63,792 nucleotides of DNA, taken from positions 1 through 63,792 of the forward strand of contig JAITJI010000091.1 of the NCBI GenBank assembly GCA_031279015.1, read 5' to 3'. This document shows, in pieces, positions 1-63,792 of this stretch (position 1 is the first letter of the stretch; each line of letters begins with the position of its first letter). The stretch is from Spirochaetaceae bacterium. GTDB lineage: Bacteria; Spirochaetota; Spirochaetia; Treponematales; Breznakiellaceae. The translations under genes and the position numbers were made by a program. Under the pieces are notes generated by a model that was given only the letters and a program-made list of their open reading frames with translations, had not been told where the DNA came from and made no database searches.

Positions 1-1
1 T

Positions 2-421
2 TTTATCGGAAAAACCCTTATTAAGTGGGAGCCAGGCCAGAGCGGAACCCTGCCGGTGGATCGTTTTGCCTTTACCGACGGCTGGGCCGTGAATTCCGCC
101 GGGGTTCAAATCGTCGCCAACGCCGCAACCCTTGGCGCGCCGGGAGAAGAGGCCGCGGCCTACCTTGGCCGGGAGGCCGTCCATTTGTACCGCTTTACCC
201 CGGTATATAACAGAAGCTACAATGTTACAACTTCCGGACCCGGCTATTTAAACTATGCCGCTGCCTGGGCGGACGGCAGCGGAACCCTGATGACCGCGAC
301 TAGTAGTTCTTACACTTCCCCGGCCTTTGTCGCCAATAAAACGGTGGATATCATCATCATGGTGGACCGCGGTGACCGGGATGGGGCAGCCTATACGCTG
401 CGCTACAACGAGGCGCCCTAG
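2..421 (+). CDS. C-terminal part of a secreted beta-rich protein (5' end outside window)
   Basis: The frame is open from the first bases of the window to the TAG at 419-421, so this is the last ~139 residues of a longer protein and an internal ATG at 56 is not a credible start. The visible part is rich in Thr, Ser, Ala, Tyr and Gly with alternating hydrophobic residues and ends in a short strand (AAYTLRYNEAP). That texture is typical of extracellular beta-sandwich modules such as the bacterial pre-peptidase C-terminal (PPC) fold. No catalytic motif is visible, and function is unknown. The last ~50 bp of the gene are repeated in degenerate form downstream at 479-529. Confidence 0.6.
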   Translation, partial: FIGKTLIKWEPGQSGTLPVDRFAFTDGWAVNSAGVQIVANAATLGAPGEEAAAYLGREAVHLYRFTPVYNRSYNVTTSGPGYLNYAAAWADGSGTLMTATSSSYTSPAFVANKTVDIIIMVDRGDRDGAAYTLRYNEAP

Positions 422-529
422 ACCGGCGCGGGGACCCGGAAGCTTCGGCTTCCGGGTGCTGCCCCGGGCGCCTGGGGCGGTAACCGGGATGGGGCAGCCT
501 ATACGCTGCGCTGCAATGAGGCGCCCTGG
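371..529 (+). repeat. Imperfect direct repeat of the 3' end of the first gene
   Basis: Bases 371-421 (the last 17 codons of the first gene) recur at 479-529, offset by exactly 108 bp (36 codons), with four substitutions. One substitution turns the TAG stop into TGG. The second copy lies inside the 3' end of the opposite-strand PilZ gene, whose last residues are read from its antisense. The likely origin is a deleted tandem paralogue or a short segmental duplication (inference). Confidence 0.85.
434..457. terminator. Hairpin between convergent genes, UUCG loop
   Basis: A perfect 10-bp inverted repeat (434-443 with 448-457) encloses a TTCG tetraloop, 12 bp after the stop of the first gene and between convergent genes. 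There is no T-run on either side, so it is either a transcript-end stabiliser or a terminator that works without a U tract. Confidence 0.6.
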
Positions 530-1317
530 ATCCGGCCCTGCGGGGGATTGTTCTTCACATCCACCCGGTCTATGTCCCGTTGCAGGCTTTCCTTGACAAA
601 GCGACAGATCACCGACTTAAAGCGGGACTGCATGTTGGGGAGGAAGAGGAATATCCGGACATCCTGGTCATCCTGGCGGTTTCCTATCAGAATGGCGTCC
701 GACATGACAATGCCTCCCCGGAGGCGCAGTTGGATATTGTCCAGCCTGGAATTGGGGGCAAAGTCAAAGGTCCTTGCGCTTATTTTGGCGGCAAAGCCCG
801 CGGTGCTTATGTCCAGCAGCTTGCCGTAAAAAACACCCTCCGCTGACTTGAAATTCATCACCGCATTCTGGTCATCCTCACAGCTGGCCCGGATGTGCTT
901 CCGCCGCCCCCGGGCCTCATTTGCCGCCAGGGCGTTGAGGATGATCCGGGTGCTTGCCTGTAACCCCAGCTTCAGTTGAATGTAGCCGCAGGGGACCGAC
1001 ATATCCATAAGGTACTTCGCCATAAGCTGTTGATCCGTGTTGTAGGAGAGGATCCCCAGCCGGCATTCCCGGGTATTGGGGTTTCCCTGGATCTCCCGGA
1101 TATAGGCCTCCCACTCCTTTTCCGCAAGAACCATGTCAATGTTGATGAACATGATCGAATCGGGAAAACGTTCCAGAAGAAACCGGGCCCGGACATGATC
1201 CCGCAGGCCATAGGCTTCATAGCCATTCATAACGAGGAGGTCAAACATCTCATCCTGAATAACACTGTGAGGGTATAAAAAAAATATTTTTTTTCCTGCG
1301 GCGCTGGAATGTTCCAT
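499..1317 (-). CDS. PilZ-domain protein (predicted cyclic-di-GMP receptor)
   Basis: A cytoplasmic protein of 272 residues. The N-terminal ~130 residues look like a degenerate receiver-like alpha/beta module. The C-terminal half is a PilZ domain with both cyclic-di-GMP binding motifs: RxxxR (RKHIR, about 139-143) and D-x-S-x-x-G (DISTAG, about 169-174). PilZ proteins read out cyclic-di-GMP to control motility or envelope functions; the specific partner here is unknown. The gene is divergent from rex across 95 bp. Its final residues (GASLQRSV) are encoded by the antisense of a duplicated piece of the neighbouring gene, so the natural C-terminus may have been replaced. No Shine-Dalgarno sequence precedes the ATG at 1317. 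Confidence 0.85.
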   Translation of the reverse strand: MEHSSAAGKKIFFLYPHSVIQDEMFDLLVMNGYEAYGLRDHVRARFLLERFPDSIMFINIDMVLAEKEWEAYIREIQGNPNTRECRLGILSYNTDQQLMAKYLMDMSVPCGYIQLKLGLQASTRIILNALAANEARGRRKHIRASCEDDQNAVMNFKSAEGVFYGKLLDISTAGFAAKISARTFDFAPNSRLDNIQLRLRGGIVMSDAILIGNRQDDQDVRIFLFLPNMQSRFKSVICRFVKESLQRDIDRVDVKNNPPQGRIQGASLQRSV

Positions 1318-1352
1318 GGCTTTCTATTAAATAGTATGTCTTATTTTACGTC

Positions 1353-1382
1353 TTGACACAATTCCCCCCCGTACCCGATAAT
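1353..1382 (+). promoter_or_regulatory. rex operon promoter
   Basis: A perfect -35 TTGACA (1353-1358) and a -10 GATAAT (1377-1382) are separated by 18 bp. The predicted start is near 1389, giving a short leader before the ATG at 1413. The TTG of this -35 box is in frame with rex and could be mistaken for its start codon. Confidence 0.8.
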
Positions 1383-1384
1383 AA

Positions 1385-1402
1385 TTGTGAAATATTTCAC
1401 AG
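1385..1402. promoter_or_regulatory. Rex operator (redox-responsive palindrome)
   Basis: TTGTGAAATATTTCACAG differs by one terminal base from the symmetrical Rex operator TTGTGAAATATTTCACAA known from Gram-positive bacteria. It begins 2 bp after the -10 box and covers the predicted transcription start. Rex bound in the NAD+-rich state would therefore block initiation. It sits directly in front of rex itself, so autoregulation is expected. Confidence 0.88.
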
Positions 1403-1412
1403 GGTATGGTTG

Positions 1413-2078
1413 ATGAATTTGATTCCTGAACCGACAAAGGAACGTCTCCTCACACTGATGCGGCTGCTCGAAAAAAACAGCCCTGCCGCCGGCAGGGCCG
1501 CCGGTAAGACCGCCGTTACCTCCGCTGAACTGGAAGCCCTTACCGGCTGGTCCAGTCAAACCATCCGCAAAGATATCTCCTGTCTGGGGGGCTGCCTTGG
1601 CGATGAATCCCGGGGAAGCCCCGGAAAGCTGGGAAGCAATGCCGGTTACACCGCGGAGAATCTTGTCCCCCTCATCAAAAGGGCCCTGGGCCTGGACCAT
1701 CCCCGCCGTTTTTGTATAGCCGGCCTGGGCCGTCTCGGTTCGGCCTACCTCAATGTCCGGTTCTTTGAAGCCGGGGAATTTGAACTCTGCGCCGGTTTTG
1801 ATACCAACGTAAACCGGGTGGAGATCCTCAAGTCCCCGGCGCCCCTCTATCCGGCCTATAAGATGGAAGAGGTGATACGGCGTTTTTCCATAGAGATAGC
1901 CCTGCTCTGCGTTCCCGGCGACGCCGCCCAGGCGGTGGGGGAAAGACTCGCCGCCGCCGGTATCCGGGGCATCCTCAACTTTGCGCCGGTGGCGTTGAAT
2001 CTCCCCCCGGAGCTGGCGGTCCGGAACGTCAACGTGGCGGATGAACTGCGGGCGCTGGCAATGAAGATCAATGTATGA
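1413..2078 (+). CDS. rex: Redox-sensing transcriptional repressor Rex
   Basis: A 221-residue Rex: N-terminal winged helix with the recognition-helix motif WSSQTIRKDIS, then a Rossmann NAD(H)-binding domain with GLGRLG at about 104-109. Rex binds DNA when NAD+ predominates and releases it when NADH rises. ATG 1413 is chosen because the upstream in-frame TTG at 1353 is part of the promoter -35 box. A near-perfect Rex box lies in its own promoter. serC begins 32 bp downstream on the same strand, with serA 12 bp after that, so the three genes probably form one redox-controlled transcript. Confidence 0.93.
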   Translation: MNLIPEPTKERLLTLMRLLEKNSPAAGRAAGKTAVTSAELEALTGWSSQTIRKDISCLGGCLGDESRGSPGKLGSNAGYTAENLVPLIKRALGLDHPRRFCIAGLGRLGSAYLNVRFFEAGEFELCAGFDTNVNRVEILKSPAPLYPAYKMEEVIRRFSIEIALLCVPGDAAQAVGERLAAAGIRGILNFAPVALNLPPELAVRNVNVADELRALAMKINV

Positions 2079-2110
2079 CGGAAAACAGATGAACAATCAG
2101 GAGGCGTGCC

Positions 2111-3223
2111 ATGCGGGTATACAACTTTTCTCCGGGACCTTCGGCGCTGCCGCTGCCGGTTTTGGAAAGGGCGGCGGCGGAGATGACCGACGCCAACGGT
2201 TCCGGTCAGTCGGTAATGGAGATGAGTCACCGGTCCGGGGATTTTAAGGCTATCATCGAAAAAACGGAGGCCCTGCTCCGGGAACTCATGGAGATCCCCC
2301 CCAACTACCGGGTGCTCTTCCTCCAGGGGGGGGCCTCTCTCCAGTTTTCCATGGTCCCCCTCAACCTGGCTGCGGTGGAACCCGGGGAATCCAAAAGGAC
2401 GGCGGCCTACATTGAGACGGGTATCTGGGCAAAAAAGGCCGCGGAAGAGGGGGCCAAATACGTAGAGCCGGTCATCCGGGCCGGTTCTGCGGACAAAAAG
2501 TATACCTATATTCCGGAGGCTCCCCCGCCGGACCCCGGGGATGCCTACTACCATATCACCCTGAACAACACCATCGTGGGGACCAGGTGGCCTTCCCTGC
2601 CTCCGGCCGGGTTCCCGGCGGTTCCCCTGGTGGCGGACATCTCAAGCTCCATCCTCTCGGAACCCCTGGATGTTTCCCGGTTCGGTATCCTCTACGCCGG
2701 GGCCCAGAAAAACCTTGGCCCTGCGGGAACCACCGTGGTTATCATCCGGGAGGACCTTATCGGCCATGCCCATCCCCGGACCCCGGCGCTTCTCCGTTAC
2801 GACATCCACGCCGGGGAGGGTTCCCTCTACAACACCCCTCCCTGCTACGGCATCTACATCACGGGCCTTGTCCTGGAGTGGCTCAGGGAATTGGGCGGCG
2901 TCAGGACAATGGCAAAACTCAACCGGGAAAAGGCGGAACTGCTCTACAGTTGGCTGGACCGGTCCCGGCTCTTCTACTCCCCCGTGGAAAAGCCCTTCCG
3001 CAGTCTTATGAACATCCCCTTTCTAAGCCGGGTGGCGGATGGGGAAAAGCGGAAGGCCCTGGAGGAGGAATTCGTCAAAAAGGCTGCCGCGGCGGGCCTG
3101 GTGAACCTGGCGGGGCACCGGCTTGTGGGGGGGATGCGGGCCAGCGTCTACAATGCCATGCCCATTGAAGGGGTGGCGGCGCTTATCCGCTTTATGGAAG
3201 ACTTTGAACGGAGCAGGGCATAA
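2111..3223 (+). CDS. serC: Phosphoserine aminotransferase
   Basis: This 370-residue class V aminotransferase converts 3-phosphohydroxypyruvate and glutamate to phosphoserine and 2-oxoglutarate, the second step of serine synthesis. It opens with the family-typical NFSPGPSALP and has the PLP lysine in GAQKNLGPAG (K about 200). Length is normal for SerC. The ribosome site AGGAGG is clear before ATG 2111. It lies between rex and serA, which catalyses the preceding step, so the pair is a compact serine-synthesis unit under Rex. Confidence 0.95.
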   Translation: MRVYNFSPGPSALPLPVLERAAAEMTDANGSGQSVMEMSHRSGDFKAIIEKTEALLRELMEIPPNYRVLFLQGGASLQFSMVPLNLAAVEPGESKRTAAYIETGIWAKKAAEEGAKYVEPVIRAGSADKKYTYIPEAPPPDPGDAYYHITLNNTIVGTRWPSLPPAGFPAVPLVADISSSILSEPLDVSRFGILYAGAQKNLGPAGTTVVIIREDLIGHAHPRTPALLRYDIHAGEGSLYNTPPCYGIYITGLVLEWLRELGGVRTMAKLNREKAELLYSWLDRSRLFYSPVEKPFRSLMNIPFLSRVADGEKRKALEEEFVKKAAAAGLVNLAGHRLVGGMRASVYNAMPIEGVAALIRFMEDFERSRA

Positions 3224-3235
3224 CAGGAGGCGGTG

Positions 3236-4420
3236 ATGTTTCGTATTAGGACGATGAACAAAATATCCCCCCGGGGGCTCGAATTGTTTCCCCGGGACAA
3301 ATATGAGGTTGCAGGCGGGCTTCCTAACCCCCACGCCATCCTGGTGAGGAGCGCGGATCTCCACAGCGTTGAGCTGCCGGATACCGTAGAGGTCATCGCC
3401 CGGGCGGGGGCGGGGGTGAACAATATCCCCCTGGGGGATTGCACCAACCGGGGAGTGGTGGTCTTTAACACCCCCGGCGGGAATGCCAATGCGGTAAAAG
3501 AACTGGCCATCGCCGCCCTGTTGTTCTCTTCCCGGAAGATCCTGGAGGGGATTACCTGGGTTTCTTCCCTTGCGGACAGGGCGGATGAGGTGCCGGATCT
3601 GGTGGAGCGGGAGAAGTCCCGGTTTGAAGGGCCGGAACTCCGGGGCAAGACCCTGGGGGTAGTGGGTTTGGGATCCATCGGGGTGATGGTCGCCAATGAC
3701 GCCGCCGCTCTGGGGATGGATGTGATTGGCTACGATCCCTACATCTCCGTGGATGCCGCCTGGGACCTCTCCCGGCATGTTCAGCGGGCGGATACCCTGG
3801 AGGGGCTTCTCGCCAAGTCCGATTACGTCACCCTCCATATCCCCCTGGGGGATACCACCCGGGGCCTTCTGGATGCCGAAAAGATCCGGTTTATGAAGAA
3901 GGGAGCCCGGATCATCAACCTGGCCCGGGGGGGCCTGGTAAATGAAGCGGATATTATCGGAGCGCTGGAGGCGGAAAAACTGGCGGTCTATGTGACGGAT
4001 TTTCCCAGCGCCGAGCTTCTGGCCTGCAAAAAGACCATCTGCATTCCCCATCTGGGGGCCTCCACTCCGGAGGCGGAGGACAACTGCGCGGTTATGGCGG
4101 CCCGGCAGCTCATGGACTTTCTGGAATCCGGGGCGATCAGGAATTCCGTCAACTTTCCCCGGTGCAAGCTGGATCAGCGGGCGCCCTTCCGGCTCCTCGT
4201 GGCAAACCGGAACATCCCCAATATGGTAGGCCAGATCACCACCATCCTCGCCGGAGCGGGGATCAACATCACCGATCTTATCAACCACCACCGGGATGAA
4301 TACGCCTACAACATCATCGATACCGAACAGGCAATTCCGCCGGTGATTCTGGCGCGGCTGCGGGTGGTGGACGGGATCATCCGGGTACGGACCATTGAAC
4401 GGGATACTGTTCTTTTTTAG
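3236..4420 (+). CDS. serA: D-3-phosphoglycerate dehydrogenase
   Basis: A 394-residue D-2-hydroxyacid dehydrogenase that oxidises 3-phosphoglycerate with NAD+, producing NADH. It shows the NAD-binding motif GVVGLGSIG, the substrate Arg in INLARGGLVNE and the catalytic His in IPHLGASTPEAE. A C-terminal ACT-like domain (VGQITTILAGAGINITDL) may carry serine feedback. This is the short ACT-only SerA form, without the intervening domain. ATG 3236 is 5 bp from AGGAGG; a GTG at 3233 is too close. The Rex box on the operon promoter makes physiological sense because this step consumes NAD+. Confidence 0.93.
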   Translation: MFRIRTMNKISPRGLELFPRDKYEVAGGLPNPHAILVRSADLHSVELPDTVEVIARAGAGVNNIPLGDCTNRGVVVFNTPGGNANAVKELAIAALLFSSRKILEGITWVSSLADRADEVPDLVEREKSRFEGPELRGKTLGVVGLGSIGVMVANDAAALGMDVIGYDPYISVDAAWDLSRHVQRADTLEGLLAKSDYVTLHIPLGDTTRGLLDAEKIRFMKKGARIINLARGGLVNEADIIGALEAEKLAVYVTDFPSAELLACKKTICIPHLGASTPEAEDNCAVMAARQLMDFLESGAIRNSVNFPRCKLDQRAPFRLLVANRNIPNMVGQITTILAGAGINITDLINHHRDEYAYNIIDTEQAIPPVILARLRVVDGIIRVRTIERDTVLF

Positions 4421-4613
4421 CATTTTTTCATTTTTTTCTTTGAAAAAATTTTTTTTTATAGCCCCGTTTTTGTTTTTTTTTGAAAGAATAGCGGTATATT
4501 ATAGTAAATCCTGTGTTACTGATAATAATGTTTGATTCAGTACCCGTTTGTCATAGAGATATTATTCCAAAATAGTAAACTTATTCGTAAGATAGCTGAA
4601 ATGTGGGAGCAGT
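4421..4613. other. AT-rich intergenic region with T-tracts
   Basis: These 193 bp contrast sharply with the GC-rich flanks. Several runs of 6-9 T occur in the first 60 bp after serA, which could end transcription but with only weak A/T hairpins. The rest holds several TATA-like hexamers, but I cannot choose a single promoter for the transglycosylase gene. Confidence 0.5.
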
Positions 4614-5453
4614 ATGTTGAAGTTTGAGTTGTGGTACCCTGTGTTGACCGGTACGATTGTATCTGTAATAGTATGTTTCTGTGCAATTTTTCATCGATAT
4701 CCATCCGAGGTAAAGGGACAAGACAAAGAAATCTTCCGGTTTGTCGAATCTCCGGAATTCGATATTCCGGAAGACCCGGAAGAGACGCTCCGGGTTGTTC
4801 CCGTGTCCTTTTCGGGCTGGGAATTGCCCTCCGGCGCCAATCTTATCCTCGATGCCTACCGGAACGATGAGGTCCGGGAACGGGTAGTGGAATTCTTCAG
4901 TGAAATTATCCGGTCCCGGGACCTGGCCGTCATTATCCTGACCAATGCCGATGCCTTTAATATAAGTCCAAGCCTTGCCTTTGCCCTGTGCTGGAAGGAA
5001 AGCCGTTTCAATCCCCGGGCGGTGAACCGGAAAAACCGGAACGGCAGTATTGACCGGGGGCTTTTTCAGTTGAACAGCATTTCATTCCCCAAGTTGACGG
5101 AAGAAGCCTTTTTTGATCCCGGTCTCAACGTCTATTACGGTATGGCCCATCTGCGCTGGTGTCTGGACACGGGCGGATCGGTGGTTAGCGGGCTTGCCAT
5201 GTACAATGCCGGGACAAACCGGGTCAATACGGGGGGTACGCCGAAGAAAACCCTGGACTATGTCTCCCATATCCTGATGATTCAGGCCGGCATTGAGGAG
5301 TTATTTGCGGAGTATCAGGTTCCGGGCACGGAGGCCCCTTCCGAGGAGGTTCCGGCGCCCTCCCTCTCCGAGGCTGAGCCCAAAGATCAGCCCTGGGAGG
5401 TGGTATCCCGGCCTCATCTGGCTTTGCTCTCACCGGTCCGGGGCTATCCCTAA
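4614..5453 (+). CDS. Membrane-anchored lytic transglycosylase (SLT domain)
   Basis: A 279-residue protein with one N-terminal membrane segment (about 8-26) that anchors it outside the cytoplasmic membrane. An SLT/lysozyme-like domain follows: catalytic Glu in CWKESRFNP (E129), the GLFQLN motif (DRGLFQLNS), and AMYNAGTNRV. Such enzymes cleave peptidoglycan between MurNAc and GlcNAc with 1,6-anhydro ring formation, for growth or insertion of envelope machines. The tail after about 240 is a Pro/Glu-rich linker. The start has GGGAG four bases upstream. It overlaps the convergent GH5 gene by 4 bp at the stops. Confidence 0.9.
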   Translation: MLKFELWYPVLTGTIVSVIVCFCAIFHRYPSEVKGQDKEIFRFVESPEFDIPEDPEETLRVVPVSFSGWELPSGANLILDAYRNDEVRERVVEFFSEIIRSRDLAVIILTNADAFNISPSLAFALCWKESRFNPRAVNRKNRNGSIDRGLFQLNSISFPKLTEEAFFDPGLNVYYGMAHLRWCLDTGGSVVSGLAMYNAGTNRVNTGGTPKKTLDYVSHILMIQAGIEELFAEYQVPGTEAPSEEVPAPSLSEAEPKDQPWEVVSRPHLALLSPVRGYP

Positions 5454-7330
5454 GCCCGCCGGGCCGTCAGGATCACTTCCCCGGCATAGCCGCTGTTCGT
5501 CACAAGGATCCTCCGCTCCGCCGGAACATAGTCCGCCCGGAGTTCCGGAGCCTCCCCCCCGGCGGGGGTTCCGGCGTGTATAACCGGCCTTTCCCCCAGG
5601 CATTCCGGGGGGGCAAAGATCTCCGTCGCCGCGGAGATACGGGGTTCCGCCTCGTACCGGTACCGGAAGAGACCTTTTTTCCGGTTCCAGGTAATGCTGA
5701 TGGGCTTACCCGCAGTAGCCATGGGGTAGGGCCTCTGCCAGCCCCCCAGGGCCCGTTCCCCGCCGCAGTAGATGGACAGGTCCTCCCCGTTCCAGTGGTC
5801 CCCGTCCTGGTTGGTGTTATCCGCAGTATAGGTCCAGATGGTTGAGTGGAGCAGATTCGCATCAATGGCGTCGTAGTAGAGGGATAGGGCCTCTTCGTGG
5901 AGGCGGTAATCCCCGGTTTTATAGGCCTTCTTCCCATTCATATCAAAGGGAAGCCCAAATTCCCCCAGAAGGCAGGGCAGGTCCCCCATGTGTTCCCGGG
6001 ACCAGGCCACATTTTTTGCCAGGGCATCCCGAAAGTAGGCGGCCACCCTTTCCCGGCCCAGGAGGATCCTGGCGGTATCGGTGTTGACGTTAAACCAGGG
6101 GCGGAAGAACCGGGAGAACAGGGTGTATCCGTCGTACCAGTGGAAGGCGTTTACCACCCCGGAGGCCTTCTCTTTGGACCAGGAGGGGTGTATACCCATG
6201 GGAATGCCCTCAATAAAGGCAATGGTCCCCCTGTCCGCCTCCCGGATTCGTTCAATAAAACGGACCATAAAGGGGGCAAGGAAGTCGTCCGTAAAATGTA
6301 CCGGTCTCCCCTTGTAGACGGCAAAATGATCCCCCCTGAGCAGACGGATCTCTCCCCCCTCACTGGTCCATACCCCCGCCTTTTCCCAGGGGCAGCTATA
6401 CCCCTCCCGGAAGAGGGATACCCCCCGGGGGTTGACGGTTTCCCGGCAGACAGGCCGGGGCCCCAGAAAGCCCATCCGATAAACCGGCGCCTCCCGGGGG
6501 TAACCGGAAGCGGCGGCCATGGTGTCAACGGGACTGAGCATGGGTCCCATATAAACGATGGGGTTTTCTATCCTCCCCAGGTCCTTAAGGCCGATAAAAC
6601 CGGGGTTTGGTTCATTCATGATGCCCCATCCGGCAATAGCCTTGCAGTTTTTAAGCCGCCGGAAACAGTGGCGCATACAGGCCAGATACCGCTCCTGGAG
6701 CCAGTCCTGGGCGCTTTCACCCTCTATCCGGGTCTCCGGGGCGTAGGTGTTTCCGGCAAAAAAGAGGGTAAAGAGGGTGGCCGCGGCGTAACGGTTGTAA
6801 TTGGTGGGCCAGATCATCCGGGGAAAGGGAGCGCCGCCGTGGAGTTCCCCGTAACCCTGGTGGGTAAGGGCCGCTCCGGTAATCTCCAGCTTTTCCGGGT
6901 CCATGCCCAGCTTTTCCAGAGTCCACAGGGGGGCGCCGTCCCCGCCGGTCCAGCGGCTCCACACATCCTGATGGGGGTCAATGAACACGGATATGCCCTT
7001 TTCCTCCGCCACGAGGAGGATCTTTCTGAGGTAGGCCATGTATGCCTCGTCGTATATCCCCGGCCCCGCATGTTCCAGGGCCTCCCAGGTGATGATAAAG
7101 CGGAGGAAGGTGAAACCCCGTTTTTTCAGCCGGTCAAAATGGGCCTCCGCCTCTTCCAGGGGGAAGGGACGGCCTATAAAGGACGCCTCCGCCGGATCGG
7201 CCAGGGAACCGGGGTCCCGGGTTGTTCCGGGGGGCTGCGTCGGAATCTTAGAGCTGCCCCCAAGGTTGCAGCCCCGAAGCATCAGGGTTCTGCCCTGATC
7301 ATCAAAAATATTCCGGCCTTGTATATACAT
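5450..7330 (-). CDS. Cytoplasmic glycoside hydrolase family 5, resembling subfamily 12 glucosylceramidase/steryl-glucosidase
   Basis: A 626-residue GH5 enzyme with acid/base Glu in GIMNEPNPG (E240) and nucleophile Glu in LLGEFGLP (E457). The segment DPHQDVWSRWTGGDGAPLW and FTLFFAGNTYAP recall, from memory, the GH5_12 group of fungal EgCrP1/EgCrP2, which remove glucose from glucosylceramides and steryl glucosides. There is no signal peptide, so the substrate must enter the cell or be made there. The C-terminal ~120 residues form a beta-rich domain. GGGAGGGG precedes the ATG. Family 5 is secure; the subfamily and substrate are inference. Confidence 0.85.
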   Translation of the reverse strand: MYIQGRNIFDDQGRTLMLRGCNLGGSSKIPTQPPGTTRDPGSLADPAEASFIGRPFPLEEAEAHFDRLKKRGFTFLRFIITWEALEHAGPGIYDEAYMAYLRKILLVAEEKGISVFIDPHQDVWSRWTGGDGAPLWTLEKLGMDPEKLEITGAALTHQGYGELHGGAPFPRMIWPTNYNRYAAATLFTLFFAGNTYAPETRIEGESAQDWLQERYLACMRHCFRRLKNCKAIAGWGIMNEPNPGFIGLKDLGRIENPIVYMGPMLSPVDTMAAASGYPREAPVYRMGFLGPRPVCRETVNPRGVSLFREGYSCPWEKAGVWTSEGGEIRLLRGDHFAVYKGRPVHFTDDFLAPFMVRFIERIREADRGTIAFIEGIPMGIHPSWSKEKASGVVNAFHWYDGYTLFSRFFRPWFNVNTDTARILLGRERVAAYFRDALAKNVAWSREHMGDLPCLLGEFGLPFDMNGKKAYKTGDYRLHEEALSLYYDAIDANLLHSTIWTYTADNTNQDGDHWNGEDLSIYCGGERALGGWQRPYPMATAGKPISITWNRKKGLFRYRYEAEPRISAATEIFAPPECLGERPVIHAGTPAGGEAPELRADYVPAERRILVTNSGYAGEVILTARRA

Positions 7331-7398
7331 ACTCTTTCCCCTCCCTATATATTATTTTCTATTATTATGGTACAATTAATTAATATAATATGATAAAA

Positions 7399-7428
7399 TT
7401 ATCAAAGATTGTAATTTTTGACCATAAT
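7399..7428 (+). promoter_or_regulatory. Possible leaderless promoter of the HEAT-repeat gene
   Basis: TTATCA (7399-7404), 18 bp, CATAAT (7423-7428), then only 5 bp to ATG 7434. It is a weaker member of the leaderless class seen elsewhere in the window. The region is AT-rich, so a chance match is possible. Confidence 0.35.
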
Positions 7429-7433
7429 TAAGG

Positions 7434-8621
7434 ATGAATACAGAAATGAAACGGTTTATAAGTTTTTGTTTATGTTTTCTTGTTGCCGTAACCCTTTTTG
7501 GGGCTTCTGAGGAACTGGATATGTATACCAGATTGTACACCTTATCCACTTCAGGGGCTGATCATCTGGGTATTATTCAGCAGGTGGCGGAATCGAACAT
7601 CTCCGATTCTGCTGAATTTTATGCCATGGCCCTGGAACGCCTTCTGGCCAGTTATCCAACCTTGAGCAGTTCTACGGAGAGGGGCTTTGCCGATGAAATT
7701 GCCCGGCGTCTGGCGACGCTTCTGGGGAATGCCAAATACGTTCCCGCCGCGGGAAACCTCTGGCGGGTGGTAAACACCTTTTCCAACCCCCTGGTTCGGG
7801 CGGATGCCATCATGGCCCTGGGCGCTATGGATGCCGTTGCCCTTCTCCCCCAGGTTGTCAAGGTTCTTACGGATCTGAATGAAACCCCCACGGTGGATCG
7901 GCTGGGGGGGGAGCAGATCGCCTTTTCGGCCATTGTGGCCCTGGAGAGCTACAAAGATGCTTCGGGGTATCTGCCGGTATTTCTTGCCTCCGCGGATTCC
8001 GCCTGGTATTCGGAGCGGATAAAAACCCGGGCCAAGGTCGCCTATCCCCGGATTCTGGAGGATCCTTCGGAACCCCTTACCGGGGTGCTCCAGAGCCCTG
8101 CCTATCCCTACGCCATAAAATACATGGCCCTCCAGGCCATAGAGAACACCAATATTTCGGAGGATAAGAAGGCAGCCTTTGCCTTGATCGCCTTTGGGGA
8201 GGCCTGGCGGGCTTCAACCAATGACCGGCAGCAACGGATGATACTGGTGAATATCAGGAAGAGGTCTATCGATATGATCCGCCGTTACAAAACCGGGGAT
8301 GCCGCAGTATACCCCCTGCTGGAGCGTTCCTACCGGGAGGGGGTGGATGAGGAGGAAAAATTGGGGACCATTGCCACTCTGTCAACCCTGGCCACCGAAG
8401 ATTCCGCCAAACTGCTGGGATCTTTCCTCACGATCATCAATCTGAAACTCCAGGATGGCTCCCTCACCCAGGGTGATGAGCGGTTGATCCGGGCGCTCAT
8501 CCCCGCTTTGGGCAATACCGGCCGTACCGAGGCGGCCCCCCCGCTGCGGACGGTGCTCAGTCTAAACTGGACCAACCGGGTAAAGAGCCTTGCCATGGAA
8601 GCGCTGAAAAAGGTACAGTAG
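7434..8621 (+). CDS. Exported HEAT-repeat-like helical protein
   Basis: This protein of 395 residues has an N-terminal signal peptide (FISFCLCFLVAVTLFGAS) and then repeated helical pairs such as VRADAIMALGAMDAVALLPQVV and the C-terminal TEAAPPLRTVLSLNWTNRVKSLAMEALKKV, in the style of HEAT/armadillo repeats. It is probably a periplasmic scaffold protein; no enzyme motif is visible. The start could be ATG 7434 or ATG 7446 (MKRF). The gene stands alone, divergent from the GH5 gene. Confidence 0.75.
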   Translation: MNTEMKRFISFCLCFLVAVTLFGASEELDMYTRLYTLSTSGADHLGIIQQVAESNISDSAEFYAMALERLLASYPTLSSSTERGFADEIARRLATLLGNAKYVPAAGNLWRVVNTFSNPLVRADAIMALGAMDAVALLPQVVKVLTDLNETPTVDRLGGEQIAFSAIVALESYKDASGYLPVFLASADSAWYSERIKTRAKVAYPRILEDPSEPLTGVLQSPAYPYAIKYMALQAIENTNISEDKKAAFALIAFGEAWRASTNDRQQRMILVNIRKRSIDMIRRYKTGDAAVYPLLERSYREGVDEEEKLGTIATLSTLATEDSAKLLGSFLTIINLKLQDGSLTQGDERLIRALIPALGNTGRTEAAPPLRTVLSLNWTNRVKSLAMEALKKVQ

Positions 8622-8646
8622 GGGGTCCCGGGCTCGGTCAGGAAAC

Positions 8647-8674
8647 CCCTGCACAAGCCCCCTGGGGTGCAGGG
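8647..8674. terminator. Hairpin between convergent genes
   Basis: CCCTGCAC (8647-8654) pairs perfectly with GTGCAGGG (8667-8674) around a 12-nt loop. It lies in the 126-bp gap between the HEAT-repeat gene and the convergent ptsN-like gene. No T-run follows on either strand. Confidence 0.5.
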
Positions 8675-8747
8675 AGCGTCCGGCTGTTCCCCGGTTTAAG
8701 GTCCGTGCAGAAAATGCCTGGCGTTTTATCCCTGTCCGGGTTCTTAG

Positions 8748-9194
8748 CTATTCAGCGAGGATTCGCAGAATCTCTTCCGCTGATGCGGCCTTGAGGATCT
8801 CCGCCCGTTTTTCGGAGCTCTTAAAGAGCAGGCTGATCTCCGCAAGGAACTGCAAATGGGGACCCGTTTTTTCCAGGGGAGAAAGGGTCATGATGAATAT
8901 CCTGCAAGGTTCGTGGTCTAGCGAATCAAATTCAATAGGATTATCGGAGATACCGATGCAGGCAACCAGGTCATGAATGGTGGCGCTCTTACCATGGGGA
9001 ATAGCGATACCGTGTTTCATACCGGTGGACATCTTCTGTTCCCGCTCCATAACCGCCGTATAGGCCGCTGCCCGGTCCTGAATTTTTTTCGCAGAGACCA
9101 GCACGTCAAGCAGTTCATTGATCACAGTCTCTTTTGTGGTCCCTTTGAGATGCAAATTTATTGTTTCTTTGGTAAGTACTGTTTTCAGATTCAT
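8748..9194 (-). CDS. ptsN: PTS EIIA protein of the fructose/nitrogen class (PtsN-like)
   Basis: A 148-residue stand-alone EIIA domain with the phospho-accepting histidine in HGIAIPHGKS. Proteins of this class take phosphate from HPr or NPr and usually regulate rather than transport. No permease (EIIB/EIIC) or HPr gene is adjacent, which supports a regulatory role. There is no Shine-Dalgarno sequence. A -10 hexamer ends 6 bp before the ATG, so the transcript is predicted to be leaderless. Confidence 0.88.
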   Translation of the reverse strand: MNLKTVLTKETINLHLKGTTKETVINELLDVLVSAKKIQDRAAAYTAVMEREQKMSTGMKHGIAIPHGKSATIHDLVACIGISDNPIEFDSLDHEPCRIFIMTLSPLEKTGPHLQFLAEISLLFKSSEKRAEILKAASAEEILRILAE

Positions 9195-9200
9195 AAGAAA

Positions 9201-9229
9201 AGTTTAGAGCCAATAGCTTGAAAAGTCAA
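9201..9229 (-). promoter_or_regulatory. Leaderless promoter of the ptsN-like gene
   Basis: On the minus strand, TTGACT (9229-9224), 17 bp, TAAACT (9206-9201), then 6 bp to ATG 9194. The predicted start nucleotide is the A of the ATG, and no ribosome site exists. Confidence 0.6.
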
Positions 9230-9252
9230 GGATTTAGAATCAGGATTTTGGT

Positions 9253-10602
9253 ATGAACAACAGACAGGATGAAAAATTTGTCCGGATGACCGGGGAGCCG
9301 GTAGAGAAGTTGGTTTGCAGCCTGGCCCTTCCCTCCATGGCGATCATGCTGATCTCCGCCTTTTACAACATGGCGGATACCTATTTTGTAGGTTCCCTGG
9401 GAACCAGCGCCGTGGCCGCCGTGGGGGTGGTTTTTCCTCTGATGGCGGTGATACAGGCCATGGGCTTTTTTTTTGGTCACGGATCGGGAAACTACATCTC
9501 CCGGCAGCTTGGGGCACGAGAGGTTGAGGCGGCATCCAAAATGGCGGCCACGGGTTTTTTCTCCGCCCTGATCCTGGGCGCCTTTCTGGGGGTCCTGGGG
9601 CTCGTCTTCATCGGGCCCCTGGGACGGCTCCTTGGGGCTACCCCTACCATTCTTCCCTACGCCCGGGACTATATGCGGTTTATCCTGATCGGCGCGCCCT
9701 GGATGGCGGGTTCCCTGGTGCTGAACAACCAGCTCCGTTTCCAGGGGAGCGCCGCCTATGGTATGGCAGGGATGATCTCCGGCGCGGTTCTCAATACGAT
9801 CCTGGACCCCATCTTTATCTTCGGCCTGGGCCTTGGGGTAACCGGGGCTTCCCTGGCTACCGCCGTAAGCCAGGGCATCGGCTGTATTATCCTGGTGCTG
9901 GGGACCTTCCGCAGGGACAACCTCCCCATCCGGTTCCGCGGATTCTGCCCAAGTCCCGGTAATTACCGGGAGATGGTCCGGGGCGGCCTTCCCTCCCTCT
10001 TCAGACAGGGTCTGGCCAGTGTAGCTTCCATCCTGATCAACCATGCCGCCGGGGCCTACGGCGATGCGGCTATTGCAGCAATTACGATTGTTAACCGGGT
10101 TAGCATGTTTGCCGCTTCCGCCCTGGTAGGCTTTGGGCAGGGGTTTCAGCCCGTATGCGGTTTTAACTACGGAGCAAAGCTCTATGGCCGGGTGAAAAAG
10201 GCCTTTTGGTTTTGCGTAAAAATCTCTTTCGTGGCCCTGTTTTTTATTGCAGCAGCGATCTTTATCTTTGCCCCCCAGGTTATTGCCCTCTTTCGTCGGG
10301 GAGACGCCGAGGTTATCCGGATAGGCGTCCTTTCGCTGCGCATCCACTGCCTCGTGTTTCCCCTTACCGGCTGGGTGGTCCTCTGCAACATGATGATGCA
10401 GACCATCGGCAAACCCCTGGAGGCCAGCCTTTTGGCTATGTCCCGGCAGGGGCTCTTCCTCGTGCCCTTTCTGTACATCCTCAACCCCCTCTTCGGCTTG
10501 CTGGGAATACAGATCTGTCAACCCGCCTCCGACCTGGCGGCCTTTTTCTTCTCCATCCCCATTGCCGTCAAGGTGTTGAAAGGTATGAGGGATGAATATT
10601 GA
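9253..10602 (+). CDS. MATE family multidrug efflux transporter
   Basis: A 449-residue integral membrane protein with about 12 hydrophobic segments in two homologous halves. The first half begins with the typical ALPSMAIMLISAFYNMADTYFVG, followed by GVVFPLMAVIQAMGFFFGHGSGNYISRQLG. MATE proteins export cationic drugs or metabolites in exchange for Na+ or H+. Within the family it looks closest to the MepA/NorM-like bacterial branch; the substrate is unknown. An AGGA site lies 7 bp upstream. The next gene starts 30 bp downstream but has its own promoter. Confidence 0.92.
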   Translation: MNNRQDEKFVRMTGEPVEKLVCSLALPSMAIMLISAFYNMADTYFVGSLGTSAVAAVGVVFPLMAVIQAMGFFFGHGSGNYISRQLGAREVEAASKMAATGFFSALILGAFLGVLGLVFIGPLGRLLGATPTILPYARDYMRFILIGAPWMAGSLVLNNQLRFQGSAAYGMAGMISGAVLNTILDPIFIFGLGLGVTGASLATAVSQGIGCIILVLGTFRRDNLPIRFRGFCPSPGNYREMVRGGLPSLFRQGLASVASILINHAAGAYGDAAIAAITIVNRVSMFAASALVGFGQGFQPVCGFNYGAKLYGRVKKAFWFCVKISFVALFFIAAAIFIFAPQVIALFRRGDAEVIRIGVLSLRIHCLVFPLTGWVVLCNMMMQTIGKPLEASLLAMSRQGLFLVPFLYILNPLFGLLGIQICQPASDLAAFFFSIPIAVKVLKGMRDEY

Positions 10603-10626
10603 AAATTTCTTTTTTTTGGGTATAGT
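10599..10626 (+). promoter_or_regulatory. Leaderless promoter of the TPR gene
   Basis: TTGAAA (10599-10604), 16 bp, TATAGT (10621-10626), then 6 bp to ATG 10633. Both hexamers match the sigma-70 consensus at 5 of 6 positions. There is no Shine-Dalgarno sequence, and the -35 overlaps the end of the MATE gene. Confidence 0.68.
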
Positions 10627-10632
10627 TATACC

Positions 10633-11322
10633 ATGCAATCGAAGCAGGTTGTTTACCATTGTATTATCTCCTTTTTTATTGTAGTCATGCCGGTTTGCTC
10701 CCAGGAACTCCCCGGCGTCTCCCGCCGTGATGCCCTGCAAAATTACCGTATCGGCCGGGACCTGGAAGCCCGGAACCGTATGGCTGAGGCTGAGATCTAC
10801 TACAATGAGGCGGTACGGATATGCAATGACGAAATTGCCCGGAATCCCTCCAACATGGATTCCTATACGGTTCTGACCTGGACTCTGCAGCGCCAGGGGA
10901 AGTATACGGAGGTGATAAACTGGGGTGAGCAGGGCCAGCGGATAGGGGGTACCGATTACCGAATCATAGAGACCATGGGGGAAGCGTATTTTTACCTGAC
11001 CAATTACGATCTGTCCCTACAGTTCATGCAGCGCTATGTTAATTTCCTGCCCCAGGGGGAACGGACATCGGTAGCCTACTTTTTTATTGGGGAAATTTAC
11101 CGGCTCCGGAGGAAATTCCGGCATGCCGATATTGCCTATACCACCGCTGTCCGTCTGGATCCGGGATCCGCCCTCTGGTGGTACCGCCTGGGGACGGTCC
11201 GGGAATCCGCCGGCGAATACGCCCCCGCGGCAGAAGCCTATGAACGGGCCCTGCGGCTCAATCCAAACTACCGGGAGGCAAATGAAGGCCTGGCCCGGTC
11301 CCGCCAGTCCGGCCAAGGGTAA
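10633..11322 (+). CDS. Exported TPR-repeat protein
   Basis: A 229-residue protein with an N-terminal hydrophobic export signal (IISFFIVVMPVCSQ). At least three tetratricopeptide repeats follow, for example RMAEAEIYYNEAVRICNDEI and GEYAPAAEAYERALRLNPNY. TPRs mediate protein-protein contacts, and the protein is probably a periplasmic assembly factor. The MPVCS segment may be a loose lipobox (Cys about 22). The ATG is predicted to be the first transcribed nucleotide. Confidence 0.8.
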   Translation: MQSKQVVYHCIISFFIVVMPVCSQELPGVSRRDALQNYRIGRDLEARNRMAEAEIYYNEAVRICNDEIARNPSNMDSYTVLTWTLQRQGKYTEVINWGEQGQRIGGTDYRIIETMGEAYFYLTNYDLSLQFMQRYVNFLPQGERTSVAYFFIGEIYRLRRKFRHADIAYTTAVRLDPGSALWWYRLGTVRESAGEYAPAAEAYERALRLNPNYREANEGLARSRQSGQG

Positions 11323-11415
11323 TGTCCGCAAGGCAGATCCATCCGGTCATGGTCCCCCCTTCACCCCGCCCCGGGACCGTTTCCCCGGGCCGCCGGACCC
11401 GGGTTTACCTGGGGC

Positions 11416-11904
11416 TTAACGGCCATGGCAGTGTTTGTATTTTTTCCCGCTGCCGCAGGGACAGGGATCGTTTCTGCCGATCTTCGGACCGGCCCGGACG
11501 ACTGTTTTTGGAGCCACTTCCCCGTCTTCGTAGAACCATTGGCCTTCCACCCGTCTGAATTGCCCCTGTTCATGGTGAACATCCCTCAGGCCGTTCCGCT
11601 CATAGGTCGCTTCGAATTCCACAACGCCGTCGTCGTCTTCGGGGCCGCCCCTGGTAACGGAGAGGATCCTAAGCCCCAGCCATTGGGATTGTTCACTCCA
11701 ATTCCGGGTCTGCTTTGCGTCAATTGCCTGCCGGCCTTCTTCCCGCAGACAGGTTTCGATGATGTAGTCTATAGCGTGTTCGGCATAGGCGGAGTAGCGG
11801 CTGCGCATAAGGGCCTCCGCGGTGGGAGGCTTTTTGATCCCCCTGATATAGGGCTCGCAGCATTCGGCGTAGGGAAGGCCCGAATTGCAGGGACAGGATT
11901 TCAT
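11416..11904 (-). CDS. YchJ/UPF0225 family protein with SEC-C zinc motifs
   Basis: A 162-residue cytoplasmic protein with a cysteine-rich motif at each end: N-terminal [13 protein letters not shown] and C-terminal [16 protein letters not shown], the zinc-binding SEC-C motif also found at the end of SecA. The middle carries the YchJ-type NTF2-like region ([19 protein letters not shown]). Its biochemical role is not known to me. AGGAG lies 6 bp before the ATG. It is 26 bp downstream of thrC on the same strand and may be co-transcribed with it. Confidence 0.85.
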
Positions 11905-11930
11905 GGCGTACTCCTTTTTTTAGCGGGGGT

Positions 11931-13301
11931 TTACAGGGTCTCCAGGACCTCAACCAGGGTGGAGAGATCCGCCGGAATGGTCAGGAATTCCGGGACCCGT
12001 TGCATCGCCTGCTTAAGGGAATTGGGAACGGGAAGGGGACCGGTAAGGGGCTCCACGGTTTCGGCAAATTTAGCGGGATGGGCGGTAGCCAATACCGCCA
12101 GGGGGCCGCTGTTGGAGGAAGACCGGGGTACAAGGTTGTCCGCCGCCTCCCAGCCCACGGCCCCATGGGGATCCAGAAAGTACCCGTATTTTTCCCGCAC
12201 CCGGAAAATGGCCTTACGGGTGTCCAGGTCGGAAACAGAGGTTCCCCGGATATCCTGCCGCAGGGTTTCGTAGGACCAGTGGGCGGACATCCGTTCAAAG
12301 TTGCTTGGGGCTCCCACGTCCATGGCGTTGGATATGGTTGGCCGGGATGGCCGGGCTTCGTAAAGCCCCGTGGCAAGGTAATCCGGTACGGTTTTGTTGA
12401 TGTTGGTGGCGGCGATGAAGCCAAGTATGGGGGCCTCCATCTTCATGGCGTACAACCCTGCGGTGAGATTCCCAAAGTTACCGCTGGGTACGCAGAAACT
12501 AATCGGTTGTCCCGCCTCTGTTTTTTCCGGTTCAGTCTCCGTTATCCGTGAAACCAGGCGGGGAGTGGCCTCGCCGTCATCATCGACACGGCCCGCAAAG
12601 GCCTTGCCCGCCGCCGCGGCGTAGTACACCGCCTGGGGGATGAGCCGGGATATATTGATGGAGTTGGCCGAAGAGAGGACCAGCCGCTTCTGTAGTTCCT
12701 TGTCGCTGAAGGCGGCCTTTACCAGCCGCTGGCAGTCGTCAAAGCTCCCCTCCACCGCCAGGGCGCTAATGTTTCCGCCAAGGCCGGCGATCTGCCGCTC
12801 CTGGAGGGGGGAAACCCGGCCTTTGGGGTAGAGTACGGTCACTGAGATGCCGGGTATGCCAAAAAACCCGTCCGCCACGGCGCCTCCGGTATCCCCTGAT
12901 GTGGCAACCAGGATACGCAGGGGCCTGTCTTCATTCCGGCGGAGCCAGGAAAAAGCCCGGGCCATAAAACGGGCGCCAAAATCCTTAAAAGCCGCGGTAG
13001 GGCCATGAAAAAGTTCCAGCACCAGACGGTCTCCCACGGGGATCAGGGGCGCCTCAAAGGAATAGGCGGAAAGTACCAGATCCATGAGCTGCGAGTCGGG
13101 GATCTCCGGATGGACAAAGGGTTTTATGGTTTCAAAGGCAATATCGTGAAAGCGCATGGTCCCCAGGGATGAACGGACCGCCGCCGGATAGGGCGGAATG
13201 TTCTCGGGGATAAAAAGGCCTCCGTCCGGGGCAAGGCCCGTCAGGGCGGCGGTTTCAAAATTTACCGGATGAGACCGATTCCGGGTGCTGTAGTAACGCA
13301 T
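11931..13301 (-). CDS. thrC: Threonine synthase
   Basis: A 456-residue PLP enzyme that converts O-phosphohomoserine to threonine. It begins with MRYYSTRNRS and LAPDGGLFIPENIP, typical of the shorter bacterial ThrC class, and carries the PLP lysine in TAAFKDFGARFMARAF plus the phosphate-binding SGDTGGAV. ATG 13301 has AGAGGA upstream; an in-frame extension to 13334 lacks a ribosome site. No other threonine genes are adjacent. Confidence 0.93.
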   Translation of the reverse strand: MRYYSTRNRSHPVNFETAALTGLAPDGGLFIPENIPPYPAAVRSSLGTMRFHDIAFETIKPFVHPEIPDSQLMDLVLSAYSFEAPLIPVGDRLVLELFHGPTAAFKDFGARFMARAFSWLRRNEDRPLRILVATSGDTGGAVADGFFGIPGISVTVLYPKGRVSPLQERQIAGLGGNISALAVEGSFDDCQRLVKAAFSDKELQKRLVLSSANSINISRLIPQAVYYAAAAGKAFAGRVDDDGEATPRLVSRITETEPEKTEAGQPISFCVPSGNFGNLTAGLYAMKMEAPILGFIAATNINKTVPDYLATGLYEARPSRPTISNAMDVGAPSNFERMSAHWSYETLRQDIRGTSVSDLDTRKAIFRVREKYGYFLDPHGAVGWEAADNLVPRSSSNSGPLAVLATAHPAKFAETVEPLTGPLPVPNSLKQAMQRVPEFLTIPADLSTLVEVLETL

Positions 13302-13366
13302 GTTTCCTCTCTTTGGACTGGCGTCCTGATGCATACCAAAAACACGGCCGGATGGTCATGTTTTTT

Positions 13367-14455
13367 TTAGCGCAGTTTTTTTCGCAGTTTCCGCCGGCTT
13401 TTCCGGTTCGCCGCCTTTTCCGCCTTCCGGTCGGCGTTTCCTTCGGGCCTGCCGGCAGGATTGTCCCTGGCCCTTCCGGCATAGTTTCCCCCGGATGAAG
13501 GGTAGATCAGGACCGGTTTACTATTCGGCAGCCGGGACGCCACAATCAGCCACAGGACACCCGTGAGGATCATCATAAAATTAAAAATTTGGCCGGTGGT
13601 GAAGTTGAAAAGGGAAGAAAACAGGGCCGGAGGAAGGCCGTCATGGACAAACTGAATCCGGTACCCCAGATCGGCATCGGGCTCCCTGAAGTATTCCAGG
13701 ATAAAACGGAAAAAACCGTAACCCAGAAGGTAGAGACCGCTGAGGAACCCCTTAAAGGGTTTCCGGTTCCGTACCAGCCAGATGATGATCCAGAGCAGGA
13801 TCCCCTCAAAAAAGGCTTCGTATAGTTGGGAAGGGTGACGGGGCAGATTTATCAGGGCGCTCCCGTCGGGAATGGGGATCCCCGCCCGGTCCGCCGCCTC
13901 CCGGACCCAGGGTTCCTGAACCGAAAAACGCTGGGCGTTTGGGAAGATCATCCCCAGGGGGCCGGCGCTTACCCGGCCATAGAGTTCGCCGTTGATAAAA
14001 TTACCGATCCGGCCAAAGGTATAGCCCAGAGGGATGCTGGCGGCGAACATATCGCCGGTTTCCCGGTAATCAAAACCCTTTACCGTTGAATAGATGAGAA
14101 TCGCCAGGATGCCGCCGATGACCCCTCCGTGGTAACTCATACCCTGGAGGCCCGTAAACTGCCCGTTCCGGAAGGGCCAGAAGATGAGCCAGGGCTGTCG
14201 CTGGTAGATATCGCTGGTTTCATAGACCAGGGTGGCAAAGATCCGGGCCCCCAGAAGCAGCGCCAGGATTCCCCAAAGGAAAAGCCCCGACAGCTCATCT
14301 TCCGTCATGGGAAAATGCCGTTCCCGTACCTGTTTCCGGTACAGGAGAAAGGCGATGCCAAAGGCCACCACGTACATGAGCCCGTACCAGCGGATGGGAA
14401 GTCCGGGAATTATCTCCGGGGAGAGCCAGGGCGGAAACTGAAGGGCTAGCAGCAT
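13367..14455 (-). CDS. lgt: Prolipoprotein diacylglyceryl transferase
   Basis: This 362-residue, seven-helix membrane enzyme attaches diacylglycerol to the lipobox cysteine of prolipoproteins. The Lgt signature GRIGNFINGELYGR is present, along with the conserved His in SYHGGVIGG, HPSQLYEA and the Arg of YFREPDA. It is longer than most Lgt proteins because of a ~70-residue C-terminal extension that ends very basic (RKAEKAANRKSRRKLRKK) and is probably cytoplasmic. It handles the many lipoproteins in this window. GGAGG precedes the start, and the upstream FlhG-like gene ends 11 bp away. Confidence 0.95.
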   Translation of the reverse strand: MLLALQFPPWLSPEIIPGLPIRWYGLMYVVAFGIAFLLYRKQVRERHFPMTEDELSGLFLWGILALLLGARIFATLVYETSDIYQRQPWLIFWPFRNGQFTGLQGMSYHGGVIGGILAILIYSTVKGFDYRETGDMFAASIPLGYTFGRIGNFINGELYGRVSAGPLGMIFPNAQRFSVQEPWVREAADRAGIPIPDGSALINLPRHPSQLYEAFFEGILLWIIIWLVRNRKPFKGFLSGLYLLGYGFFRFILEYFREPDADLGYRIQFVHDGLPPALFSSLFNFTTGQIFNFMMILTGVLWLIVASRLPNSKPVLIYPSSGGNYAGRARDNPAGRPEGNADRKAEKAANRKSRRKLRKKLR

Positions 14456-14466
14456 GGGACCTCCCG

Positions 14467-15612
14467 TTATATCCTGAAACCCTGGGACAAGGCCCCGGCC
14501 AGTTTCAGTTTTAAAAAGTTATTTTCTTTTTTCAGCTTTGACAGTTCGATCTGCTGGGACTTTATCGTTTCCAGAAGGTCTCCTTGGGACAGAGCCCCGG
14601 AATTGAGCAGTTCTTCCACATATTCGGTTTTGCTTTCAAAGTCTATTTCCGCTTCCGTCGCCGCTTCCTGGAAGCTGTCGTTGATATCCTGTTCATTCAG
14701 GATAAAATCCTCCTCACCGGTTTCAAGGATCTTGTCGGCTATCCGGTAAATTGCCTGGGAGAGGATTGCGTGGGGCTTGTAGAGCACCACCGGCAGCCGG
14801 GACGCCAGGGCGGTGTCCTGGATCACATCCCGGTAGATGACTCCCAGATGTTCAATTCTGATGTCCAGGTATTCCTCACAGGATCGGCGTATCTTCATGG
14901 CCACGTCGGCATCCTTGGGGTTGTCGATCATGTTCATGATCAACCGGGGGTGAAAACGCCGGATCTGAGCTTCAAACCTGGCATGGGCTTCCGGGTCGAG
15001 CTTCTTTATCTCCGTCAGCATCTGGGGAATGTAGGATTTCCGCTGCCCTGAGCCATCCTTCCGGATCTGTTCAAGATACCCGTAGGCTGCGCTTCCCCGG
15101 ACAAAAACGGAGTACATCAGTCTGAATACCGTATTTTTCAGAAACACATAGGCGTTGAGAATGGCGGTTACTGCCGGAGCGGTGACCACGATTCCCTGGC
15201 CGGAGAGGAGAAAGAAGTCCAGGATGGACTGGTGGGTTCCCGCCCCCAGATCCAGGATCAGGATGTCTGTATCATCTTTCAGGGCCAGCAACCGTTTGAT
15301 CAGGGATTTGCGCTGGGCAGGCTTCAGGGTAGCCATACCGGGGATCTCCCCATCGCCGGGGATGAATCGCAGTCCCCGTACATCCGTATCGGCGATGATC
15401 CGGGAAAAGTCTGACCGGGTATCGTTTAAAAAGGTGCCGATTCCCGCTGCCGGAGCCCGGTGCCCAATTACCAGGTGCAGGTTGGAGGCTCCCAGATCAA
15501 GGTCCGCCAGGACCACCCGCTGCCCCGCCTGGGCAAAGGCTACCCCCAGATTTGCCGCTACCAGGGACTTTCCGACCCCCCCCTTACCGCTTGCCACCGG
15601 AATTATCCGCAT
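14467..15612 (-). CDS. MinD/FlhG-type P-loop ATPase with C-terminal coiled coil
   Basis: A protein of about 381 residues. The deviant Walker A motif VASGKGGVGKSLVAANLG and DLDLGASNLHLVIG mark a MinD/ParA-superfamily ATPase of the FlhG (YlxH) kind, which in spirochaetes helps set flagellar number or position. The C-terminus adds an acidic segment and a coiled coil (LLETIKSQQIELSKLKKENNFLKLKLAG). No flhF or flagellar gene is adjacent, so the flagellar role is inferred from family only. Start is ATG 15612 or 15615, with GGAGG just upstream; the upstream gene's TGA overlaps it (ATGATG), suggesting translational coupling. Confidence 0.82.
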   Translation of the reverse strand: MRIIPVASGKGGVGKSLVAANLGVAFAQAGQRVVLADLDLGASNLHLVIGHRAPAAGIGTFLNDTRSDFSRIIADTDVRGLRFIPGDGEIPGMATLKPAQRKSLIKRLLALKDDTDILILDLGAGTHQSILDFFLLSGQGIVVTAPAVTAILNAYVFLKNTVFRLMYSVFVRGSAAYGYLEQIRKDGSGQRKSYIPQMLTEIKKLDPEAHARFEAQIRRFHPRLIMNMIDNPKDADVAMKIRRSCEEYLDIRIEHLGVIYRDVIQDTALASRLPVVLYKPHAILSQAIYRIADKILETGEEDFILNEQDINDSFQEAATEAEIDFESKTEYVEELLNSGALSQGDLLETIKSQQIELSKLKKENNFLKLKLAGALSQGFRI

Positions 15613-16157
15613 CATAAACCTCCGTTTCGGAAACTCTGCACCGTGGTCCCCGCCGTATGGGTAGAGGTTACATGGCCGGCCTGCTTGACCGACTCTGCGG
15701 CAATTTGGGTAAAATCGCCGGGAACGGAGGAGGGAAGCTTCCCGTCTTTCCGGTTTAACCGGTTCCGGAGCAAGAAACATCCCATCACGGAGAGGGTATC
15801 GGTGATGATCAGGAAAAGCACCCAGAGTCCTGAAATGTAACGCCCAATCTGATCCCTGTCGATTCCGGGCAGCACAAAGAACAGCCAGCCCAAACCCGAC
15901 GCCACTATCACGATTTTTCCGGCGATGTAGAGGGTAATGTAGGGGTTATAGGCGGAAAAACGGAGCCACAAGAAAAGGGTCATCAACGGAAAAAGAGCAT
16001 TCGGCGCAGTGTATACCAGCAGGGGGAATATCCCTCCGGATTCTGCGGTATCGACTCCCAAAAAGGGCAATAAAATAGCCCAGAATCCAATCAACAGCAA
16101 CAACCGGATACCGTCATAAATAAAAAGGGCAAGCCGGAGGGGCCGGTATTCTTTCAT
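15612..16157 (-). CDS. Four-helix membrane protein, unknown function
   Basis: A 181-residue protein with four predicted membrane segments (about 9-31, 40-62, 73-95 and 105-125), then a ~55-residue soluble tail rich in Ser and Thr. I recognise no family. It overlaps the start of the FlhG-like gene and is probably in one transcript with it and lgt. ATG 16157 has no Shine-Dalgarno sequence, but a strong promoter ends 7 bp upstream, which decides this start over longer in-frame versions. Confidence 0.72.
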   Translation of the reverse strand: MKEYRPLRLALFIYDGIRLLLLIGFWAILLPFLGVDTAESGGIFPLLVYTAPNALFPLMTLFLWLRFSAYNPYITLYIAGKIVIVASGLGWLFFVLPGIDRDQIGRYISGLWVLFLIITDTLSVMGCFLLRNRLNRKDGKLPSSVPGDFTQIAAESVKQAGHVTSTHTAGTTVQSFRNGGL

Positions 16158-16164
16158 ATATAAA

Positions 16165-16193
16165 AATCTACGGTTCTCCGGGAGAAGGGTCAA
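16165..16193 (-). promoter_or_regulatory. Leaderless promoter of the four-helix membrane protein operon
   Basis: On the minus strand, TTGACC (16193-16188), 17 bp, TAGATT (16170-16165), then 7 bp to ATG 16157. The -35 matches at 5 of 6 positions. No ribosome site is present. Confidence 0.62.
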
Positions 16194-16253
16194 GGGGGTC
16201 CCCTGCCTTCCTGCAAAGGGGTTCGTTTCATTTTTCTCTGTTGTCAGGATCTG

Positions 16254-16282
16254 TTGATCCACCGGTATCCGGTATATACTAT
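16254..16282 (+). promoter_or_regulatory. Promoter of phosphofructokinase gene
   Basis: TTGATC (16254-16259), 17 bp, TACTAT (16277-16282). The expected leader is about 30 nt and contains the AGGGGG site before ATG 16321. Confidence 0.55.
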
Positions 16283-16320
16283 ACAGTAGGATATTAGATA
16301 CAATTATATAGGGGGTTCTC

Positions 16321-17688
16321 ATGAGTGAAGCCTTTGATTTTACCATTGAACAGTTGGGCAAGCCCGGTATTCCTTCGCCCATAACCATGTCAAAGATACA
16401 TGGCGATTTTATTGCGAATTATGTGACCGAAGAAGAATATGTCCGGTTAAACCCGCGGATATCTCTGGGGGAACAGAAGCCGGTTGAACGGAGTCAGGTG
16501 TTTGAAGCCGCCGGTCCCAGGGAATTCATCTATTTTATGCCCAAACACGTACATGCGGGAATCGTAAGCTGCGGCGGCCTCTGCCCGGGGATCAACGATG
16601 TGATTAGGGCGGTGGTTCGCTGCCTCTGGTACCGTTATGGGGTCAGGCGGATATCGGGGATCCGTTACGGTTATAAGGGTTTTTTGCCGGAGTATCAGTT
16701 TAATATCAAGGAACTGACTCCCGATGTGGTAGACGATATCCACAAGATCGGGGGCACGGTCCTGGGAAGCGCCCGGGGGGGCGGTAAAGAGGTGTCCAAG
16801 ATCGTGGACGCCATTGAGCAGCTTAACCTCAACGTGCTCTTTACCATTGGCGGCGACGGGACTCAGAAAGGCTCCCTGGAGATAGCCGATGAAATCGTCA
16901 AACGGAAGCTCAAGGTTGCCATGATCGGGATTCCGAAAACCGTGGATAACGATTTTCAGTTTATTCAAAAATCCTTCGGCTTTGACACCGCGGTGGCTAA
17001 GGCGGTGGAGGTGGTAACCGCCGCCCACATGGAGGCCAATTCCCAGATCAACGGTATCGGCCTGGTAAAGGTAATGGGCCGGGATTCGGGTTTTATCGCC
17101 ACCCATACGGCTTTGGCCAGCCATGAGGTTAACTTTGTCCTCATTCCCGAGGTCCCCTTTGAAATTGACGGTCCCAACGGCTTCCTGCACCATCTGGAAG
17201 AGCGGATCAGGCGGCGGAAACACGCGGTTATCCTGGTAGCCGAAGGCGCGCTTCAGGATCAGCTGAGAAGGGAGGTCAAACAGGATGCCGGCGGAAACCT
17301 CAAGATGGTTGATGTGGGAACCTTCCTCAAGGATCGGATCCAGGAGTATTTTGACGCTAAGGAAATCGAGATCAACCTGAAGTACATCGATCCCAGCTAC
17401 ATGATCCGCTCGGCTCCGGCGGAGCCCAGCGATTCGATCTACTGCGAACGTCTGGGGAACGCGGCGGCTCATGCGGCCATGGCGGGGAAAACCAAGGTGC
17501 TCATCGGCCTGGTAAACAACGAATTTGTACACCTGCCTATGCGGGTTGCCGTTTCTCAGCGCAGCAAGGTTGATCCTGAGGGGAATCTCTGGCGGGACAC
17601 CCTGGACGCCACACATCAGCCTATCCTGATGGTAAACAACCCCATGGGCAACATCTTTGGTACTGAAGATGATCTGATGGACAGGTGA
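16321..17688 (+). CDS. pfkA: 6-phosphofructokinase, TP0108-like clade (predicted ATP-dependent)
   Basis: A 455-residue member of the PFK-A superfamily, longer than E. coli PfkA by an N-terminal ~75 residues. It phosphorylates fructose 6-phosphate in glycolysis. The nucleotide loop reads GGDGT (G180) and the catalytic segment PKTVDND (K206); MGRDSGF binds substrate. In the family, Gly at the first site goes with ATP and Asp with PPi, while Lys at the second is typical of PPi enzymes. The Gly plus Lys pair is found in the trypanosomatid ATP-PFK. ATP use is therefore the better guess but needs assay. Confidence 0.88.
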
Positions 17689-17740
17689 CGGGGCTGTCCG
17701 CCCTTTCCATGGGGATGATAGGCATCGTTTGGGGGACAGA

Positions 17741-18583
17741 ATGCCGGATCAAAGGGAAGCCATCCGTGACATGGCCCTGGGGGCGGGTTTTATCAGGGCG
17801 CGGTTTTTTTCGCCCTTTGATCCCGGTCCGGCATCCCTCCTGGTTGTTGCCCTGCCCTACGGCAATGCGGAAGACGGAGCCGGGGAGCAGGATGTCCCGG
17901 TTTATGCGGGCCGTATTGCCCCCTTTGCCCGGAGGAACTACTACCGGGAGGCGGTGAAGCGGCTCAAGACCCTTGCCGCGGAACTGCGGGGCGGGGGCGG
18001 AAAAAAATCAGATTTCAGAATCTTCTGTAATTCCCGGATACCGGAAAAACCCCTGGCCATAGGATGCGGGCTGGGCGCTCCGGGACGGAACGGGCTGGTT
18101 ATTTCCCCCAAGGGGGGGTCCCTCTTTGTTATCGCCGTCCTGACCCTGCCCATGGCCCTGGAGTGTGACGACCCGGAGGCCTCTTTTGCGCCCTGCAGGA
18201 ACTGTGACCCCGGTGAGCCGCCATGCAAAAGGGCCTGTCCGACCGGGGCCCAACGGGGGGATGGGACCATCGATCTGCAGCGGTGCATCCAGTGGTACGC
18301 TTCAGGAAATGAGGAACGGATACCCGGGGATGTGGCCCGGCGCTGGGGGCGGCGGCTCTACGGGTGTACCGCCTGTCAGGATGCCTGCCCCTGCAACCAC
18401 CCTCCCGTTGCCGGCATTGAAACAGCGGAGGGACCCCTGCCGGCATGGCTTGACTGCCGGGAACTGCTCGTCCAGAGCGACGGGGAGATCAAGGCCCGGT
18501 TTAAGGGTACCGCCATGGGGCTTTCCTGGCTGGGACCGGCGGCCATACGGCGGAATGCGGAAATGGTTGTCGCCGGGTGGTAA
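17741..18583 (+). CDS. QueG-like 4Fe-4S protein (epoxyqueuosine reductase family, short form)
   Basis: About 280 residues, shorter than typical QueG. The QueG pattern is visible: GLGAPGRNGLVISPKGGS, a first ferredoxin cluster CRNCDPGEPPCKRACPTGA, then LQRCIQWYAS and a second cluster YGCTACQDACPCN. QueG uses cobalamin and two 4Fe-4S clusters to make queuosine in tRNA. The first cluster has about four extra residues between its second and third Cys, so the exact reaction is uncertain. ATG 17741 follows GGGGGA; an upstream TTG at 17729 is less likely. Confidence 0.72.
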   Translation: MPDQREAIRDMALGAGFIRARFFSPFDPGPASLLVVALPYGNAEDGAGEQDVPVYAGRIAPFARRNYYREAVKRLKTLAAELRGGGGKKSDFRIFCNSRIPEKPLAIGCGLGAPGRNGLVISPKGGSLFVIAVLTLPMALECDDPEASFAPCRNCDPGEPPCKRACPTGAQRGDGTIDLQRCIQWYASGNEERIPGDVARRWGRRLYGCTACQDACPCNHPPVAGIETAEGPLPAWLDCRELLVQSDGEIKARFKGTAMGLSWLGPAAIRRNAEMVVAGW

Positions 18584-18625
18584 AGGCTGGTCCGTGTCCG
18601 GTTCCTGCAATGCCCGCCCGGAGGC

Positions 18626-19453
18626 TCAAAAGGGATTGTAAAACCGGTTGCCGTCTCTAAAGGTAAACCACATGCCCAGGGCAAAGAGGGCCGCCGACAG
18701 GATCAGTACCAGCGCATCCGCGGCGGTGAAGGAACGGGAGGCATACCAGGTGCGGCGTTTGTATTTTCCAAAACTCCGCAGTTCCATGGCGTGACTCACC
18801 ACGTCGATACGGTCCAGGGAGGAGAACACCAGAGGCAGGAGTATGGCCGCGGTTCCCCGGAGGCGCTTTATCCAGGACACCTTTCGGGAGAGTTCGATAC
18901 CCCGGGCCTGCTGGGCCTGGGATATGTTTTCGTAGTCCCGCTGTACATCGGGGATGTACCGCAGGGCAAGGCTCACCGCATAGGCAATGGTGTAGGGTAC
19001 CCCGATGCGGTTCAGGGAGGCGGCGAATTCACTGGGGTTGGTGGTGACGATGAGGAGGAGCGCCGCAGGGGTGATCATGGAATATTTAAGGAGAATGTTG
19101 AATTCGTAGAAAAGCTGCTCCGCCGTCAGGGTGAAGCGGCCTTTCCCCTCAAAGATGATATGCCGGGAACCGTAAATGACAACTCCCTGTTCGGGAGCAA
19201 AGATGTATATGGTAACAAGGTTGAGGAGCATAAAGAGGAAAAGCATCTTAAAGATGAAGGATACCTCCCGAATCCGGGTTCCCGAAAGGATAAACATAAG
19301 GATCCCTATTGCGGTCATGATCAGCATGATCCGGGTGTCATAACCGGCCATTGCCAAAACCGACCAGAGGAGAAAGACGATCAGCTTGGTTGCCCCGGAC
19401 AGGGCGTGGATGGGGGAGCGTCTTTCTATGTAGGCAAGCATAAACCGGTTCAT
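18626..19453 (-). CDS. ecfT: ECF transporter transmembrane component EcfT
   Basis: A 275-residue membrane protein with five to six helices. It carries the two Arg-containing coupling motifs that contact the ATPases, QARGIE (about 180) and HAMELRSFG. EcfT links the substrate-binding S component to ATP hydrolysis. Its start overlaps the ATPase gene by 4 bp (ATGA), so the two are translationally coupled. Confidence 0.92.
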   Translation of the reverse strand: MNRFMLAYIERRSPIHALSGATKLIVFLLWSVLAMAGYDTRIMLIMTAIGILMFILSGTRIREVSFIFKMLFLFMLLNLVTIYIFAPEQGVVIYGSRHIIFEGKGRFTLTAEQLFYEFNILLKYSMITPAALLLIVTTNPSEFAASLNRIGVPYTIAYAVSLALRYIPDVQRDYENISQAQQARGIELSRKVSWIKRLRGTAAILLPLVFSSLDRIDVVSHAMELRSFGKYKRRTWYASRSFTAADALVLILSAALFALGMWFTFRDGNRFYNPF

Positions 19454-21234
19454 AAGGGGGATGCCTTCCGCCGGGAGTCTTCGTAGTTGATGAAATGCCT
19501 GACAAAAGCCCGGGGATCCGTAATCTCCGCCCGGAGAGCCAGATCGTAGAGGGATGTCCGTTTCAGACTCGCCGCTTCAACCAGGCTGTCGTCGGTGAGG
19601 ATCTCCGCCGGGAGCCCGGAGGCCAGAAGCTTCCCCCCCGCCAGAACCAGGGCCCGGTGGGTATACTCCAGCATCAGGTGCATATCGTGGGTGACAAGGA
19701 GAAAGCTCAGCCCCTGTTCACGGTTGAGTTTTTGCAGAAACTCCATGATGTCCGAGTAGTGACGGTGATCCTGTCCTGCGGTCGGTTCGTCCAGGATGAG
19801 CAGGGATACTCCCATCACCAGGATTGAGGCGATGGTGAGCCGCTTCTTCTGTCCAAAACTCAGGGCGCTCACCGGCCAGTTCCGGAAGGAGTAGAGGCCG
19901 CAGATACTGAAAACCTCCCCGACCCGTTCCCGGATCTCCTGCTCATCGATCCCCCGGGCCCGCAACCCCAGGGCCGCCTCGTCAAAGATCAGCGAATGGG
20001 AGATCATCTGGTTGGGGTTTTGCATCACGTACCCTATCCGTTCGGCCCGTTCCTTGATGGAGAGGCCCGTCAGATCCTGTCCCCCAAACCGGATCGACCC
20101 GGAAACGGGCTGATTAAAACCGCAGATGAGTTTTGCCAGAGTAGACTTTCCCACTCCGTTTTTTCCCACCAGGCTTACACATTCGCCCTTTGCCAGGGTA
20201 AAGGAGACCCCCTCAAGCACAGGCCGTTTTTCAAGATCCCGGGGATAATAGAAGTCCAGGTCCCGGACTTCCAGCAGCGCCGGCCGGTGTTCCTCCGGGG
20301 CAGGGACCGGCAGGCTGTCCGCCCAGTTGCCAAGCCGCTGCCGGTCAAATTGAATGGTTTGTACCGATTCGGGCTGCATCTCGGGACGAATTTCAATACC
20401 GGCGTAACGAAGCGCGCTGAGGTAGAGGGGTTCCCGGATACCGGTTTTCCGCAGAACATCCTTCGCCAGAAGTTCCGCCGGCGGCAGGTCGGCGATGATC
20501 CGGCCTTCGGCTATCACCACGATCCGGTCCACCGGCCGGTGGAGCGCATCCTCCAGACGGTGCTCTACGATGATCACCGTTTTCCCCGTCTCCCGGTGGA
20601 GGGTGTCGATGAGTTCTATGGCTTCCTGCCCGGCGGCAGGATCGAGGTTTGCCAGGGGTTCATCAAAGAGGAGAATCTCCACCGCGTCTATCAGGACCCC
20701 GGCGATGGAGACCCGCTGCTTCTGCCCTCCGGAGAGGTCCTGCGGGGCCTTGCCAAGATGGTCCTCTATCCGGACAAGCCGGGCCGCCTCTATGACCCGG
20801 CGGTGTATCTCTCCGGTGGGAATACAGTCGTTTTCAGCGGCAAAGGCAATATCCTCCCCGGCGCTGAGCCCCACAAACTGACCATCGGTATCCTGCAATA
20901 CCGTTCCCACCTTCTTTGATATGTCAAAGATGCCCAGACTTCCTGTTTCCTTCCCCAGGAGGGAAAGGGAACCTTCCCTCTTGCCGCTGAATGCATGGGG
21001 AATAAGCCCGTTAATACAGTGGACCAGGGTAGACTTCCCCGATCCTGAAGGTCCCAGAATGAGTATCTTTTCACCCCGTCTAACCGACAACCGTATATCG
21101 TACAGGGTTGGTTCGATCTGGGCCTTGTAGGTAAAGGTAAAATCATCAAAGGACAGTACCGGAATTTGAGCGGGACCCTGCGAATCAACAGGAGAGAAGG
21201 CGGGGGAGGTTTTTTTGTTATCGTAACTACTCAC
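19450..21234 (-). CDS. ECF transporter fused double ATPase (EcfA-EcfA')
   Basis: 594 residues with two complete ABC ATPase domains in one chain. Domain 1 (about 27-260) has GPSGSGKST, signature LSGGQKQR and LLFDEPLANLD; domain 2 (about 320-550) has GKNGVGKST, signature ALSFGQKKR and LILDEPTAGQD. The second signature has F in place of the usual SGG. It energises vitamin or metal uptake with EcfT and the S component. The start is a GTG at 21234, as no ATG fits; the ribosome site is weak. Confidence 0.9.
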   Translation of the reverse strand: MSSYDNKKTSPAFSPVDSQGPAQIPVLSFDDFTFTYKAQIEPTLYDIRLSVRRGEKILILGPSGSGKSTLVHCINGLIPHAFSGKREGSLSLLGKETGSLGIFDISKKVGTVLQDTDGQFVGLSAGEDIAFAAENDCIPTGEIHRRVIEAARLVRIEDHLGKAPQDLSGGQKQRVSIAGVLIDAVEILLFDEPLANLDPAAGQEAIELIDTLHRETGKTVIIVEHRLEDALHRPVDRIVVIAEGRIIADLPPAELLAKDVLRKTGIREPLYLSALRYAGIEIRPEMQPESVQTIQFDRQRLGNWADSLPVPAPEEHRPALLEVRDLDFYYPRDLEKRPVLEGVSFTLAKGECVSLVGKNGVGKSTLAKLICGFNQPVSGSIRFGGQDLTGLSIKERAERIGYVMQNPNQMISHSLIFDEAALGLRARGIDEQEIRERVGEVFSICGLYSFRNWPVSALSFGQKKRLTIASILVMGVSLLILDEPTAGQDHRHYSDIMEFLQKLNREQGLSFLLVTHDMHLMLEYTHRALVLAGGKLLASGLPAEILTDDSLVEAASLKRTSLYDLALRAEITDPRAFVRHFINYEDSRRKASPL

Positions 21235-21309
21235 CCTTAGTCCCGCTCCTCTCCGGGTATCCCTTTTAATTTAAATATACACTTTATCCGCCTTACCGGC
21301 AAAGGTTCA

Positions 21310-21861
21310 TCATTCCGCCCTGAGGCTCCCGGCCTTTACCCTCGTCTTGGCATAGCCAAAGGTGAGGATGCTGCCCAGGATAAGCACCACCGCGGCGTTG
21401 AGCCCTCCGGCGACGAGGCCCTGGAGGAACACCTTGTTGGCGGGTTCCTGGTAGATCAGGATGTCCAGAGCAGGGGCAACGCCGAACCATGCAATGATGT
21501 TGGCGGCGATCTGGATCGCGTTGAAAACAAGGCAGTTTTTCAGGCCGAATTCGCCCTCTTCTATTTTATAGAGCTTCCAGAAGAGACCGATCAGGAGACC
21601 ATAGAGGGCATCGGCAATGACCCAGCTCCACCAAACCCCTCCCCAGGTGAGGTCCGTCAAAGTATGGCCGATAAAGCCGATGAGAAACCCTGCGATGGGA
21701 CCGAAAAGGGCTCCAAAGACGGTCAGAATCGCTGAAGCCAGATTCAGGTTGGTATTGGGAACCCCTGAAGGAATGGCCACAAAGCGCATCAGTACAAATA
21801 CAAGGGCGGAACCGATTCCAATCGCCACCACCGTTCTAACGGAGAGAATTTTTTTACCCAT
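21310..21861 (-). CDS. ECF transporter S component (substrate binding), substrate unknown
   Basis: A protein of about 183 residues with six hydrophobic helices, beginning with [20 protein letters not shown] and the motif [15 protein letters not shown], then [19 protein letters not shown]. This resembles the UPF0397 type of S component. S components define specificity (vitamins, Ni/Co, other cofactors), but no biosynthetic gene or recognisable riboswitch is nearby to name the ligand. AGGAGG lies 10 bp before ATG 21861; a TTG at 21867 is an alternative start. It heads the S-A-T operon. Confidence 0.85.
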
Positions 21862-21893
21862 GTTCAAATGTCCTCCTTAAATTCATTTTTTTT

Positions 21894-21923
21894 ATTATAC
21901 TACATCTTTTTAATGATGTGCAA
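21894..21923 (-). promoter_or_regulatory. Promoter of the ECF transporter operon
   Basis: On the minus strand, TTGCAC (21923-21918), 18 bp, a perfect TATAAT (21899-21894). The leader is about 25 nt and contains AGGAGG. There is no room for a riboswitch between this promoter and the gene. Confidence 0.6.
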
Positions 21924-22071
21924 TAGTCCTAAAAATCATAGAGGAATAATAGGATAAATCCATTCAAAAAAATCCAGGAACAACTGATCCCGGTCTTTCC
22001 TGTTGTTTTTTCTCCTTCAAGTAAAGCGAATCCTCTGCTTCTGCCCGTATATAGAGAGGAGGCAATCTACG

Positions 22072-23760
22072 ATGAAGGAATTTGAGACCCCTCCGGAAGA
22101 ACAGCCCGGAACACTCCCCGATCCCCTGACCCGGACGGCGAAGGAACTTTTTGGTCTTTCCTACCTTTTCCCCTATCAGCGTCTGGTAGTGGCAAACATC
22201 CTGGAAGCGGCTGCGGCGGCAGGACATCCGATCCATTGGCCCCGGACCGGCGGGCCGGTATCGGCGGAAGATCCACCGGCAGGGCCCTCAGCCGGACCAT
22301 TAGCGGAGGATTGGGAGGATTCGTCCGGCGGGGATTGGATCGGTGAAGACGGGGAGGGTAGGGGCCGGCAGATCGTGATCCTGCCTACAGGGGCGGGGAA
22401 GTCCCTCTGTTTTCAGCTTCCCGCCATGCTGCTTGATGGGCCGACTCTGGTGATCTACCCCATTCTCTCCCTGATGGCCGATCAGGAACGGCGACTCCGG
22501 GAACGGGGTTTTACCCCGGTGATCCTCCGGGGAGGTCAGAGCCGGGAGGAACGGGACCGTATCTGGGAAAAGCTCCAATCCGGGGAAAGCCGTTTTATCA
22601 TCGCCAATCCGGAAACGCTCCTCACCCCCGGGGTGCTCAACCGGTTGGGAGAAACAGGCATTGTCCATGTGGTGATCGATGAAGCCCACTGCGTCAGCGA
22701 ATGGGGTGAAAGTTTCCGTCCGGCCTATACGGAGATCCGCAGGATAATAGAAGCGGCCGGAACAGGGGTTTTGGGAAACCCGGGACTGAAGGATCTCCTG
22801 GTAACCGCCTTTACCGCCACCGCTTCGGCCCCTGTACTTGAGAAGATCGAAGGGTACATCTTTGGGGGCATGGGCGCCCACCGGATAATCGGGAACCCGG
22901 ACCGGAGTAATATCAGTTATGCCGCCCGGGGCTGTTTACTCCGGGACCTGGCGGTTCGGGATCTCCTCAGGACAAACCCGCTGCCCGCCATCGTGTTCTG
23001 TTCCTCCCGGCCAGGTACGGAAAAGCTCGCCCGGTACCTGAGGAGTGAACTGGCCGGTCCTGAGGGTTCCCCGGAGATTCGGTTTTACCATGCCGGTTTA
23101 AGCCGGGAAGAAAAAACCGGAATTGAAACCTGGTTTTTTAACAATCCCCGGGGGATCCTCATATCCACCTGCGCCTATGGAATGGGGGTTGACAAGGCGG
23201 ATATCCGGACGGTGATCCACCGGGATTGTCCCCCATCGGTGGAGGCCTATCTGCAGGAATCGGGCCGGGCCGGCAGGGACGGCCTCCTCTCCCGGGCGAT
23301 TCTCCTCTGGGGACCCGATGACGAAGGAGCCCTGAAACGGGCTAAATCCGCCGAGGATAGAGAACGGCTCCTGAGTCTTATGCAATACGCCCGGAATACC
23401 CGGGACTGCCGCCGGCAGGCCCTCATCGCCTTGCTCAACTATGAAGGGAACGGTGAAAGCCCCGAATCGGACTGCTGTGATGTCTGCGAAGGCAGGGCCA
23501 GGGATCAGATCCGGGAACTCCCCGGCCTTACCGGCTTTTTCCAGGCCAACCGGCGGCGATACACCTTTGCCGAGGCGGTCCGGGTCTTATCCCGTTCGGA
23601 AACCATAGACTGGTCCGATGAAGATGTTAAAAGGGTGATAAAACAACTTTTACGGTACGGAGAAATACGGGTATTAAAGAATATTTTATGGAAGAATAGG
23701 TTGGCCCCGGGCAGCCGCCGTTCCCGAACCATGGCCCTTCTTGCCGATCCTCCCCCGTGA
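22072..23760 (+). CDS. recQ: RecQ-family DEAH helicase with an insertion before Walker A
   Basis: A 562-residue superfamily 2 helicase: Q-motif region (LFPYQRLVVANIL), Walker A LPTGAGKSLCFQLPA, DEAH (VIDEAHCVSEWG), TAFTATAS, and motif VI QESGRAGRDG. A RecQ zinc-binding segment follows (RDCRRQAL...DCCDVCEG). There is no HRDC domain. Between the Q motif and Walker A there is an unusual ~50-residue low-complexity insertion rich in Gly, Pro, Ala, Asp and Glu (about 50-100), where RecQ normally has a few residues. RecQ unwinds 3'-tailed DNA in recombination repair. AGAGGAGG precedes ATG 22072. Confidence 0.9.
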   Translation: MKEFETPPEEQPGTLPDPLTRTAKELFGLSYLFPYQRLVVANILEAAAAAGHPIHWPRTGGPVSAEDPPAGPSAGPLAEDWEDSSGGDWIGEDGEGRGRQIVILPTGAGKSLCFQLPAMLLDGPTLVIYPILSLMADQERRLRERGFTPVILRGGQSREERDRIWEKLQSGESRFIIANPETLLTPGVLNRLGETGIVHVVIDEAHCVSEWGESFRPAYTEIRRIIEAAGTGVLGNPGLKDLLVTAFTATASAPVLEKIEGYIFGGMGAHRIIGNPDRSNISYAARGCLLRDLAVRDLLRTNPLPAIVFCSSRPGTEKLARYLRSELAGPEGSPEIRFYHAGLSREEKTGIETWFFNNPRGILISTCAYGMGVDKADIRTVIHRDCPPSVEAYLQESGRAGRDGLLSRAILLWGPDDEGALKRAKSAEDRERLLSLMQYARNTRDCRRQALIALLNYEGNGESPESDCCDVCEGRARDQIRELPGLTGFFQANRRRYTFAEAVRVLSRSETIDWSDEDVKRVIKQLLRYGEIRVLKNILWKNRLAPGSRRSRTMALLADPPP

Positions 23761-23765
23761 TGCCG

Positions 23766-24029
23766 TTACTCTTCCAGACCAAGTTCATCGTTGCTATTAG
23801 CGTTCCCTGCGGGCAACACCTCCTGGACAGAAGCGGCTTTTTTGTTTTTTGGGGTATTGGTGTCCCTGGGGGGGCTGCGCCGGGAGTTTAAGCGCGCCAC
23901 ATAGGAGACCAGAAAGAAATAGAGGATAACTACCACGGAAGTTACGATCACCTGCCACGATGTGATTACACGGAACAACATTTCCCGTATTTCCTTGCTA
24001 AACATCCGTAACCGACCTCTAGGTTTCAT
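23766..24029 (-). CDS. Small single-pass membrane protein, unknown
   Basis: 87 residues: a basic N-terminus, one membrane helix (about 24-44, VITSWQVIVTSVVVILYFFLV), then a hydrophilic tail that ends acidic. GGGAG lies 7 bp before the ATG, supporting translation. No family is recognised. It is convergent with recQ, with 5 bp between the stops. Confidence 0.6.
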   Translation of the reverse strand: MKPRGRLRMFSKEIREMLFRVITSWQVIVTSVVVILYFFLVSYVARLNSRRSPPRDTNTPKNKKAASVQEVLPAGNANSNDELGLEE

Positions 24030-24157
24030 ATCCGGGCTCCCTGAAAACTTCAGGCCTTAAAGCCCTCTTCAAAACCCGGTATTTGAAAAACCGCTCCGGA
24101 AGCGTCTTCTTTATTTTCGGCGGAAGGGACAGGATAGTTAAATACGGAGGCCCTCCC

Positions 24158-25090
24158 TTACCGGTCCCACAGGGCCTTCAGATCCGCCAGGCTTCGGATG
24201 ACGCCTGTGGGCCGGAGATCCTGAACCAGGGGATTGCCCTGCCTGAGCCGCAGGGATCGGCCGTCCCCCGCAAAGAGCAGGGTTTGGAATCCCAAGGCTG
24301 CGGCGGGGTGGATGTCGTTAAGCATATCGTTGCCCACATAGAGACAGTCTCCGCTGCGGATACCCAGCGCAGTAAGTTGGTCCAGGGCTTTGGCGAAAAG
24401 GCGGGGGGAGGGTTTGGCTTCCCTCAATTCATAGGAATAGAACAGCAGGCGGGGTTCAAAGCCCAGGGCCTCCGGAAGGGCGCCAAAAAAAGCCGCAAAG
24501 AGGAAGGGGGTGTAAAACTGGGCGTTTGAGATGATCCCCAGGCTTAGTCCTGCGGCCCTGAGGGTTTTCAGGATCTCCAAGGCGCCGGGCATGGGGTATA
24601 CGGGGTTGACCGCAAGTTCATAGCGGAGGGCTAATTCCCGGGGATTTACAGCCAGGCCCCTCTCCCGGATAAAGGCCGCCCAGATCTCCTCCGCCCGCAC
24701 CTCGGGCCAGGCTGTCCGTGCGGTCAGTTTTTCCCGGATCTCCCTGACCGCAGACCGGAAGTACGCTTTCAGTTCCCCCAGGACAATGGCTTCACCGATT
24801 CCCGGAAAGGGGGTATCGGGGGTTTCCCGGTTGGTGGAATTTTCCGGAGGACTCCCCCGGTCTCCGGTTCCGGCATTATTACCGGTTTCAATATCCCCGG
24901 CGGCGGAGCTAAAGAGGGTGCCATAGACATCAAAAAGTACCCCCCGGACACCCGCAAAGGGGTTTCTCCCGGATTTTCCCGGACGGTATACCAGGGCTTC
25001 CAGCGCCGGAGGCAAGGGTGGAGGAGGAAGGGGCAGCATGGGGCGGAGGGAATCCCTTATCAGGCTGATTAAACAGGCGGAATCATCCAT
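24158..25090 (-). CDS. HAD-superfamily hydrolase
   Basis: A protein of about 310 residues with the HAD motifs: DVYGTLF (nucleophile Asp), ISNA (motif II), the Lys in REAKPSPRLF, and YVGNDMLNDI. The residue two after the nucleophile is Tyr, as in L-2-haloacid dehalogenases, rather than the Asp of most phosphatases. A ~35-residue variable segment follows motif I. The substrate is unknown. ATG 25090 overlaps the TGA of the upstream glycosyltransferase (TGATG), so translation is probably coupled. Confidence 0.82.
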   Translation of the reverse strand: MDDSACLISLIRDSLRPMLPLPPPPLPPALEALVYRPGKSGRNPFAGVRGVLFDVYGTLFSSAAGDIETGNNAGTGDRGSPPENSTNRETPDTPFPGIGEAIVLGELKAYFRSAVREIREKLTARTAWPEVRAEEIWAAFIRERGLAVNPRELALRYELAVNPVYPMPGALEILKTLRAAGLSLGIISNAQFYTPFLFAAFFGALPEALGFEPRLLFYSYELREAKPSPRLFAKALDQLTALGIRSGDCLYVGNDMLNDIHPAAALGFQTLLFAGDGRSLRLRQGNPLVQDLRPTGVIRSLADLKALWDR

Positions 25091-26523
25091 CACCCGACGC
25101 CAACCAGGAAGAGATGCCGGGAATCCAGGCACAATTCCAGGAGCATGGATTTTGATATTCGCTGGTTTACCGGCGTATCCCGAACCGATTGATAGATACT
25201 CCGCAACAACCCTGTTATCCGCTCCCTTCCGTATATCCGGCCTACATGCTGCCGGTTTGTTTCAATAAGCTCTTCGTCGGGCCGCCAGTCCGCAAGACCC
25301 TCCAGGAAGGGGTTCAGGGCGGCCAGTTCCCGGAACACCGTCTCGTTGGACGCAATAATACGGATGAATCCCGCCTGCAATTCCTCATCCAAACGGCCAA
25401 AATCTATCGTTTCACCGGAGAAAAAATACTGCTCCAGCAGCTTGATAGGATAATCGGGCAGATCGAGGCCAAAGGCCCGATAGATATCCGTTATGGTCTG
25501 CTCCAGTTTTCTTTTAAAAACCGGGATCGCTATATAGTCCATGGGAATTTGCAGATCCGAATACTGGGAGACGCTGCCATTCGTCCTGGAATTAAACCGG
25601 ATACCCCCCTCTTCAAAATCCCTGCAAACATAGTCGATGCGCCGGCCGATTACCCCTCTGCCGGTGGTCCAGGGTTCAAGGAAGGAAAAACCAAAGCCCT
25701 CTTTGACCGATGTGGTTATGATGCCGTATGCGCTGCCAAAGAGCTCCCCGATGCCGGAGGAGAGACCGGCCTCAAATTCAACGGGCAGATCAAGCTCCCG
25801 GGCAAGATCCACCCAGTACCGGTATATCGTTTTGTCCCTGCCGGTGGTTGGCGGCAGGGTAAGCGTCAAGGTCATCCCCTTTGGCATAAACAGGGAGATG
25901 AGCAGGGCTTCACCGATGTTCTTCCGGCGGATAGCCCGCACCGGATAGAGGTACCGTTTCCGTTCCCGGCCTTCGACCCCCTGTATGGGGGATACTTCAT
26001 TGGGGAGCAGGTGGAGCCCCCCGGGTTTCAGCCCCGCCCGGAGTAGAAAAGAATAATCCCGGCTGTTGATAACGGCGTAATGGCAATTTTCCGGGTAATC
26101 CTCCCGGGAAACATACACCTTGGGCCTGAAATCCTCCGCCAGGTCGTGGTTCTGCAGTAAAAGGGGGACCCCTTTTTTGCCGAGGATCTTCAGCGCCGGC
26201 AACAGGGCGCTGTTTTTTTGGATCAGAGGATTATGCATATGAAAGATATCCGCCGTACTGCCCCAGCGGGCTTCCATGGCGGCGATCAGGGCATCAGCCA
26301 GGGCTGCTCCGGCGGTGTCTGCCGCCGCGGATTCCCCTTCCGGGTTCTGATCATAGCTCAAGGCTTCCACCACGGTAACGGGAATGCCGGGATCTTCGCC
26401 TGATGCCTCCCCGGTAATGATGAGGACCTCATCACCTGCGTCAGCCAATCCCCGGGCCTGATGCAGCAAAACCGACGTAACTCCGCCCCGGCGCAAATGG
26501 TAATGGACCAACGCAATCCGCAC
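25090..26523 (-). CDS. Glycosyltransferase family 4-like
   Basis: A 477-residue GT-B fold enzyme: the N-terminal domain starts MRIALVHYHLRRGGVTSVLLHQARGL, typical of GT4. The C-terminal nucleotide-sugar domain holds the E-x7-E motif EGFGFSFLE and an Arg/Lys-rich turn (RAIRRKNIGEAL). The acceptor and donor are not predictable. GTG 26523 has AGGAG 9 bp upstream. It is coupled to the HAD gene downstream. A second GT4 enzyme in the window (47812-49089) shares the same style but is not adjacent. Confidence 0.85.
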   Translation of the reverse strand: MRIALVHYHLRRGGVTSVLLHQARGLADAGDEVLIITGEASGEDPGIPVTVVEALSYDQNPEGESAAADTAGAALADALIAAMEARWGSTADIFHMHNPLIQKNSALLPALKILGKKGVPLLLQNHDLAEDFRPKVYVSREDYPENCHYAVINSRDYSFLLRAGLKPGGLHLLPNEVSPIQGVEGRERKRYLYPVRAIRRKNIGEALLISLFMPKGMTLTLTLPPTTGRDKTIYRYWVDLARELDLPVEFEAGLSSGIGELFGSAYGIITTSVKEGFGFSFLEPWTTGRGVIGRRIDYVCRDFEEGGIRFNSRTNGSVSQYSDLQIPMDYIAIPVFKRKLEQTITDIYRAFGLDLPDYPIKLLEQYFFSGETIDFGRLDEELQAGFIRIIASNETVFRELAALNPFLEGLADWRPDEELIETNRQHVGRIYGRERITGLLRSIYQSVRDTPVNQRISKSMLLELCLDSRHLFLVGVG

Positions 26524-26546
26524 CCGATAATTCTCCTAATGAATAC

Positions 26547-26575
26547 ATTCTATGGCAATCTTCGTACTCCGGCAA
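26547..26575 (-). promoter_or_regulatory. Promoter of the glycosyltransferase-HAD operon
   Basis: On the minus strand, TTGCCG (26575-26570), 17 bp, TAGAAT (26552-26547), with a short leader carrying AGGAG. The rest of the 268-bp gap up to 26791 shows no convincing gene. Confidence 0.55.
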
Positions 26576-26791
26576 TAATAGAATCGGGATTTTTAAAAAA
26601 AATATGCTGTATGCATCCGGTCCTGCCGTCCGTTTTATCCGGTTTAATGTCCCCCGGTACATCATTCGGGCAAGGTATTCCGCTATGCCATTCAGTGACG
26701 GGCGTTTACCGCCGGGAAGGGCCCTGCCCCGGCAAGACTCTGTTGTCAATGCGGGCTCTGGTTTTTCAGATGGAATTCCGCTACAGTATCC

Positions 26792-28207
26792 ATGATGTTT
26801 CCGATCATGGTAAAAAAAGGATGGCCTTTTTTCCTTCTCTTTGCAGTGTTGCTGCCGCTGGTTCTCTTTGGTTCCTGCTCCGGGCTTCTGGGCTGGGGTG
26901 TCCTGCTGTGGTCGGCGGAGAATCCCCCTATCCCTTCCGGAACCATCCTGCCGGTGTATATCAGGTCAAACATCGATAAGGTATGGGTGGCGGGGATCCC
27001 TGAGCAATACCGGCAGGCCGGCGATCCTATCGACAAGTTTGAGGTGCCCCTCGCCCAGCTTGAGTTTGTGGGGCAGAGGCAAGCCGCGGAGAAGCGGGCG
27101 GCGGCTTTTTCGGACTTTGCCCTGCTGTATGCGGAAACCCTGCAGGATGGCCTCCCGGTCCGGGAAATCCCCGACAACAGCGCGCGGCGGGTGTATCGTC
27201 TGAAGCAGGGTCAGATTATCAAGATCCTGGAGCAGGTTGAAGGGAATCCTGCCATCAGTACCACCGGAGACCCGCTGCCGGGAGACTGGTTCCGGGTGCT
27301 CACTGAAGACGGTATCACGGGGTACTGTTTTTCCTACCGGTTACAGATCTTTGAGTATACGGGGGGAATCCTCAGCGCCGGCGTTACGCCCCAGGAAGAA
27401 GAGGAGGACCCGGATTTGGAAATGGTCCTTTCCCGGATCTGGTCTCCGGAATCCTACGAAACCATGATACAGTCCGGTAGAATAGATACGGAGGAACTCT
27501 CAAAACAGTGGGGTTTCTCACCGGGGCAGGATTTGGGTCTTGCCCGGATATACATGCCCGGTCTGGACAGGACCTTTTCCTACACCGGCATCAGGGCTGA
27601 GGGGAACCGTTCCTGGCGTTTTGAAGGGGCCTCCCTACAGATGTCCCTCCGTTCCGATACTACCCTGGCGGTACGGTTTACCGATCCCGGCGGGGCTTTA
27701 CAGACCCTGCTTTTTGTGGCCCTCTCCATGAAGGTGGATAATCTTATCGTCCAGGAAACCGGCCGCAGGGAGGCGCTTTTTCGGAATCTCTACGATCACG
27801 GGCCGGGATTTTTCAGTGTTAACTATGGCGCCTTACGCTTCTCTGCCGACGGCGGATTCAACTGGTCCGGGTTCAACCTGCTGGTCCCCCATATCATCCC
27901 CCCGGGGATACCGGGAAAGGGCGTTGTCGATATGGGTCTCTTCCTGGGCCCCTCCCTGTCCGGCCGTTATGACGGGGCCTTCACCCTCCGATTCGATGGA
28001 ATTCCGGAAACCGTTGCCGGTGACGCCGGTGGAATCGCCGGGACCAGCGCCCTGAGTTTTATCTATACCCTGGATGATCAGGGCTTCCGGATAGAGCATG
28101 TACCGGCAGAAAACCTCAACGGAATCACCGTTACCCGCCGGGCGGTTTCTCCCACGGTGATATACTTTGTCCGAACTGAGGGGATCCCGGCGATACCGGA
28201 GCCCTGA
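26792..28207 (+). CDS. SH3-domain lipoprotein, unknown function
   Basis: 471 residues with a lipoprotein signal ending FGSC (Cys about 29). A bacterial SH3-like region lies at about 110-195 (AETLQDGLPVREIPDNSARRVYRLKQGQIIKILEQ...GDWFRVLTEDGITGYCF). The remaining ~270 residues are beta-rich and I recognise no family. Such SH3b domains bind cell wall or protein ligands, so an envelope role is likely. Start codons at 26792, 26795 or 26807 are all possible and none has a good ribosome site. The ABC-F gene starts 3 bp after the stop. Confidence 0.75.
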   Translation: MMFPIMVKKGWPFFLLFAVLLPLVLFGSCSGLLGWGVLLWSAENPPIPSGTILPVYIRSNIDKVWVAGIPEQYRQAGDPIDKFEVPLAQLEFVGQRQAAEKRAAAFSDFALLYAETLQDGLPVREIPDNSARRVYRLKQGQIIKILEQVEGNPAISTTGDPLPGDWFRVLTEDGITGYCFSYRLQIFEYTGGILSAGVTPQEEEEDPDLEMVLSRIWSPESYETMIQSGRIDTEELSKQWGFSPGQDLGLARIYMPGLDRTFSYTGIRAEGNRSWRFEGASLQMSLRSDTTLAVRFTDPGGALQTLLFVALSMKVDNLIVQETGRREALFRNLYDHGPGFFSVNYGALRFSADGGFNWSGFNLLVPHIIPPGIPGKGVVDMGLFLGPSLSGRYDGAFTLRFDGIPETVAGDAGGIAGTSALSFIYTLDDQGFRIEHVPAENLNGITVTRRAVSPTVIYFVRTEGIPAIPEP

Positions 28208-28210
28208 TCC

Positions 28211-30241
28211 ATGGCCTTTGTCCAATGTACCAGGGTTTCCCTTGCCTTTGGGGATCGGGATATCCTGAAGGAGCTAAGCTTTAACCTCTCCCCGGGTTCC
28301 CGTTCTTCCCTGACCGGGGTAAATGGTTCGGGAAAATCAACCCTGATGCGGGTCATAGCGGGTGATTTGCCGGCCGATTCGGGGGATTGGGCCATTCAAA
28401 AGGGGTGCCGGATCAGTTACCTGCCCCAATCCGGAATCGTTCATCGGGGAAAAACCCTGCGGGAAGAAGCGGAGACCGCCTATGCCGGGTTTGTCACCAT
28501 GCTCTCCCGGATGGAAGAGATCGCCCGGACCCTGGAACAGGCCGTAAGCGATAATGGCGCCACTAAGGTTCTGCTGGATGAATACCAGCGGATCCGGGAA
28601 GGGGTGGAGAATTCCGGCTATTACCGCCGGGATCAGCAGATTTCTCTGGTGCTGTCGGGTCTCGGCTTTGCCCCCGCCGATTTGGCTCGTCCCGTTGAAG
28701 AATTCTCCGGGGGCTGGCAGATGCGGATAGCCCTGGCAAAGGTGCTCCTTGAGTCCCCGGATATCCTCCTCCTGGATGAGCCCACCAACTATTTGGATAT
28801 CGAAGCCCGTTCCTGGCTGGAATCCACCCTCCGTTCCTTCCCCGGGGGCTACCTTCTGGTTTCCCATGACCGGTATTTTCTGGATGTTACGGTCAATGAG
28901 GTCTACGAACTCTTTCAGGGGAATCTGAAACGTTACGCCGGTAATTACAGCGCCTATGAAAAGGTCCGGGCCGCGGAACTGGAGGGCCTCATTAAACGCT
29001 GGGAAATCCAGCAGGAAGAAATTGTCAAGACCGAAGCGCTGATCCGCCGGTTCCGGTACAAGGCCAGCAAGGCGGCTTTTGTACAGGAACTTGTCAAACG
29101 GCTGGATAAAATGGAAAGGATAGAGATCCCCGAATCCCTCAAGAAGATCAGCATCAGTTTTCCGCCGCCCCCCCGCTCCGGCCGGATCGTCCTGAGCCTA
29201 AAAGGAATTGGAAAAAATTACGGTTCCTGCCGGGTCCTTTCAGGCCTGGATTTAACTTTGGAAGCGGGGGAACGGCTGGTGGTGGTGGGTCCCAACGGCG
29301 CGGGGAAAAGTACCCTCCTGCGGATCCTTTCCGGGGCTGACCAGGATTTTGAGGGGACGGTTCAGTACGGCGCGGGCGTCCGGCCGGGCTGCTTCTCCCA
29401 GGATGCGGCGGAAATTATCGGCCGGATGGATTCCCCCAATTCCAATGCCGGAGATGCGCCTCCTTCTATCCTTGAATTTATGGAAGAGGATGCCCCCACC
29501 TACCTGATCCCCCGGATTCGGGACATGCTTGGGGCCTTTCTCTTCCGGGGGGACGATGTATTCAAACCCCTGTCGGTCCTTTCGGGTGGTGAAAAGAGCC
29601 GCCTCGCCCTGCTTAAAATGCTCCTCAAGCCAATGAACCTCCTCATTCTGGACGAGCCCACCAACCACCTGGACATCTATTCCAAGGACATACTCCTTAA
29701 GACCCTGGAGCATTTTGGCGGTACCATCGTTTTTGTTTCCCATGATCGCGCCTTTATGGAGGCCCTCTCCACCAAAACCCTGGAACTTTCCCCCGGGAAG
29801 TCCGGTGTCCCGGGGACGGCCAGGCTGTTCTACGGAAACTACGCGTATTACCTGGATCGGCTTGAACGGGAAAGGGCCGGCGGCTCCGCGGGGTCCCCTG
29901 ATACTGAGGAAAACGCCGGCAATGCTTCCGGCCGGGAGAGGGCGGCATATCCGGCGGAGTATCGCAGGGAACTATCCGCGGCGGAACGCCGGGAGGCGGC
30001 AAAACAACGTCAGACCTGTATACGGCGGCTGGAACGGCAGGAGGCGGATATCCTCAAAGCCCTGGAGGTACTGGAGGCGGAAAAGACGGGGCTGGAAGCG
30101 GAACTTGCCCGGCCGGAGGTGTATTCCAGCGGAGAAAAGGCCCGGACGGTACAGGTCAAACTCAATGCCGCCACGGCAGCCATAGAGACCAAAACCCGGG
30201 AATGGGAAGAAAAGGCGGAGGAACTGGCCCGGCTGGGCTGA
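28211..30241 (+). CDS. ABC-F family ATPase (Uup/EttA-like, ribosome-associated)
   Basis: A 676-residue soluble protein with two ABC domains (GVNGSGKST / FSGGWQMR / LLDEPTNYLD and GPNGAGKST / LSGGEKSR / ILDEPTNHLD) joined by a basic helical linker (about 240-310). A C-terminal coiled coil rich in Glu, Ala and Arg follows (about 590-676). There are no membrane segments. ABC-F proteins act on the ribosomal E site or confer antibiotic protection, and the C-terminal coiled coil resembles Uup. It starts 3 bp after the SH3 lipoprotein without its own ribosome site, so translation is coupled. Confidence 0.9.
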   Translation: MAFVQCTRVSLAFGDRDILKELSFNLSPGSRSSLTGVNGSGKSTLMRVIAGDLPADSGDWAIQKGCRISYLPQSGIVHRGKTLREEAETAYAGFVTMLSRMEEIARTLEQAVSDNGATKVLLDEYQRIREGVENSGYYRRDQQISLVLSGLGFAPADLARPVEEFSGGWQMRIALAKVLLESPDILLLDEPTNYLDIEARSWLESTLRSFPGGYLLVSHDRYFLDVTVNEVYELFQGNLKRYAGNYSAYEKVRAAELEGLIKRWEIQQEEIVKTEALIRRFRYKASKAAFVQELVKRLDKMERIEIPESLKKISISFPPPPRSGRIVLSLKGIGKNYGSCRVLSGLDLTLEAGERLVVVGPNGAGKSTLLRILSGADQDFEGTVQYGAGVRPGCFSQDAAEIIGRMDSPNSNAGDAPPSILEFMEEDAPTYLIPRIRDMLGAFLFRGDDVFKPLSVLSGGEKSRLALLKMLLKPMNLLILDEPTNHLDIYSKDILLKTLEHFGGTIVFVSHDRAFMEALSTKTLELSPGKSGVPGTARLFYGNYAYYLDRLERERAGGSAGSPDTEENAGNASGRERAAYPAEYRRELSAAERREAAKQRQTCIRRLERQEADILKALEVLEAEKTGLEAELARPEVYSSGEKARTVQVKLNAATAAIETKTREWEEKAEELARLG

Positions 30242-30297
30242 TTGGATTTATCGGCAGATGATGATAGGGTAGAGTGTGGAGGCTGGGGAGTGTGAAA

Positions 30298-31434
30298 ATG
30301 AGGGACAAAAAACTGAACGTAGGCATCTTATTTGGCGGAAAATCGGCGGAACACGAGATCTCCCTCCAGTCGGCAAAGAATGTCTATGATGCCATAAACC
30401 GGGAGAAGTACAATCCCGTCCTTATCGGCATAGACAAGTCCGGCAAATGGCTGCGGACCGATGAGTCGCTGTTTCTCCTGGACGCCGATGATCCCCGGCG
30501 GCTCAGATTCGACAGGGAAAGCGATGCCGTGGCCCTGATCCCTGAAAGCGGCGGTCTGCTATCCAACCTGACCAGACCGGCAGCCGGGGAGATCCTCGAC
30601 GTGGTATTTCCCATCCTCCATGGGCCTTTTGGGGAGGATGGCACCGTCCAGGGACTTCTCAAGCTGGCGGATCTGCCCTTTGTGGGCTCCGGTGTTTTGG
30701 GTTCCGCCGTGGGGATGGATAAGGATATGATGAAACGCCTCCTGCGGGACGGGGGTATTCCTATCGGGAAGTTTATAGTCCTTGGGTCCCATGAGCCCCT
30801 GCCGGCCTTTGAGGACCTTGCCGGCAAATTGGGGCTCCCCTTCTTTATAAAACCCGCAAACATGGGCTCTTCCGTGGGGGTAAGCAAGATCCGCAATGCG
30901 GGGGAATACCGGCAGGGTGTGGAGGAGGCCTTTGCCTACGATACCAAGATCATCCTGGAGGAGTATATCCGGGGCCGGGAACTGGAGTGTTCGGTTTTGG
31001 GGAATGAAGAGCCCCTGGCATCGGCGCCCGGGGAAGTCATTGCCACCCATGATTTCTATTCCTATGACGCCAAATACCTGGATGAAAATGGAGCGATCCT
31101 GGAGATTCCCGCAAAGATTCCGGAATCCCTCAGGAAAGAAGTACAGGATCTGGCGATAAAAACTTTTCGGATCCTGGGGGCCGGCGGACTGGCCCGGGTC
31201 GATTTTTTTCTTGAAAGCCGGGAACCCGATGCCTCAGGGCCTTCCGCCGGTGGAGCCGCCTGCCGCGTCCTGGTCAATGAGATCAACACCATGCCGGGCT
31301 TTACCCGGATCAGCATGTACCCGAAACTGTGGGAGGCAAGCGGTCTCTCCTATACCGATCTGATAGACCGGCTGATCGAACTGGCAGTCTCCCGTTTTAA
31401 GAAGGAAAAAAAACTGAAGACCAGTTACCGCTGA
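30298..31434 (+). CDS. ddl: D-alanine--D-alanine ligase
   Basis: A 378-residue ATP-grasp enzyme joining two D-Ala for peptidoglycan. It shows the N-terminal GGKSAEHEISLQSA, ATP-grasp KPANMGSSVGVSK and EEYIRGRELECSV, and the metal/ligand motif VNEINTMPGFT. With alr elsewhere in the window it supplies the D-Ala-D-Ala stem. ATG 30298 is preferred, with GGAG upstream; a GTG at 30292 is possible. Confidence 0.95.
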   Translation: MRDKKLNVGILFGGKSAEHEISLQSAKNVYDAINREKYNPVLIGIDKSGKWLRTDESLFLLDADDPRRLRFDRESDAVALIPESGGLLSNLTRPAAGEILDVVFPILHGPFGEDGTVQGLLKLADLPFVGSGVLGSAVGMDKDMMKRLLRDGGIPIGKFIVLGSHEPLPAFEDLAGKLGLPFFIKPANMGSSVGVSKIRNAGEYRQGVEEAFAYDTKIILEEYIRGRELECSVLGNEEPLASAPGEVIATHDFYSYDAKYLDENGAILEIPAKIPESLRKEVQDLAIKTFRILGAGGLARVDFFLESREPDASGPSAGGAACRVLVNEINTMPGFTRISMYPKLWEASGLSYTDLIDRLIELAVSRFKKEKKLKTSYR

Positions 31435-31468
31435 TACGCCGGCCCCGGCGCCAGCGGGCGGATGGGAT

Positions 31469-31876
31469 TCACCCGGCGGGCTGGCCGGGCTGCAAACCGG
31501 GCATATCCCATTCGGGGGGCAGTCTGGCGGGCATCCCCCGGGAATCCACAAAGGCCCAGGTTACCTTCGCATCGACGAGAATATCATCCCCCCGCAGTAT
31601 CTGTTGTGCAATAATCCCGCTGACCGCTCCCTTCTTTATTGGCCATGAACGGATAAGAAGGGCATCGTCGGCTATGGCGGGTTTTTTATAATCAATTTCA
31701 ACCCGGGCAACATACACCCCATAACCGGCCCTGATCATGGCGGGATAATCAAAGCCAATACTCTTAAGAAATTCGTAACGGGCGAATTCCAGATAATTCA
31801 GGTAGTTGGCGTTATTCACATGACCATAGCTGTCGCACTCGTAGGTGCGTACTATCAACGAGCATTCACAGATCAT
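31469..31876 (-). CDS. Acyl-CoA thioesterase, 4HBT hot-dog fold (YbgC-like)
   Basis: A 135-residue hot-dog protein with the 4-hydroxybenzoyl-CoA thioesterase motif YECDSYGHVNNANYLNYLEFAR (Asp before GHVNN is catalytic in the family). These enzymes hydrolyse short-chain or aromatic acyl-CoA. ATG 31876 is chosen because a promoter -10 box ends 7 bp before it and the fold begins directly after; there is no Shine-Dalgarno sequence. It is convergent with ddl. Confidence 0.85.
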   Translation of the reverse strand: MICECSLIVRTYECDSYGHVNNANYLNYLEFARYEFLKSIGFDYPAMIRAGYGVYVARVEIDYKKPAIADDALLIRSWPIKKGAVSGIIAQQILRGDDILVDAKVTWAFVDSRGMPARLPPEWDMPGLQPGQPAG

Positions 31877-31883
31877 AAATAGT

Positions 31884-31912
31884 AATATATAGTGGGGATA
31901 TATCATTTTCAA
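31884..31912 (-). promoter_or_regulatory. Leaderless promoter of the thioesterase gene
   Basis: On the minus strand, TTGAAA (31912-31907), 17 bp, TATATT (31889-31884), then 7 bp to ATG 31876. Both hexamers match consensus at 5 of 6 positions. This places transcription start at or next to the ATG. Confidence 0.72.
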
Positions 31913-31964
31913 TATCCGGCCGGAGTTCCGGGCGTCCGCCGGATCGATTTACAGGGAGTTTTGT

Positions 31965-32525
31965 ATGTTTCGCTATTGTCCCATCTGCGCCTCCGCAAAA
32001 ATACGGTTTGAAAAGGGCCGGAAATTTCTTTGCCCTGACTGCGGATTTATCTACTACCATAACACTGCCGCCGCTACGGGCTGCATAATCAGCAACGGAG
32101 ATGCCATTGCGCTCCTCCTTCGGGGCAAGGACCCTGCCCGGGGCAAACTCGACCTGCCCGGCGGTTTTGTGGACCCTGCAGAAGGGGCAATTGAGGGCCT
32201 CCGCCGGGAATGCCGGGAGGAAATTGGCTGGGACCCAGGGCCGGATTTTACCTTTCTTGCATCCTTCCCCAATGTCTACCCCTACAGGAATATTGTCTAC
32301 AATACCTGTGATTTCTTTTTCATCATTACAGCCCCGGGGCTAAGTGAGGGGGATCTCCGTCTTGAGCCCGGTGAAATCGACGGGGTCCGCTTTGTCCCGC
32401 CCGGGGACATCAACTTTGATGACCTTGCCTTTGACTCCACCCGCCGGGCGGTAAAGGCCTATATTGAGTTCATTGGAACACGGGGGTGTACCCCCTTGAT
32501 ACGGGGTAGCGGACCTCTGGGCTAA
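31965..32525 (+). CDS. Nudix hydrolase with N-terminal zinc ribbon
   Basis: 186 residues. The N-terminus carries CPIC...CPDC (about 5-24), a zinc ribbon as in NudC/NADH-pyrophosphatase-like proteins. The Nudix box GGFVDPAEGAIEGLRRECREEIGW is complete (G-x5-E-x7-REU-x-EE-x-GU). It cleaves a nucleoside diphosphate linked to another moiety; the substrate cannot be named. AGGGAG precedes the ATG. It is convergent with the DeoR gene. Confidence 0.9.
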   Translation: MFRYCPICASAKIRFEKGRKFLCPDCGFIYYHNTAAATGCIISNGDAIALLLRGKDPARGKLDLPGGFVDPAEGAIEGLRRECREEIGWDPGPDFTFLASFPNVYPYRNIVYNTCDFFFIITAPGLSEGDLRLEPGEIDGVRFVPPGDINFDDLAFDSTRRAVKAYIEFIGTRGCTPLIRGSGPLG

Positions 32526-32560
32526 TCTCCAGCCGTCAATTTGCGTTTGCTGCACGGGGC

Positions 32561-33328
32561 TCATTCGGGCGTATAGATCAGCTCAACTCCGTTTTGCATG
32601 AGCAGCGATTCCCATTGGGAGTTTAGTTTTTGGTCGGTTATAAGGACATCGATCCGTGAGAAGGGGCAGATCCTGTAAAAGGCCGGGCGGTCAAATTTGG
32701 TGTGATCGCAGAGGATGATGATCTTCTGGCAGGCGGACATCATCTTTTTTCGGAGTTCCGCCTCAGCATCGGAGTAGTCCATGGCGCCATGGCTCATCCA
32801 CATGCCGGTGCAGGAAAAGAACAGTTTTGATGCCCAGTAATCGCTAACGCAGGCCTCCGCCTGGTTGCCGGTCATGGAGAGGGAGCGTTTGCGCAATTGG
32901 CCGGAGATACCGTAGACGGTGACATTTTCCAGTTGCGCCATATCGGTTATGGCCCGGATGCCATTGGTTACCACCGTCAGATTGTGTATGCCTTCCATAA
33001 AATTAGTCATCTCCTTGGTGGTGGTGGATGCGTCCATAAAGATGGTATCCTGATCCTCCAGAAAACGGGATGCTTCTTTTGCTATTTTATATTTAGCTTT
33101 CTTTTGTTCTATTTCCCGTACTGCCAGGGGAATTTCCACGTTAAGCCCTTCAACCAGGATGGCGCCCCCGTAGGTACGTTTGACCAGGCCCTGCTGTTCC
33201 ATCTTTTCCAGGTCCCGCCTGATGCTGGCGGTACTGATGGAAAACTGGTCTGAAAGCTTGTTGATGCTTACGGCCTTCTCTTTGTTTAAAATATCCAAAA
33301 TGGCGTTTTGCCGTTCCAGGATTAACAT
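32561..33328 (-). CDS. DeoR/GlpR-family sugar-phosphate responsive regulator
   Basis: A 255-residue DeoR-type regulator: N-terminal helix-turn-helix (VSINKLSDQFSISTASIRRDLEKMEQQG), the linker KRTYGGAI, and a C-terminal sugar-isomerase-like effector domain with DASTTT and VVTNGI. The DeoR family senses phosphorylated sugars. It is divergent from the epimerase gene of a sugar-acid locus and probably controls it. ATG 33328 has CAGGAG 8 bp upstream; the longer frame to 33379 is not needed. Confidence 0.9.
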   Translation of the reverse strand: MLILERQNAILDILNKEKAVSINKLSDQFSISTASIRRDLEKMEQQGLVKRTYGGAILVEGLNVEIPLAVREIEQKKAKYKIAKEASRFLEDQDTIFMDASTTTKEMTNFMEGIHNLTVVTNGIRAITDMAQLENVTVYGISGQLRKRSLSMTGNQAEACVSDYWASKLFFSCTGMWMSHGAMDYSDAEAELRKKMMSACQKIIILCDHTKFDRPAFYRICPFSRIDVLITDQKLNSQWESLLMQNGVELIYTPE

Positions 33329-33366
33329 ATTGATTACTCCTGTTAATTGTTGTTTACTGTACCCCT

Positions 33367-33412
33367 GCAAATAACGCAAAGAATTGTTATTAAATGAATT
33401 TTATTGTAAGAT
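33367..33412 (+). promoter_or_regulatory. Promoter of the epimerase gene with adjacent GCAAA direct repeat
   Basis: TTGTTA (33384-33389), 17 bp, TAAGAT (33407-33412). Immediately upstream, GCAAA occurs twice 9 bp apart (33367-33371 and 33376-33380). The same element recurs around the dgoD promoter, so it may be the DeoR operator (inference). Confidence 0.5.
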
Positions 33413-33444
33413 GTTAATAAGGACAAGTAGTTTTAAGGGAGATC

Positions 33445-34110
33445 ATGCTGACTGCAAAACTTTCACCTTCCATGATGTGCGCCGACATTTTTTGTCTGGC
33501 CGATACCATCCGTACCTTTGAGCGTATGGACATCCCCTACCTTCACATGGACGTGATGGATGGTTCCTTTGTGCCAAACCTGATGCTGGGTACCGATACG
33601 ATAAGGCAGATCCGCCGATCTACCGCCATTCCCCTGGATATTCATCTGATGATCGAGGAACCGGGTGAGAAACTGGAGTGGTTTGCCCCCCGGGAGGGCG
33701 AATACGTCTCGGTTCACGTGGAAAGCACCCGGCATTTACAGCGGGTTTTGGCGAAGATCCGCAGCCTGGGCGCCAGGCCTATGGTCGCCCTGAATCCCGC
33801 CACCCCTCTGGTGATGATCGAAGAGGTTCTGCCCGATGTGGATGCCGTATTGGTCATGACGGTTAATCCCGGTTACGCAGGACAGAGTATGGTTCCGGGA
33901 ACTCTGGAGAAGATCCGGCGGCTCAGGGCTTTGCTGGACGGCCGGGGATTTGAAGGGGTGGAAATAGAAGTGGACGGAAACGTTACCCCTGAAAACGCCA
34001 TCAGGATGCGCGCTGCCGGGGCAAATATTTTTGTAGCCGGCACTTCTCTGCTGTTCCGCCCGGGCGACATGGAAGATCATATTAAACTGTTCCGGAGACA
34101 GGTCGGATAA
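33445..34110 (+). CDS. Ribulose-phosphate 3-epimerase family protein (Rpe/AlsE-like)
   Basis: A 221-residue TIM-barrel. Metal-binding motifs are present: SPSMMCAD, HMDVMDG, LDIHLMIEEP and EVDGNV, plus the phosphate loop VAGTSLLF. It may interconvert ribulose 5-phosphate and xylulose 5-phosphate, or act on allulose 6-phosphate like AlsE. Its place beside a DeoR regulator and DgoD suggests a catabolic rather than housekeeping role. GGGAG precedes the ATG. Confidence 0.88.
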   Translation: MLTAKLSPSMMCADIFCLADTIRTFERMDIPYLHMDVMDGSFVPNLMLGTDTIRQIRRSTAIPLDIHLMIEEPGEKLEWFAPREGEYVSVHVESTRHLQRVLAKIRSLGARPMVALNPATPLVMIEEVLPDVDAVLVMTVNPGYAGQSMVPGTLEKIRRLRALLDGRGFEGVEIEVDGNVTPENAIRMRAAGANIFVAGTSLLFRPGDMEDHIKLFRRQVG

Positions 34111-34149
34111 AAAAGTAATATTTTGTTCATTCGTGTAATATTTTGCATG

Positions 34150-34308
34150 ATCTCTTCCGCTACAGGGAGGCCCCGGGGTTTCACTGCCACCCGCATGCAT
34201 CCCTGCCCCCTGGCGGGGCAGGGAACCGTGGACGCCCAGGATAACGAGTTCCCCGTACCGGAGATCGCCGATACCGTGGAGATTACCGGCCATCATCGTA
34301 GTTTTCAT
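34150..34308 (-). pseudogene. Possible remnant of a zinc-dependent alcohol/polyol dehydrogenase N-terminus
   Basis: Reading the minus strand from ATG 34308, MKTTMMAGNLHGIGDLRYGEL looks like the first strand pair of medium-chain zinc dehydrogenases. After an apparent frameshift, VPCPARGQGCMRVAVK fits the next conserved piece (P-x-P-GPGEVLVRV). The cysteine/zinc region and the rest of the enzyme are absent, because the epimerase gene follows. It would be a decayed ~45-codon fragment in a sugar-utilisation locus. The match is short and made by eye. Confidence 0.35.
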
Positions 34309-34511
34309 GCCGGCTGCTCCGGTACACTTACGCCGGAATGACCGGGCGGAAGTGATCGACACGGTCCTTAAGGTCCTCTTTGCCCTGATCATTCTTTGCA
34401 AAACCGTCGTCCTGTAGACTCTAAAATCTGTTTAATCTTTGCAAAAATAAACAAAATCGCAAACATAATCCCTCGTAATCATAAAAAAATCAACCATTAT
34501 TATAAAAAACC

Positions 34512-34540
34512 TTGCAAAAAGTGGACGCCGGGTGTACTAT
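34512..34540 (+). promoter_or_regulatory. Promoter of the small protein-dgoD operon
   Basis: TTGCAA (34512-34517), 17 bp, TACTAT (34535-34540). One copy of the GCAAA element overlaps the -35 box, so a regulator bound there would repress. The leader is about 70 nt. Confidence 0.6.
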
Positions 34541-34619
34541 GTACGGAATAATATGAGCGTTTGTTACATTCACCGGTGAAACAGGAGAATTCTGTGCATT
34601 ATACAGGGAGGTTATTGGT

Positions 34620-34922
34620 ATGACGATTAATGAAAAAAAGCAGTTGATCCTGGGGGAACTGCAAAAAGATGAAGGTATCCTGCGCTTTGCCCCCTGCTGG
34701 GTTGCCCGGAACTTCATGCAGCCGGGCCGCCGGCTCAAGCTGGACCCCCGGGATTACTACTTTGGCGATCTGAGCTCGGATGAGATGTTTGTCACCGAAG
34801 AAGCTGCAAAACGGGGGGTGGTGATTACCAATCACAGCGACTATGAAAACATCGTGATGCTCAAACATTTTGGTCCCGATAATCCCGAATCCGCCCATCT
34901 GGTAAAAACCTATGCGGTATAA
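34620..34922 (+). CDS. Small conserved-looking protein of a sugar-acid operon, unknown
   Basis: A 100-residue soluble protein. It contains PCWVARNFMQPGRRLKL, which faintly recalls the start of some phosphomannose-isomerase-like/cupin sugar isomerases, but no cupin metal motif follows, so I do not assign a function. It has a strong GGGAGG site and lies 40 bp upstream of dgoD in the same transcript, so a role in the same pathway is likely. Confidence 0.65.
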   Translation: MTINEKKQLILGELQKDEGILRFAPCWVARNFMQPGRRLKLDPRDYYFGDLSSDEMFVTEEAAKRGVVITNHSDYENIVMLKHFGPDNPESAHLVKTYAV

Positions 34923-34962
34923 GAGAGGTTCCGGCGCTCCCGGAACAATAGGAAGGTTATGA

Positions 34963-36111
34963 ATGAAGATCGTCAATATGACTCTCTACAAGGTTCCGCC
35001 CCGGTGGCTTTTCCTGAAGGTTGAGACCGATGCGGGTATCACCGGCTGGGGGGAACCGATCATCGAAGGCCGGGCCGATACGGTCCGTGCTGCGGTAGAG
35101 GAGTTCAAGGGCTTACTCCTCGGCAGGGATCCCATGCGGATAGAGGATCACTGGCAGGTAATGTACCGTACCGGTTTCTACCGGGGCGGGCCCGAAGTGA
35201 TGAGCGCCATTGCGGGCATTGATGAGGCTCTCTGGGATATCAAGGGCCGGTTTTACAACGCCCCGGTCTGGGATCTTTTGGGCGGGGCCTGCCGGGACCG
35301 CCTTAAGGTGTACCGCTGGATAGGGGGTGACCGGCCCCAGGATATTGCCGGCGCCGCCCTGGAGGCCAGGAGCCAGGGTTACTCTGCGGTGAAGATGAAC
35401 GCCACCGAAGAAATGCACTATATTGATAATTTTGCCAAAATTCAGGCGGTTTTGGACAGGGTTGGGGCCATTCGGGATAGTTGCGGGCCCTATTTTGATA
35501 TTGCCGTGGATTTCCATGGACGGGTTCACAAGACCATGGCAAAGGTTTTGGCCCATGAACTCGATCCGTTTCACCTGATGTTTATTGAGGAGCCGGTCCT
35601 CAGTCAGAACAATGAAGCCCTGCGGGAAATAGCCAATCACTGTTCCACCCCCATTGCCACCGGTGAGCGGATGTTCTCCCGCTGGGATTTTAAAAATCTT
35701 CTGGAGGCAGGTTATGTGGATATCATTCAACCCGATCTGTCCCATGCAGGAGGCATCAGCGAAGTAAAAAAGATCGCCGCCATGGCGGAGGCCTACGATG
35801 TGGCCGTGGCTCCCCACTGTCCCCTGGGGCCGGTTGCCCTGGCAGCCTGTATCCAGTTGGACACCTGTACCCCTAATGTTTTTATCCAGGAACAGAGCCT
35901 GGGGATCCACTATAACCGGGGCGGGGACCTCCTGGACTACATCAAGGATCCTTCCCTGTATAACTACCGGGACGGGTTTGTGGAACTCATGACCGGTCCT
36001 GGCCTGGGGGTGGAAGTTGATGAGGACGCCCTGGCCAGGGCAGTGGAAATTGGCCACAACTGGAAGAATCCTGTCTGGCGTAACTTTGATGGAACCGTTG
36101 CGGAATGGTAG
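34963..36111 (+). CDS. dgoD: D-galactonate dehydratase
   Basis: A 382-residue enolase-superfamily enzyme closely resembling E. coli DgoD from end to end (PPRWLFLKVETDAGITGWGEP, MYRTGFYRGGP, FHGRV, FIEEPV, ATGERMFSRWDF, APHCPLGP, QEQSLGIHYN). These contain the metal ligands and the His bases used to dehydrate D-galactonate to 2-keto-3-deoxygalactonate. The following kinase and aldolase genes (dgoK, dgoA) are not in the window. AGGAAG precedes the ATG. Confidence 0.93.
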   Translation: MKIVNMTLYKVPPRWLFLKVETDAGITGWGEPIIEGRADTVRAAVEEFKGLLLGRDPMRIEDHWQVMYRTGFYRGGPEVMSAIAGIDEALWDIKGRFYNAPVWDLLGGACRDRLKVYRWIGGDRPQDIAGAALEARSQGYSAVKMNATEEMHYIDNFAKIQAVLDRVGAIRDSCGPYFDIAVDFHGRVHKTMAKVLAHELDPFHLMFIEEPVLSQNNEALREIANHCSTPIATGERMFSRWDFKNLLEAGYVDIIQPDLSHAGGISEVKKIAAMAEAYDVAVAPHCPLGPVALAACIQLDTCTPNVFIQEQSLGIHYNRGGDLLDYIKDPSLYNYRDGFVELMTGPGLGVEVDEDALARAVEIGHNWKNPVWRNFDGTVAEW

Positions 36112-36147
36112 GGCGCTTTTTTTTTGATATTAGTCTCTTAAAATCAG

Positions 36148-36176
36148 TTTACGCCATCTTTAATTGATACTATACT
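36148..36176 (+). promoter_or_regulatory. Promoter of malQ
   Basis: TTTACG (36148-36153), 17 bp, TATACT (36171-36176), giving a leader of about 75 nt before the AAGGAGG site and ATG 36258. Confidence 0.55.
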
Positions 36177-36257
36177 ATAGATAATAGTAATCAGGTTGTC
36201 TTTTTAAATGGCATTTTGGAGGTGCCTTATCCCTAAATCATTTTCAAGGAGGACGAT

Positions 36258-38327
36258 ATGGCCCAGATTCAGAGGGATCGATCTTTTGAAAAGCGTTTGA
36301 TCGGGGTAGTTGTTCCGGTTGGAGCGCTCCGGAGCGATAAGAGCATAGGGGTTGGGGAATTTCCGGATCTGGTGGAATTTGCCGATCTTTGCGTCAGCAT
36401 GGGCGTAGGGCTTATCCAGCTTCTACCGGTAAACGACACGGGGTACCAGTGTCCGCCCTATTTTGCCCTGACGGCCTTTGCCCTCCATCCCTTGTACCTG
36501 CGGATTGGGGATCTTCCGGAACTTAAAGGTCCCGGTTCCGGCGAATTTATCCGCCGGCTTGAGGCCATGCGCAAGGAATTTGAGCAGGAGGTCCGCTATC
36601 CCTTTGAGAGGATAATCCGGGCAAAGATCGATATACTCAGGCGGATATACGCTGCGAACAGGGAGACGATAGGGAAAAAGGCCGGGGATGAGGGTCCCCT
36701 GGGCAGGTGGATTCAGGAGAACCCCTGGGTTAAGGAATTTGCCGTTTACCGGCGGCTCAAGGAGGCCAATGGGGAGAAGAGTTGGAAGGAGTGGTCCTCC
36801 CACCGGAAGATCAGCCTTCCCGCATCTCCGGATAGGCTGCCGCCTGAGATTGAAACCCTTTGGAACGATGAGACCCTTCGGCAGGAGCACATCTTTTGGG
36901 TCTGGGTTCAGGAGGCCCTGGATTCGCAGTTCAGGGAGGCCGCTGCGGCAGTTACCCGGGCAGGAATCCTTCTGGAGGGGGATCTCCCCATTCTGATGAA
37001 CGAGGACTGCTGCGATGCCTGGGCTCATCCCCAATACTTTCATGACGACCTTTCCGCGGGGGCGCCCCCGGATATGTACAGCCCGGACGGGCAGAATTGG
37101 GGTTTCCCCATTTACGATTGGGATGCCCTGGCAAAGGAGGATTATGCCTGGTGGCGGCGCCGCCTGCAGGTTGCCGAAAAGTATTACCGGGCCTATCGTA
37201 TCGATCATGTGCTGGGATTTTTCCGGATCTGGTCCACATCCCGGAGGGAGACTTCTTCCGCTCTGGGCCGGTTTGTTCCCTATGTCCCGGTAAAATACCA
37301 GGACCTCAAGGCCCTGGGCTATGATAAAGGCCGGATCCATTGGATGTCCCGGTCCCATATCCCAACCGGAGAGGTATGGGATTTCCTCCGGGCCAACTGG
37401 GGCGGTCCCTTCCGGGAGGAAGATATCGCCGCCGAGGCGGAGCGGCTTTTCAGCATGGCCCTGGATCGTATCGGCAAAGAGGAACTGTGGCTTTTTAAGG
37501 ATTCCATCGCCGGTGAAAAGGACATTGAAGTCCTGGACCTGCACCCTGCATCACGGGCCTGTCTGATCCATGCCTGGCATAACCGGCTCCTGCTGGAGTA
37601 CGAGAAGGGGCTTTTTAGCCCGGTATGGTATTACCGGTTTTCCCGGGCCTACGCGTCCCTTTCCGATGGGGAACGGCAGGCCCTGGAGGAGCTTCTTGAC
37701 AACCGGAAACGGGCCTCGGAACGGATATGGGAGGCCCAGGGGAAGCGGCTCCTTTCGGTACTCGTCGCATCCTCTTCAATGCTGCCCTGCGCTGAAGACC
37801 TGGGGGTGGTGCCGGACTGTGTGCCCCGGGTGCTGACAAAACTCAAAATCATGGGCCTCCGGGTGGTCCGTTGGTTCAGGGACTGGGATCGGGAAGGGCA
37901 GCCCTATATTCCCTTTGAGGAGTATCCGGAGCTCAGCGTGTGTACCCCTGCGGTACATGACAGCTCTACCCTGCGGGAATGGTGGGAACAGGAGGCGGAC
38001 CAGGAGATGTTCTGTAGCTTTATCGGCGTTCCTTCCCTGCCCAAGGTGTACAACCCCGGTACGGCAAAGCTTGTCCTCTCAAAGACCGCCGCCGCGGTTT
38101 CCCGGTTCCGGGTATTCCAGATTCAGGATCTGCTCCACATCTCCCCCAAATGGTACGCCGGAGACCCTGCCTCGGAGCGGATCAACGTACCCGGTACCTA
38201 TAACGAATTCAACTGGACTTACCGTCTCCCCGGGACTATTGCGGAAATCGGTAAGGACTCTGTTTTTATCCAGGGGGTAAGGGACCTCTCCGCCGTTCAG
38301 CCGGTGACAAAAAAGAAAAAGAAGTGA
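36258..38327 (+). CDS. malQ: 4-alpha-glucanotransferase (amylomaltase, GH77)
   Basis: 689 residues, longer than the ~500-residue Thermus/plant type because of an extra region at about 110-230. Catalytic pieces are visible: nucleophile Asp in YRIDHVLGFFR, acid/base Glu in CAEDLGVVPD, and the stabilising Asp in VHDSSTLREWW. The enzyme disproportionates maltodextrins in glycogen/maltose metabolism. It has no signal peptide, a strong AAGGAGG, its own promoter and a bidirectional terminator. Confidence 0.93.
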   Translation: MAQIQRDRSFEKRLIGVVVPVGALRSDKSIGVGEFPDLVEFADLCVSMGVGLIQLLPVNDTGYQCPPYFALTAFALHPLYLRIGDLPELKGPGSGEFIRRLEAMRKEFEQEVRYPFERIIRAKIDILRRIYAANRETIGKKAGDEGPLGRWIQENPWVKEFAVYRRLKEANGEKSWKEWSSHRKISLPASPDRLPPEIETLWNDETLRQEHIFWVWVQEALDSQFREAAAAVTRAGILLEGDLPILMNEDCCDAWAHPQYFHDDLSAGAPPDMYSPDGQNWGFPIYDWDALAKEDYAWWRRRLQVAEKYYRAYRIDHVLGFFRIWSTSRRETSSALGRFVPYVPVKYQDLKALGYDKGRIHWMSRSHIPTGEVWDFLRANWGGPFREEDIAAEAERLFSMALDRIGKEELWLFKDSIAGEKDIEVLDLHPASRACLIHAWHNRLLLEYEKGLFSPVWYYRFSRAYASLSDGERQALEELLDNRKRASERIWEAQGKRLLSVLVASSSMLPCAEDLGVVPDCVPRVLTKLKIMGLRVVRWFRDWDREGQPYIPFEEYPELSVCTPAVHDSSTLREWWEQEADQEMFCSFIGVPSLPKVYNPGTAKLVLSKTAAAVSRFRVFQIQDLLHISPKWYAGDPASERINVPGTYNEFNWTYRLPGTIAEIGKDSVFIQGVRDLSAVQPVTKKKKK

Positions 38328-38387
38328 ATCTGTACGATTCCTCATGTACCTAATAAGGGCCTGGAAGATGATGGGCCTGTAAAAACA

Positions 38388-38419
38388 GGGGACCGTCCGG
38401 TTTAGGACAGTCCCCTTTT
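38388..38419. terminator. Bidirectional terminator between malQ and a reductase gene
   Basis: An 11-bp stem with one mismatch (38388-38398 with 38405-38415) and a 6-nt loop. A-rich sequence lies on the left and TTTT on the right, so it can serve both convergent genes. Confidence 0.8.
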
Positions 38420-38434
38420 CTTCATAAGGACTCT

Positions 38435-40258
38435 TTACACGCCGGCGGCGTAGCGGCCGCAGAAGTAGCCGTAGGTAATGCCCGTACCGTGGTTCATGCC
38501 GCCCATCATCGTGGAATAACCGGGGCTGAACTTTCCCCCGCCACAGTTGCCGGTTGCCCAGAGGCCCTCAATCGGATGTCCCCCGGCATGCATGACCTGA
38601 AAGCGCCCGTTGGTCAACAGCCCGGCATAGGCGCCCAGAGCGGGCCCCGCCGTGGCGCTGCATGCAAAGAACGGCCCCGTTTTTATGGGCATCAGTTTAT
38701 CGGGATCACAGCCAAAGTCTTCATCGGCGCCCTTGTCGCAGAAACCATTGTAGCGGGCAACGGTGGCAAGGAAGGTGCTCCTGGGAACTTTAATTATGTC
38801 CGCAAGTTCCTCCAGGGTTTGGGCTCCATAGACCCTGCCGGCATGAGGGTCAAGGGTAGGGATGATTCCCTTGGGGTCGCCGACGGCAGTCAGGAATTCC
38901 TTATGGAAATTATTCACGTAGTCAAAACCGTTCCACCCCACGGCTACCTCACCGTCAACATACGAAAAGTTGCGGTGACCCCAGGTTTGGGCCTTCAGTT
39001 TGTCGCGCCAGTTAACATCAATGATGTCATAACAGATTCTGCCCGGCTGGTTGAACACGGCGTTATGTTTCTGCCAAATGCCCATGTCCTCATTCCAGTA
39101 ACGTTCCCCAAGCTGGTTTACGCTGAGGGCACAGGTACCGCCTATGCCTGTCTCACAGGAACCCATGGCGCTGTCCGCCCAAGCGTCCATCTGGGCGCCT
39201 ATCCAGGCGGCCATCAACTGACCGTCGCCTGTGGTGCCAAAGATCGCCATCATCGGATCGGGGAGCACCTCAAATTGCTTTTCCCAATTAGGCTCCTTCC
39301 CGGTAGCCAGCACGTAGTTTTTGTAAAGCTGTGGGATAAAGATTTTATGGATGATCTCGCTGCCGGCGCCAAACTGACAGGCTCCCCCGGTTGCAAGGAT
39401 AACGCCCCGGGTGGTTTCATATTTATAGAGGGCGCCTGCGGCATCCTTGGCATAGCAGCCGGTAACCCGTCCCGAAGCATCGGTAATGAGTTTAACGGCG
39501 GCCCGGGTAAAATGGAACTGGGCCCCGGCCTTTTCGGCCAGTTCCTTATTGGCGGCGCCCAGGGTCATCCAGTAGGGAGAACCAATAGGATTCGCCGGAT
39601 CCTCCTTAAAAGAGACTGTACCGAGAAAATGCTGGGTAAGGTCGTTGGCAGGATTATGCTCCGGCCAGGCGGGGGCGCACCAGATGGTAATATGGCTCAT
39701 GAATTCCGCATCGTTCCGTTTAGGCTCGATGTACCAGTCAAAAGCTTCGCCGCTGTTTTTTGCCCAATGCATAACCACGGGATAGTTAGCGCGGCCCACG
39801 GTCCGGCGCTGGTATTCGTTCATTATAGCCTGGGGATCATTATGAATGCCCATGGCCTCGGCTATGGATGAGTTATTGATGGCGGCGTCAAAACCATGGA
39901 TAGAAATATCGGTCTTTTTTTCTAAGTTGATGACTTTAGCCCCCGCCTCTGCGGCGCTGCGGGTGCTGGCAAGTCCGGAGATTCCGCTGCCCACCACCAC
40001 TAAGTCGCACCGGTAGGTTTCAGCCACCTGGGAATCATCAAATTCCGGCGCCTTTCCCAGGGCGCTGAGATCGCCGGGCATGATGGGCTTAGCGCCGCCG
40101 CCGCCACCGTCCGTACCGGGGGAGGTCGCACAGCCCGGTAATCCGGCTGCGGCCGCGGCCCCCAAACTAGCAAGGGCGCCTTTAATAAAGGCCCGGCGGT
40201 TGAATACAAAGGTCCCATCAACCGGAATTATCCCGTCTTCAATCTTTTCTGTTTTCAT
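38435..40258 (-). CDS. Tat-exported lipoprotein FAD-dependent reductase (fumarate reductase/succinate dehydrogenase flavoprotein-like)
   Basis: 607 residues. A twin-arginine signal (FNRRAFIKG, about 20-27) is followed by lipobox LPGC (Cys 43), so it is exported folded with FAD and lipid-anchored. FAD-binding motifs are VVVGSGISGLASTRSAAEAGAKV and the GVILATGGA strand. It belongs to the family of soluble fumarate reductases and urocanate reductases. By eye, the substrate Arg and His residues of Shewanella fumarate reductase are not kept, so fumarate is an unlikely substrate. There is no FMN-binding domain; electrons may come from the neighbouring FMN-bearing reductase. GGAGG precedes the ATG. 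Confidence 0.82.
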   Translation of the reverse strand: MKTEKIEDGIIPVDGTFVFNRRAFIKGALASLGAAAAAGLPGCATSPGTDGGGGGAKPIMPGDLSALGKAPEFDDSQVAETYRCDLVVVGSGISGLASTRSAAEAGAKVINLEKKTDISIHGFDAAINNSSIAEAMGIHNDPQAIMNEYQRRTVGRANYPVVMHWAKNSGEAFDWYIEPKRNDAEFMSHITIWCAPAWPEHNPANDLTQHFLGTVSFKEDPANPIGSPYWMTLGAANKELAEKAGAQFHFTRAAVKLITDASGRVTGCYAKDAAGALYKYETTRGVILATGGACQFGAGSEIIHKIFIPQLYKNYVLATGKEPNWEKQFEVLPDPMMAIFGTTGDGQLMAAWIGAQMDAWADSAMGSCETGIGGTCALSVNQLGERYWNEDMGIWQKHNAVFNQPGRICYDIIDVNWRDKLKAQTWGHRNFSYVDGEVAVGWNGFDYVNNFHKEFLTAVGDPKGIIPTLDPHAGRVYGAQTLEELADIIKVPRSTFLATVARYNGFCDKGADEDFGCDPDKLMPIKTGPFFACSATAGPALGAYAGLLTNGRFQVMHAGGHPIEGLWATGNCGGGKFSPGYSTMMGGMNHGTGITYGYFCGRYAAGV

Positions 40259-40447
40259 AGTTCCTCCTGTCTTGTATCAATTATGAATAATAATAATGCC
40301 ATATTGTCAAGAAAAATCAACAGTAAAATCAACAGTCTTGCCGCGGGGCATTGTTGTACCTTTTGTCGCCGGCTGCGGGATCATACGCTTCCGGAACCGC
40401 CCCCAAAAGCCCGGCCTTGCTTCTTGCTAACTCCGTGTCCCTGCCCC
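40259..40447. other. 189-bp gap between two same-strand reductase genes
   Basis: It holds no gene I can support and no strong hairpin. The gap is long enough for a separate promoter of the 38435-40258 gene on the minus strand, but none stands out. Confidence 0.4.
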
Positions 40448-42352
40448 TTATCCGCCATTGGCAAAATCCGCGGAGCTTTCACCGGCAATTTTGCCTGAAG
40501 TTATGGCAAAGCCTATACAGTCACCCTGACCGGTATACATATTGTTGTACAGGGTACTGGCCGCATCGGAACCGCAGGAGTAGAGTCCCCCAATGGGATT
40601 GTCCCCGGTATCCAGAACCTGCATTTTGGCATTGACCACAAGGCCGGTGGTAGTTCCCAGCTGGTTGTAGGAAGATTCAACAAGATAGTAGGGCCCGTAT
40701 TCATAGGAAACCAGATACTTTGCGGGCTTGTCAAAATATTCATCATTGCCGTTTCTGCAGTACCGTTCATAGGTGTCCACGGTCTCTTTGAGCACCACAG
40801 GATCAATACGGGCCGCCGCGGCGGCTTCTTCAATGGTATTGCCTTTAAAAGCCCAGCCTCCCTTTACCGTATCTTCCATAACCTTTTTGATGTTCGGCCA
40901 GGGAGTATCTATCCCAAAGTCCGGTTTCAGTTCAGGAGGTATGGAGGGAGATATATCGGTGCCCACGGCGCCTATGCCGCCCCGCTCAAGTTTATCCAGG
41001 GTGGATTGTGAAACCAGGACAAAGGTATTAGCGCCGGTAAAGGCCGCGCTGTTTGAGGCTGCCACGGCATTGTTGTTCCACGCCTCATTGCGGAACCGTA
41101 TGCCCTTGCTGCTTACATTAAGCAGGGAAGGAAGGTACCCCAGGATCAGGGGCATACGCATGTGAAAATAATCATAGCCCTGTAGATAAGCGGGGGCAAG
41201 GGTCTGATGGAGCTGGAGTCCGCCCAGATTTGAAGGAACCTTGGCGCCTACCGCCCAGCCCATCTGTATGCCTTCGCCTACGGTAGAACCGAGGCAACCC
41301 ATCTCGGCCCTGACGCCTGAGGTCTCGTATACCATCCGGGTATTGCCGCCATAACCGCCTGTGGCAATGACCACTGCCTTGGCGCGTACGGTCAGGGTAG
41401 ATCCGTCGGCCCTTCCGGCAAGAACCCCGGTAACAACGCCGTCTTCGTATAAAAGGCTCCTGGCGGTAGTCTCTCTGTATACGGCGCCGCCCGAACGGAC
41501 CACCGTGGCGTCAAGCATTTTTTCAAGAACAGCCTGCCGCTCATCATAGGGAATGAGCAAGATACCGCGGCTGCCAAAAAAATCCATAGGTTGCCCCAAA
41601 AAGCCATAGTTGATAAGATAATCCATTGCAGAACCGGCGTTCTTAAGATAGGCATCCAAAAGGGAAGCGTCTACCCTGAACATTTCTTTTTCTATCCATG
41701 CGTTGAATTTTCCCCGTATGAGCTCCGCGGTTTTTTCACCCCTTTCCACCTCACTCTTGATGCCGTAGGCCATAGTACCAAACGACTGAAGCGAACAGCC
41801 TCCTATTACGGTGGTTTTTTCCAGCAGGGCGACCCTGGCTCCCCGATCCGCAGCATTGGAAGCGGCCATAATGCCCGAAATACCGGCGCCGACCACAGCC
41901 ACATCTACAATGATAGTCTCATCTTTTCCACGCGCCACGGCAGGAGGCTTTCCGTAAAGGCCGGCATCCCCCCCTGCCTGCCTGACCGCATCTGCCACAG
42001 CAGTTTTGATGGCGAAACTGGTAATGGTAGCCCCCGCCACGGCATCTACGCCATAGGAATTATTCTGAACGATGGATTCAATAAGAACAGGTATGGCGCG
42101 GCTGGTAAAAACGCTTGTTTCAATGTTTTCCCCTACTTCAACCCTGGTGATTTTTCCTCCGGACAGGGTAGTGGTAACCGGGACATCGCCGTTTCTGCCC
42201 CGGGCCGTAGCTTCATAGACCCCATCCCGTACCTGACTTGTTGAATTGCGCCCGGCAGATGAGGCACAAACCGTCAAAAGAGACGCCCCAAGAAAACAGA
42301 GGCCTATAAACGCCGCTGCTTTCAGCCACTGTGATTGCTTCAGCATGACCAT
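40448..42352 (-). CDS. Exported FMN-binding plus FAD-dependent reductase (UrdA/FrdA-like)
   Basis: 634 residues. An export signal ends near LLTVC (possible lipobox, Cys 29). Residues about 40-125 form an FMN_bind domain with the ApbE flavinylation motif D-x-x-x-GAT (DAVAGAT, Thr 109), and from about 145 a FAD domain with VVGAGISGIMAASNAADRGARV. This layout matches extracellular urocanate, acrylate and fumarate reductases that receive electrons through covalent FMN. The fumarate-binding Arg/His residues appear replaced, so the acceptor is probably another unsaturated or oxidised compound. No apbE gene is in the window. AGGAGGAGG is just upstream. Confidence 0.86.
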   Translation of the reverse strand: MVMLKQSQWLKAAAFIGLCFLGASLLTVCASSAGRNSTSQVRDGVYEATARGRNGDVPVTTTLSGGKITRVEVGENIETSVFTSRAIPVLIESIVQNNSYGVDAVAGATITSFAIKTAVADAVRQAGGDAGLYGKPPAVARGKDETIIVDVAVVGAGISGIMAASNAADRGARVALLEKTTVIGGCSLQSFGTMAYGIKSEVERGEKTAELIRGKFNAWIEKEMFRVDASLLDAYLKNAGSAMDYLINYGFLGQPMDFFGSRGILLIPYDERQAVLEKMLDATVVRSGGAVYRETTARSLLYEDGVVTGVLAGRADGSTLTVRAKAVVIATGGYGGNTRMVYETSGVRAEMGCLGSTVGEGIQMGWAVGAKVPSNLGGLQLHQTLAPAYLQGYDYFHMRMPLILGYLPSLLNVSSKGIRFRNEAWNNNAVAASNSAAFTGANTFVLVSQSTLDKLERGGIGAVGTDISPSIPPELKPDFGIDTPWPNIKKVMEDTVKGGWAFKGNTIEEAAAAARIDPVVLKETVDTYERYCRNGNDEYFDKPAKYLVSYEYGPYYLVESSYNQLGTTTGLVVNAKMQVLDTGDNPIGGLYSCGSDAASTLYNNMYTGQGDCIGFAITSGKIAGESSADFANGG

Positions 42353-42519
42353 CCTCCTCCTATAAAAACGGCTTTTTCTAAAGCCTAAAAATATTCTTAT
42401 TGTATCCCGATCTTTATTGTTTTCCTATAGTCCAACAGACAATGAATTTTTTGAATTCGCCATTGGCCTGTCGGCATGAATTTTTTTTTAAAAATTATCT
42501 AATCACTTGGTAGATTATG

Positions 42520-42559
42520 TGCTATAATGAGAAGCTTTCCTAAAACTTCAGTTTTGGGA
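42520..42559 (+). promoter_or_regulatory. Extended -10 promoter and leader hairpin of the third reductase gene
   Basis: TGCTATAAT (42520-42528) is a perfect extended -10 without a good -35. About 10 bp later lies a 9-bp hairpin with a TTCA loop (42538-42546 with 42551-42559). The ATG is at 42631, so the leader is about 95 nt; the hairpin's role is unknown. Confidence 0.55.
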
Positions 42560-42630
42560 CAGGCTCATTATTCACTATATTTTATCCGTTAAAAGCCGAA
42601 ATATGGCGCAACCGGATTAGGGAGGCGAAA

Positions 42631-44334
42631 ATGAAAGAACAGAAGATGGATCTTGAAGGTTTTAAGGCAAACCCCGAAGGTACAGGTCTTACCAGACGGC
42701 AGTTTTTAAAGGGAGCCGCCGCAGGCGCCGCCGGTATGGCGGCTGCGAGCACCTTGGGGGCCTGTGCCGGGGGCCCTTCCGCGCTGAGCGCCAGGGATAC
42801 CGGGACAACCGACTGGCTGGGGTCGGCCCCGGGGATTAAGGATTCGGAAATCGGCGAGGTCATAGAAACGGAAGTCCTCATTTGCGGGGCGGGAACCGGA
42901 GGGCTCTTTGCCGGGGCGGCTACCGTGGAAAAGGGATTAAAAACCCTGATTATTGAAAAAAACGCCGTGCTGGGAGTCGTCCGGGATGATGTAGGTTCGC
43001 TTAACAGCCGCCTCCAGCGGGAAGGGAACTCTATCCTTGACAAAGAAGAAGTTATCCAAACCCACGTGATGTACTCGGCAGGCCGGGTGGATGAAAGGCT
43101 GGTACGGATCTGGGCCGATGAAAGCGGCGCCGCGGTGGACTGGTATGAAGAACTTTTTATCCGGCAAAATGCAGGCAAACTCTGGCATGAAGGCGGCTAT
43201 GATCAGATACATCAGGGAAGGTACAAAAAATTTCCCACGGGACACAGCCCGGAATATGCCGAAGGGAAAAACGGAAGCCTCGTACTAAGCGAGTATATTT
43301 TGCAGAAAGGCGGCGTTATCCGTTTTGAAACTCCCCTGGTAAAACTTATCAACAACGGCAGGCGGGTAACCGGAGTAATCGCCAGGGATTCCCAAAAAGG
43401 CAGTTATGTCCGCATTAATGCGAGCAAAGGGGTTATCATTGCCACCGGCGGCTACCAAAACAACAGGGAGATGATGCAGGCTCTTCAACCTGATTCATTG
43501 AATCTTTTATCTTTTAGCGGAGGCTCGGTTGCCGGGGATGGAATTAAAGCCTGTCTGTGGCTGGGAGCGGAAATGGACGATGTGCATACCAGTTTGCTCT
43601 TTGATCGCAGCGCCCTTCTGCCCACAGAAACCACCGCTACAGCTACCAAGTCCAATTTATTCTGGATTGGTTCCCAGCCGTTCTTAAAGGTTAATCTCAA
43701 TGGAGAACGTTTTTTTAACGAATCCGTTCCCTATGATTTCAGCCTCCACGCCGCTTCACTACAGCCTGGAAAGCTGTTTATCAGCGTCTTTGATTCCAAT
43801 TATCTTGAGGACATCAAACGCTTTGATACGGTGGGTTGTTCGCGTATCTATCCCTACCCCAATGGGGCGCCGCCCAATATTCCTGCGCCGGTAATTGCCG
43901 GCATGATGGAGGGCCTAAAGGCTCAGGGCTTCTTGATGGAAGCCGATACTATCCCGGAATTGGCAGAAAAGATCCGTATTCCCGCAGATACCTTTAGCGC
44001 AACAGTTACCCGGTATAACGAGATTTTTGACAAGCAGGAAGATCCGGATTTCTTTAAAGAACCCTACCGGCTTTCTTCGCTGCGTAATCCCCCCTACTAT
44101 GCCATCCGGGTCTGCGGACTGCATCTCTGTACGTTTGACGGAATCCGGATCGATTCGCAGATGCGCCCTCTGGACTTTGAAGGAAAACCCTTTGAAGGCA
44201 TTTACGTGATTGGCGATGCTTCCGGCAGCTTCTATGCCCACACCTATCCCAATCTGTTCACCGGCCAGGCCTGCGGACGAACGTTAACCTTTGGCCGCCG
44301 GGTGGCGCGTATTTTAAACGGCGAACAAGTTTAA
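42631..44334 (+). CDS. Tat-exported lipoprotein FAD-dependent reductase
   Basis: 567 residues with twin-arginine signal TRRQFLKG (about 21-28) and lipobox LGAC (Cys 45), then a FAD-binding fold (EVLICGAGTGGLFAGAATVEKGLKTLIIEKN and GVIIATGGYQNN). It is a paralogue in architecture of the two minus-strand reductases across a 278-bp divergent gap, without an FMN domain. By eye a Tyr replaces the catalytic Arg after the GERFFNE segment, reminiscent of urocanate reductase, while one of the His positions is kept (GLHLCTFDG). The substrate is unknown. GGGAGG precedes the ATG. Confidence 0.82.
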   Translation: MKEQKMDLEGFKANPEGTGLTRRQFLKGAAAGAAGMAAASTLGACAGGPSALSARDTGTTDWLGSAPGIKDSEIGEVIETEVLICGAGTGGLFAGAATVEKGLKTLIIEKNAVLGVVRDDVGSLNSRLQREGNSILDKEEVIQTHVMYSAGRVDERLVRIWADESGAAVDWYEELFIRQNAGKLWHEGGYDQIHQGRYKKFPTGHSPEYAEGKNGSLVLSEYILQKGGVIRFETPLVKLINNGRRVTGVIARDSQKGSYVRINASKGVIIATGGYQNNREMMQALQPDSLNLLSFSGGSVAGDGIKACLWLGAEMDDVHTSLLFDRSALLPTETTATATKSNLFWIGSQPFLKVNLNGERFFNESVPYDFSLHAASLQPGKLFISVFDSNYLEDIKRFDTVGCSRIYPYPNGAPPNIPAPVIAGMMEGLKAQGFLMEADTIPELAEKIRIPADTFSATVTRYNEIFDKQEDPDFFKEPYRLSSLRNPPYYAIRVCGLHLCTFDGIRIDSQMRPLDFEGKPFEGIYVIGDASGSFYAHTYPNLFTGQACGRTLTFGRRVARILNGEQV

Positions 44335-44370
44335 GGTTTTCCGGCAAATTGCCCGTTTGAGTTTATTTCA

Positions 44371-44401
44371 GGAAGCAGATACGCCTGCCGTATCTGCTTC
44401 C
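44371..44401. terminator. Strong hairpin between convergent genes
   Basis: A perfect 13-bp stem (44371-44383 with 44389-44401) with a 5-nt loop lies 37 bp after the reductase stop. There is no T-run, like two other intergenic hairpins in this window. Confidence 0.7.
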
Positions 44402-44497
44402 CCCGGCAGGGACGAAGAGACGGGTATAAAATTACAGATGGCTCATATAGAAAAGCATGACTGTTAAAAATGACAAATTTCCCCGGTAGAGGAGCGG

Positions 44498-44878
44498 TTA
44501 ATTGGGCCCCCCGGGTAAGTCTCCGGGCTGGGCGGTCTTTTCAAGCGGTTGGACCAGCCTTTTCCGGCCCAACACCTCAATGACGACCGGAGTAATTCCA
44601 TTGGGATCGATCTCAATATTGTCCGCTGCAAGGGTACCGACATCGATAATCCGTTCCGGATCATAGGGAATACGTCCCATAATGGTGACAATAACCGCCT
44701 TGTCATTGTTTTGATTGGTAACCCGGATACGGGTGCCGAATGCAAGATTTGCGTGGGATGCTTTCAGACTGCGATCTTCTTCATTATAAGTTGCGGCGCC
44801 TGATTGAATTTTTTTTTCGGCAATACCCCATGTCGTAATGAACAAGGTAAAGAATAAAAGGATCAATATCTTTTTCAT
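44498..44878 (-). CDS. RlpA-like double-psi beta-barrel protein, catalytic motif lost
   Basis: 126 residues with a signal peptide (MKKILILLFFTLFITTWGIA). A double-psi barrel follows, matching RlpA in SHANLAFGTRIRVTNQNNDKAV and the later ERIIDVGTLAADNI. RlpA cleaves denuded peptidoglycan strands, but its catalytic NDRGPF reads MGRIPY here, so the Asp is missing. It is probably a wall-binding or structural relative rather than an enzyme. There is no SPOR domain. GGAGG lies 5 bp before ATG 44878. Confidence 0.8.
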   Translation of the reverse strand: MKKILILLFFTLFITTWGIAEKKIQSGAATYNEEDRSLKASHANLAFGTRIRVTNQNNDKAVIVTIMGRIPYDPERIIDVGTLAADNIEIDPNGITPVVIEVLGRKRLVQPLEKTAQPGDLPGGPN

Positions 44879-44913
44879 CTTGTCCTCCGAATCACACGAC
44901 TCTATCATTTTTT

Positions 44914-44942
44914 AGAATAATGTTCCTGCCTGGAAATGTCAA
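44914..44942 (-). promoter_or_regulatory. Promoter of the RlpA-like gene
   Basis: On the minus strand, a perfect TTGACA (44942-44937), 17 bp, TATTCT (44919-44914); leader of about 28 nt containing GGAGG. Confidence 0.72.
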
Positions 44943-45046
44943 GCATAAATTGAACAAATTGAAAATTTATCACTACACACCACGATTTATCCTGGTGTTT
45001 TGGACGCATTTCCGGCCCATGGCGCCGGGATCCTGGCGTACCCGGG

Positions 45047-46633
45047 TTATTCCACCGGCAAAGCCCGGCCCGGAGCTTTTTTCTGGTAGACCCCGTCCCG
45101 AACCGCGAATTCGCCATTGATGATCACGTGGGGCAGCCCGAGGGGAGGACCTTCGCCGCCGCTTTCAGCTATGGTATTCCGGTTAAAGAGTACGAGGTCG
45201 GCGTAATAGCCCGGCGCTATCCGGCCCCGTTTCTTAAGGCCGAACCGTTCGGCGGCCTGGCTTGTCATTTTTCGGATCATCCTGCCCAGGGTTTCCGCCT
45301 TCCCATCCCGGCTGAGACGGAGAAATTTGGGGAAGGCGCCAAAGGCTGCGGGGTTCTGCATGCCCTCATCGGTTATCCAGGCGTCGGTCATATAGGCGGT
45401 TTTGGGGTGCCGGCTCAGGAGGTCTATGATCCGGTCGTTCATGTAGCTGTACATGATCACCGTGGTCTCCGGACCTGTTTCATCTATCACCCCGATATAG
45501 GCGTCGAATGCACCGGTTCCCTTTGCCCGGGCAATTTCGCTGATCCGCTTGCCCGTATATTCACCGTGGGCGGCTCCGGCGTAACTTATCCGGACATCGT
45601 CAAAGCCAAATCCCAGGAGTTTTCTTGTAGCGAAGATCTCCGCCCGCAGGCGCAGCCGGACCGGGAATTTCCGTTTTTCCTCCGCCGGAAGCCCCCGGTA
45701 CCAGGCGGGCAGGACTACGGTGATGGTGCTGGCCCCAAAGTCGAAGGGGTAGATGTCAAAGCTCAGATCCAGGCCCCGCCTGTTGCCTCCGTCGATGAGG
45801 GAGATCGTTTCCTCCAGGGTGTTCCAGGTGTTTCTGCCCACGAAGATAATGTGGGACAGGTGGGTTTTGGCGCCGGATTTTTCGGCGATCTCCAGTACCT
45901 CATCCAGGGCGCGGAGGTTGTGGGCCCGGCCAAAAAGTTCCGGGTAGGAAGTGGAAAACCGGGAAAGGGCCCGGGCGTGAAAGGTGATGAGCTTGTTGTA
46001 CCGGGCCGCCAGTTTTGCCAGCCGGAGCAGTTCCTCCGGGCTGCCGTACATACCCGGGTCGTACATCAGTCCGTAGGAGATCCCCGCGGCCCCTGCCTCC
46101 AGTTGCCGGGCTATCAAGCGTTCCATGGTATCCAGTTGCTCCGGACCTAAGGCGCCGGGGCCCAGTCCCCGCAGGGAGGTGCGGATCGTGCCGTGGCCGC
46201 AGAGGCAGGCCATGTTCACCGGGGAGTACCGGTCTACCGCCGCCGCCCAGCCCGCAAAGGTGGCGGCCTCTTTGTAATCCGGATTGGATGCAAAAAAAGC
46301 GAAGAGATCCCCGCCGTAGGGGGTATCGGGATCGATGCCTACGGTGGAGAAGCCGCAGTTTCCCGCCACTTGGGTGGTTATCCCCTGCTCCACAAAGGGC
46401 CTGAGGTACCTTTCTGCGGTGGGCAGGACTCCGTAAAAATCGTTGTGGGAATGGGTATCGATAAAACCCGGAATTAGGGTCAGGCCCGCTGCATCCAGCG
46501 TTTCTCCGGTATAGCCGGCGGGTTCCCGGTCAAGGAGGGCGCCTATCCGGTCACCCTCCACCAACACATAACCTGTTTTGGCATTTTCATCCAGACCGTC
46601 AAAGATCTCAGCGTTTTTAATCAGTAATTCCAT
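45047..46633 (-). CDS. N-acyl-D-amino-acid deacylase / D-aminoacylase family amidohydrolase
   Basis: 528 residues of the metal-dependent amidohydrolase superfamily: HxH in FIDTHSHND, metal Cys in VAGNCGFS, and later His in LITFHARAL and THLSHI. The Asp region is YMTDAWITDEGMQN. It ends with the beta-sandwich tail (GRIAPGYYADLVLFN...VIINGEFAVRDG). The family deacylates N-acyl-D-amino acids, or related dihydropyrimidine-like or D-glutamate substrates. There is no signal peptide. GGAGGA precedes ATG 46633. Confidence 0.87.
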   Translation of the reverse strand: MELLIKNAEIFDGLDENAKTGYVLVEGDRIGALLDREPAGYTGETLDAAGLTLIPGFIDTHSHNDFYGVLPTAERYLRPFVEQGITTQVAGNCGFSTVGIDPDTPYGGDLFAFFASNPDYKEAATFAGWAAAVDRYSPVNMACLCGHGTIRTSLRGLGPGALGPEQLDTMERLIARQLEAGAAGISYGLMYDPGMYGSPEELLRLAKLAARYNKLITFHARALSRFSTSYPELFGRAHNLRALDEVLEIAEKSGAKTHLSHIIFVGRNTWNTLEETISLIDGGNRRGLDLSFDIYPFDFGASTITVVLPAWYRGLPAEEKRKFPVRLRLRAEIFATRKLLGFGFDDVRISYAGAAHGEYTGKRISEIARAKGTGAFDAYIGVIDETGPETTVIMYSYMNDRIIDLLSRHPKTAYMTDAWITDEGMQNPAAFGAFPKFLRLSRDGKAETLGRMIRKMTSQAAERFGLKKRGRIAPGYYADLVLFNRNTIAESGGEGPPLGLPHVIINGEFAVRDGVYQKKAPGRALPVE

Positions 46634-46819
46634 GATCTTCCTCCGGTAATATTTTTCATAACAGCCTTCCATCCGGGTTGGTCTTTCTTGTATAGTAACA
46701 TGGGTTGTATAGAAAAGAGAAGATTGGTAATTTAACAGGGCTAAAGGTTGTTTTTTCTAAACGAAGCGCCCATAGCTTTTGGTTGTTTTTTTCTCAGTGA
46801 GGCGCCAGGGAGGCCCCCG

Positions 46820-47725
46820 ATGGATAAACCTGTAACGAATTCCCCCTCCGCCGCTTCCGGGACGGAGGGGTTTTCCCGGAACCGGGTTGTCCTTGTTACC
46901 GGGGCTTCTTCCGGCATCGGCGCCGCAACGGCCCTGCTCTTTGCGGAACGGGGTTACACCGTGTATGGGGCCTCCCGCCGGGGACTCTTGCCCGGCCAGG
47001 ACCAGGGGCCCCGGAGGAATGCTGTTCCGCCACAGATCAGCCATGCCGGCGTCCTGTACCCCCTGGTCATGGATGTGACCGGCCAGGCCGCCGTTGCCGC
47101 CGGCGTTGAAGGCATTCTCCGCCGGGAGGGGCGGCTGGATGTGCTGGTCCATGCTGCGGGGGATGGCCTCTCCGGTCCCATCGAAGTCAGCGCCGCTGAG
47201 GATGCTGCCAGGCAGATGGATGTCAACTATTTTGGCGCCCTGCGGCTGCTCAATGCGGTATTACCGGTCATGCGGAAACAGGGGGAGGGCCGTGTTATCC
47301 TTCTGGGGTCCGTAGGGGGGATCTTCAGCCTTCCCTTTCAAACGCTCTATTCAAGTTCCAAGGCGGCCCTAGCCATGCTGGGCGACGGGCTGCGGCTGGA
47401 ACTCAAACCCTTCAACATCCACAGTTCCGTTATCCTGCCGGGGGATGTAAAAACCGGTTTTACCGCCGCCCGCCGGCAGTTGCAAAGCCCCTGTCCTGAA
47501 GCCTATCGGCAGGCCATGGAACGTTCAATTTCCACGATGGAGCGGGACGAACAGGGGGGTATGAGTCCGGAGAAGATCGCCCGGGTTATTCTGAAAACTG
47601 CGGAGGCAAAACGGCCCCGGGCCCGGCTGGTAGTGGGGGGCAGTTACCGGATTATGGTGTTTCTGAATCGTTTCCTGCCCTATTCAATTACAGAAAAGCT
47701 CATCCGCCTTGCCTATTTGCAGTGA
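46820..47725 (+). CDS. Short-chain dehydrogenase/reductase
   Basis: A 301-residue classical SDR: cofactor motif VTGASSGIGAATALLF, HAAG, the catalytic Ser in LGSVGGIF, and Y-x3-K in LYSSSKAAL. Absence of an Asp after the second strand (YGASRRG) suggests NADP(H). The substrate is not predictable. ATG 46820 has GGAGG 6 bp upstream. A T-tailed terminator follows. Confidence 0.88.
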   Translation: MDKPVTNSPSAASGTEGFSRNRVVLVTGASSGIGAATALLFAERGYTVYGASRRGLLPGQDQGPRRNAVPPQISHAGVLYPLVMDVTGQAAVAAGVEGILRREGRLDVLVHAAGDGLSGPIEVSAAEDAARQMDVNYFGALRLLNAVLPVMRKQGEGRVILLGSVGGIFSLPFQTLYSSSKAALAMLGDGLRLELKPFNIHSSVILPGDVKTGFTAARRQLQSPCPEAYRQAMERSISTMERDEQGGMSPEKIARVILKTAEAKRPRARLVVGGSYRIMVFLNRFLPYSITEKLIRLAYLQ

Positions 47726-47728
47726 AGG

Positions 47729-47753
47729 ACCGGGGCCTTGCCGCCCCGGTTTT
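47729..47753 (+). terminator. Rho-independent terminator of the SDR gene
   Basis: A perfect 8-bp stem (47729-47736 with 47743-47750), 6-nt loop, then TTT, directly after the stop. Confidence 0.75.
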
Positions 47754-47776
47754 GAATCTGTGGTAATGAAAATTTG

Positions 47777-47805
47777 TGGCAATACAAGAATTTTTTATCT
47801 ATAAT
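47777..47805 (+). promoter_or_regulatory. Leaderless promoter of the second glycosyltransferase gene
   Basis: TGGCAA (47777-47782), 17 bp, a perfect TATAAT (47800-47805), then 6 bp to ATG 47812. There is no Shine-Dalgarno sequence. The -35 is weak but the -10 to ATG geometry is the same as in the other leaderless cases. Confidence 0.6.
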
Positions 47806-47811
47806 TAGTAT

Positions 47812-49089
47812 ATGTACTTAACCGGAACAGCCCAGATTAAACGTATCGGCTTTGTATCTACCCGCTTTAAGGGTACCGATGGAGTATCCCTGGAAACCGC
47901 TAAATGGCGGCAGGTGCTGGAAAAAATGGGTTACGATTGCTATTTTTTTTCCGGCCTTTCAGATTGGACTCCCGAAAAATCGATGGTGGTGGAGGAAGCC
48001 TTTTTTTCCCACCCCCATGTGGCGGAAATTCAGGAGCGCTGCTTCAATTCCGTTGTCCGGGATGAGGGGCTTACCGGGGAGATTCAGGCTGTCCGGTTCC
48101 GGCTGAAACGGGCCCTCTACGACTTTGTGGGGACCTTCAGGATAGATCTCCTCATCACCGAGAACGCCCTCACCATCCCCATGCATATACCCCTGGGCTT
48201 GGCCATTACCGAACTGATCGCCGAAACGGGGATTCCCGTCATTGCCCATCACCATGACTTCTCCTGGGAACGGCAGCGTTTTTCCGTCAGCTGTGTGGAG
48301 GACTACCTCTCCATGTCCTTTCCCCCCCGGCTGCACCCCATCAACCATGTGGTGATCAACTCCGAGGCCCGGCAGAAACTCTCCTACCGCTGCGGCATCT
48401 CCTCGATCATCATTCCCAATGTGTTTGACTATGATCTTGAGCCGCCGGTGATGGACGATTACGCCCGGGCTATGCGGGGAGATCTGGGTATTGCCGATGA
48501 CGAGGTCCTCTTTCTCCAGCCTACCAGGATCATTGCCCGGAAGGGGATTGAACATGCTATTGAGCTGGCAAGCCGTCTCAAGGACAGGAAGGTTAAACTC
48601 CTCATCAGCCATCAGGAACAGGATGAGGGTTCCGATTATTTCTACCGGACCATGGAATACGCTGCACTGCTGGAGGTTGATGTCCTGATCCGTCCCGACA
48701 TCATTGGCACGGAACGGGGTTTCACCGGGGAGGGAAAAAGGAAGTACAGTCTATGGGACTGCTACCTGAACGCCGATTTTGTAACCTACCCCTCAACCTA
48801 TGAGGGGTTCGGTAACGCCTTTCTGGAGGCGATCTGGTTCAGAAAACCCCTCCTTGTTAACCGCTATTCCATATTTCAGCGGGACATAGAACCCCTGAAT
48901 TTTGACGTGGTGATAATGGAGAATTATGTTACCAGAGAAACGGTAGAAACCGTGCGGGTCCTCCTTGACAATCCCGGTGCGATGGATGCCCTGGCGGATC
49001 GGAACTATGAACTGGGCCGGAAATACTTTTCCTTTAGCCTGCTGGAACAGCGGCTCTACCAGGTGCTGATGAACTTTGGCCAGGTGTAG
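47812..49089 (+). CDS. Glycosyltransferase family 4-like
   Basis: A 425-residue GT-B enzyme with an N-terminal acceptor domain (IGFVSTRFKGTDGVSLETAKW) and a C-terminal donor domain with the E-x7-E motif EGFGNAFLE and PTRIIARKGIEHAIELA. This resembles mannosyl/glucosyl transferases that act on soluble or lipid acceptors. There is no signal peptide. Its ATG lies 6 bp after a TATAAT. Confidence 0.85.
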   Translation: MYLTGTAQIKRIGFVSTRFKGTDGVSLETAKWRQVLEKMGYDCYFFSGLSDWTPEKSMVVEEAFFSHPHVAEIQERCFNSVVRDEGLTGEIQAVRFRLKRALYDFVGTFRIDLLITENALTIPMHIPLGLAITELIAETGIPVIAHHHDFSWERQRFSVSCVEDYLSMSFPPRLHPINHVVINSEARQKLSYRCGISSIIIPNVFDYDLEPPVMDDYARAMRGDLGIADDEVLFLQPTRIIARKGIEHAIELASRLKDRKVKLLISHQEQDEGSDYFYRTMEYAALLEVDVLIRPDIIGTERGFTGEGKRKYSLWDCYLNADFVTYPSTYEGFGNAFLEAIWFRKPLLVNRYSIFQRDIEPLNFDVVIMENYVTRETVETVRVLLDNPGAMDALADRNYELGRKYFSFSLLEQRLYQVLMNFGQV

Positions 49090-49102
49090 GGGCAGGGGAT
49101 CC

Positions 49103-49927
49103 TTAAGGGCTGTCTCTTTTTGCCTCTTCCCAGTACCGGTCCATGAGGCCGAGGTTTTCCGGGATCATAGCCTCTCCCGCTTCCTGCATCCGTTTTTCCA
49201 CATACGTAAAACGTTTGACAAATTTGACGTTGGCCCGCTGGAGCGCCACCGAAGGCGCCACCTTGACATACCGGCAGAGGTTTACCACGGAAAAGAGGAG
49301 ATCCCCCAGTTCCGCCTCCGCCGCTTCCCGGACGGCTTCCTCTGACGGATTGGAACCGGAATGTTCATGCCCCTGCCCGGAAATGGCCGACACAGTCTCC
49401 TTCAACTCTTCTTCGATCTTTTCTATCACCCCCCGGACATCGGGCCAGTCAAAACCCGCTTTGGCGGCCTTTTTCTGGAGCTTTTCAGCCCGGTCCAGGG
49501 GAGGCAGAGCCCGGGAAACCTCGTCCAGGATGGATTCTTTTGGTTTCCGTCCCTCCTGTTCAACCTTGATCCGGGCCCAGTTGTTGAGAACCTCCGCGCT
49601 GTCCCGGACCTTCACGTCCCCAAAAACATGGGGATGCCGCCGGACCAGTTTTTCTGAAATTCCCCTGAGTACATCGTCTACGGTGAATAGGCCTTCCTGT
49701 TCGTGCATGTAGGAAAGCATGGTAACCAGGAGAAAGAGGTCCCCCAGTTCCTCTCTGATATGACCGGGCTCCTTTTCATCAATAGCCTCTAAACATTCAT
49801 AGGTTTCTTCTATCAAATCTCCCCGCAGGCTTGCGGGGGTCTGTTCCCGATCCCAGGGACAGCCGTCAGGAGCTCTGAGCCGGGCGACAATATCGTACAG
49901 GCCCTTAAAGGCCGATTCGTTTTTCAT
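49103..49927 (-). CDS. mazG: Nucleoside triphosphate pyrophosphohydrolase MazG
   Basis: A 274-residue protein with two MazG all-alpha NTPase domains. The first has EETYECLEAIDEKEPGHIREELGDLFLLV, with the E-x2-E and E-x2-D metal ligands; the second has EEAVREAAEAELGDLLFSVVNL. MazG removes non-canonical or excess NTPs. On the minus strand TTGACC (49961-49956) lies 17 bp from a poor -10 (CAAAGT) that ends 5 bp before the ATG, a weak leaderless candidate; no ribosome site is visible. Confidence 0.93.
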   Translation of the reverse strand: MKNESAFKGLYDIVARLRAPDGCPWDREQTPASLRGDLIEETYECLEAIDEKEPGHIREELGDLFLLVTMLSYMHEQEGLFTVDDVLRGISEKLVRRHPHVFGDVKVRDSAEVLNNWARIKVEQEGRKPKESILDEVSRALPPLDRAEKLQKKAAKAGFDWPDVRGVIEKIEEELKETVSAISGQGHEHSGSNPSEEAVREAAEAELGDLLFSVVNLCRYVKVAPSVALQRANVKFVKRFTYVEKRMQEAGEAMIPENLGLMDRYWEEAKRDSP

Positions 49928-49998
49928 AGCTTACTTTGACCGTAACGGGTGGGATGGTCAACACCTGCTTAAAGACCCTGCTCACCCTGTACGGGTTT

Positions 49999-50613
49999 TT
50001 AGGAGAAAAGGGCTATTTTTTTCTTATGCCACTCCGGAAGCAGCGCCTCAGGCCCCTCTGCCAGCGCCCGGACCAGGGCGGCGGCGGACGCCTCAAGGAC
50101 CTGTTCCAGAACCGGCGCCTCATCCCTGCTGAAATCCGAGAGTACCCAGCCCGAAATATCGTCGTGATTCGGCCTGCCGATTCCGATCCGCAGCCGCCAG
50201 AAGCCGGCGGTGCCAAAACCGGCTTTTACGGAACGGAGGCCGTTATGCCCCCCCAGACCGCCTGAAAACTTTAACGCCGCCGTACCCAGGGGCAGTTCCA
50301 GTTCGTCATGGACCAGGAGGATCCGTTCCGGGGGGATTCTGAAGAACAAAGCCGCCGGGCAAACCGATTCTCCTGAGAGGTTCATGTAGGTTTCAGGCAT
50401 CAGAAAGTGAATCCGGGAAGGCAGGGGCTCTTTTTCCGGTTCCGGCCTTTCAAGCCGGGAACGGTCCAGAACAGCGTAACGGCCCTTGTACTTCTGCTGC
50501 CAGAGGAGGGATGCGGAAAAGGGTAATTTTGCCGCCAGAAGCCGGCCGGCGTTGTGGCGGTTCCCCGCATACTCCCGGCCGGGATTCCCCAAAAAGACCA
50601 CGAGCTCAATCAT
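49999..50613 (-). CDS. pth: Peptidyl-tRNA hydrolase
   Basis: 204 residues. It recycles peptidyl-tRNA. Catalytic elements are present: N of FLGNPGREY, His in GNRHNAGRLLA, Asp in LLVHDELELPLG, and the C-terminal GLGGHNGLRSV. ATG 50613 is set by the family-typical start MIELVVFLGNPG; a GGAGG lies unusually far (about 15 nt) upstream. It is divergent from the GH36 gene across 49 bp. Confidence 0.95.
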   Translation of the reverse strand: MIELVVFLGNPGREYAGNRHNAGRLLAAKLPFSASLLWQQKYKGRYAVLDRSRLERPEPEKEPLPSRIHFLMPETYMNLSGESVCPAALFFRIPPERILLVHDELELPLGTAALKFSGGLGGHNGLRSVKAGFGTAGFWRLRIGIGRPNHDDISGWVLSDFSRDEAPVLEQVLEASAAALVRALAEGPEALLPEWHKKKIALFS

Positions 50614-50617
50614 AATG

Positions 50618-50646
50618 TTTACTAAGTTCCCCTCCCATGGTACAAT
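50618..50646 (+). promoter_or_regulatory. Possible promoter of the GH36 gene
   Basis: TTTACT (50618-50623), 17 bp, TACAAT (50641-50646); ATG 50663 follows after 16 bp without a ribosome site, so the leader would be only about 10 nt. Confidence 0.4.
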
Positions 50647-50662
50647 TATCCCTGTATTTATT

Positions 50663-52783
50663 ATGGATATAAAGATTACCGGTATCAACCGGTCGAATAA
50701 ATCCCTGCCGGCGGATTTGCGCGGTACGGGACTGCAATATACGGCGGAGAAAAACAATGCCGCCCTTGCCCTCCGGCCGGATGCGGCAAGCGGCGCCCTG
50801 GTTATCGATTCCTGGTCCTTTGAGGATCTCTTTGATCTCTCCGGTATGGATCGGGAAAATCGGAGGGTTTTTGAAGATTCCGGCGTTCCGGTTATCCAAT
50901 GCGGCGGTTGGCAGTCCTGGTCCGCGGGCTGGGAACTGTCCGGCCGGGAGACTATACCCCGGAGGGTTCGGTTTATTCCGGATCTGCTGAAAATGACCAA
51001 CCGGGAAGGGGATACCCTTGTGGCCCCCGGTTTTACCGATTCCGTACCCGATGCCGATTCCGGAATGGCCGGCGCTCCCGGGGCGCAGGGGGCGGCCTGG
51101 CGTGAGCCGCCGGGGAAAGACTGGCTTGTGGGGCATTTTATTGCCTACATGCGGAGCGGGGACCGCTACCTCTGTATTGCCTCCGGGGAAGGGGGGACTC
51201 TTCCCCCGGTGACTTACCATATCAACCGTGAAGGGCGGCGGATTATCATGGAGATCTTTTGTCCCGGCAAGAGTTGGGCCCCCCAGGAGGCCATGGCGGA
51301 GCTGTGGATTTTCTCCGTCCGGGGCTACTTCAATCTGAAGGATGCCCTTGGCGTGCTGTACCGTCAGGAGGAGGCCTTTCGGTCCCTTGAATTCCTCCGT
51401 GACGGCCCCGCCTCAGGCAAGGCAAATCTGCCGGGAGGTTACGAGTCCTGGTACAACCACTATACGGATATCAATGAACAGCTCATCCTGGAGGACCTGG
51501 AGGGTCTTGGAAAGACCGGGAACCTCATCAAGCTGCGGTATCAGGACCGGCAGAAACCGATGGTATTCCAGATCGATGACGGCTGGGAAAGGGCAGTGGG
51601 GGAATGGGAGATCAATACCCGGCGTTTCCCCCGGGGTTTGGCGCCGGTGGCTGCGGAAATCACCGGGGCGGGCTATATTCCCGGCCTCTGGCTGGCCCCC
51701 TTCCTGGTGACCCGGCATTCCCGGATATTTACCGAACGTCCCGGTTGGCTCCTTCGGGAACCGCCGGAAATGTCCGTCGCTGCGGTCCCGAAGCTAAAGA
51801 GCGCGTGGTCCCGGGAACAGCCGCCGGAGGATCGGCCGGGGCGGCTTGTAAGGGCGGGGTTTAACCCCAACTGGTCCGGGCCTTTTTACTGTCTGGACCT
51901 CTCCCGGAAGGATGTGCTGGAATACCTGCGGGGGATCATGGACCGGGTGATCGACGAGTGGGGTTTCCGGTACATCAAGCTGGATTTCCTCTATGCGGGT
52001 TTCCTCTCCGGGGCTTTTGCAGAGGGAGGGAGTCCCTACGAACACTACGAACGGGCCTGTTCGCTGCTCACCGGACGGAATAAAACCGCCGGAGGCCTCC
52101 CCGTGGCTTACCTGGGCTGCGGCCTTCCCCTGGGGCCTTCCTACCGGCATTTCCCCCTGTCCCGGATTGGGGCGGATACCCGGGAAGAATGGGTCTGGAA
52201 GACAGCCAAAATTTTGGGTCACGTGGGCGCCCCGGGGGCCTATACCAGCCTGATGGACACCATCGGCCGTTCCTTCATGGATGGTACGATCTACATCAAC
52301 GATCCGGATGTGGTTTTTCTCAGATCCCGGAACTGCAAACTTACAGAGGATGAGAAGGAACTGGTGGCCCTGACAAATTTCCTGCTTGGAGGGCAGATCA
52401 TGTTTTCCGATGATCCCCTTCGCCTGGAGGAGGCCGACAGGGTTCTATCCCGGCGGATCGCCGCCCTTTACGAAAAACTGGAGCATGATGAATACGGGGC
52501 TACCCGGATAGCCCGGGAGGTTTTTCGGCTGGAAAGCCGTTCAGGCAGGACCGCAGGACTCATCAACCTCTCCGGCCATCCCTTTGTCCTGGACCGGGAC
52601 GGCGGACCCGGAGCCCCAACCGGGGAGGACCGGCGGCTTGCGGCGGAACTCTACGGCGCCCTTTCAGGGGGGGGATTCCTTACGGACCACCGGCTTAGGT
52701 CATCTATCCCGGGCTCCATGGCGTTTGCTCCCCATACCATCACGATAGCTTCCTCCGCTGCGCCGGGATCTTCCTCTGTTTAG
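50663..52783 (+). CDS. Alpha-galactosidase-like glycosidase, clan GH-D (GH36)
   Basis: A 706-residue cytoplasmic enzyme. The beta/alpha barrel has the nucleophile Asp in YIKLDFLYAG and the acid/base Asp in SRIGADTREEW. Substrate-binding features such as VFQIDDGWERAVGEWEIN and GLWLAPFLV are typical of alpha-galactosidase/raffinose-type GH36. It probably removes alpha-galactosyl units from imported plant oligosaccharides. ATG 50663 is preferred; earlier in-frame ATG 50615 lies too close to the divergent pth start. It overlaps the clpP stop by 4 bp. Confidence 0.85.
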   Translation: MDIKITGINRSNKSLPADLRGTGLQYTAEKNNAALALRPDAASGALVIDSWSFEDLFDLSGMDRENRRVFEDSGVPVIQCGGWQSWSAGWELSGRETIPRRVRFIPDLLKMTNREGDTLVAPGFTDSVPDADSGMAGAPGAQGAAWREPPGKDWLVGHFIAYMRSGDRYLCIASGEGGTLPPVTYHINREGRRIIMEIFCPGKSWAPQEAMAELWIFSVRGYFNLKDALGVLYRQEEAFRSLEFLRDGPASGKANLPGGYESWYNHYTDINEQLILEDLEGLGKTGNLIKLRYQDRQKPMVFQIDDGWERAVGEWEINTRRFPRGLAPVAAEITGAGYIPGLWLAPFLVTRHSRIFTERPGWLLREPPEMSVAAVPKLKSAWSREQPPEDRPGRLVRAGFNPNWSGPFYCLDLSRKDVLEYLRGIMDRVIDEWGFRYIKLDFLYAGFLSGAFAEGGSPYEHYERACSLLTGRNKTAGGLPVAYLGCGLPLGPSYRHFPLSRIGADTREEWVWKTAKILGHVGAPGAYTSLMDTIGRSFMDGTIYINDPDVVFLRSRNCKLTEDEKELVALTNFLLGGQIMFSDDPLRLEEADRVLSRRIAALYEKLEHDEYGATRIAREVFRLESRSGRTAGLINLSGHPFVLDRDGGPGAPTGEDRRLAAELYGALSGGGFLTDHRLRSSIPGSMAFAPHTITIASSAAPGSSSV

Positions 52784-53415
52784 GCGCCGAGCTCTTCCCG
52801 CCGGGTGATGATCCGGGAGATGAGGCCATACCTGACCGCATCTTCGGCGTTCATCCAGTAGTCCCGGTCGGTGTCCCTTTCGACCTGTTCAAAGGGGGTC
52901 CCCGTTTCCTCTGCAATGAGGCGGTTTATCTTTTCCCGCAGTTTGTCCAGTTCCCGGGCGTGAATCTCGATATCCGTAGCCACTCCCCGGATGCCCGAAA
53001 GGGGCTGGTGAATAAGATAGTGGCTATTGGGAAGCCCTACCCGCCATTCCCCGGGACTGGCAAGCTGGATGATCGCCGCCGCACTGGCCACCAAGCCCAT
53101 GCCGATGGTCCATACCGGCGGTTTTACAAAACGGATCATATCGAAGATCGCGTAACCTGCATCCGCATCCCCCCCGGGGGAATCGATAAATATCCTGATG
53201 GGATCATCCCCCATGTTCTCCAGCAACAGCAACTGCCGGATGGTCCGTTCGGCCAGTTCCTTCTTGATCTCCCCGGAGAGCAGGATGGTTCGGGTTTTAA
53301 GCATCTTTCCGATCAGGGGATCCTGACCGGTTTCCCGGGATTCCTCCCCGGCCTCTTCCTCTTCTTCGCCGTCGTTCCGTATATCAGCATACCGGCTTTT
53401 ATCATTACGATTCAT
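52780..53415 (-). CDS. clpP: ATP-dependent Clp protease proteolytic subunit
   Basis: A 211-residue serine peptidase of the ClpP fold. Catalytic Ser lies in GLVASAAAII (canonical GxxASxxA), His in YLIHQPL, and Asp in RDTDRDYWM. The first ~30 residues are an acidic extension (EEEEEAGEESRE) unlike the short ClpP propeptide, and ASAAA differs from the usual ASMGA. It is probably one of two ClpP paralogues. It works with a ClpX or ClpA ATPase encoded elsewhere. GGAGG precedes the ATG. Confidence 0.9.
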   Translation of the reverse strand: MNRNDKSRYADIRNDGEEEEEAGEESRETGQDPLIGKMLKTRTILLSGEIKKELAERTIRQLLLLENMGDDPIRIFIDSPGGDADAGYAIFDMIRFVKPPVWTIGMGLVASAAAIIQLASPGEWRVGLPNSHYLIHQPLSGIRGVATDIEIHARELDKLREKINRLIAEETGTPFEQVERDTDRDYWMNAEDAVRYGLISRIITRREELGA

Positions 53416-53538
53416 AAAAATATCCTCCCAGGCTTTCTGTGTAAGTCTAACCGTGTAGTATGTTTATAATAATAAGGAACTTGACCGCTAAAGGCAACCG
53501 ATATGTACCCGGCGGGGCTCCGCGGCTTTACCGGGTTT

Positions 53539-54645
53539 TCAGGGTTGATCAATATACACCCGGGGAACCCGTTTGTTGATGTTACAGGTGATCTCATAGG
53601 GAATGGTGTTCATCACGGAGGCCACGGCCCCGGCGTCCGGCGCCTGACCCCCAAAGATTGTTACCTCTTCCCACCGGCGGATGTCGCTGTTCCGGCCCAG
53701 GTTTACCATGCACTGATCCATGCAGATCCGTCCTGCCAGGGGATAGGGCTGGTCCCGGATGTACACCGACCACTTTCCCCCAAGCCCCCAGGGGAGGCCG
53801 TCGCCGTAGCCCGCCGGAATGGTGGCGATAAGGGTTTCTTCCCCGGCCCTCCAGGTACGGCCGTAGGAAATGCTTTCCCCCGGCCTGACCCGCTTGATAA
53901 AGGCGACGCCGCTGCGGAGTTCCATGACCGGCAAAACCGGGAAACCGGCGTCCGGCGGATATCCGTAGAGGAGGATGCCTGGCCGGACCATGTCAAACCA
54001 TGTATCCTTGTGGAAGATCACCGCCCCGGAATTGGCGGCATGGACGATGCCGGGGTCCAGCCCCGCCTGCCGGATGGCCGTCAGGGCTTCCCAAAACCGG
54101 GCCAGTTGTTCCTTCGTATAGCGGATATCTTCCGCCGCAGGAGAATCGGACACCGCAAGGTGGGTGGCGGTTCCGGCGTATTCCAGGGATGGCTGGGCGG
54201 CAATAAACACGGCCAGATCCGCCGCCTCGGCAGGGGAGCAGCCGAGCCGTCCCATACCGGTATCCACCTTGAGGTGTACCGGGAGGCGTTTCCCTGCCGC
54301 GGCCGCGGCCCGGGCGACCTCCCCGGCAAATTCCCTGTCCGTTACCAGGGGGATAAGCTCCAGAGCGGCTGCCTTGGGGAGTTCCTCCGGGCCGGGAATC
54401 GACAGGAGCAGGATGGGCGCCCGGATCCCTGCCTTCCGCAGATCCGCACCCTCACAGACGGCGGCTACCGCCAGATATTCTACCCCCGCCTCCAAAGCCG
54501 CCACGGCCAGGGGGATCGCCCCGTGGCCGTAGGCATCGGCCTTGATGGGCATACAGATCAGGGGACTTTTCCCGATATGCCCCCGTATCGTTTGAATATT
54601 CCGGCGCAGCCGGTCAAGATGTACTATCGCTCTGGTTATCCGCAT
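53539..54645 (-). CDS. alr: Alanine racemase
   Basis: A 368-residue PLP enzyme making D-alanine for peptidoglycan. The PLP lysine is in MPIKADAYGHG, the second base Tyr in ISYGRTWRAG, and HAANSGA and AGRICMDQ are conserved. ATG 54645 (MRITRAIVHLD) matches the family start and lies 6 bp after a TACAAT -10 box with no ribosome site, so the mRNA is predicted to be leaderless. It works with Ddl (30298). Confidence 0.94.
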   Translation of the reverse strand: MRITRAIVHLDRLRRNIQTIRGHIGKSPLICMPIKADAYGHGAIPLAVAALEAGVEYLAVAAVCEGADLRKAGIRAPILLLSIPGPEELPKAAALELIPLVTDREFAGEVARAAAAAGKRLPVHLKVDTGMGRLGCSPAEAADLAVFIAAQPSLEYAGTATHLAVSDSPAAEDIRYTKEQLARFWEALTAIRQAGLDPGIVHAANSGAVIFHKDTWFDMVRPGILLYGYPPDAGFPVLPVMELRSGVAFIKRVRPGESISYGRTWRAGEETLIATIPAGYGDGLPWGLGGKWSVYIRDQPYPLAGRICMDQCMVNLGRNSDIRRWEEVTIFGGQAPDAGAVASVMNTIPYEITCNINKRVPRVYIDQP

Positions 54646-54651
54646 GGAAAC

Positions 54652-54680
54652 ATTGTAGCCCCCGGGGTGAAAATAGGCAA
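54652..54680 (-). promoter_or_regulatory. Leaderless promoter of alr
   Basis: On the minus strand, TTGCCT (54680-54675), 17 bp, TACAAT (54657-54652), then 6 bp (GTTTCC) to ATG 54645. There is no Shine-Dalgarno sequence. Confidence 0.65.
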
Positions 54681-54830
54681 CGGATGTCATTTTGGCTGCA
54701 ATCATCAGGACCTGTATGGAGACAAAATGTATAAACCGGCTTCAAAATCCGGTTGGTTTTGAAACAGCCCTGTATTTGAGAAAAAATCGTCACAAAGAGA
54801 AGATACATTATGGTAATTTATTATAAATTG

Positions 54831-54839
54831 TGTTATAAT
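54831..54839 (+). promoter_or_regulatory. Extended -10 promoter of the large lipoprotein gene
   Basis: TGTTATAAT, a TGN-TATAAT extended -10, lies 10 bp before ATG 54850. The leader would be only a few nucleotides, with at most a GGG next to the ATG. Confidence 0.55.
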
Positions 54840-54849
54840 ATAACTGGGT

Positions 54850-57750
54850 ATGAGTCTGTTTAAACCGGGAAAGATCGTTTATTACATTAGTTTAATTATT
54901 TTTCTCACCGCCTGTGGACAACTGGATACAGTTTTTTCTCCTACCGGGACCTATCGGGTAAGCGCAAGGGCGGCAGCCTATACCCTGGATGAATGCGCCA
55001 TTGTTGAAAGCGGTACTCCAATTTACCCTTATTTTATCGGTTCCGTGGCCGATGATCCGGATCTGAGAGGGCTTACGGTTTTTCTGCAATCCACCGGGGG
55101 TGAAACGATCAGCCGTAAGGTGCAGTACGTTCTGCCCCGGAAACCGGAGGCGGATACCCTTCAAGGTGAAGCCGGTGGCCTTCCGGTAGATTCGGACGAT
55201 ACCGGTTATGCCGATACGGGGTATGAAGCCGGGCAGGATTCCCAAGCCGTCCCCGCCGACGAATCCTCCGGCGCCGATACGGGCCTGGCCGGGTCGTCAA
55301 CAGATACCGGCGGATTGGAGAGTGATAGTCCGGAAACTTCCCTTCCGGACTTGTCCGGATATTCCTCCGGAGATCCGGCGCCGGCCGGTTTGGCCTCCGG
55401 CGGTATGACAGATGATCCGGATAAACCAGGGGATGCCTCCGTATCTGCTGCCGATGGATTCCCGTCCGATCCCCCCGCTTCACCGGACCTGACCGCTTCG
55501 GGTTTATCCTCTTCATCAGACCCGGTATCTTCAGATTCGTCCTCTGCGCCGGACCCTGCATCACCGGACTGGCCGTCTTCAGACCCGTCCTCTTCACCGG
55601 ACCCGGTATCTTCGGGCTTGTCCTCTTCATCGGAGCCGACATCTTCATCAGGGCCGTCATCTTTGGATCCGTCTTCATCGGATGTGTCTTCTTCATCGTA
55701 TTCTAAAGATACGCCGGAGACGGATCTGGGCGGTTCCGTCCGGGAGACCGGCTATACCGGTTCCCTGAATGAAAGATCCTCCGGTAATTCGGATACCGGC
55801 GGGATATCGCAGCGGAACGAATCAAGTATCCCGGATAAATCGATCCTCCGTTTGCAGGAAAATACGGACCTGATCATTGAGATAGCCCATATAGAGGGGG
55901 ATTTGACCCCCTTCCTCCTCCCTGAAGGGCTGGAAATCGGACAGTACAAACTGGTATTTCAGGTGGTGGGGGATCGGGGTGTATTAAACAGAATTGAAAA
56001 ACCCATTTATTATGTGGCGGATGCCCTATTCAGTTTGAATGCCTTCAATGTCTATCTGCCCGGTGGAATCGAAGGCTCATCCATTGTTCCTCCGGGAACC
56101 AATGTGATGCTGGAAGTCCAGGTAGTTGCGGACAAACGGCTGGAGCCCTATGTGGTGTGGTATAACGGAAAAAAACGTATTGGCGAAGGGGGTGTAATCC
56201 GGTCGGAGAGCCAGGGCGGGAGTTCCCGGGCCATCAATCAGTTTTTCTGGAAAGCGCCGGCTCAAACGGGTTTTCATACTCTACGGGTAGAGGTTCTCCC
56301 CTTCAGGCCCCGAAGTTCATCCCCGGGTGGTATGGGCAGGATAAAGGAGATGTCCCTGCCGGTTTCCTCCAAGCAGGAGGGGAGGGGGTATTTTGCCAAT
56401 ACGGGGGATTCCCTTCTCCGGTGGTATCAGTTCCGGGGGAGTCTGCAGGATACCAAAACCCCAGGAGCAGACCTTATCCCCCTTAACGGCGCCCTCGTTC
56501 AGTGGCTTCCCTATGCCGGCGTCTACGGCCTGGCCCTCAGACCTGGAGACACCTACAGTATCCCCGATGTTTCTTTTGTCCTGCCCGGGGACAAGTTGGG
56601 AAAGGGGCAGATCCTGTTCCGGGTTGCCCCTTTTGCCGGGGGCATCATCTTCTCCGGGTCTTTTGTCCTGGGGGAATCCTCCGCCGATACCCTGGATCTC
56701 AATCTGGAGTATGACGGTAATGATTTGATCTTGACCTGTGCCGCGGGAACCGGGGTCCTGCGCCGGACGGTCGCCGTTGAGTCTCCGGGGTCGGAAGAAT
56801 TTATCACCCCGGTTATCAATTTTGAAATTGAGCCGGACCGTTTCCGTGCCGACATCAGTCTTTCTGTCACCGATACCTTTATCGGGGAGGGGGAAATTCC
56901 CTTGAAGGCTTCCGCCGGCGGAAATGGCAGATTCAGAATCGGGGGTAAAAAGGACGAGGCAAAAAGGGCGGACCCCCGCTTTGAGGCGCAGGAGAATGTA
57001 CCCTCCGCCGACGAAACAGCGGTTGATGCCGGGTCCGGTACCGGCGGGGAAGATGGAGCCTCCGCCCCGGCACAGGAGGCTGCGGCCTCCGGAAGGGGGA
57101 CGGAACTCTTCCGGGAATCCGATCTTTCTCCGGAAACAGCCTCCACAACCGCCTATGGTAATTCCCCTATGATACTGGACGAACTCGTCATCATGTTTTC
57201 TTTGGAGGCCCCTCTTCGTGAAACTTCCCTGACCCTTGAGGACGGGGAGGAGGAGCCGGTTGCCAATGAGAAAGAGTCGCCGGAAGAGGCCGGCCCGGAG
57301 ATCGCAGCGCCTGAACAGGCTTCCGCAGAAAAGATCTCTTCCGGGGATGCTGCTGCAGAAACAACAGCTCTGGAGAGCGCTGTTACAGAAACGGCCGCTC
57401 CGGGCAGCGCTTCCGCAAGAACGACGGCTTCAGAGCGCGCTGCTACAGAAAAAGGGGAGATTGAACGCGCTTCAGCCGCAGTCCCCCCGGACCAGACCAC
57501 CGCCGGAAAGCTTATAGAAAAACCGGTTCCCGAAGGGGTCCCTGAAAAAATAACGGCAAAGACGCCTGCCCCTGAAGAGGAAGGATTGGCGGCAGAAGGG
57601 GATACTCCTCCTCCGAAATCCCGTGAACCCGAAGGGGACACCGGGATCGGAAAAGCCGGGGAGACAGTTGAGATTTTGGAGCAGCTCTCCGGGAATGTTT
57701 CTGTCCGTCCGGCAGATTCCGTGTCTCCGGCTTTATTTGAACATCCTTAG
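54850..57750 (+). CDS. Large surface lipoprotein with Ser/Asp/Pro-rich and Glu/Ala-rich repeat regions
   Basis: 966 residues. The signal peptide ends at lipobox LTAC (Cys about 22). An N-terminal globular part (to about 100) leads into a ~200-residue low-complexity stretch of Ser, Asp and Pro, similar in texture to staphylococcal SD stalks. Next come a beta domain (about 330-500), a LamG/concanavalin-like domain (about 515-680, beginning LLRWYQFRGSLQD), and a ~200-residue Glu/Ala/Thr-rich C-terminal tail. Probably a stalked envelope protein that binds glycans or host surfaces (inference). A small lipoprotein gene follows 15 bp downstream. Confidence 0.75.
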   Translation: MSLFKPGKIVYYISLIIFLTACGQLDTVFSPTGTYRVSARAAAYTLDECAIVESGTPIYPYFIGSVADDPDLRGLTVFLQSTGGETISRKVQYVLPRKPEADTLQGEAGGLPVDSDDTGYADTGYEAGQDSQAVPADESSGADTGLAGSSTDTGGLESDSPETSLPDLSGYSSGDPAPAGLASGGMTDDPDKPGDASVSAADGFPSDPPASPDLTASGLSSSSDPVSSDSSSAPDPASPDWPSSDPSSSPDPVSSGLSSSSEPTSSSGPSSLDPSSSDVSSSSYSKDTPETDLGGSVRETGYTGSLNERSSGNSDTGGISQRNESSIPDKSILRLQENTDLIIEIAHIEGDLTPFLLPEGLEIGQYKLVFQVVGDRGVLNRIEKPIYYVADALFSLNAFNVYLPGGIEGSSIVPPGTNVMLEVQVVADKRLEPYVVWYNGKKRIGEGGVIRSESQGGSSRAINQFFWKAPAQTGFHTLRVEVLPFRPRSSSPGGMGRIKEMSLPVSSKQEGRGYFANTGDSLLRWYQFRGSLQDTKTPGADLIPLNGALVQWLPYAGVYGLALRPGDTYSIPDVSFVLPGDKLGKGQILFRVAPFAGGIIFSGSFVLGESSADTLDLNLEYDGNDLILTCAAGTGVLRRTVAVESPGSEEFITPVINFEIEPDRFRADISLSVTDTFIGEGEIPLKASAGGNGRFRIGGKKDEAKRADPRFEAQENVPSADETAVDAGSGTGGEDGASAPAQEAAASGRGTELFRESDLSPETASTTAYGNSPMILDELVIMFSLEAPLRETSLTLEDGEEEPVANEKESPEEAGPEIAAPEQASAEKISSGDAAAETTALESAVTETAAPGSASARTTASERAATEKGEIERASAAVPPDQTTAGKLIEKPVPEGVPEKITAKTPAPEEEGLAAEGDTPPPKSREPEGDTGIGKAGETVEILEQLSGNVSVRPADSVSPALFEHP
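55494..55706 (+). repeat. Ser/Asp/Pro codon repeat tract
   Basis: Degenerate repeats of roughly 27-30 bp built on TCTTC-A/T-ccGGAcCC units encode Ser-Ser-x-Asp-Pro blocks. The coding strand is strongly pyrimidine-biased. Such tracts often change copy number by recombination or slippage. Confidence 0.65.
57265..57480 (+). repeat. Glu/Ala/Thr imperfect repeats in the lipoprotein tail
   Basis: Imperfect ~30-bp units encode variations of E-x-A-x-x-E-T/K-x-A (for example TETAAPGSAS, ARTTASERAA, TEKGEIERAS), giving an extended or helical acidic tail. Confidence 0.5.
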
Positions 57751-57765
57751 CCGGAAGCGGGGGTC

Positions 57766-58428
57766 ATGTCTGTAATTTTATGCTTAGTTTTAGCCTGTTT
57801 CCTGTGTCTGACCGGCTGTACCGGTAGTCCCGAAGGCATTGCCGTCTTTGAACCCCCTCCTCTGCATGTTGGAAAGGCCAGGGACTATCAGATCCTGGAT
57901 CACAAGAACAAGTCTGTAGGGCAGGATCTGCCTGAATGGGTGAAGCAGTATTTGGCCGAAGATATTCCGGGAATCGAGGCCATGCGCCGGTATGAGGATG
58001 CTTATGTCTTTGTCGGGGTAGGGTCCGGGACGAATCGCAGGGCCCTGGAGCAATGGCTCATGGGTTTTACCGTTTTCCAGGATCTGCCCCGGATGGTGGC
58101 GGCCCGGATCCATGCAAGGTTTGCCGCCACAACGGTCAATCCCGATGTGGTATATGGCCGGTACTTCGAGCAGGTGATCAAACGTGCTTCCGACATCCAG
58201 TATCCGGGCGCCGAAAAGCAGGATGATTATTGGCTTTTAAGACGCGGCGAGGTGGGGGAGGAGGCCCCGTCCGGGGATCTTTACGATTTTTATATACTGG
58301 TCAGTATTGATAAAGAGAGTCTCAGGAAACATATAAATGGTGTTCTTGAAGGGATCAAAACGGATACCACCCGGGAACAGGCGGCGGCCATAACGCGGCT
58401 TCGGGAAAATTTTTACAATGGATTCTAA
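57766..58428 (+). CDS. Small lipoprotein, unknown function
   Basis: 220 residues: signal peptide with lipobox LTGC (Cys about 18), then a soluble alpha/beta domain (AYVFVGVGSGTNRRALEQW...YDFYILVSIDKESLRKHI) reminiscent of LPP20-type envelope lipoproteins, though I do not assign it. GGGGG precedes the ATG. It is probably co-transcribed with the large lipoprotein upstream and overlaps mnmE by 11 bp downstream. Confidence 0.72.
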   Translation: MSVILCLVLACFLCLTGCTGSPEGIAVFEPPPLHVGKARDYQILDHKNKSVGQDLPEWVKQYLAEDIPGIEAMRRYEDAYVFVGVGSGTNRRALEQWLMGFTVFQDLPRMVAARIHARFAATTVNPDVVYGRYFEQVIKRASDIQYPGAEKQDDYWLLRRGEVGEEAPSGDLYDFYILVSIDKESLRKHINGVLEGIKTDTTREQAAAITRLRENFYNGF

Positions 58429-59902
58429 GGGTGTCTATGGCGACGATAGACCAATCGCTGCCCTGGCGACTCCTCCCGCTGAAAGCGCCCTGGCGCTCAT
58501 CAGACTTTCCGGCAGAGAGGCAATTGAGATGACCGCTGCGGTTTTTTCCCGTCCCCGGGCCCTGCGGGAGGCGCCGGGGCATACCATCGTCCACGGCTGG
58601 ATAGTCAAACCCACCGCGGTCCGGAAGAATCCTGCGGGAGAGGGGGAACGGATCGATGAGGTCCTGGTGTCGGTGTACCGCGCCCCCCGGAGTTACACCG
58701 GTGAAGACAGCCTGGATATTTCCTGCCATGGCGGTATCGCCGCGGCAAAGGCGGTACTGGCGCTTATCCGGGGGGTGGGGTTTCGGGAAAGCCTTCCCGG
58801 GGAATTCACCTTCCGGGCTTTTATGAATGGTAAGCTGGATCTGACCCGGGCGGAATCGGTGATGGAACTGGTTGCCGCCAAAACCGACCGGGGCAGGGAA
58901 CATGCGGTGGGCCGCCTTTCGGGAGCCCTGGAGGCGGAAATTACCGGGATCAAATCCCTCCTGGTGCAGGCCCTTGCGGGACTGGAACTGTTTTTGGATT
59001 ATCCGGAAGATGAAACCGGATTTGGCCCCGGTGAAGAGGCTTTTGCCGGCCGGGAAACCGCGGGCCTGCCTTTTGACCGGTCTAGGGCGGAGGAAGCCCT
59101 GGGGCGGCTTCAGGTCCTGACGGCAGGGTACCGGCGGGAACGGCTCTATCAGGACGGAGCCCTGGTGGTTATCGCCGGGCGGCCTAATTCGGGAAAATCC
59201 AGCCTCTTTAATCTTCTGATTAACGAAGACCGATCCATTGTTACCGATGTGCCTGGTACCACCCGGGATTGGATCGAGGCCTGGATATCCCTGGAGGGGA
59301 TCCCCATACGCCTTGTGGATACCGCGGGCCTTCGGGATTCCGCCGATCCGGTGGAACGGCTGGGAGTTGCCCGCAGCAGGGATCTCATAGGGGAGGCGGA
59401 TCTGGTGCTCTACCTTATCGACGGGACTCTGGGCATTACCCCGGAGGACCGGGCTTTTTTTGAATCCCGAACCATGACCGCTGATCCGGCGCCGGTCCTC
59501 TGCATTTGGAACAAGGCGGATGTGGCAAGGTTTTCCGGGGCCGCTCCGCCCGGGGGGGCGCCTTCCGAACTGAGTGCAAAAACCGGAGCAGGGCTCCCGG
59601 ACTTGAACGGCGCCATCCTTGCGGTTTTGGAGGCGGTCTCCCGGGGCTCCGATACTGCGGGCAGATCCGGCCATACCGGCAGGGCAGGCGCCGGAATCGG
59701 AACCGCCCGGCAGAAAGAACGGATAGATGCCGCCGTCGCCGCCGTCACCGAAGCCCTTGCCCTTACCGGGCAGGGGAAGCCTCCGGATATCATAGCGCCC
59801 CTGTTCCGGGAAGGGATCAATGCCCTGGGGGAGATCACCGGGGAGGTGTCCGCTGCGGACATCCTGGAGACTATGTTCAGCCGTTTTTGTGTGGGAAAGT
59901 AG
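58418..59902 (+). CDS. mnmE: tRNA modification GTPase MnmE
   Basis: A 494-residue protein with an N-terminal tetrahydrofolate-binding domain (IAALATPPAESALALIRLSG, YTGEDSLDISCHGG) and a helical domain. The inserted GTPase has G1 GRPNSGKSS, G3 DTAGLR and G4 NKAD, and the C-terminal C-x-GK (CVGK) is present. With MnmG it installs the 5-carboxymethylaminomethyl group at U34 of tRNAs. The ATG lies inside the end of the preceding lipoprotein gene without a ribosome site, so translation is probably coupled. A terminator overlaps its stop. Confidence 0.95.
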   Translation: MDSKGVYGDDRPIAALATPPAESALALIRLSGREAIEMTAAVFSRPRALREAPGHTIVHGWIVKPTAVRKNPAGEGERIDEVLVSVYRAPRSYTGEDSLDISCHGGIAAAKAVLALIRGVGFRESLPGEFTFRAFMNGKLDLTRAESVMELVAAKTDRGREHAVGRLSGALEAEITGIKSLLVQALAGLELFLDYPEDETGFGPGEEAFAGRETAGLPFDRSRAEEALGRLQVLTAGYRRERLYQDGALVVIAGRPNSGKSSLFNLLINEDRSIVTDVPGTTRDWIEAWISLEGIPIRLVDTAGLRDSADPVERLGVARSRDLIGEADLVLYLIDGTLGITPEDRAFFESRTMTADPAPVLCIWNKADVARFSGAAPPGGAPSELSAKTGAGLPDLNGAILAVLEAVSRGSDTAGRSGHTGRAGAGIGTARQKERIDAAVAAVTEALALTGQGKPPDIIAPLFREGINALGEITGEVSAADILETMFSRFCVGK

Positions 59903-59945
59903 GCCCGGCCTTTGGGGAATCACCCCTTCCCCCGGGCCGGTTTTT
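59902..59945. terminator. Terminator between mnmE and tsaD
   Basis: A 7-bp outer stem GGCCCGG/CCGGGCC (59902-59908 with 59932-59938) encloses a small GGGG/CCCC inner stem and is followed by TTTTT (59941-59945). Confidence 0.78.
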
Positions 59946-61023
59946 AGGGATAGCCACGCTTAAAACCCTTCACCCGGGCTGAAGCGGTGACGTTCAATGG
60001 CGAACGATCCCCCCGGGCCAGGTATTGGTACCCGATTCCGGCGATCATGGCGCCGTTGTCCCCGCAGAGTTCCGGGGGGGGGAAGATGCACCGGAGATCC
60101 CGCCGTTCCGCCAATCTGGCGCGGAGATAGGAGTTGGCCGCCACCCCCCCGCCGGCAACGATGACGGAAAGGCCCGTATCCCCGGCTGCCCGGAAGAGGC
60201 TCCGCAACAGTATCTCCACCGCGGTTTTTTGAAATGAGGCGGCGATATCTTCGGGACGGGTTCCGGCGGGAACCGGGCCCTGGTTTTCCATGGAGCCGCC
60301 GTTCCCGCCGGCGTTCTTCACCCGGAACATCTCCAACTGATTTATCACTGCGGTTTTAAGGCCCGAGTAGGACAGATCGTAGCGGTGCTTGCTTCCCTGC
60401 TCCCCCCCCTTGTGCAGGCTTGGCATGGGGAAACGAAACGCCAAGGGGTTCCCGTCCCGGGCCAGTTTATCGATAGCCGCCCCGCCGGGATATCCGAAGC
60501 CGTAGTATTTCGACACCTTGTCAAAGGCCTCCCCAACCGCGTCATCAATGGTGGTCCCCAGGACCGTGATATCGTCAAAATCATCCACCCGGCAGATGAT
60601 GCTGTGTCCTCCGGAGACGAGGAGCCCCAGAAAGGGATAGGGCGGAGGCTCCCCGGCGGACAGGCGGGGGGCATAGAGGTGGGCCAGCATGTGATCCACG
60701 GCGATAAAGGGAAGATTCCGGGCCCAGGTAAAGGCCTTGGCAAAACTTAGACCCACCAGGAGGGAGCCGAGCAGCCCAGGCCGGGAAGTAGCGGCGACAC
60801 CCTGGACATCACCGGCGCCTAACCCGGCCTTGTTCAGGGCCTCCTGTACCACGCCGTATATCCACTCGGTGTGTTTGCGGCTCGCTATTTCCGGAACTAC
60901 CCCGTTCCAGGCCGCATGGAAGGGGATCTGGGTGGCCACTACATTGGAAAGAATCCGCCTTCCGTCTACCACCACCGCGGCGGCGCACTCATCACAGGAA
61001 GATTCAATCCCCAGAATAGGCAT
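59944..61023 (-). CDS. tsaD: tRNA threonylcarbamoyladenosine transferase TsaD
   Basis: A 359-residue ASKHA-fold protein: start MPILGIESSCDE, metal His pair in DHMLAHLYAPRL, VSGGHS, and the Asp in CGDNGAMIAGIG. It transfers threonylcarbamoyl to A37 of ANN-decoding tRNAs with TsaB and TsaE, which are not in the window. ATG 61023 fits the family; GTG 61032 has the better GGAGG spacing and cannot be excluded. It overlaps the YibQ-like gene upstream by about 20 bp. Confidence 0.94.
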   Translation of the reverse strand: MPILGIESSCDECAAAVVVDGRRILSNVVATQIPFHAAWNGVVPEIASRKHTEWIYGVVQEALNKAGLGAGDVQGVAATSRPGLLGSLLVGLSFAKAFTWARNLPFIAVDHMLAHLYAPRLSAGEPPPYPFLGLLVSGGHSIICRVDDFDDITVLGTTIDDAVGEAFDKVSKYYGFGYPGGAAIDKLARDGNPLAFRFPMPSLHKGGEQGSKHRYDLSYSGLKTAVINQLEMFRVKNAGGNGGSMENQGPVPAGTRPEDIAASFQKTAVEILLRSLFRAAGDTGLSVIVAGGGVAANSYLRARLAERRDLRCIFPPPELCGDNGAMIAGIGYQYLARGDRSPLNVTASARVKGFKRGYP

Positions 61024-62212
61024 CTCCCCCACGGGGACCTCCCATCATTAGCCGGGAAACGGTGGACAGGGAATACCCCCGGGCGATCAGTTCCGGGTAG
61101 AGTTCTTCCAGGGTTGCGGCGAGTTCCACCGACCATGTATGCCCGATCATCACCGCCGTACCCCGGGCTTCCGCCCGCTCAAGCCCGTTCCATACCGAAC
61201 GGATCATCTCGGCTTTTTCCGGTACATTATCCAAAAACACATCCCGCTCTCCTATCCGAATTCCCAGCCGCCTTGCCACCCGGGGCGCCACCGTATCCGC
61301 AGTGGTCCTGGAGTCGAGAAAATATATACCTTGTTCACGGCAAAGGGCAAGTATGGTTTCCATAAGCTCCTCATCCATGGTTCCCTTTGAACCCTGGTGG
61401 TTGTTCATCCCGGCCACCGGTCCAATCTCCTTCAGATTTCCAAGCACCCTGGCCCGGATCTCCTCCGGGCTCATCCCGGAATACACCGCCCCAGGTCCCG
61501 GATTCTGTCCGCCCAGGGCCTCCATGGGCTGATGGAGAAAGACCTCCTTTCCTGCCGCCCGGATCCGCCGGGCCGCCTCTGCGGAATTGGGGAGTCCCGG
61601 CAGAACCGCTATGGTAAGGGGGCCGGGGAATTGCAGAAAGGGCTCCAAATCCCGCAGATTATTACCGGCGTCATCAATTATAAAGACCAGGATTCCCCGC
61701 TGTTTTGGCGCCGGTTCCGGCGGTTGCCCCAGGCTGCCGGCAGGATTAGCCGGTTGTTGTTCCGGAGCCGGCCGGGATGGCGCCGGATCGGGCCGGAGGG
61801 CGTTTGTCCGGAGCGGTTTCTCCGCCGGGGTGGCCGGGGACGGGACCGGCTGTTTTGGCGCCGGTTCCGGCGGCGCCTGCCGCAGAGGAACCCCTGTCCC
61901 CTCCGGCTGAACCGGAATGGGACGGGATACCACCTCCGCCGGGGCTTGTCCGGGCGGGGTCCCTTCCCCCGCTGCGGATTCGTCTGTGTTGGCTGGTTTA
62001 TCCCCGTTAAAGGAGAAGATGAGAATAAGGATGGTGCATACCAGGGTCACCGCAAAGATGAGAATCGCCGCGATCAAGGCGGCCCGGATGCCGTCTTCCG
62101 GGGTCAGCTTTCCGGGCCTTTTCCTTTGTACAGGTTTTTTGACCGGCTTCTTTCGCCCGGAAACCGGCTTTTCGGCGGCAGGAGTCCGCCGCCGGGAAGA
62201 TTTTTTCACCAT
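61004..62212 (-). CDS. YibQ-like divergent polysaccharide deacetylase, membrane-anchored
   Basis: 402 residues: a very basic cytoplasmic N-terminus, one membrane helix (about 45-69), a Pro/Ala/Glu-rich linker (about 75-170), then a divergent polysaccharide deacetylase domain from about 173 (ILVFIIDDAGNN...LTIAVLPGLP...VFLHQPMEA...NNHQGSKGTMD...FLDSRTTADTVAP). The metal-binding His and Asp motifs typical of the YibQ family are visible. The role is probably envelope glycan trimming. There is no Shine-Dalgarno sequence. Confidence 0.87.
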   Translation of the reverse strand: MVKKSSRRRTPAAEKPVSGRKKPVKKPVQRKRPGKLTPEDGIRAALIAAILIFAVTLVCTILILIFSFNGDKPANTDESAAGEGTPPGQAPAEVVSRPIPVQPEGTGVPLRQAPPEPAPKQPVPSPATPAEKPLRTNALRPDPAPSRPAPEQQPANPAGSLGQPPEPAPKQRGILVFIIDDAGNNLRDLEPFLQFPGPLTIAVLPGLPNSAEAARRIRAAGKEVFLHQPMEALGGQNPGPGAVYSGMSPEEIRARVLGNLKEIGPVAGMNNHQGSKGTMDEELMETILALCREQGIYFLDSRTTADTVAPRVARRLGIRIGERDVFLDNVPEKAEMIRSVWNGLERAEARGTAVMIGHTWSVELAATLEELYPELIARGYSLSTVSRLMMGGPRGGDAYSGD

Positions 62213-62285
62213 TGGGAGTATTCAAACACATCCGGCAGGATTTTTGAAGACAGCGAAAAAGATTCTGCGGAGGGATTCTCTGACT

Positions 62286-62480
62286 CTACAGGTTGCCCAC
62301 GGGCGGTGACACAGATTTCCCCGATTCAGCATAGACGAAGCCTGGGGAATCTGCCGCACCGGATACCTTAGAGCCGGGTTTTATCGCCTCTACCCGGTGT
62401 ATCCTCACCCGGAGATCTTTGATTATCCGTTTTCCCGTTTCGGTAACAGAAACGTCATGTTCAACTACAAAAGCTATCAT
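62286..62480 (-). CDS. Small ORF after the sigma factor, unknown
   Basis: 64 codons starting MIAFVVEHDVSVTETGKRII, with GAGG 5 bp before ATG 62480. It lies 13 bp downstream of the sigma-factor stop on the same strand and 73 bp before the YibQ-like gene. The first half alternates charged and hydrophobic residues like a beta-hairpin domain. I recognise no family; translation is plausible but unproven. Confidence 0.45.
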   Translation of the reverse strand: MIAFVVEHDVSVTETGKRIIKDLRVRIHRVEAIKPGSKVSGAADSPGFVYAESGKSVSPPVGNL

Positions 62481-62493
62481 TATTGCCTCAAAA

Positions 62494-63348
62494 TTATATG
62501 GCCTCAACATAACCGGAGCGCCAGGATGGATCCACGTGATCCCTCATTTTCCGGAGAGCCCGCAGTTCTATCTGACGGACCGTTTCGGGGGATATGCCCA
62601 TTTTATCCCCAATGGTTTTCAGGGTATGCCGTTCACCGCCATTCAACTGATACCGGTACATCAGTATCCGTTTTTCCCGATCCTTGAGATGGTTCAGGTA
62701 ACAATGGGTATCGGTCTCAAAGGATTTCTGCATGAACGCCCGTTCGGGACTGTAGGTATAATCCTCGTGGAGATCCATCAATGACATCGATTCGACATCC
62801 CCCGCATCGGCCTCCAGGGAGAGGGGGCCGTTGGTGATGTTGATAATACCCGCAATCTCCTCTACGGGAACACCAAGTTCATCGGCAATCTCCGAGATAC
62901 TGGGTTTCCGCATAAGGTTCTGACTAAGAACATGGCAGGCCTTCTGAATTTTACGGAAGAGTTCTTCCTTCCGGTGGGGCAGACGAATAGCCCGGCACTT
63001 ATTGGCCAGATACCGGCTTATCGATTGACGGATCCACCAATTGGCGTAGGTTGAAAATCGAACATTCTTAAGATGATCATATTTTTCCGCAGCCCGCATA
63101 AGGCCGATATTGCCCTCCTGAATGAGATCCATCAGGGATGCGTCAACACCTGAAAAGGTACGGGCAATCTTCACCACCAGCCGCAGATTAGCCTCTATAA
63201 GCCTTTTCCGGGCGCTTGTATCCCCCCGCTGAATACGCTTTGAGAGTTCCAGTTCTTCAGAGAAACTGAGTAATGGGATTGTCCTTATGTCAACAAAATA
63301 TTTTTGCAGCACATTTTCATTACTCACCACAGCCTTTTTCTTATGCAT
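62494..63348 (-). CDS. Group 2 sigma-70 family RNA polymerase sigma factor
   Basis: A sigma factor of about 284 residues with regions 1.2-4.2 but no region 1.1: 2.1-2.2 (ARKRLIEANLRLVVKIA, LMDLIQEGNIGLMRA), 2.4 (FSTYANWWIRQSISRYL), and 4.2 (TLKTIGDKMGISPETVRQIELRALRKM). It is RpoS/RpoD-like and probably recognises -10/-35 elements close to the housekeeping type, perhaps under stress or stationary conditions. ATG 63348 is chosen because GGAGGG lies just before ATGATG; ATG 63360 lies upstream of that site. Confidence 0.92.
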   Translation of the reverse strand: MHKKKAVVSNENVLQKYFVDIRTIPLLSFSEELELSKRIQRGDTSARKRLIEANLRLVVKIARTFSGVDASLMDLIQEGNIGLMRAAEKYDHLKNVRFSTYANWWIRQSISRYLANKCRAIRLPHRKEELFRKIQKACHVLSQNLMRKPSISEIADELGVPVEEIAGIINITNGPLSLEADAGDVESMSLMDLHEDYTYSPERAFMQKSFETDTHCYLNHLKDREKRILMYRYQLNGGERHTLKTIGDKMGISPETVRQIELRALRKMRDHVDPSWRSGYVEAI

Positions 63349-63559
63349 CATACCCTCCATGGTGTTTCTTTATATGTAGCAGATACCATGCCAAGTGTAC
63401 CAATATCGGAAAGAATATTTTATTTCATTGTAATATAAAGAATTATGAATTACCGGACTTGTATGCAACAGCGGAAACAGCCATTTGCGTATACTTTATT
63501 ATACGTGTTTTTTTAAAGAATTATGGAATATATATAAAATATACTATAAGATTCATAAT
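63349..63559. other. AT-rich divergent intergenic region
   Basis: Some 211 bp of AT-rich sequence separate the sigma-factor gene from the partial gene at the right edge. Several TATA-like hexamers (for example near 63490 and 63530) point to divergent promoters, but I cannot choose between them. No RNA gene or repeat is visible. Confidence 0.45.
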
Positions 63560-63792
63560 ATGGAATATGGAATCTCTTTTCGGGCCCAAGGCAAGGTTGT
63601 CCACTATTTTGTAACCTGGTCACCCCTTATTCTGGCGGATCGATGGACCATAAACTCCAAGGTTCCGTCGGTCGGCGGAGTCTATGAGATATACTGGATG
63701 GACGATCACAGGCATCTGCGGATGTTGTCGGTGGGAGATACCCATTACGGCGGCCTCCGTACGGAACTCCGCCGGCTTACGGATCCGGAATT
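63560..63792 (+). CDS. N-terminal part of an unknown protein (runs off the window)
   Basis: ATG 63560 opens a frame that stays open to the last base (77 codons) and has the GC-rich third positions of real genes here. It reads MEYGISFRAQGKVVHYFVTW, then VGGVYEIYWMDDHRHLRMLSVG. There is no signal peptide and no recognised family from this fragment. No ribosome site is visible before the ATG, so the start may differ. Confidence 0.5.
   Translation, partial: MEYGISFRAQGKVVHYFVTWSPLILADRWTINSKVPSVGGVYEIYWMDDHRHLRMLSVGDTHYGGLRTELRRLTDPE

Follow-up and report, generated by a model that had tools for sequence, protein, structure and literature searches.

The enzymes of solved structure closest to the protein described here are two fungal sterylglucosidases, Sgl1 (EGCrP2; PDB 7LPO, 7LPP and 7LPQ) of Cryptococcus neoformans and SglA (8EXD) of Aspergillus fumigatus, whose entries 7LPO and 8EXD we take to be filed under GH5_12. 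No study of a characterised bacterial GH5_12 member was found in the literature, which was searched by titles and abstract openings; genome papers on, for example, Marinobacterium, Streptomyces and Segatella reportedly mention the subfamily once each. In the sections of Aspeborg 2012 drawn on here (PMC3526467), Cryptococcus sequences are named within GH5_12, the Rhodococcus endoglycoceramidase II (EGCase II; 2OSX) is placed in GH5_28, and a bacterial-dominated GH5_12 clade is already reported. Bacterial GH5_12 as such is thus not new, and the novelty implied by an earlier sequence-only reading of this locus falls away. According to the mutational section on Sgl1 (PMC8497620), mutation of K47, H142, D144, Y453, W570, E587, E270 or E520 cut or abolished the activity, whereas substitution of L290, L431 or A470 by Gln was without effect; the mutants that it names do not include N269 or W584. 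Sgl1 is localised to the fungal vacuole and Met406 of SglA is a residue of its sterol pocket, as stated in the parts drawn on of PMC12061408 and PMC10128061, respectively.

The window, a stretch of 63,792 nucleotides from a Spirochaetaceae bacterium, contains on its minus strand an open reading frame (5450..7330) that begins with an ATG at complement 7330, ends with its stop at 5450 and encodes 626 amino acids. Sequence and model comparison predict a GH5_12-type beta-glucosidase gene. The open frame comprises 633 codons, 7 of which lie upstream of the ATG, and the N-terminus of the protein, MYIQGRNIFDDQGRTL, looks hydrophilic by eye. With so little open frame ahead of the ATG, a signal peptide is improbable, in agreement with the sequence-only reading, and the protein is predicted to be cytosolic. 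In all 20 relatives fetched for start comparison, a start codon lay at most 3 codons from the same position, and in 14 of them no other start lay at the match or upstream of it. PF00150 matched the protein at 45.4 bits (cut-off 23.5), and a C-terminal beta-sandwich domain was assigned by its best-matching stretch to PF18564 (Glyco_hydro_5_C; residues 533-575, 5606..5734, minus strand). No other PF00150 match was found in the genome, which makes this frame its sole GH5 match. The genome also has GH1 at two places and GH3 at three, which could already deal with soluble beta-glucosides, a point that we counted in favour of a glucolipid substrate.

A phmmer search against the PDB gave SglA (332 bits, E 4.4e-98) and Sgl1 (330 bits, E 2.3e-97), followed by EGCase II as the next family (53 bits, E 2e-13), and a profile search gave E 4e-155 and 5e-143 for SglA and Sgl1 versus 4e-31 for EGCase II. 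Identity to Sgl1 was 39% (202/513 aligned positions). The AlphaFold2 model of the 626-residue protein (pLDDT 93.2, pTM 0.93) was aligned structurally with SglA 8EXD over 607 residues at 2.0 Å (Z 46.5) and with Sgl1 7LPP over 611 residues at 2.1 Å (Z 44.1), whereas the best EGCase II entry, 2OYM, aligned over 415 residues at 2.9 Å (Z 31.6). The difference in alignment length indicates that ~190 residues beyond the EGCase core are shared with the fungal enzymes; judged from the model, these probably include the elements of the fungal cap, which in Sgl1-type enzymes encloses a Y-shaped cavity above the barrel. We are confident that the enzyme belongs to the GH5_12/sterylglucosidase type, filed by its nearest solved enzymes as a proxy for the CAZy subfamily HMM; by this proxy the best match does not fall outside GH5_12. 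The fungal sterylglucosidases are its nearest neighbours in both sequence and fold, as the earlier description of a GH5_12-like enzyme had anticipated.

The two motifs from which the fungal likeness had originally been recognised were found in this frame where claimed: DPHQDVWSRWTGGDGAPLW (residues 118-136, 6923..6979), which includes H120 and D122 (Sgl1 H142 and D144), and TLFFAGNTYAP (residues 188-198, 6737..6769), both on the minus strand. In the phmmer alignment, the first matches Sgl1 at 17 of its 19 positions and the second at 9 of its 11, and the likeness spans most of the protein. By alignment, K28 (7247..7249; Sgl1 K47) is a predicted glucose-binding residue, and Y399 (6134..6136; Y453) and W499 (5834..5836; W570) are predicted to belong to the glucose site. 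Also on the minus strand, E240 of the N239-E240 pair (6611..6616) corresponds to E270 as the predicted acid/base, and E457 (5960..5962) to E520 as the predicted catalytic nucleophile. The W513-N-G-E516 stretch (5783..5794, minus strand) provides the predicted wall against a second sugar, W513 (Sgl1 W584), and predicted glucose-binding E516 (Sgl1 E587). The Sgl1 glucose set, its catalytic pair and its blocking Trp are therefore all identical in the window protein, and the alignment supports glucose at the -1 site. It was revealed that the residues at Sgl1 K47, H142, D144, N269, E270, Y453, E520, W570 and W584 were the same in 54/54 aligned bacterial rows, and that at E587 in 53/54; two of these rows are the same protein, and a partial Sphingobium row was left out. 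At the Sgl1 sterol-pocket walls L290, L431, L458 and A470, the window protein has V259, M378, L404 and T417. The L458 position is hydrophobic throughout the bacterial rows and the L290 position in 43/43 close rows, though not throughout the wider set of 54, and the L431 and A470 positions vary widely across bacteria, polar letters included. As aligned, most of the sterol-pocket wall residues are not conserved in bacteria.

We infer, with a probability of roughly 0.6, that the protein is a cytosolic retaining beta-glucosidase of the GH5_12/sterylglucosidase type and that it takes a single beta-linked glucose off an amphiphilic beta-glucoside. The most likely such substrate is a membrane glucolipid that the cell either imports or synthesises; activity, aglycone and cellular role are all deduced from the comparisons above and below. 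In the proposed mechanism, E457 would attack the anomeric carbon, and E240 would at the same time donate a proton to the departing aglycone and afterwards activate water. The glucose would be held by K28, H120, D122, Y399, W499 and E516, W513 would shut the pocket so that there is room for a single sugar only, and the cap over the TIM barrel may hold the aglycone.

A match at E <= 1e-5 was present in 48 of 97 genomes (own included), with relatives up to 68% identical; four of the 48 matches were weak (E 8e-7 to 3e-15) and are perhaps other GH5 enzymes. A contig scan confirmed 381 relatives. Among the best 80 of these, on which the details rest, the closest named relatives were Treponema sp. 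and Spirochaetaceae MAGs, which mark the genome as that of a spirochaete and the enzyme as bacterial, and the gene was present also in Anaerolineae. An orthologue lies at G037:C1:3850104-3851978, in a genome that we take to be Treponema primitia ZAS-2. All but one of the 80 (L109) were extended to proteins, with L110 and L119 truncated where their contigs end, and 42 of the 79 were aligned with the window protein. Relatives also occur on Rhizobium plasmids and a Leptospira interrogans replicon. In the tree, for which we chose the root and left out the partial Sphingobium row (L145), the fungal pair falls in with bacterial rows, its exact place being loose; a 100/100 branch parts Rhizobium from the side on which this pair and the window lie. 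Phage records gave no match at E <= 1e-5 and PHROGs none at E <= 0.001, and a phage origin of the gene was rejected on these grounds.

The gene stands alone in the window, between unrelated convergent and divergent genes, and likewise in close relatives. No operon with a lipase was seen in the window or these relatives, and within the window's own family no conserved operon was seen, the synteny there looking positional only. In another spirochaete family, 6/6 loci have an alpha/beta hydrolase gene immediately upstream in the same orientation (gap -4 to 23; Pfam run on two of the six); being related, these loci represent a single lineage. A patatin-like phospholipase gene takes this place in 4/5 loci of the tree's Leptospira-type clade, for which one of two Leptospira records was opened (gaps -1, 2, -1 and 127; L135 is without one). 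Taken as raw counts, these lipid-hydrolase neighbours from two further spirochaete lineages speak for glucolipid turnover. The other lineages looked at had mixed same-strand neighbours, for example nitroreductase-like (L127, L128), luciferase-like plus amidohydrolase (L121) and radical-SAM-like (L139), several of them named by eye, and Chloroflexota neighbours were mixed as well; from one set of nine fetched loci, seven were looked at. Neighbours were assigned by Pfam/NCBIfam for some proteins and by blastp cluster, record annotation or eye for the rest.

On two Rhizobium plasmids (two opened of three found), the gene is divergent from a sugar ABC transporter, followed by a regulator, an arrangement that suits a soluble glucoside. 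It would agree with a cytosolic aryl/flavonoid-type beta-glucosidase acting on imported soluble plant-derived glucosides, with the large cap pocket taking a flat hydrophobic aglycone. The pocket walls, variable among bacteria, point the same way, and, according to Aspeborg 2012 (PMC3526467), a yeast flavonoid beta-glucosidase belonged to GH5_12 before its activities on lipids came to light. However, the Rhizobium copies lie beyond the 100/100 branch from the window and fungal enzymes, no transporter was found adjoining the window's gene, and the lipid-hydrolase neighbours speak for another substrate, so that we regard this alternative as rather unlikely. Of the intracellular glucolipid degradation proposed by the sequence-only reading, the location stands, as there is no room for a signal peptide, while the glucolipid substrate is suggested by the neighbours, with the Rhizobium plasmids speaking for a soluble glucoside.

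Steryl glucosides deserve separate consideration, since steryl-glucosidases, which share the fold and the glucose site, are the nearest relatives among those characterised. A true steryl-glucosidase would take the glucose off steryl glucosides of eukaryotic origin (from fungi, plants or a host) that the cell has taken up, and M378, hand-mapped from the phmmer alignment, is aligned with the sterol-pocket Met406 of SglA in a genome without another PF00150 match. Neither the own genome nor any of 96 relatives gave a match to the squalene/oxidosqualene cyclase N-domain, in a search whose control matched in 1/14 genomes; this makes an endogenous steryl glucoside unlikely, and the own-sterol reading was rejected. 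A steryl glucoside would then have to be foreign and would need to reach the cytosol. Moreover, the pocket walls are mostly unconserved, and the gene is carried also by Anaerolineae and by three genomes (G026, G102, G143) that we take to be free-living thermophiles, Treponema caldarium and Spirochaeta thermophila presumably being among the carriers. These carriers and the variable pocket weaken the earlier suggestion of host or dietary steryl glucosides as the specific target, and we consider it improbable. Since related sterol-free bacteria carry the enzyme too, the natural target is probably some glucose-bearing lipid other than sterol lipids.

Cutting of an oligosaccharide from a lipid, or of plant beta-glucan, is highly improbable. 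The GH5 fold and C-terminal domain are in common and the sole NCBIfam match is endoglycoceramidase I (NF051847), but it scores 62.5 bits where the cut-off is 700. Endoglycoceramidases and cellulases are far weaker matches by sequence and fold, the blocking Trp does not vary, and a signal peptide has no room. These readings were rejected on score, fold coverage and the blocking Trp.

Glycolipid synthases were also searched for. PF06925 (MGDG-synthase-like) had no match in the own genome and was found in 2/58 family genomes, one of them above cut-off. PF13506 (GT21-type), a broad family, was present in 24/29 carriers versus 16/29 non-carriers (Fisher p 0.045, all 58 family genomes), with p 0.18 at >=80% complete and 0.36 at 90% complete. 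Counting strong matches only, the figures were 20/29 versus 11/29 (p 0.034; 0.073 at 80% and 0.12 at 90%). Carriers are here the 29 family genomes with a strong match to the beta-glucosidase, G018 (fragments) and the four weak matches being set as non-carriers. The link is weak and fades with completeness, and the own PF13506 match is a GT2 for which NCBIfam gives HpnB as the best match, at a score well short of the cut-off. The glycolipid-synthase link was set aside for the rarity of PF06925, the breadth and weakness of PF13506 and this poor HpnB match. Against a glucolipid substrate we counted the absence of PF06925, the weak PF13506 link, the lone gene in the window, the Rhizobium ABC transporter, the variable L431/A470 positions and the mixed neighbours elsewhere.

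The protein is a candidate enzyme for membrane glucolipid turnover in spirochaetes, and its bacterial relatives pose an easily tested question, the role of the sterylglucosidase fold outside sterol metabolism. A wider proposal, which we put forward tentatively and hold to be somewhat doubtful, is that this "fungal" steryl-glucosidase fold acts on bacterial glucolipids in sterol-free bacteria as a widespread turnover enzyme, which some lineages would pair with a lipid esterase, either an alpha/beta hydrolase or a patatin, in a module of two genes where the esterase removes the acyl part. The fungal enzymes would then represent an offshoot, adapted to sterols, of a more ancient glucolipid hydrolase of bacteria. 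Since the glucose site is nearly invariant in spirochaetes, Anaerolineae, Rhizobium plasmids and the Leptospira interrogans replicon, glucose-site inhibitors may hit the bacterial enzymes too.

Compared with the known systems, the window protein is very likely a member of the bacterial GH5_12 clade of Aspeborg, with which it shares the subfamily. Rhodococcus endoglycoceramidase II has the GH5 barrel and beta-sandwich in common with it, and the hQD, NEP and GEFG stretches align, but its E-value is >80 orders weaker, ~415 residues align at 2.9 Å and, as far as the consulted parts of its description go, it has an open active site for long glycans and belongs to an extracellular subfamily. SglA is the top sequence match with the highest fold Z and has Met at the same pocket position, whereas identity in the structural alignment is 34% and SglA carries ~60 extra residues before the C-terminal strands. 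Sgl1 shares the fold (2.0-2.1 Å, 611 model residues), the catalytic pair, the glucose site and the second-sugar-blocking Trp; the bacterial protein differs from it in having no long insert between the barrel and the C-terminal strands and in its pocket walls.

The reverse-strand ORF at 5450-7330 is a real gene and encodes a protein of 626 aa. This confirmed the observation of a GH5_12-like gene made in the sequence-only reading, and the two motifs cited there were present at residues 118-136 and 188-198. Pfam assigned a Cellulase domain (PF00150, 45.4 bits) and a GH5 C-terminal domain (PF18564, 38.2 bits), both above their cut-offs, and PF00150 matched only this ORF in the 2.69 Mb genome (assembly ~90% complete). 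Since the open frame of 633 codons extends only seven codons 5' of the ATG, a longer leader would not fit. In all 20 relatives fetched, a start codon was present within three codons of the position of this ATG, and 14 of them had no other start at the match or 5' of it.

The top PDB-sequence matches of the protein were the sterylglucosidases SglA of Aspergillus fumigatus (8EXD, E 4.4e-98) and Sgl1 of Cryptococcus neoformans (7LPO, E 2.3e-97), followed by endoglycoceramidase II (E 1.8e-13). A profile of 43 sequences gave 3.9e-155 for SglA and 4.5e-143 for Sgl1, versus 3.9e-31 for endoglycoceramidase II. The AlphaFold2 model (pLDDT 93.2, pTM 0.93) superposed on SglA over 607 residues (2.0 Å, Z 46.5); for Sgl1 the superposition spanned 611 residues (2.0-2.1 Å, Z 42.5-44.1), whereas the best row for endoglycoceramidase II covered only 415 residues (2.9 Å, Z 31.6). 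The fungal enzyme is described as carrying a cap over the barrel (PMC8497620), and the extra region shared by the model and the fungal enzymes probably includes it. Against the NCBIfam endoglycoceramidase I model the protein scored 62.5 bits (cut-off 700), and its putative filing under GH5_12 rests on its nearest neighbours. The proposal of a cytosolic glucolipid or steryl-glucoside hydrolase was supported in part: the enzyme class and location held, and the substrates named in it are candidates.

Sgl1 and the window protein are identical at 202 of 513 positions (39%). By alignment, ten Sgl1 residues correspond to identical residues of the window protein: K47 (K28), H142 (H120), D144 (D122), E270 (E240), Y453 (Y399), L458 (L404), E520 (E457), W570 (W499), W584 (W513), and E587 (E516). 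In the cited work on Sgl1, activity falls or is lost when the six glucose-contact residues or the two catalytic Glu are mutated, and W584 is described as a wall that keeps out a second sugar (PMC8497620). The glucose-site residues, the catalytic residues and this Trp were invariant in an alignment of the window protein with 42 relatives (43 rows). In a wider set of 54 bacterial rows, which includes the window protein and holds one protein twice, the only departure was a Gln at the E587 position (53/54).

A match was found in 48 of the 97 genomes compared, counting the own genome, fragments, and four weak matches at E 8e-7 to 3e-15, which could represent different GH5 enzymes. Evenly drawn Spirochaetota gave 42 of 392 (own included), and the phylum of the Anaerolineae-type locus gave 6 of 301 (the centre genome, a known carrier, included). 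A GTDB scan confirmed 381 relatives, the best 80 of which comprised 75 titled as spirochaetes and five as Chloroflexi or Anaerolineae. Nine plasmid-labelled records had a match (Leptospira interrogans, two; Rhizobium, three; Sphingobium, four), the Sphingobium matches covering only half of the query; one of these (L145, 5983-7778) spans two adjacent 'hypothetical protein' genes and reaches no further than the query's first half, which may mean that the gene is split or broken. In an IQ-TREE tree of 56 rows, with a root of our choice, the nearest neighbour of the window protein was a Treponema MAG (97/94). A 100/100 branch separated Rhizobium and three spirochaete rows from the other spirochaete rows, the Anaerolineae rows and the fungal pair (itself 100/100); the tree gives the pair's side of this branch but not its precise placement.

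Among loci of family f3, L129 has the flanking PTS EIIA, SLT transglycosylase, and serA-like dehydrogenase genes of the window's family, L163 and L164 seem by eye to share some of them, and L141 has the EIIA gene. From its distribution and flanks, the gene looks old at this genomic spot and absent from many treponemes. Termite-gut carriers presumably include T. primitia ZAS-2 (G037) and T. azotonutricium ZAS-9 (G027). Another genome of the window's family (G018:C76:5581-6402) held only gene fragments, one with an internal stop, reflecting decay or an assembly fault. Two records, titled Treponema denticola (L066, DYPP01000077.1) and Brevinematales (L098, WRGH01000100.1), carry the gene beside window-family neighbourhood genes, and their organism labels may be wrong.

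The window gene stands alone: at its 3' end it shares 4 bases with an SLT transglycosylase gene convergent to it, and on its other side lies a divergent HEAT-repeat protein gene. Among relatives, the gene is immediately preceded by a same-strand alpha/beta hydrolase gene at all six loci of family f5 (L022, L031, L032, L122, L123, L124; gap -4 to 23), and by a patatin-like phospholipase gene at four of five loci of the Leptospira-type clade (L132, L133, L137, L142; not L135). Because loci within each group are related, these count as two events, not ten. The neighbour pattern as a whole is suggestive only. An alpha/beta hydrolase gene is convergent at L025, L041, and L126, and a GalU-like gene directly follows at L032 (gap -4) and L125 (gap 46; 214 bits, below the cut-off of 326.8). 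Neighbours were mixed in f38, f39, and Chloroflexota loci and in those we take to be S. thermophila. In Leptospira interrogans (L142, NZ_CP020413.2, 4986-8234 of the locus) the order is patatin-like phospholipase, GH5_12 relative, and TIGR04454 lipoprotein gene. At L160 (G573, Anaerolineae phylum) the gene lies 3' (gap 21) of a long membrane protein gene whose product looks by eye PlsC-type acyltransferase-like in its C-terminal part.

The window protein is probably a beta-glucosidase that removes a single glucose from amphiphilic glucosides, with glucolipids as the most likely substrates. Ordinary soluble beta-glucosides could already fall to the GH1 and GH3 enzymes of the own genome. As a side observation, this genome encodes a membrane GT2 glycosyltransferase resembling HpnB/CruG, with a PlsC-type acyltransferase gene immediately after it (L152, 1477-3390; G000:C68; both below cut-off), a pair that could make an acylated glycolipid. 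Soluble plant glucosides are the second candidate: on two Rhizobium plasmids (L143, L144) a sugar ABC transporter is divergent from the relative and a regulator gene lies 3' of it, possibly a soluble-glucoside branch of the family. Steryl glucosides, the substrates of the nearest fungal enzymes, come third. An own sterol or hopanoid is unlikely because the squalene/oxidosqualene cyclase N-domain had no match in the own genome and 96 relatives. T. caldarium and S. thermophila are free-living thermophiles, so that an animal or fungal host would not be needed if G026, G102, and G143 are, as we assume, T. caldarium and two S. thermophila strains.

As a family member the glucolipid-type glucosidase predicted here is ordinary. 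A GH5_12 clade made up mostly of bacterial sequences had already been described by Aspeborg et al. (2012, PMC3526467), and this protein is very likely a member of it. Its interest is moderate: it belongs to a drug-target family whose bacterial branch is broad, conserves the glucose site, and is seemingly unassayed, titles and abstract openings in the open-licence literature yielding no study of a bacterial GH5_12 or EGCrP member. The aglycone side of Sgl1 differs from that of the bacterial proteins. Where Sgl1 has L431 and A470, the bacterial residue varies widely and is often polar; a hydrophobic residue holds the L290 position in 43 of 43 close rows but not throughout the 54 wider ones, and the L458 position is hydrophobic throughout the bacterial rows. 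Since Gln at L290, L431, or A470 was reported to have no effect in Sgl1 (PMC8497620), this variation neither proves nor excludes sterols; it does indicate that a sterol-like wall has not been fixed by selection in bacteria.
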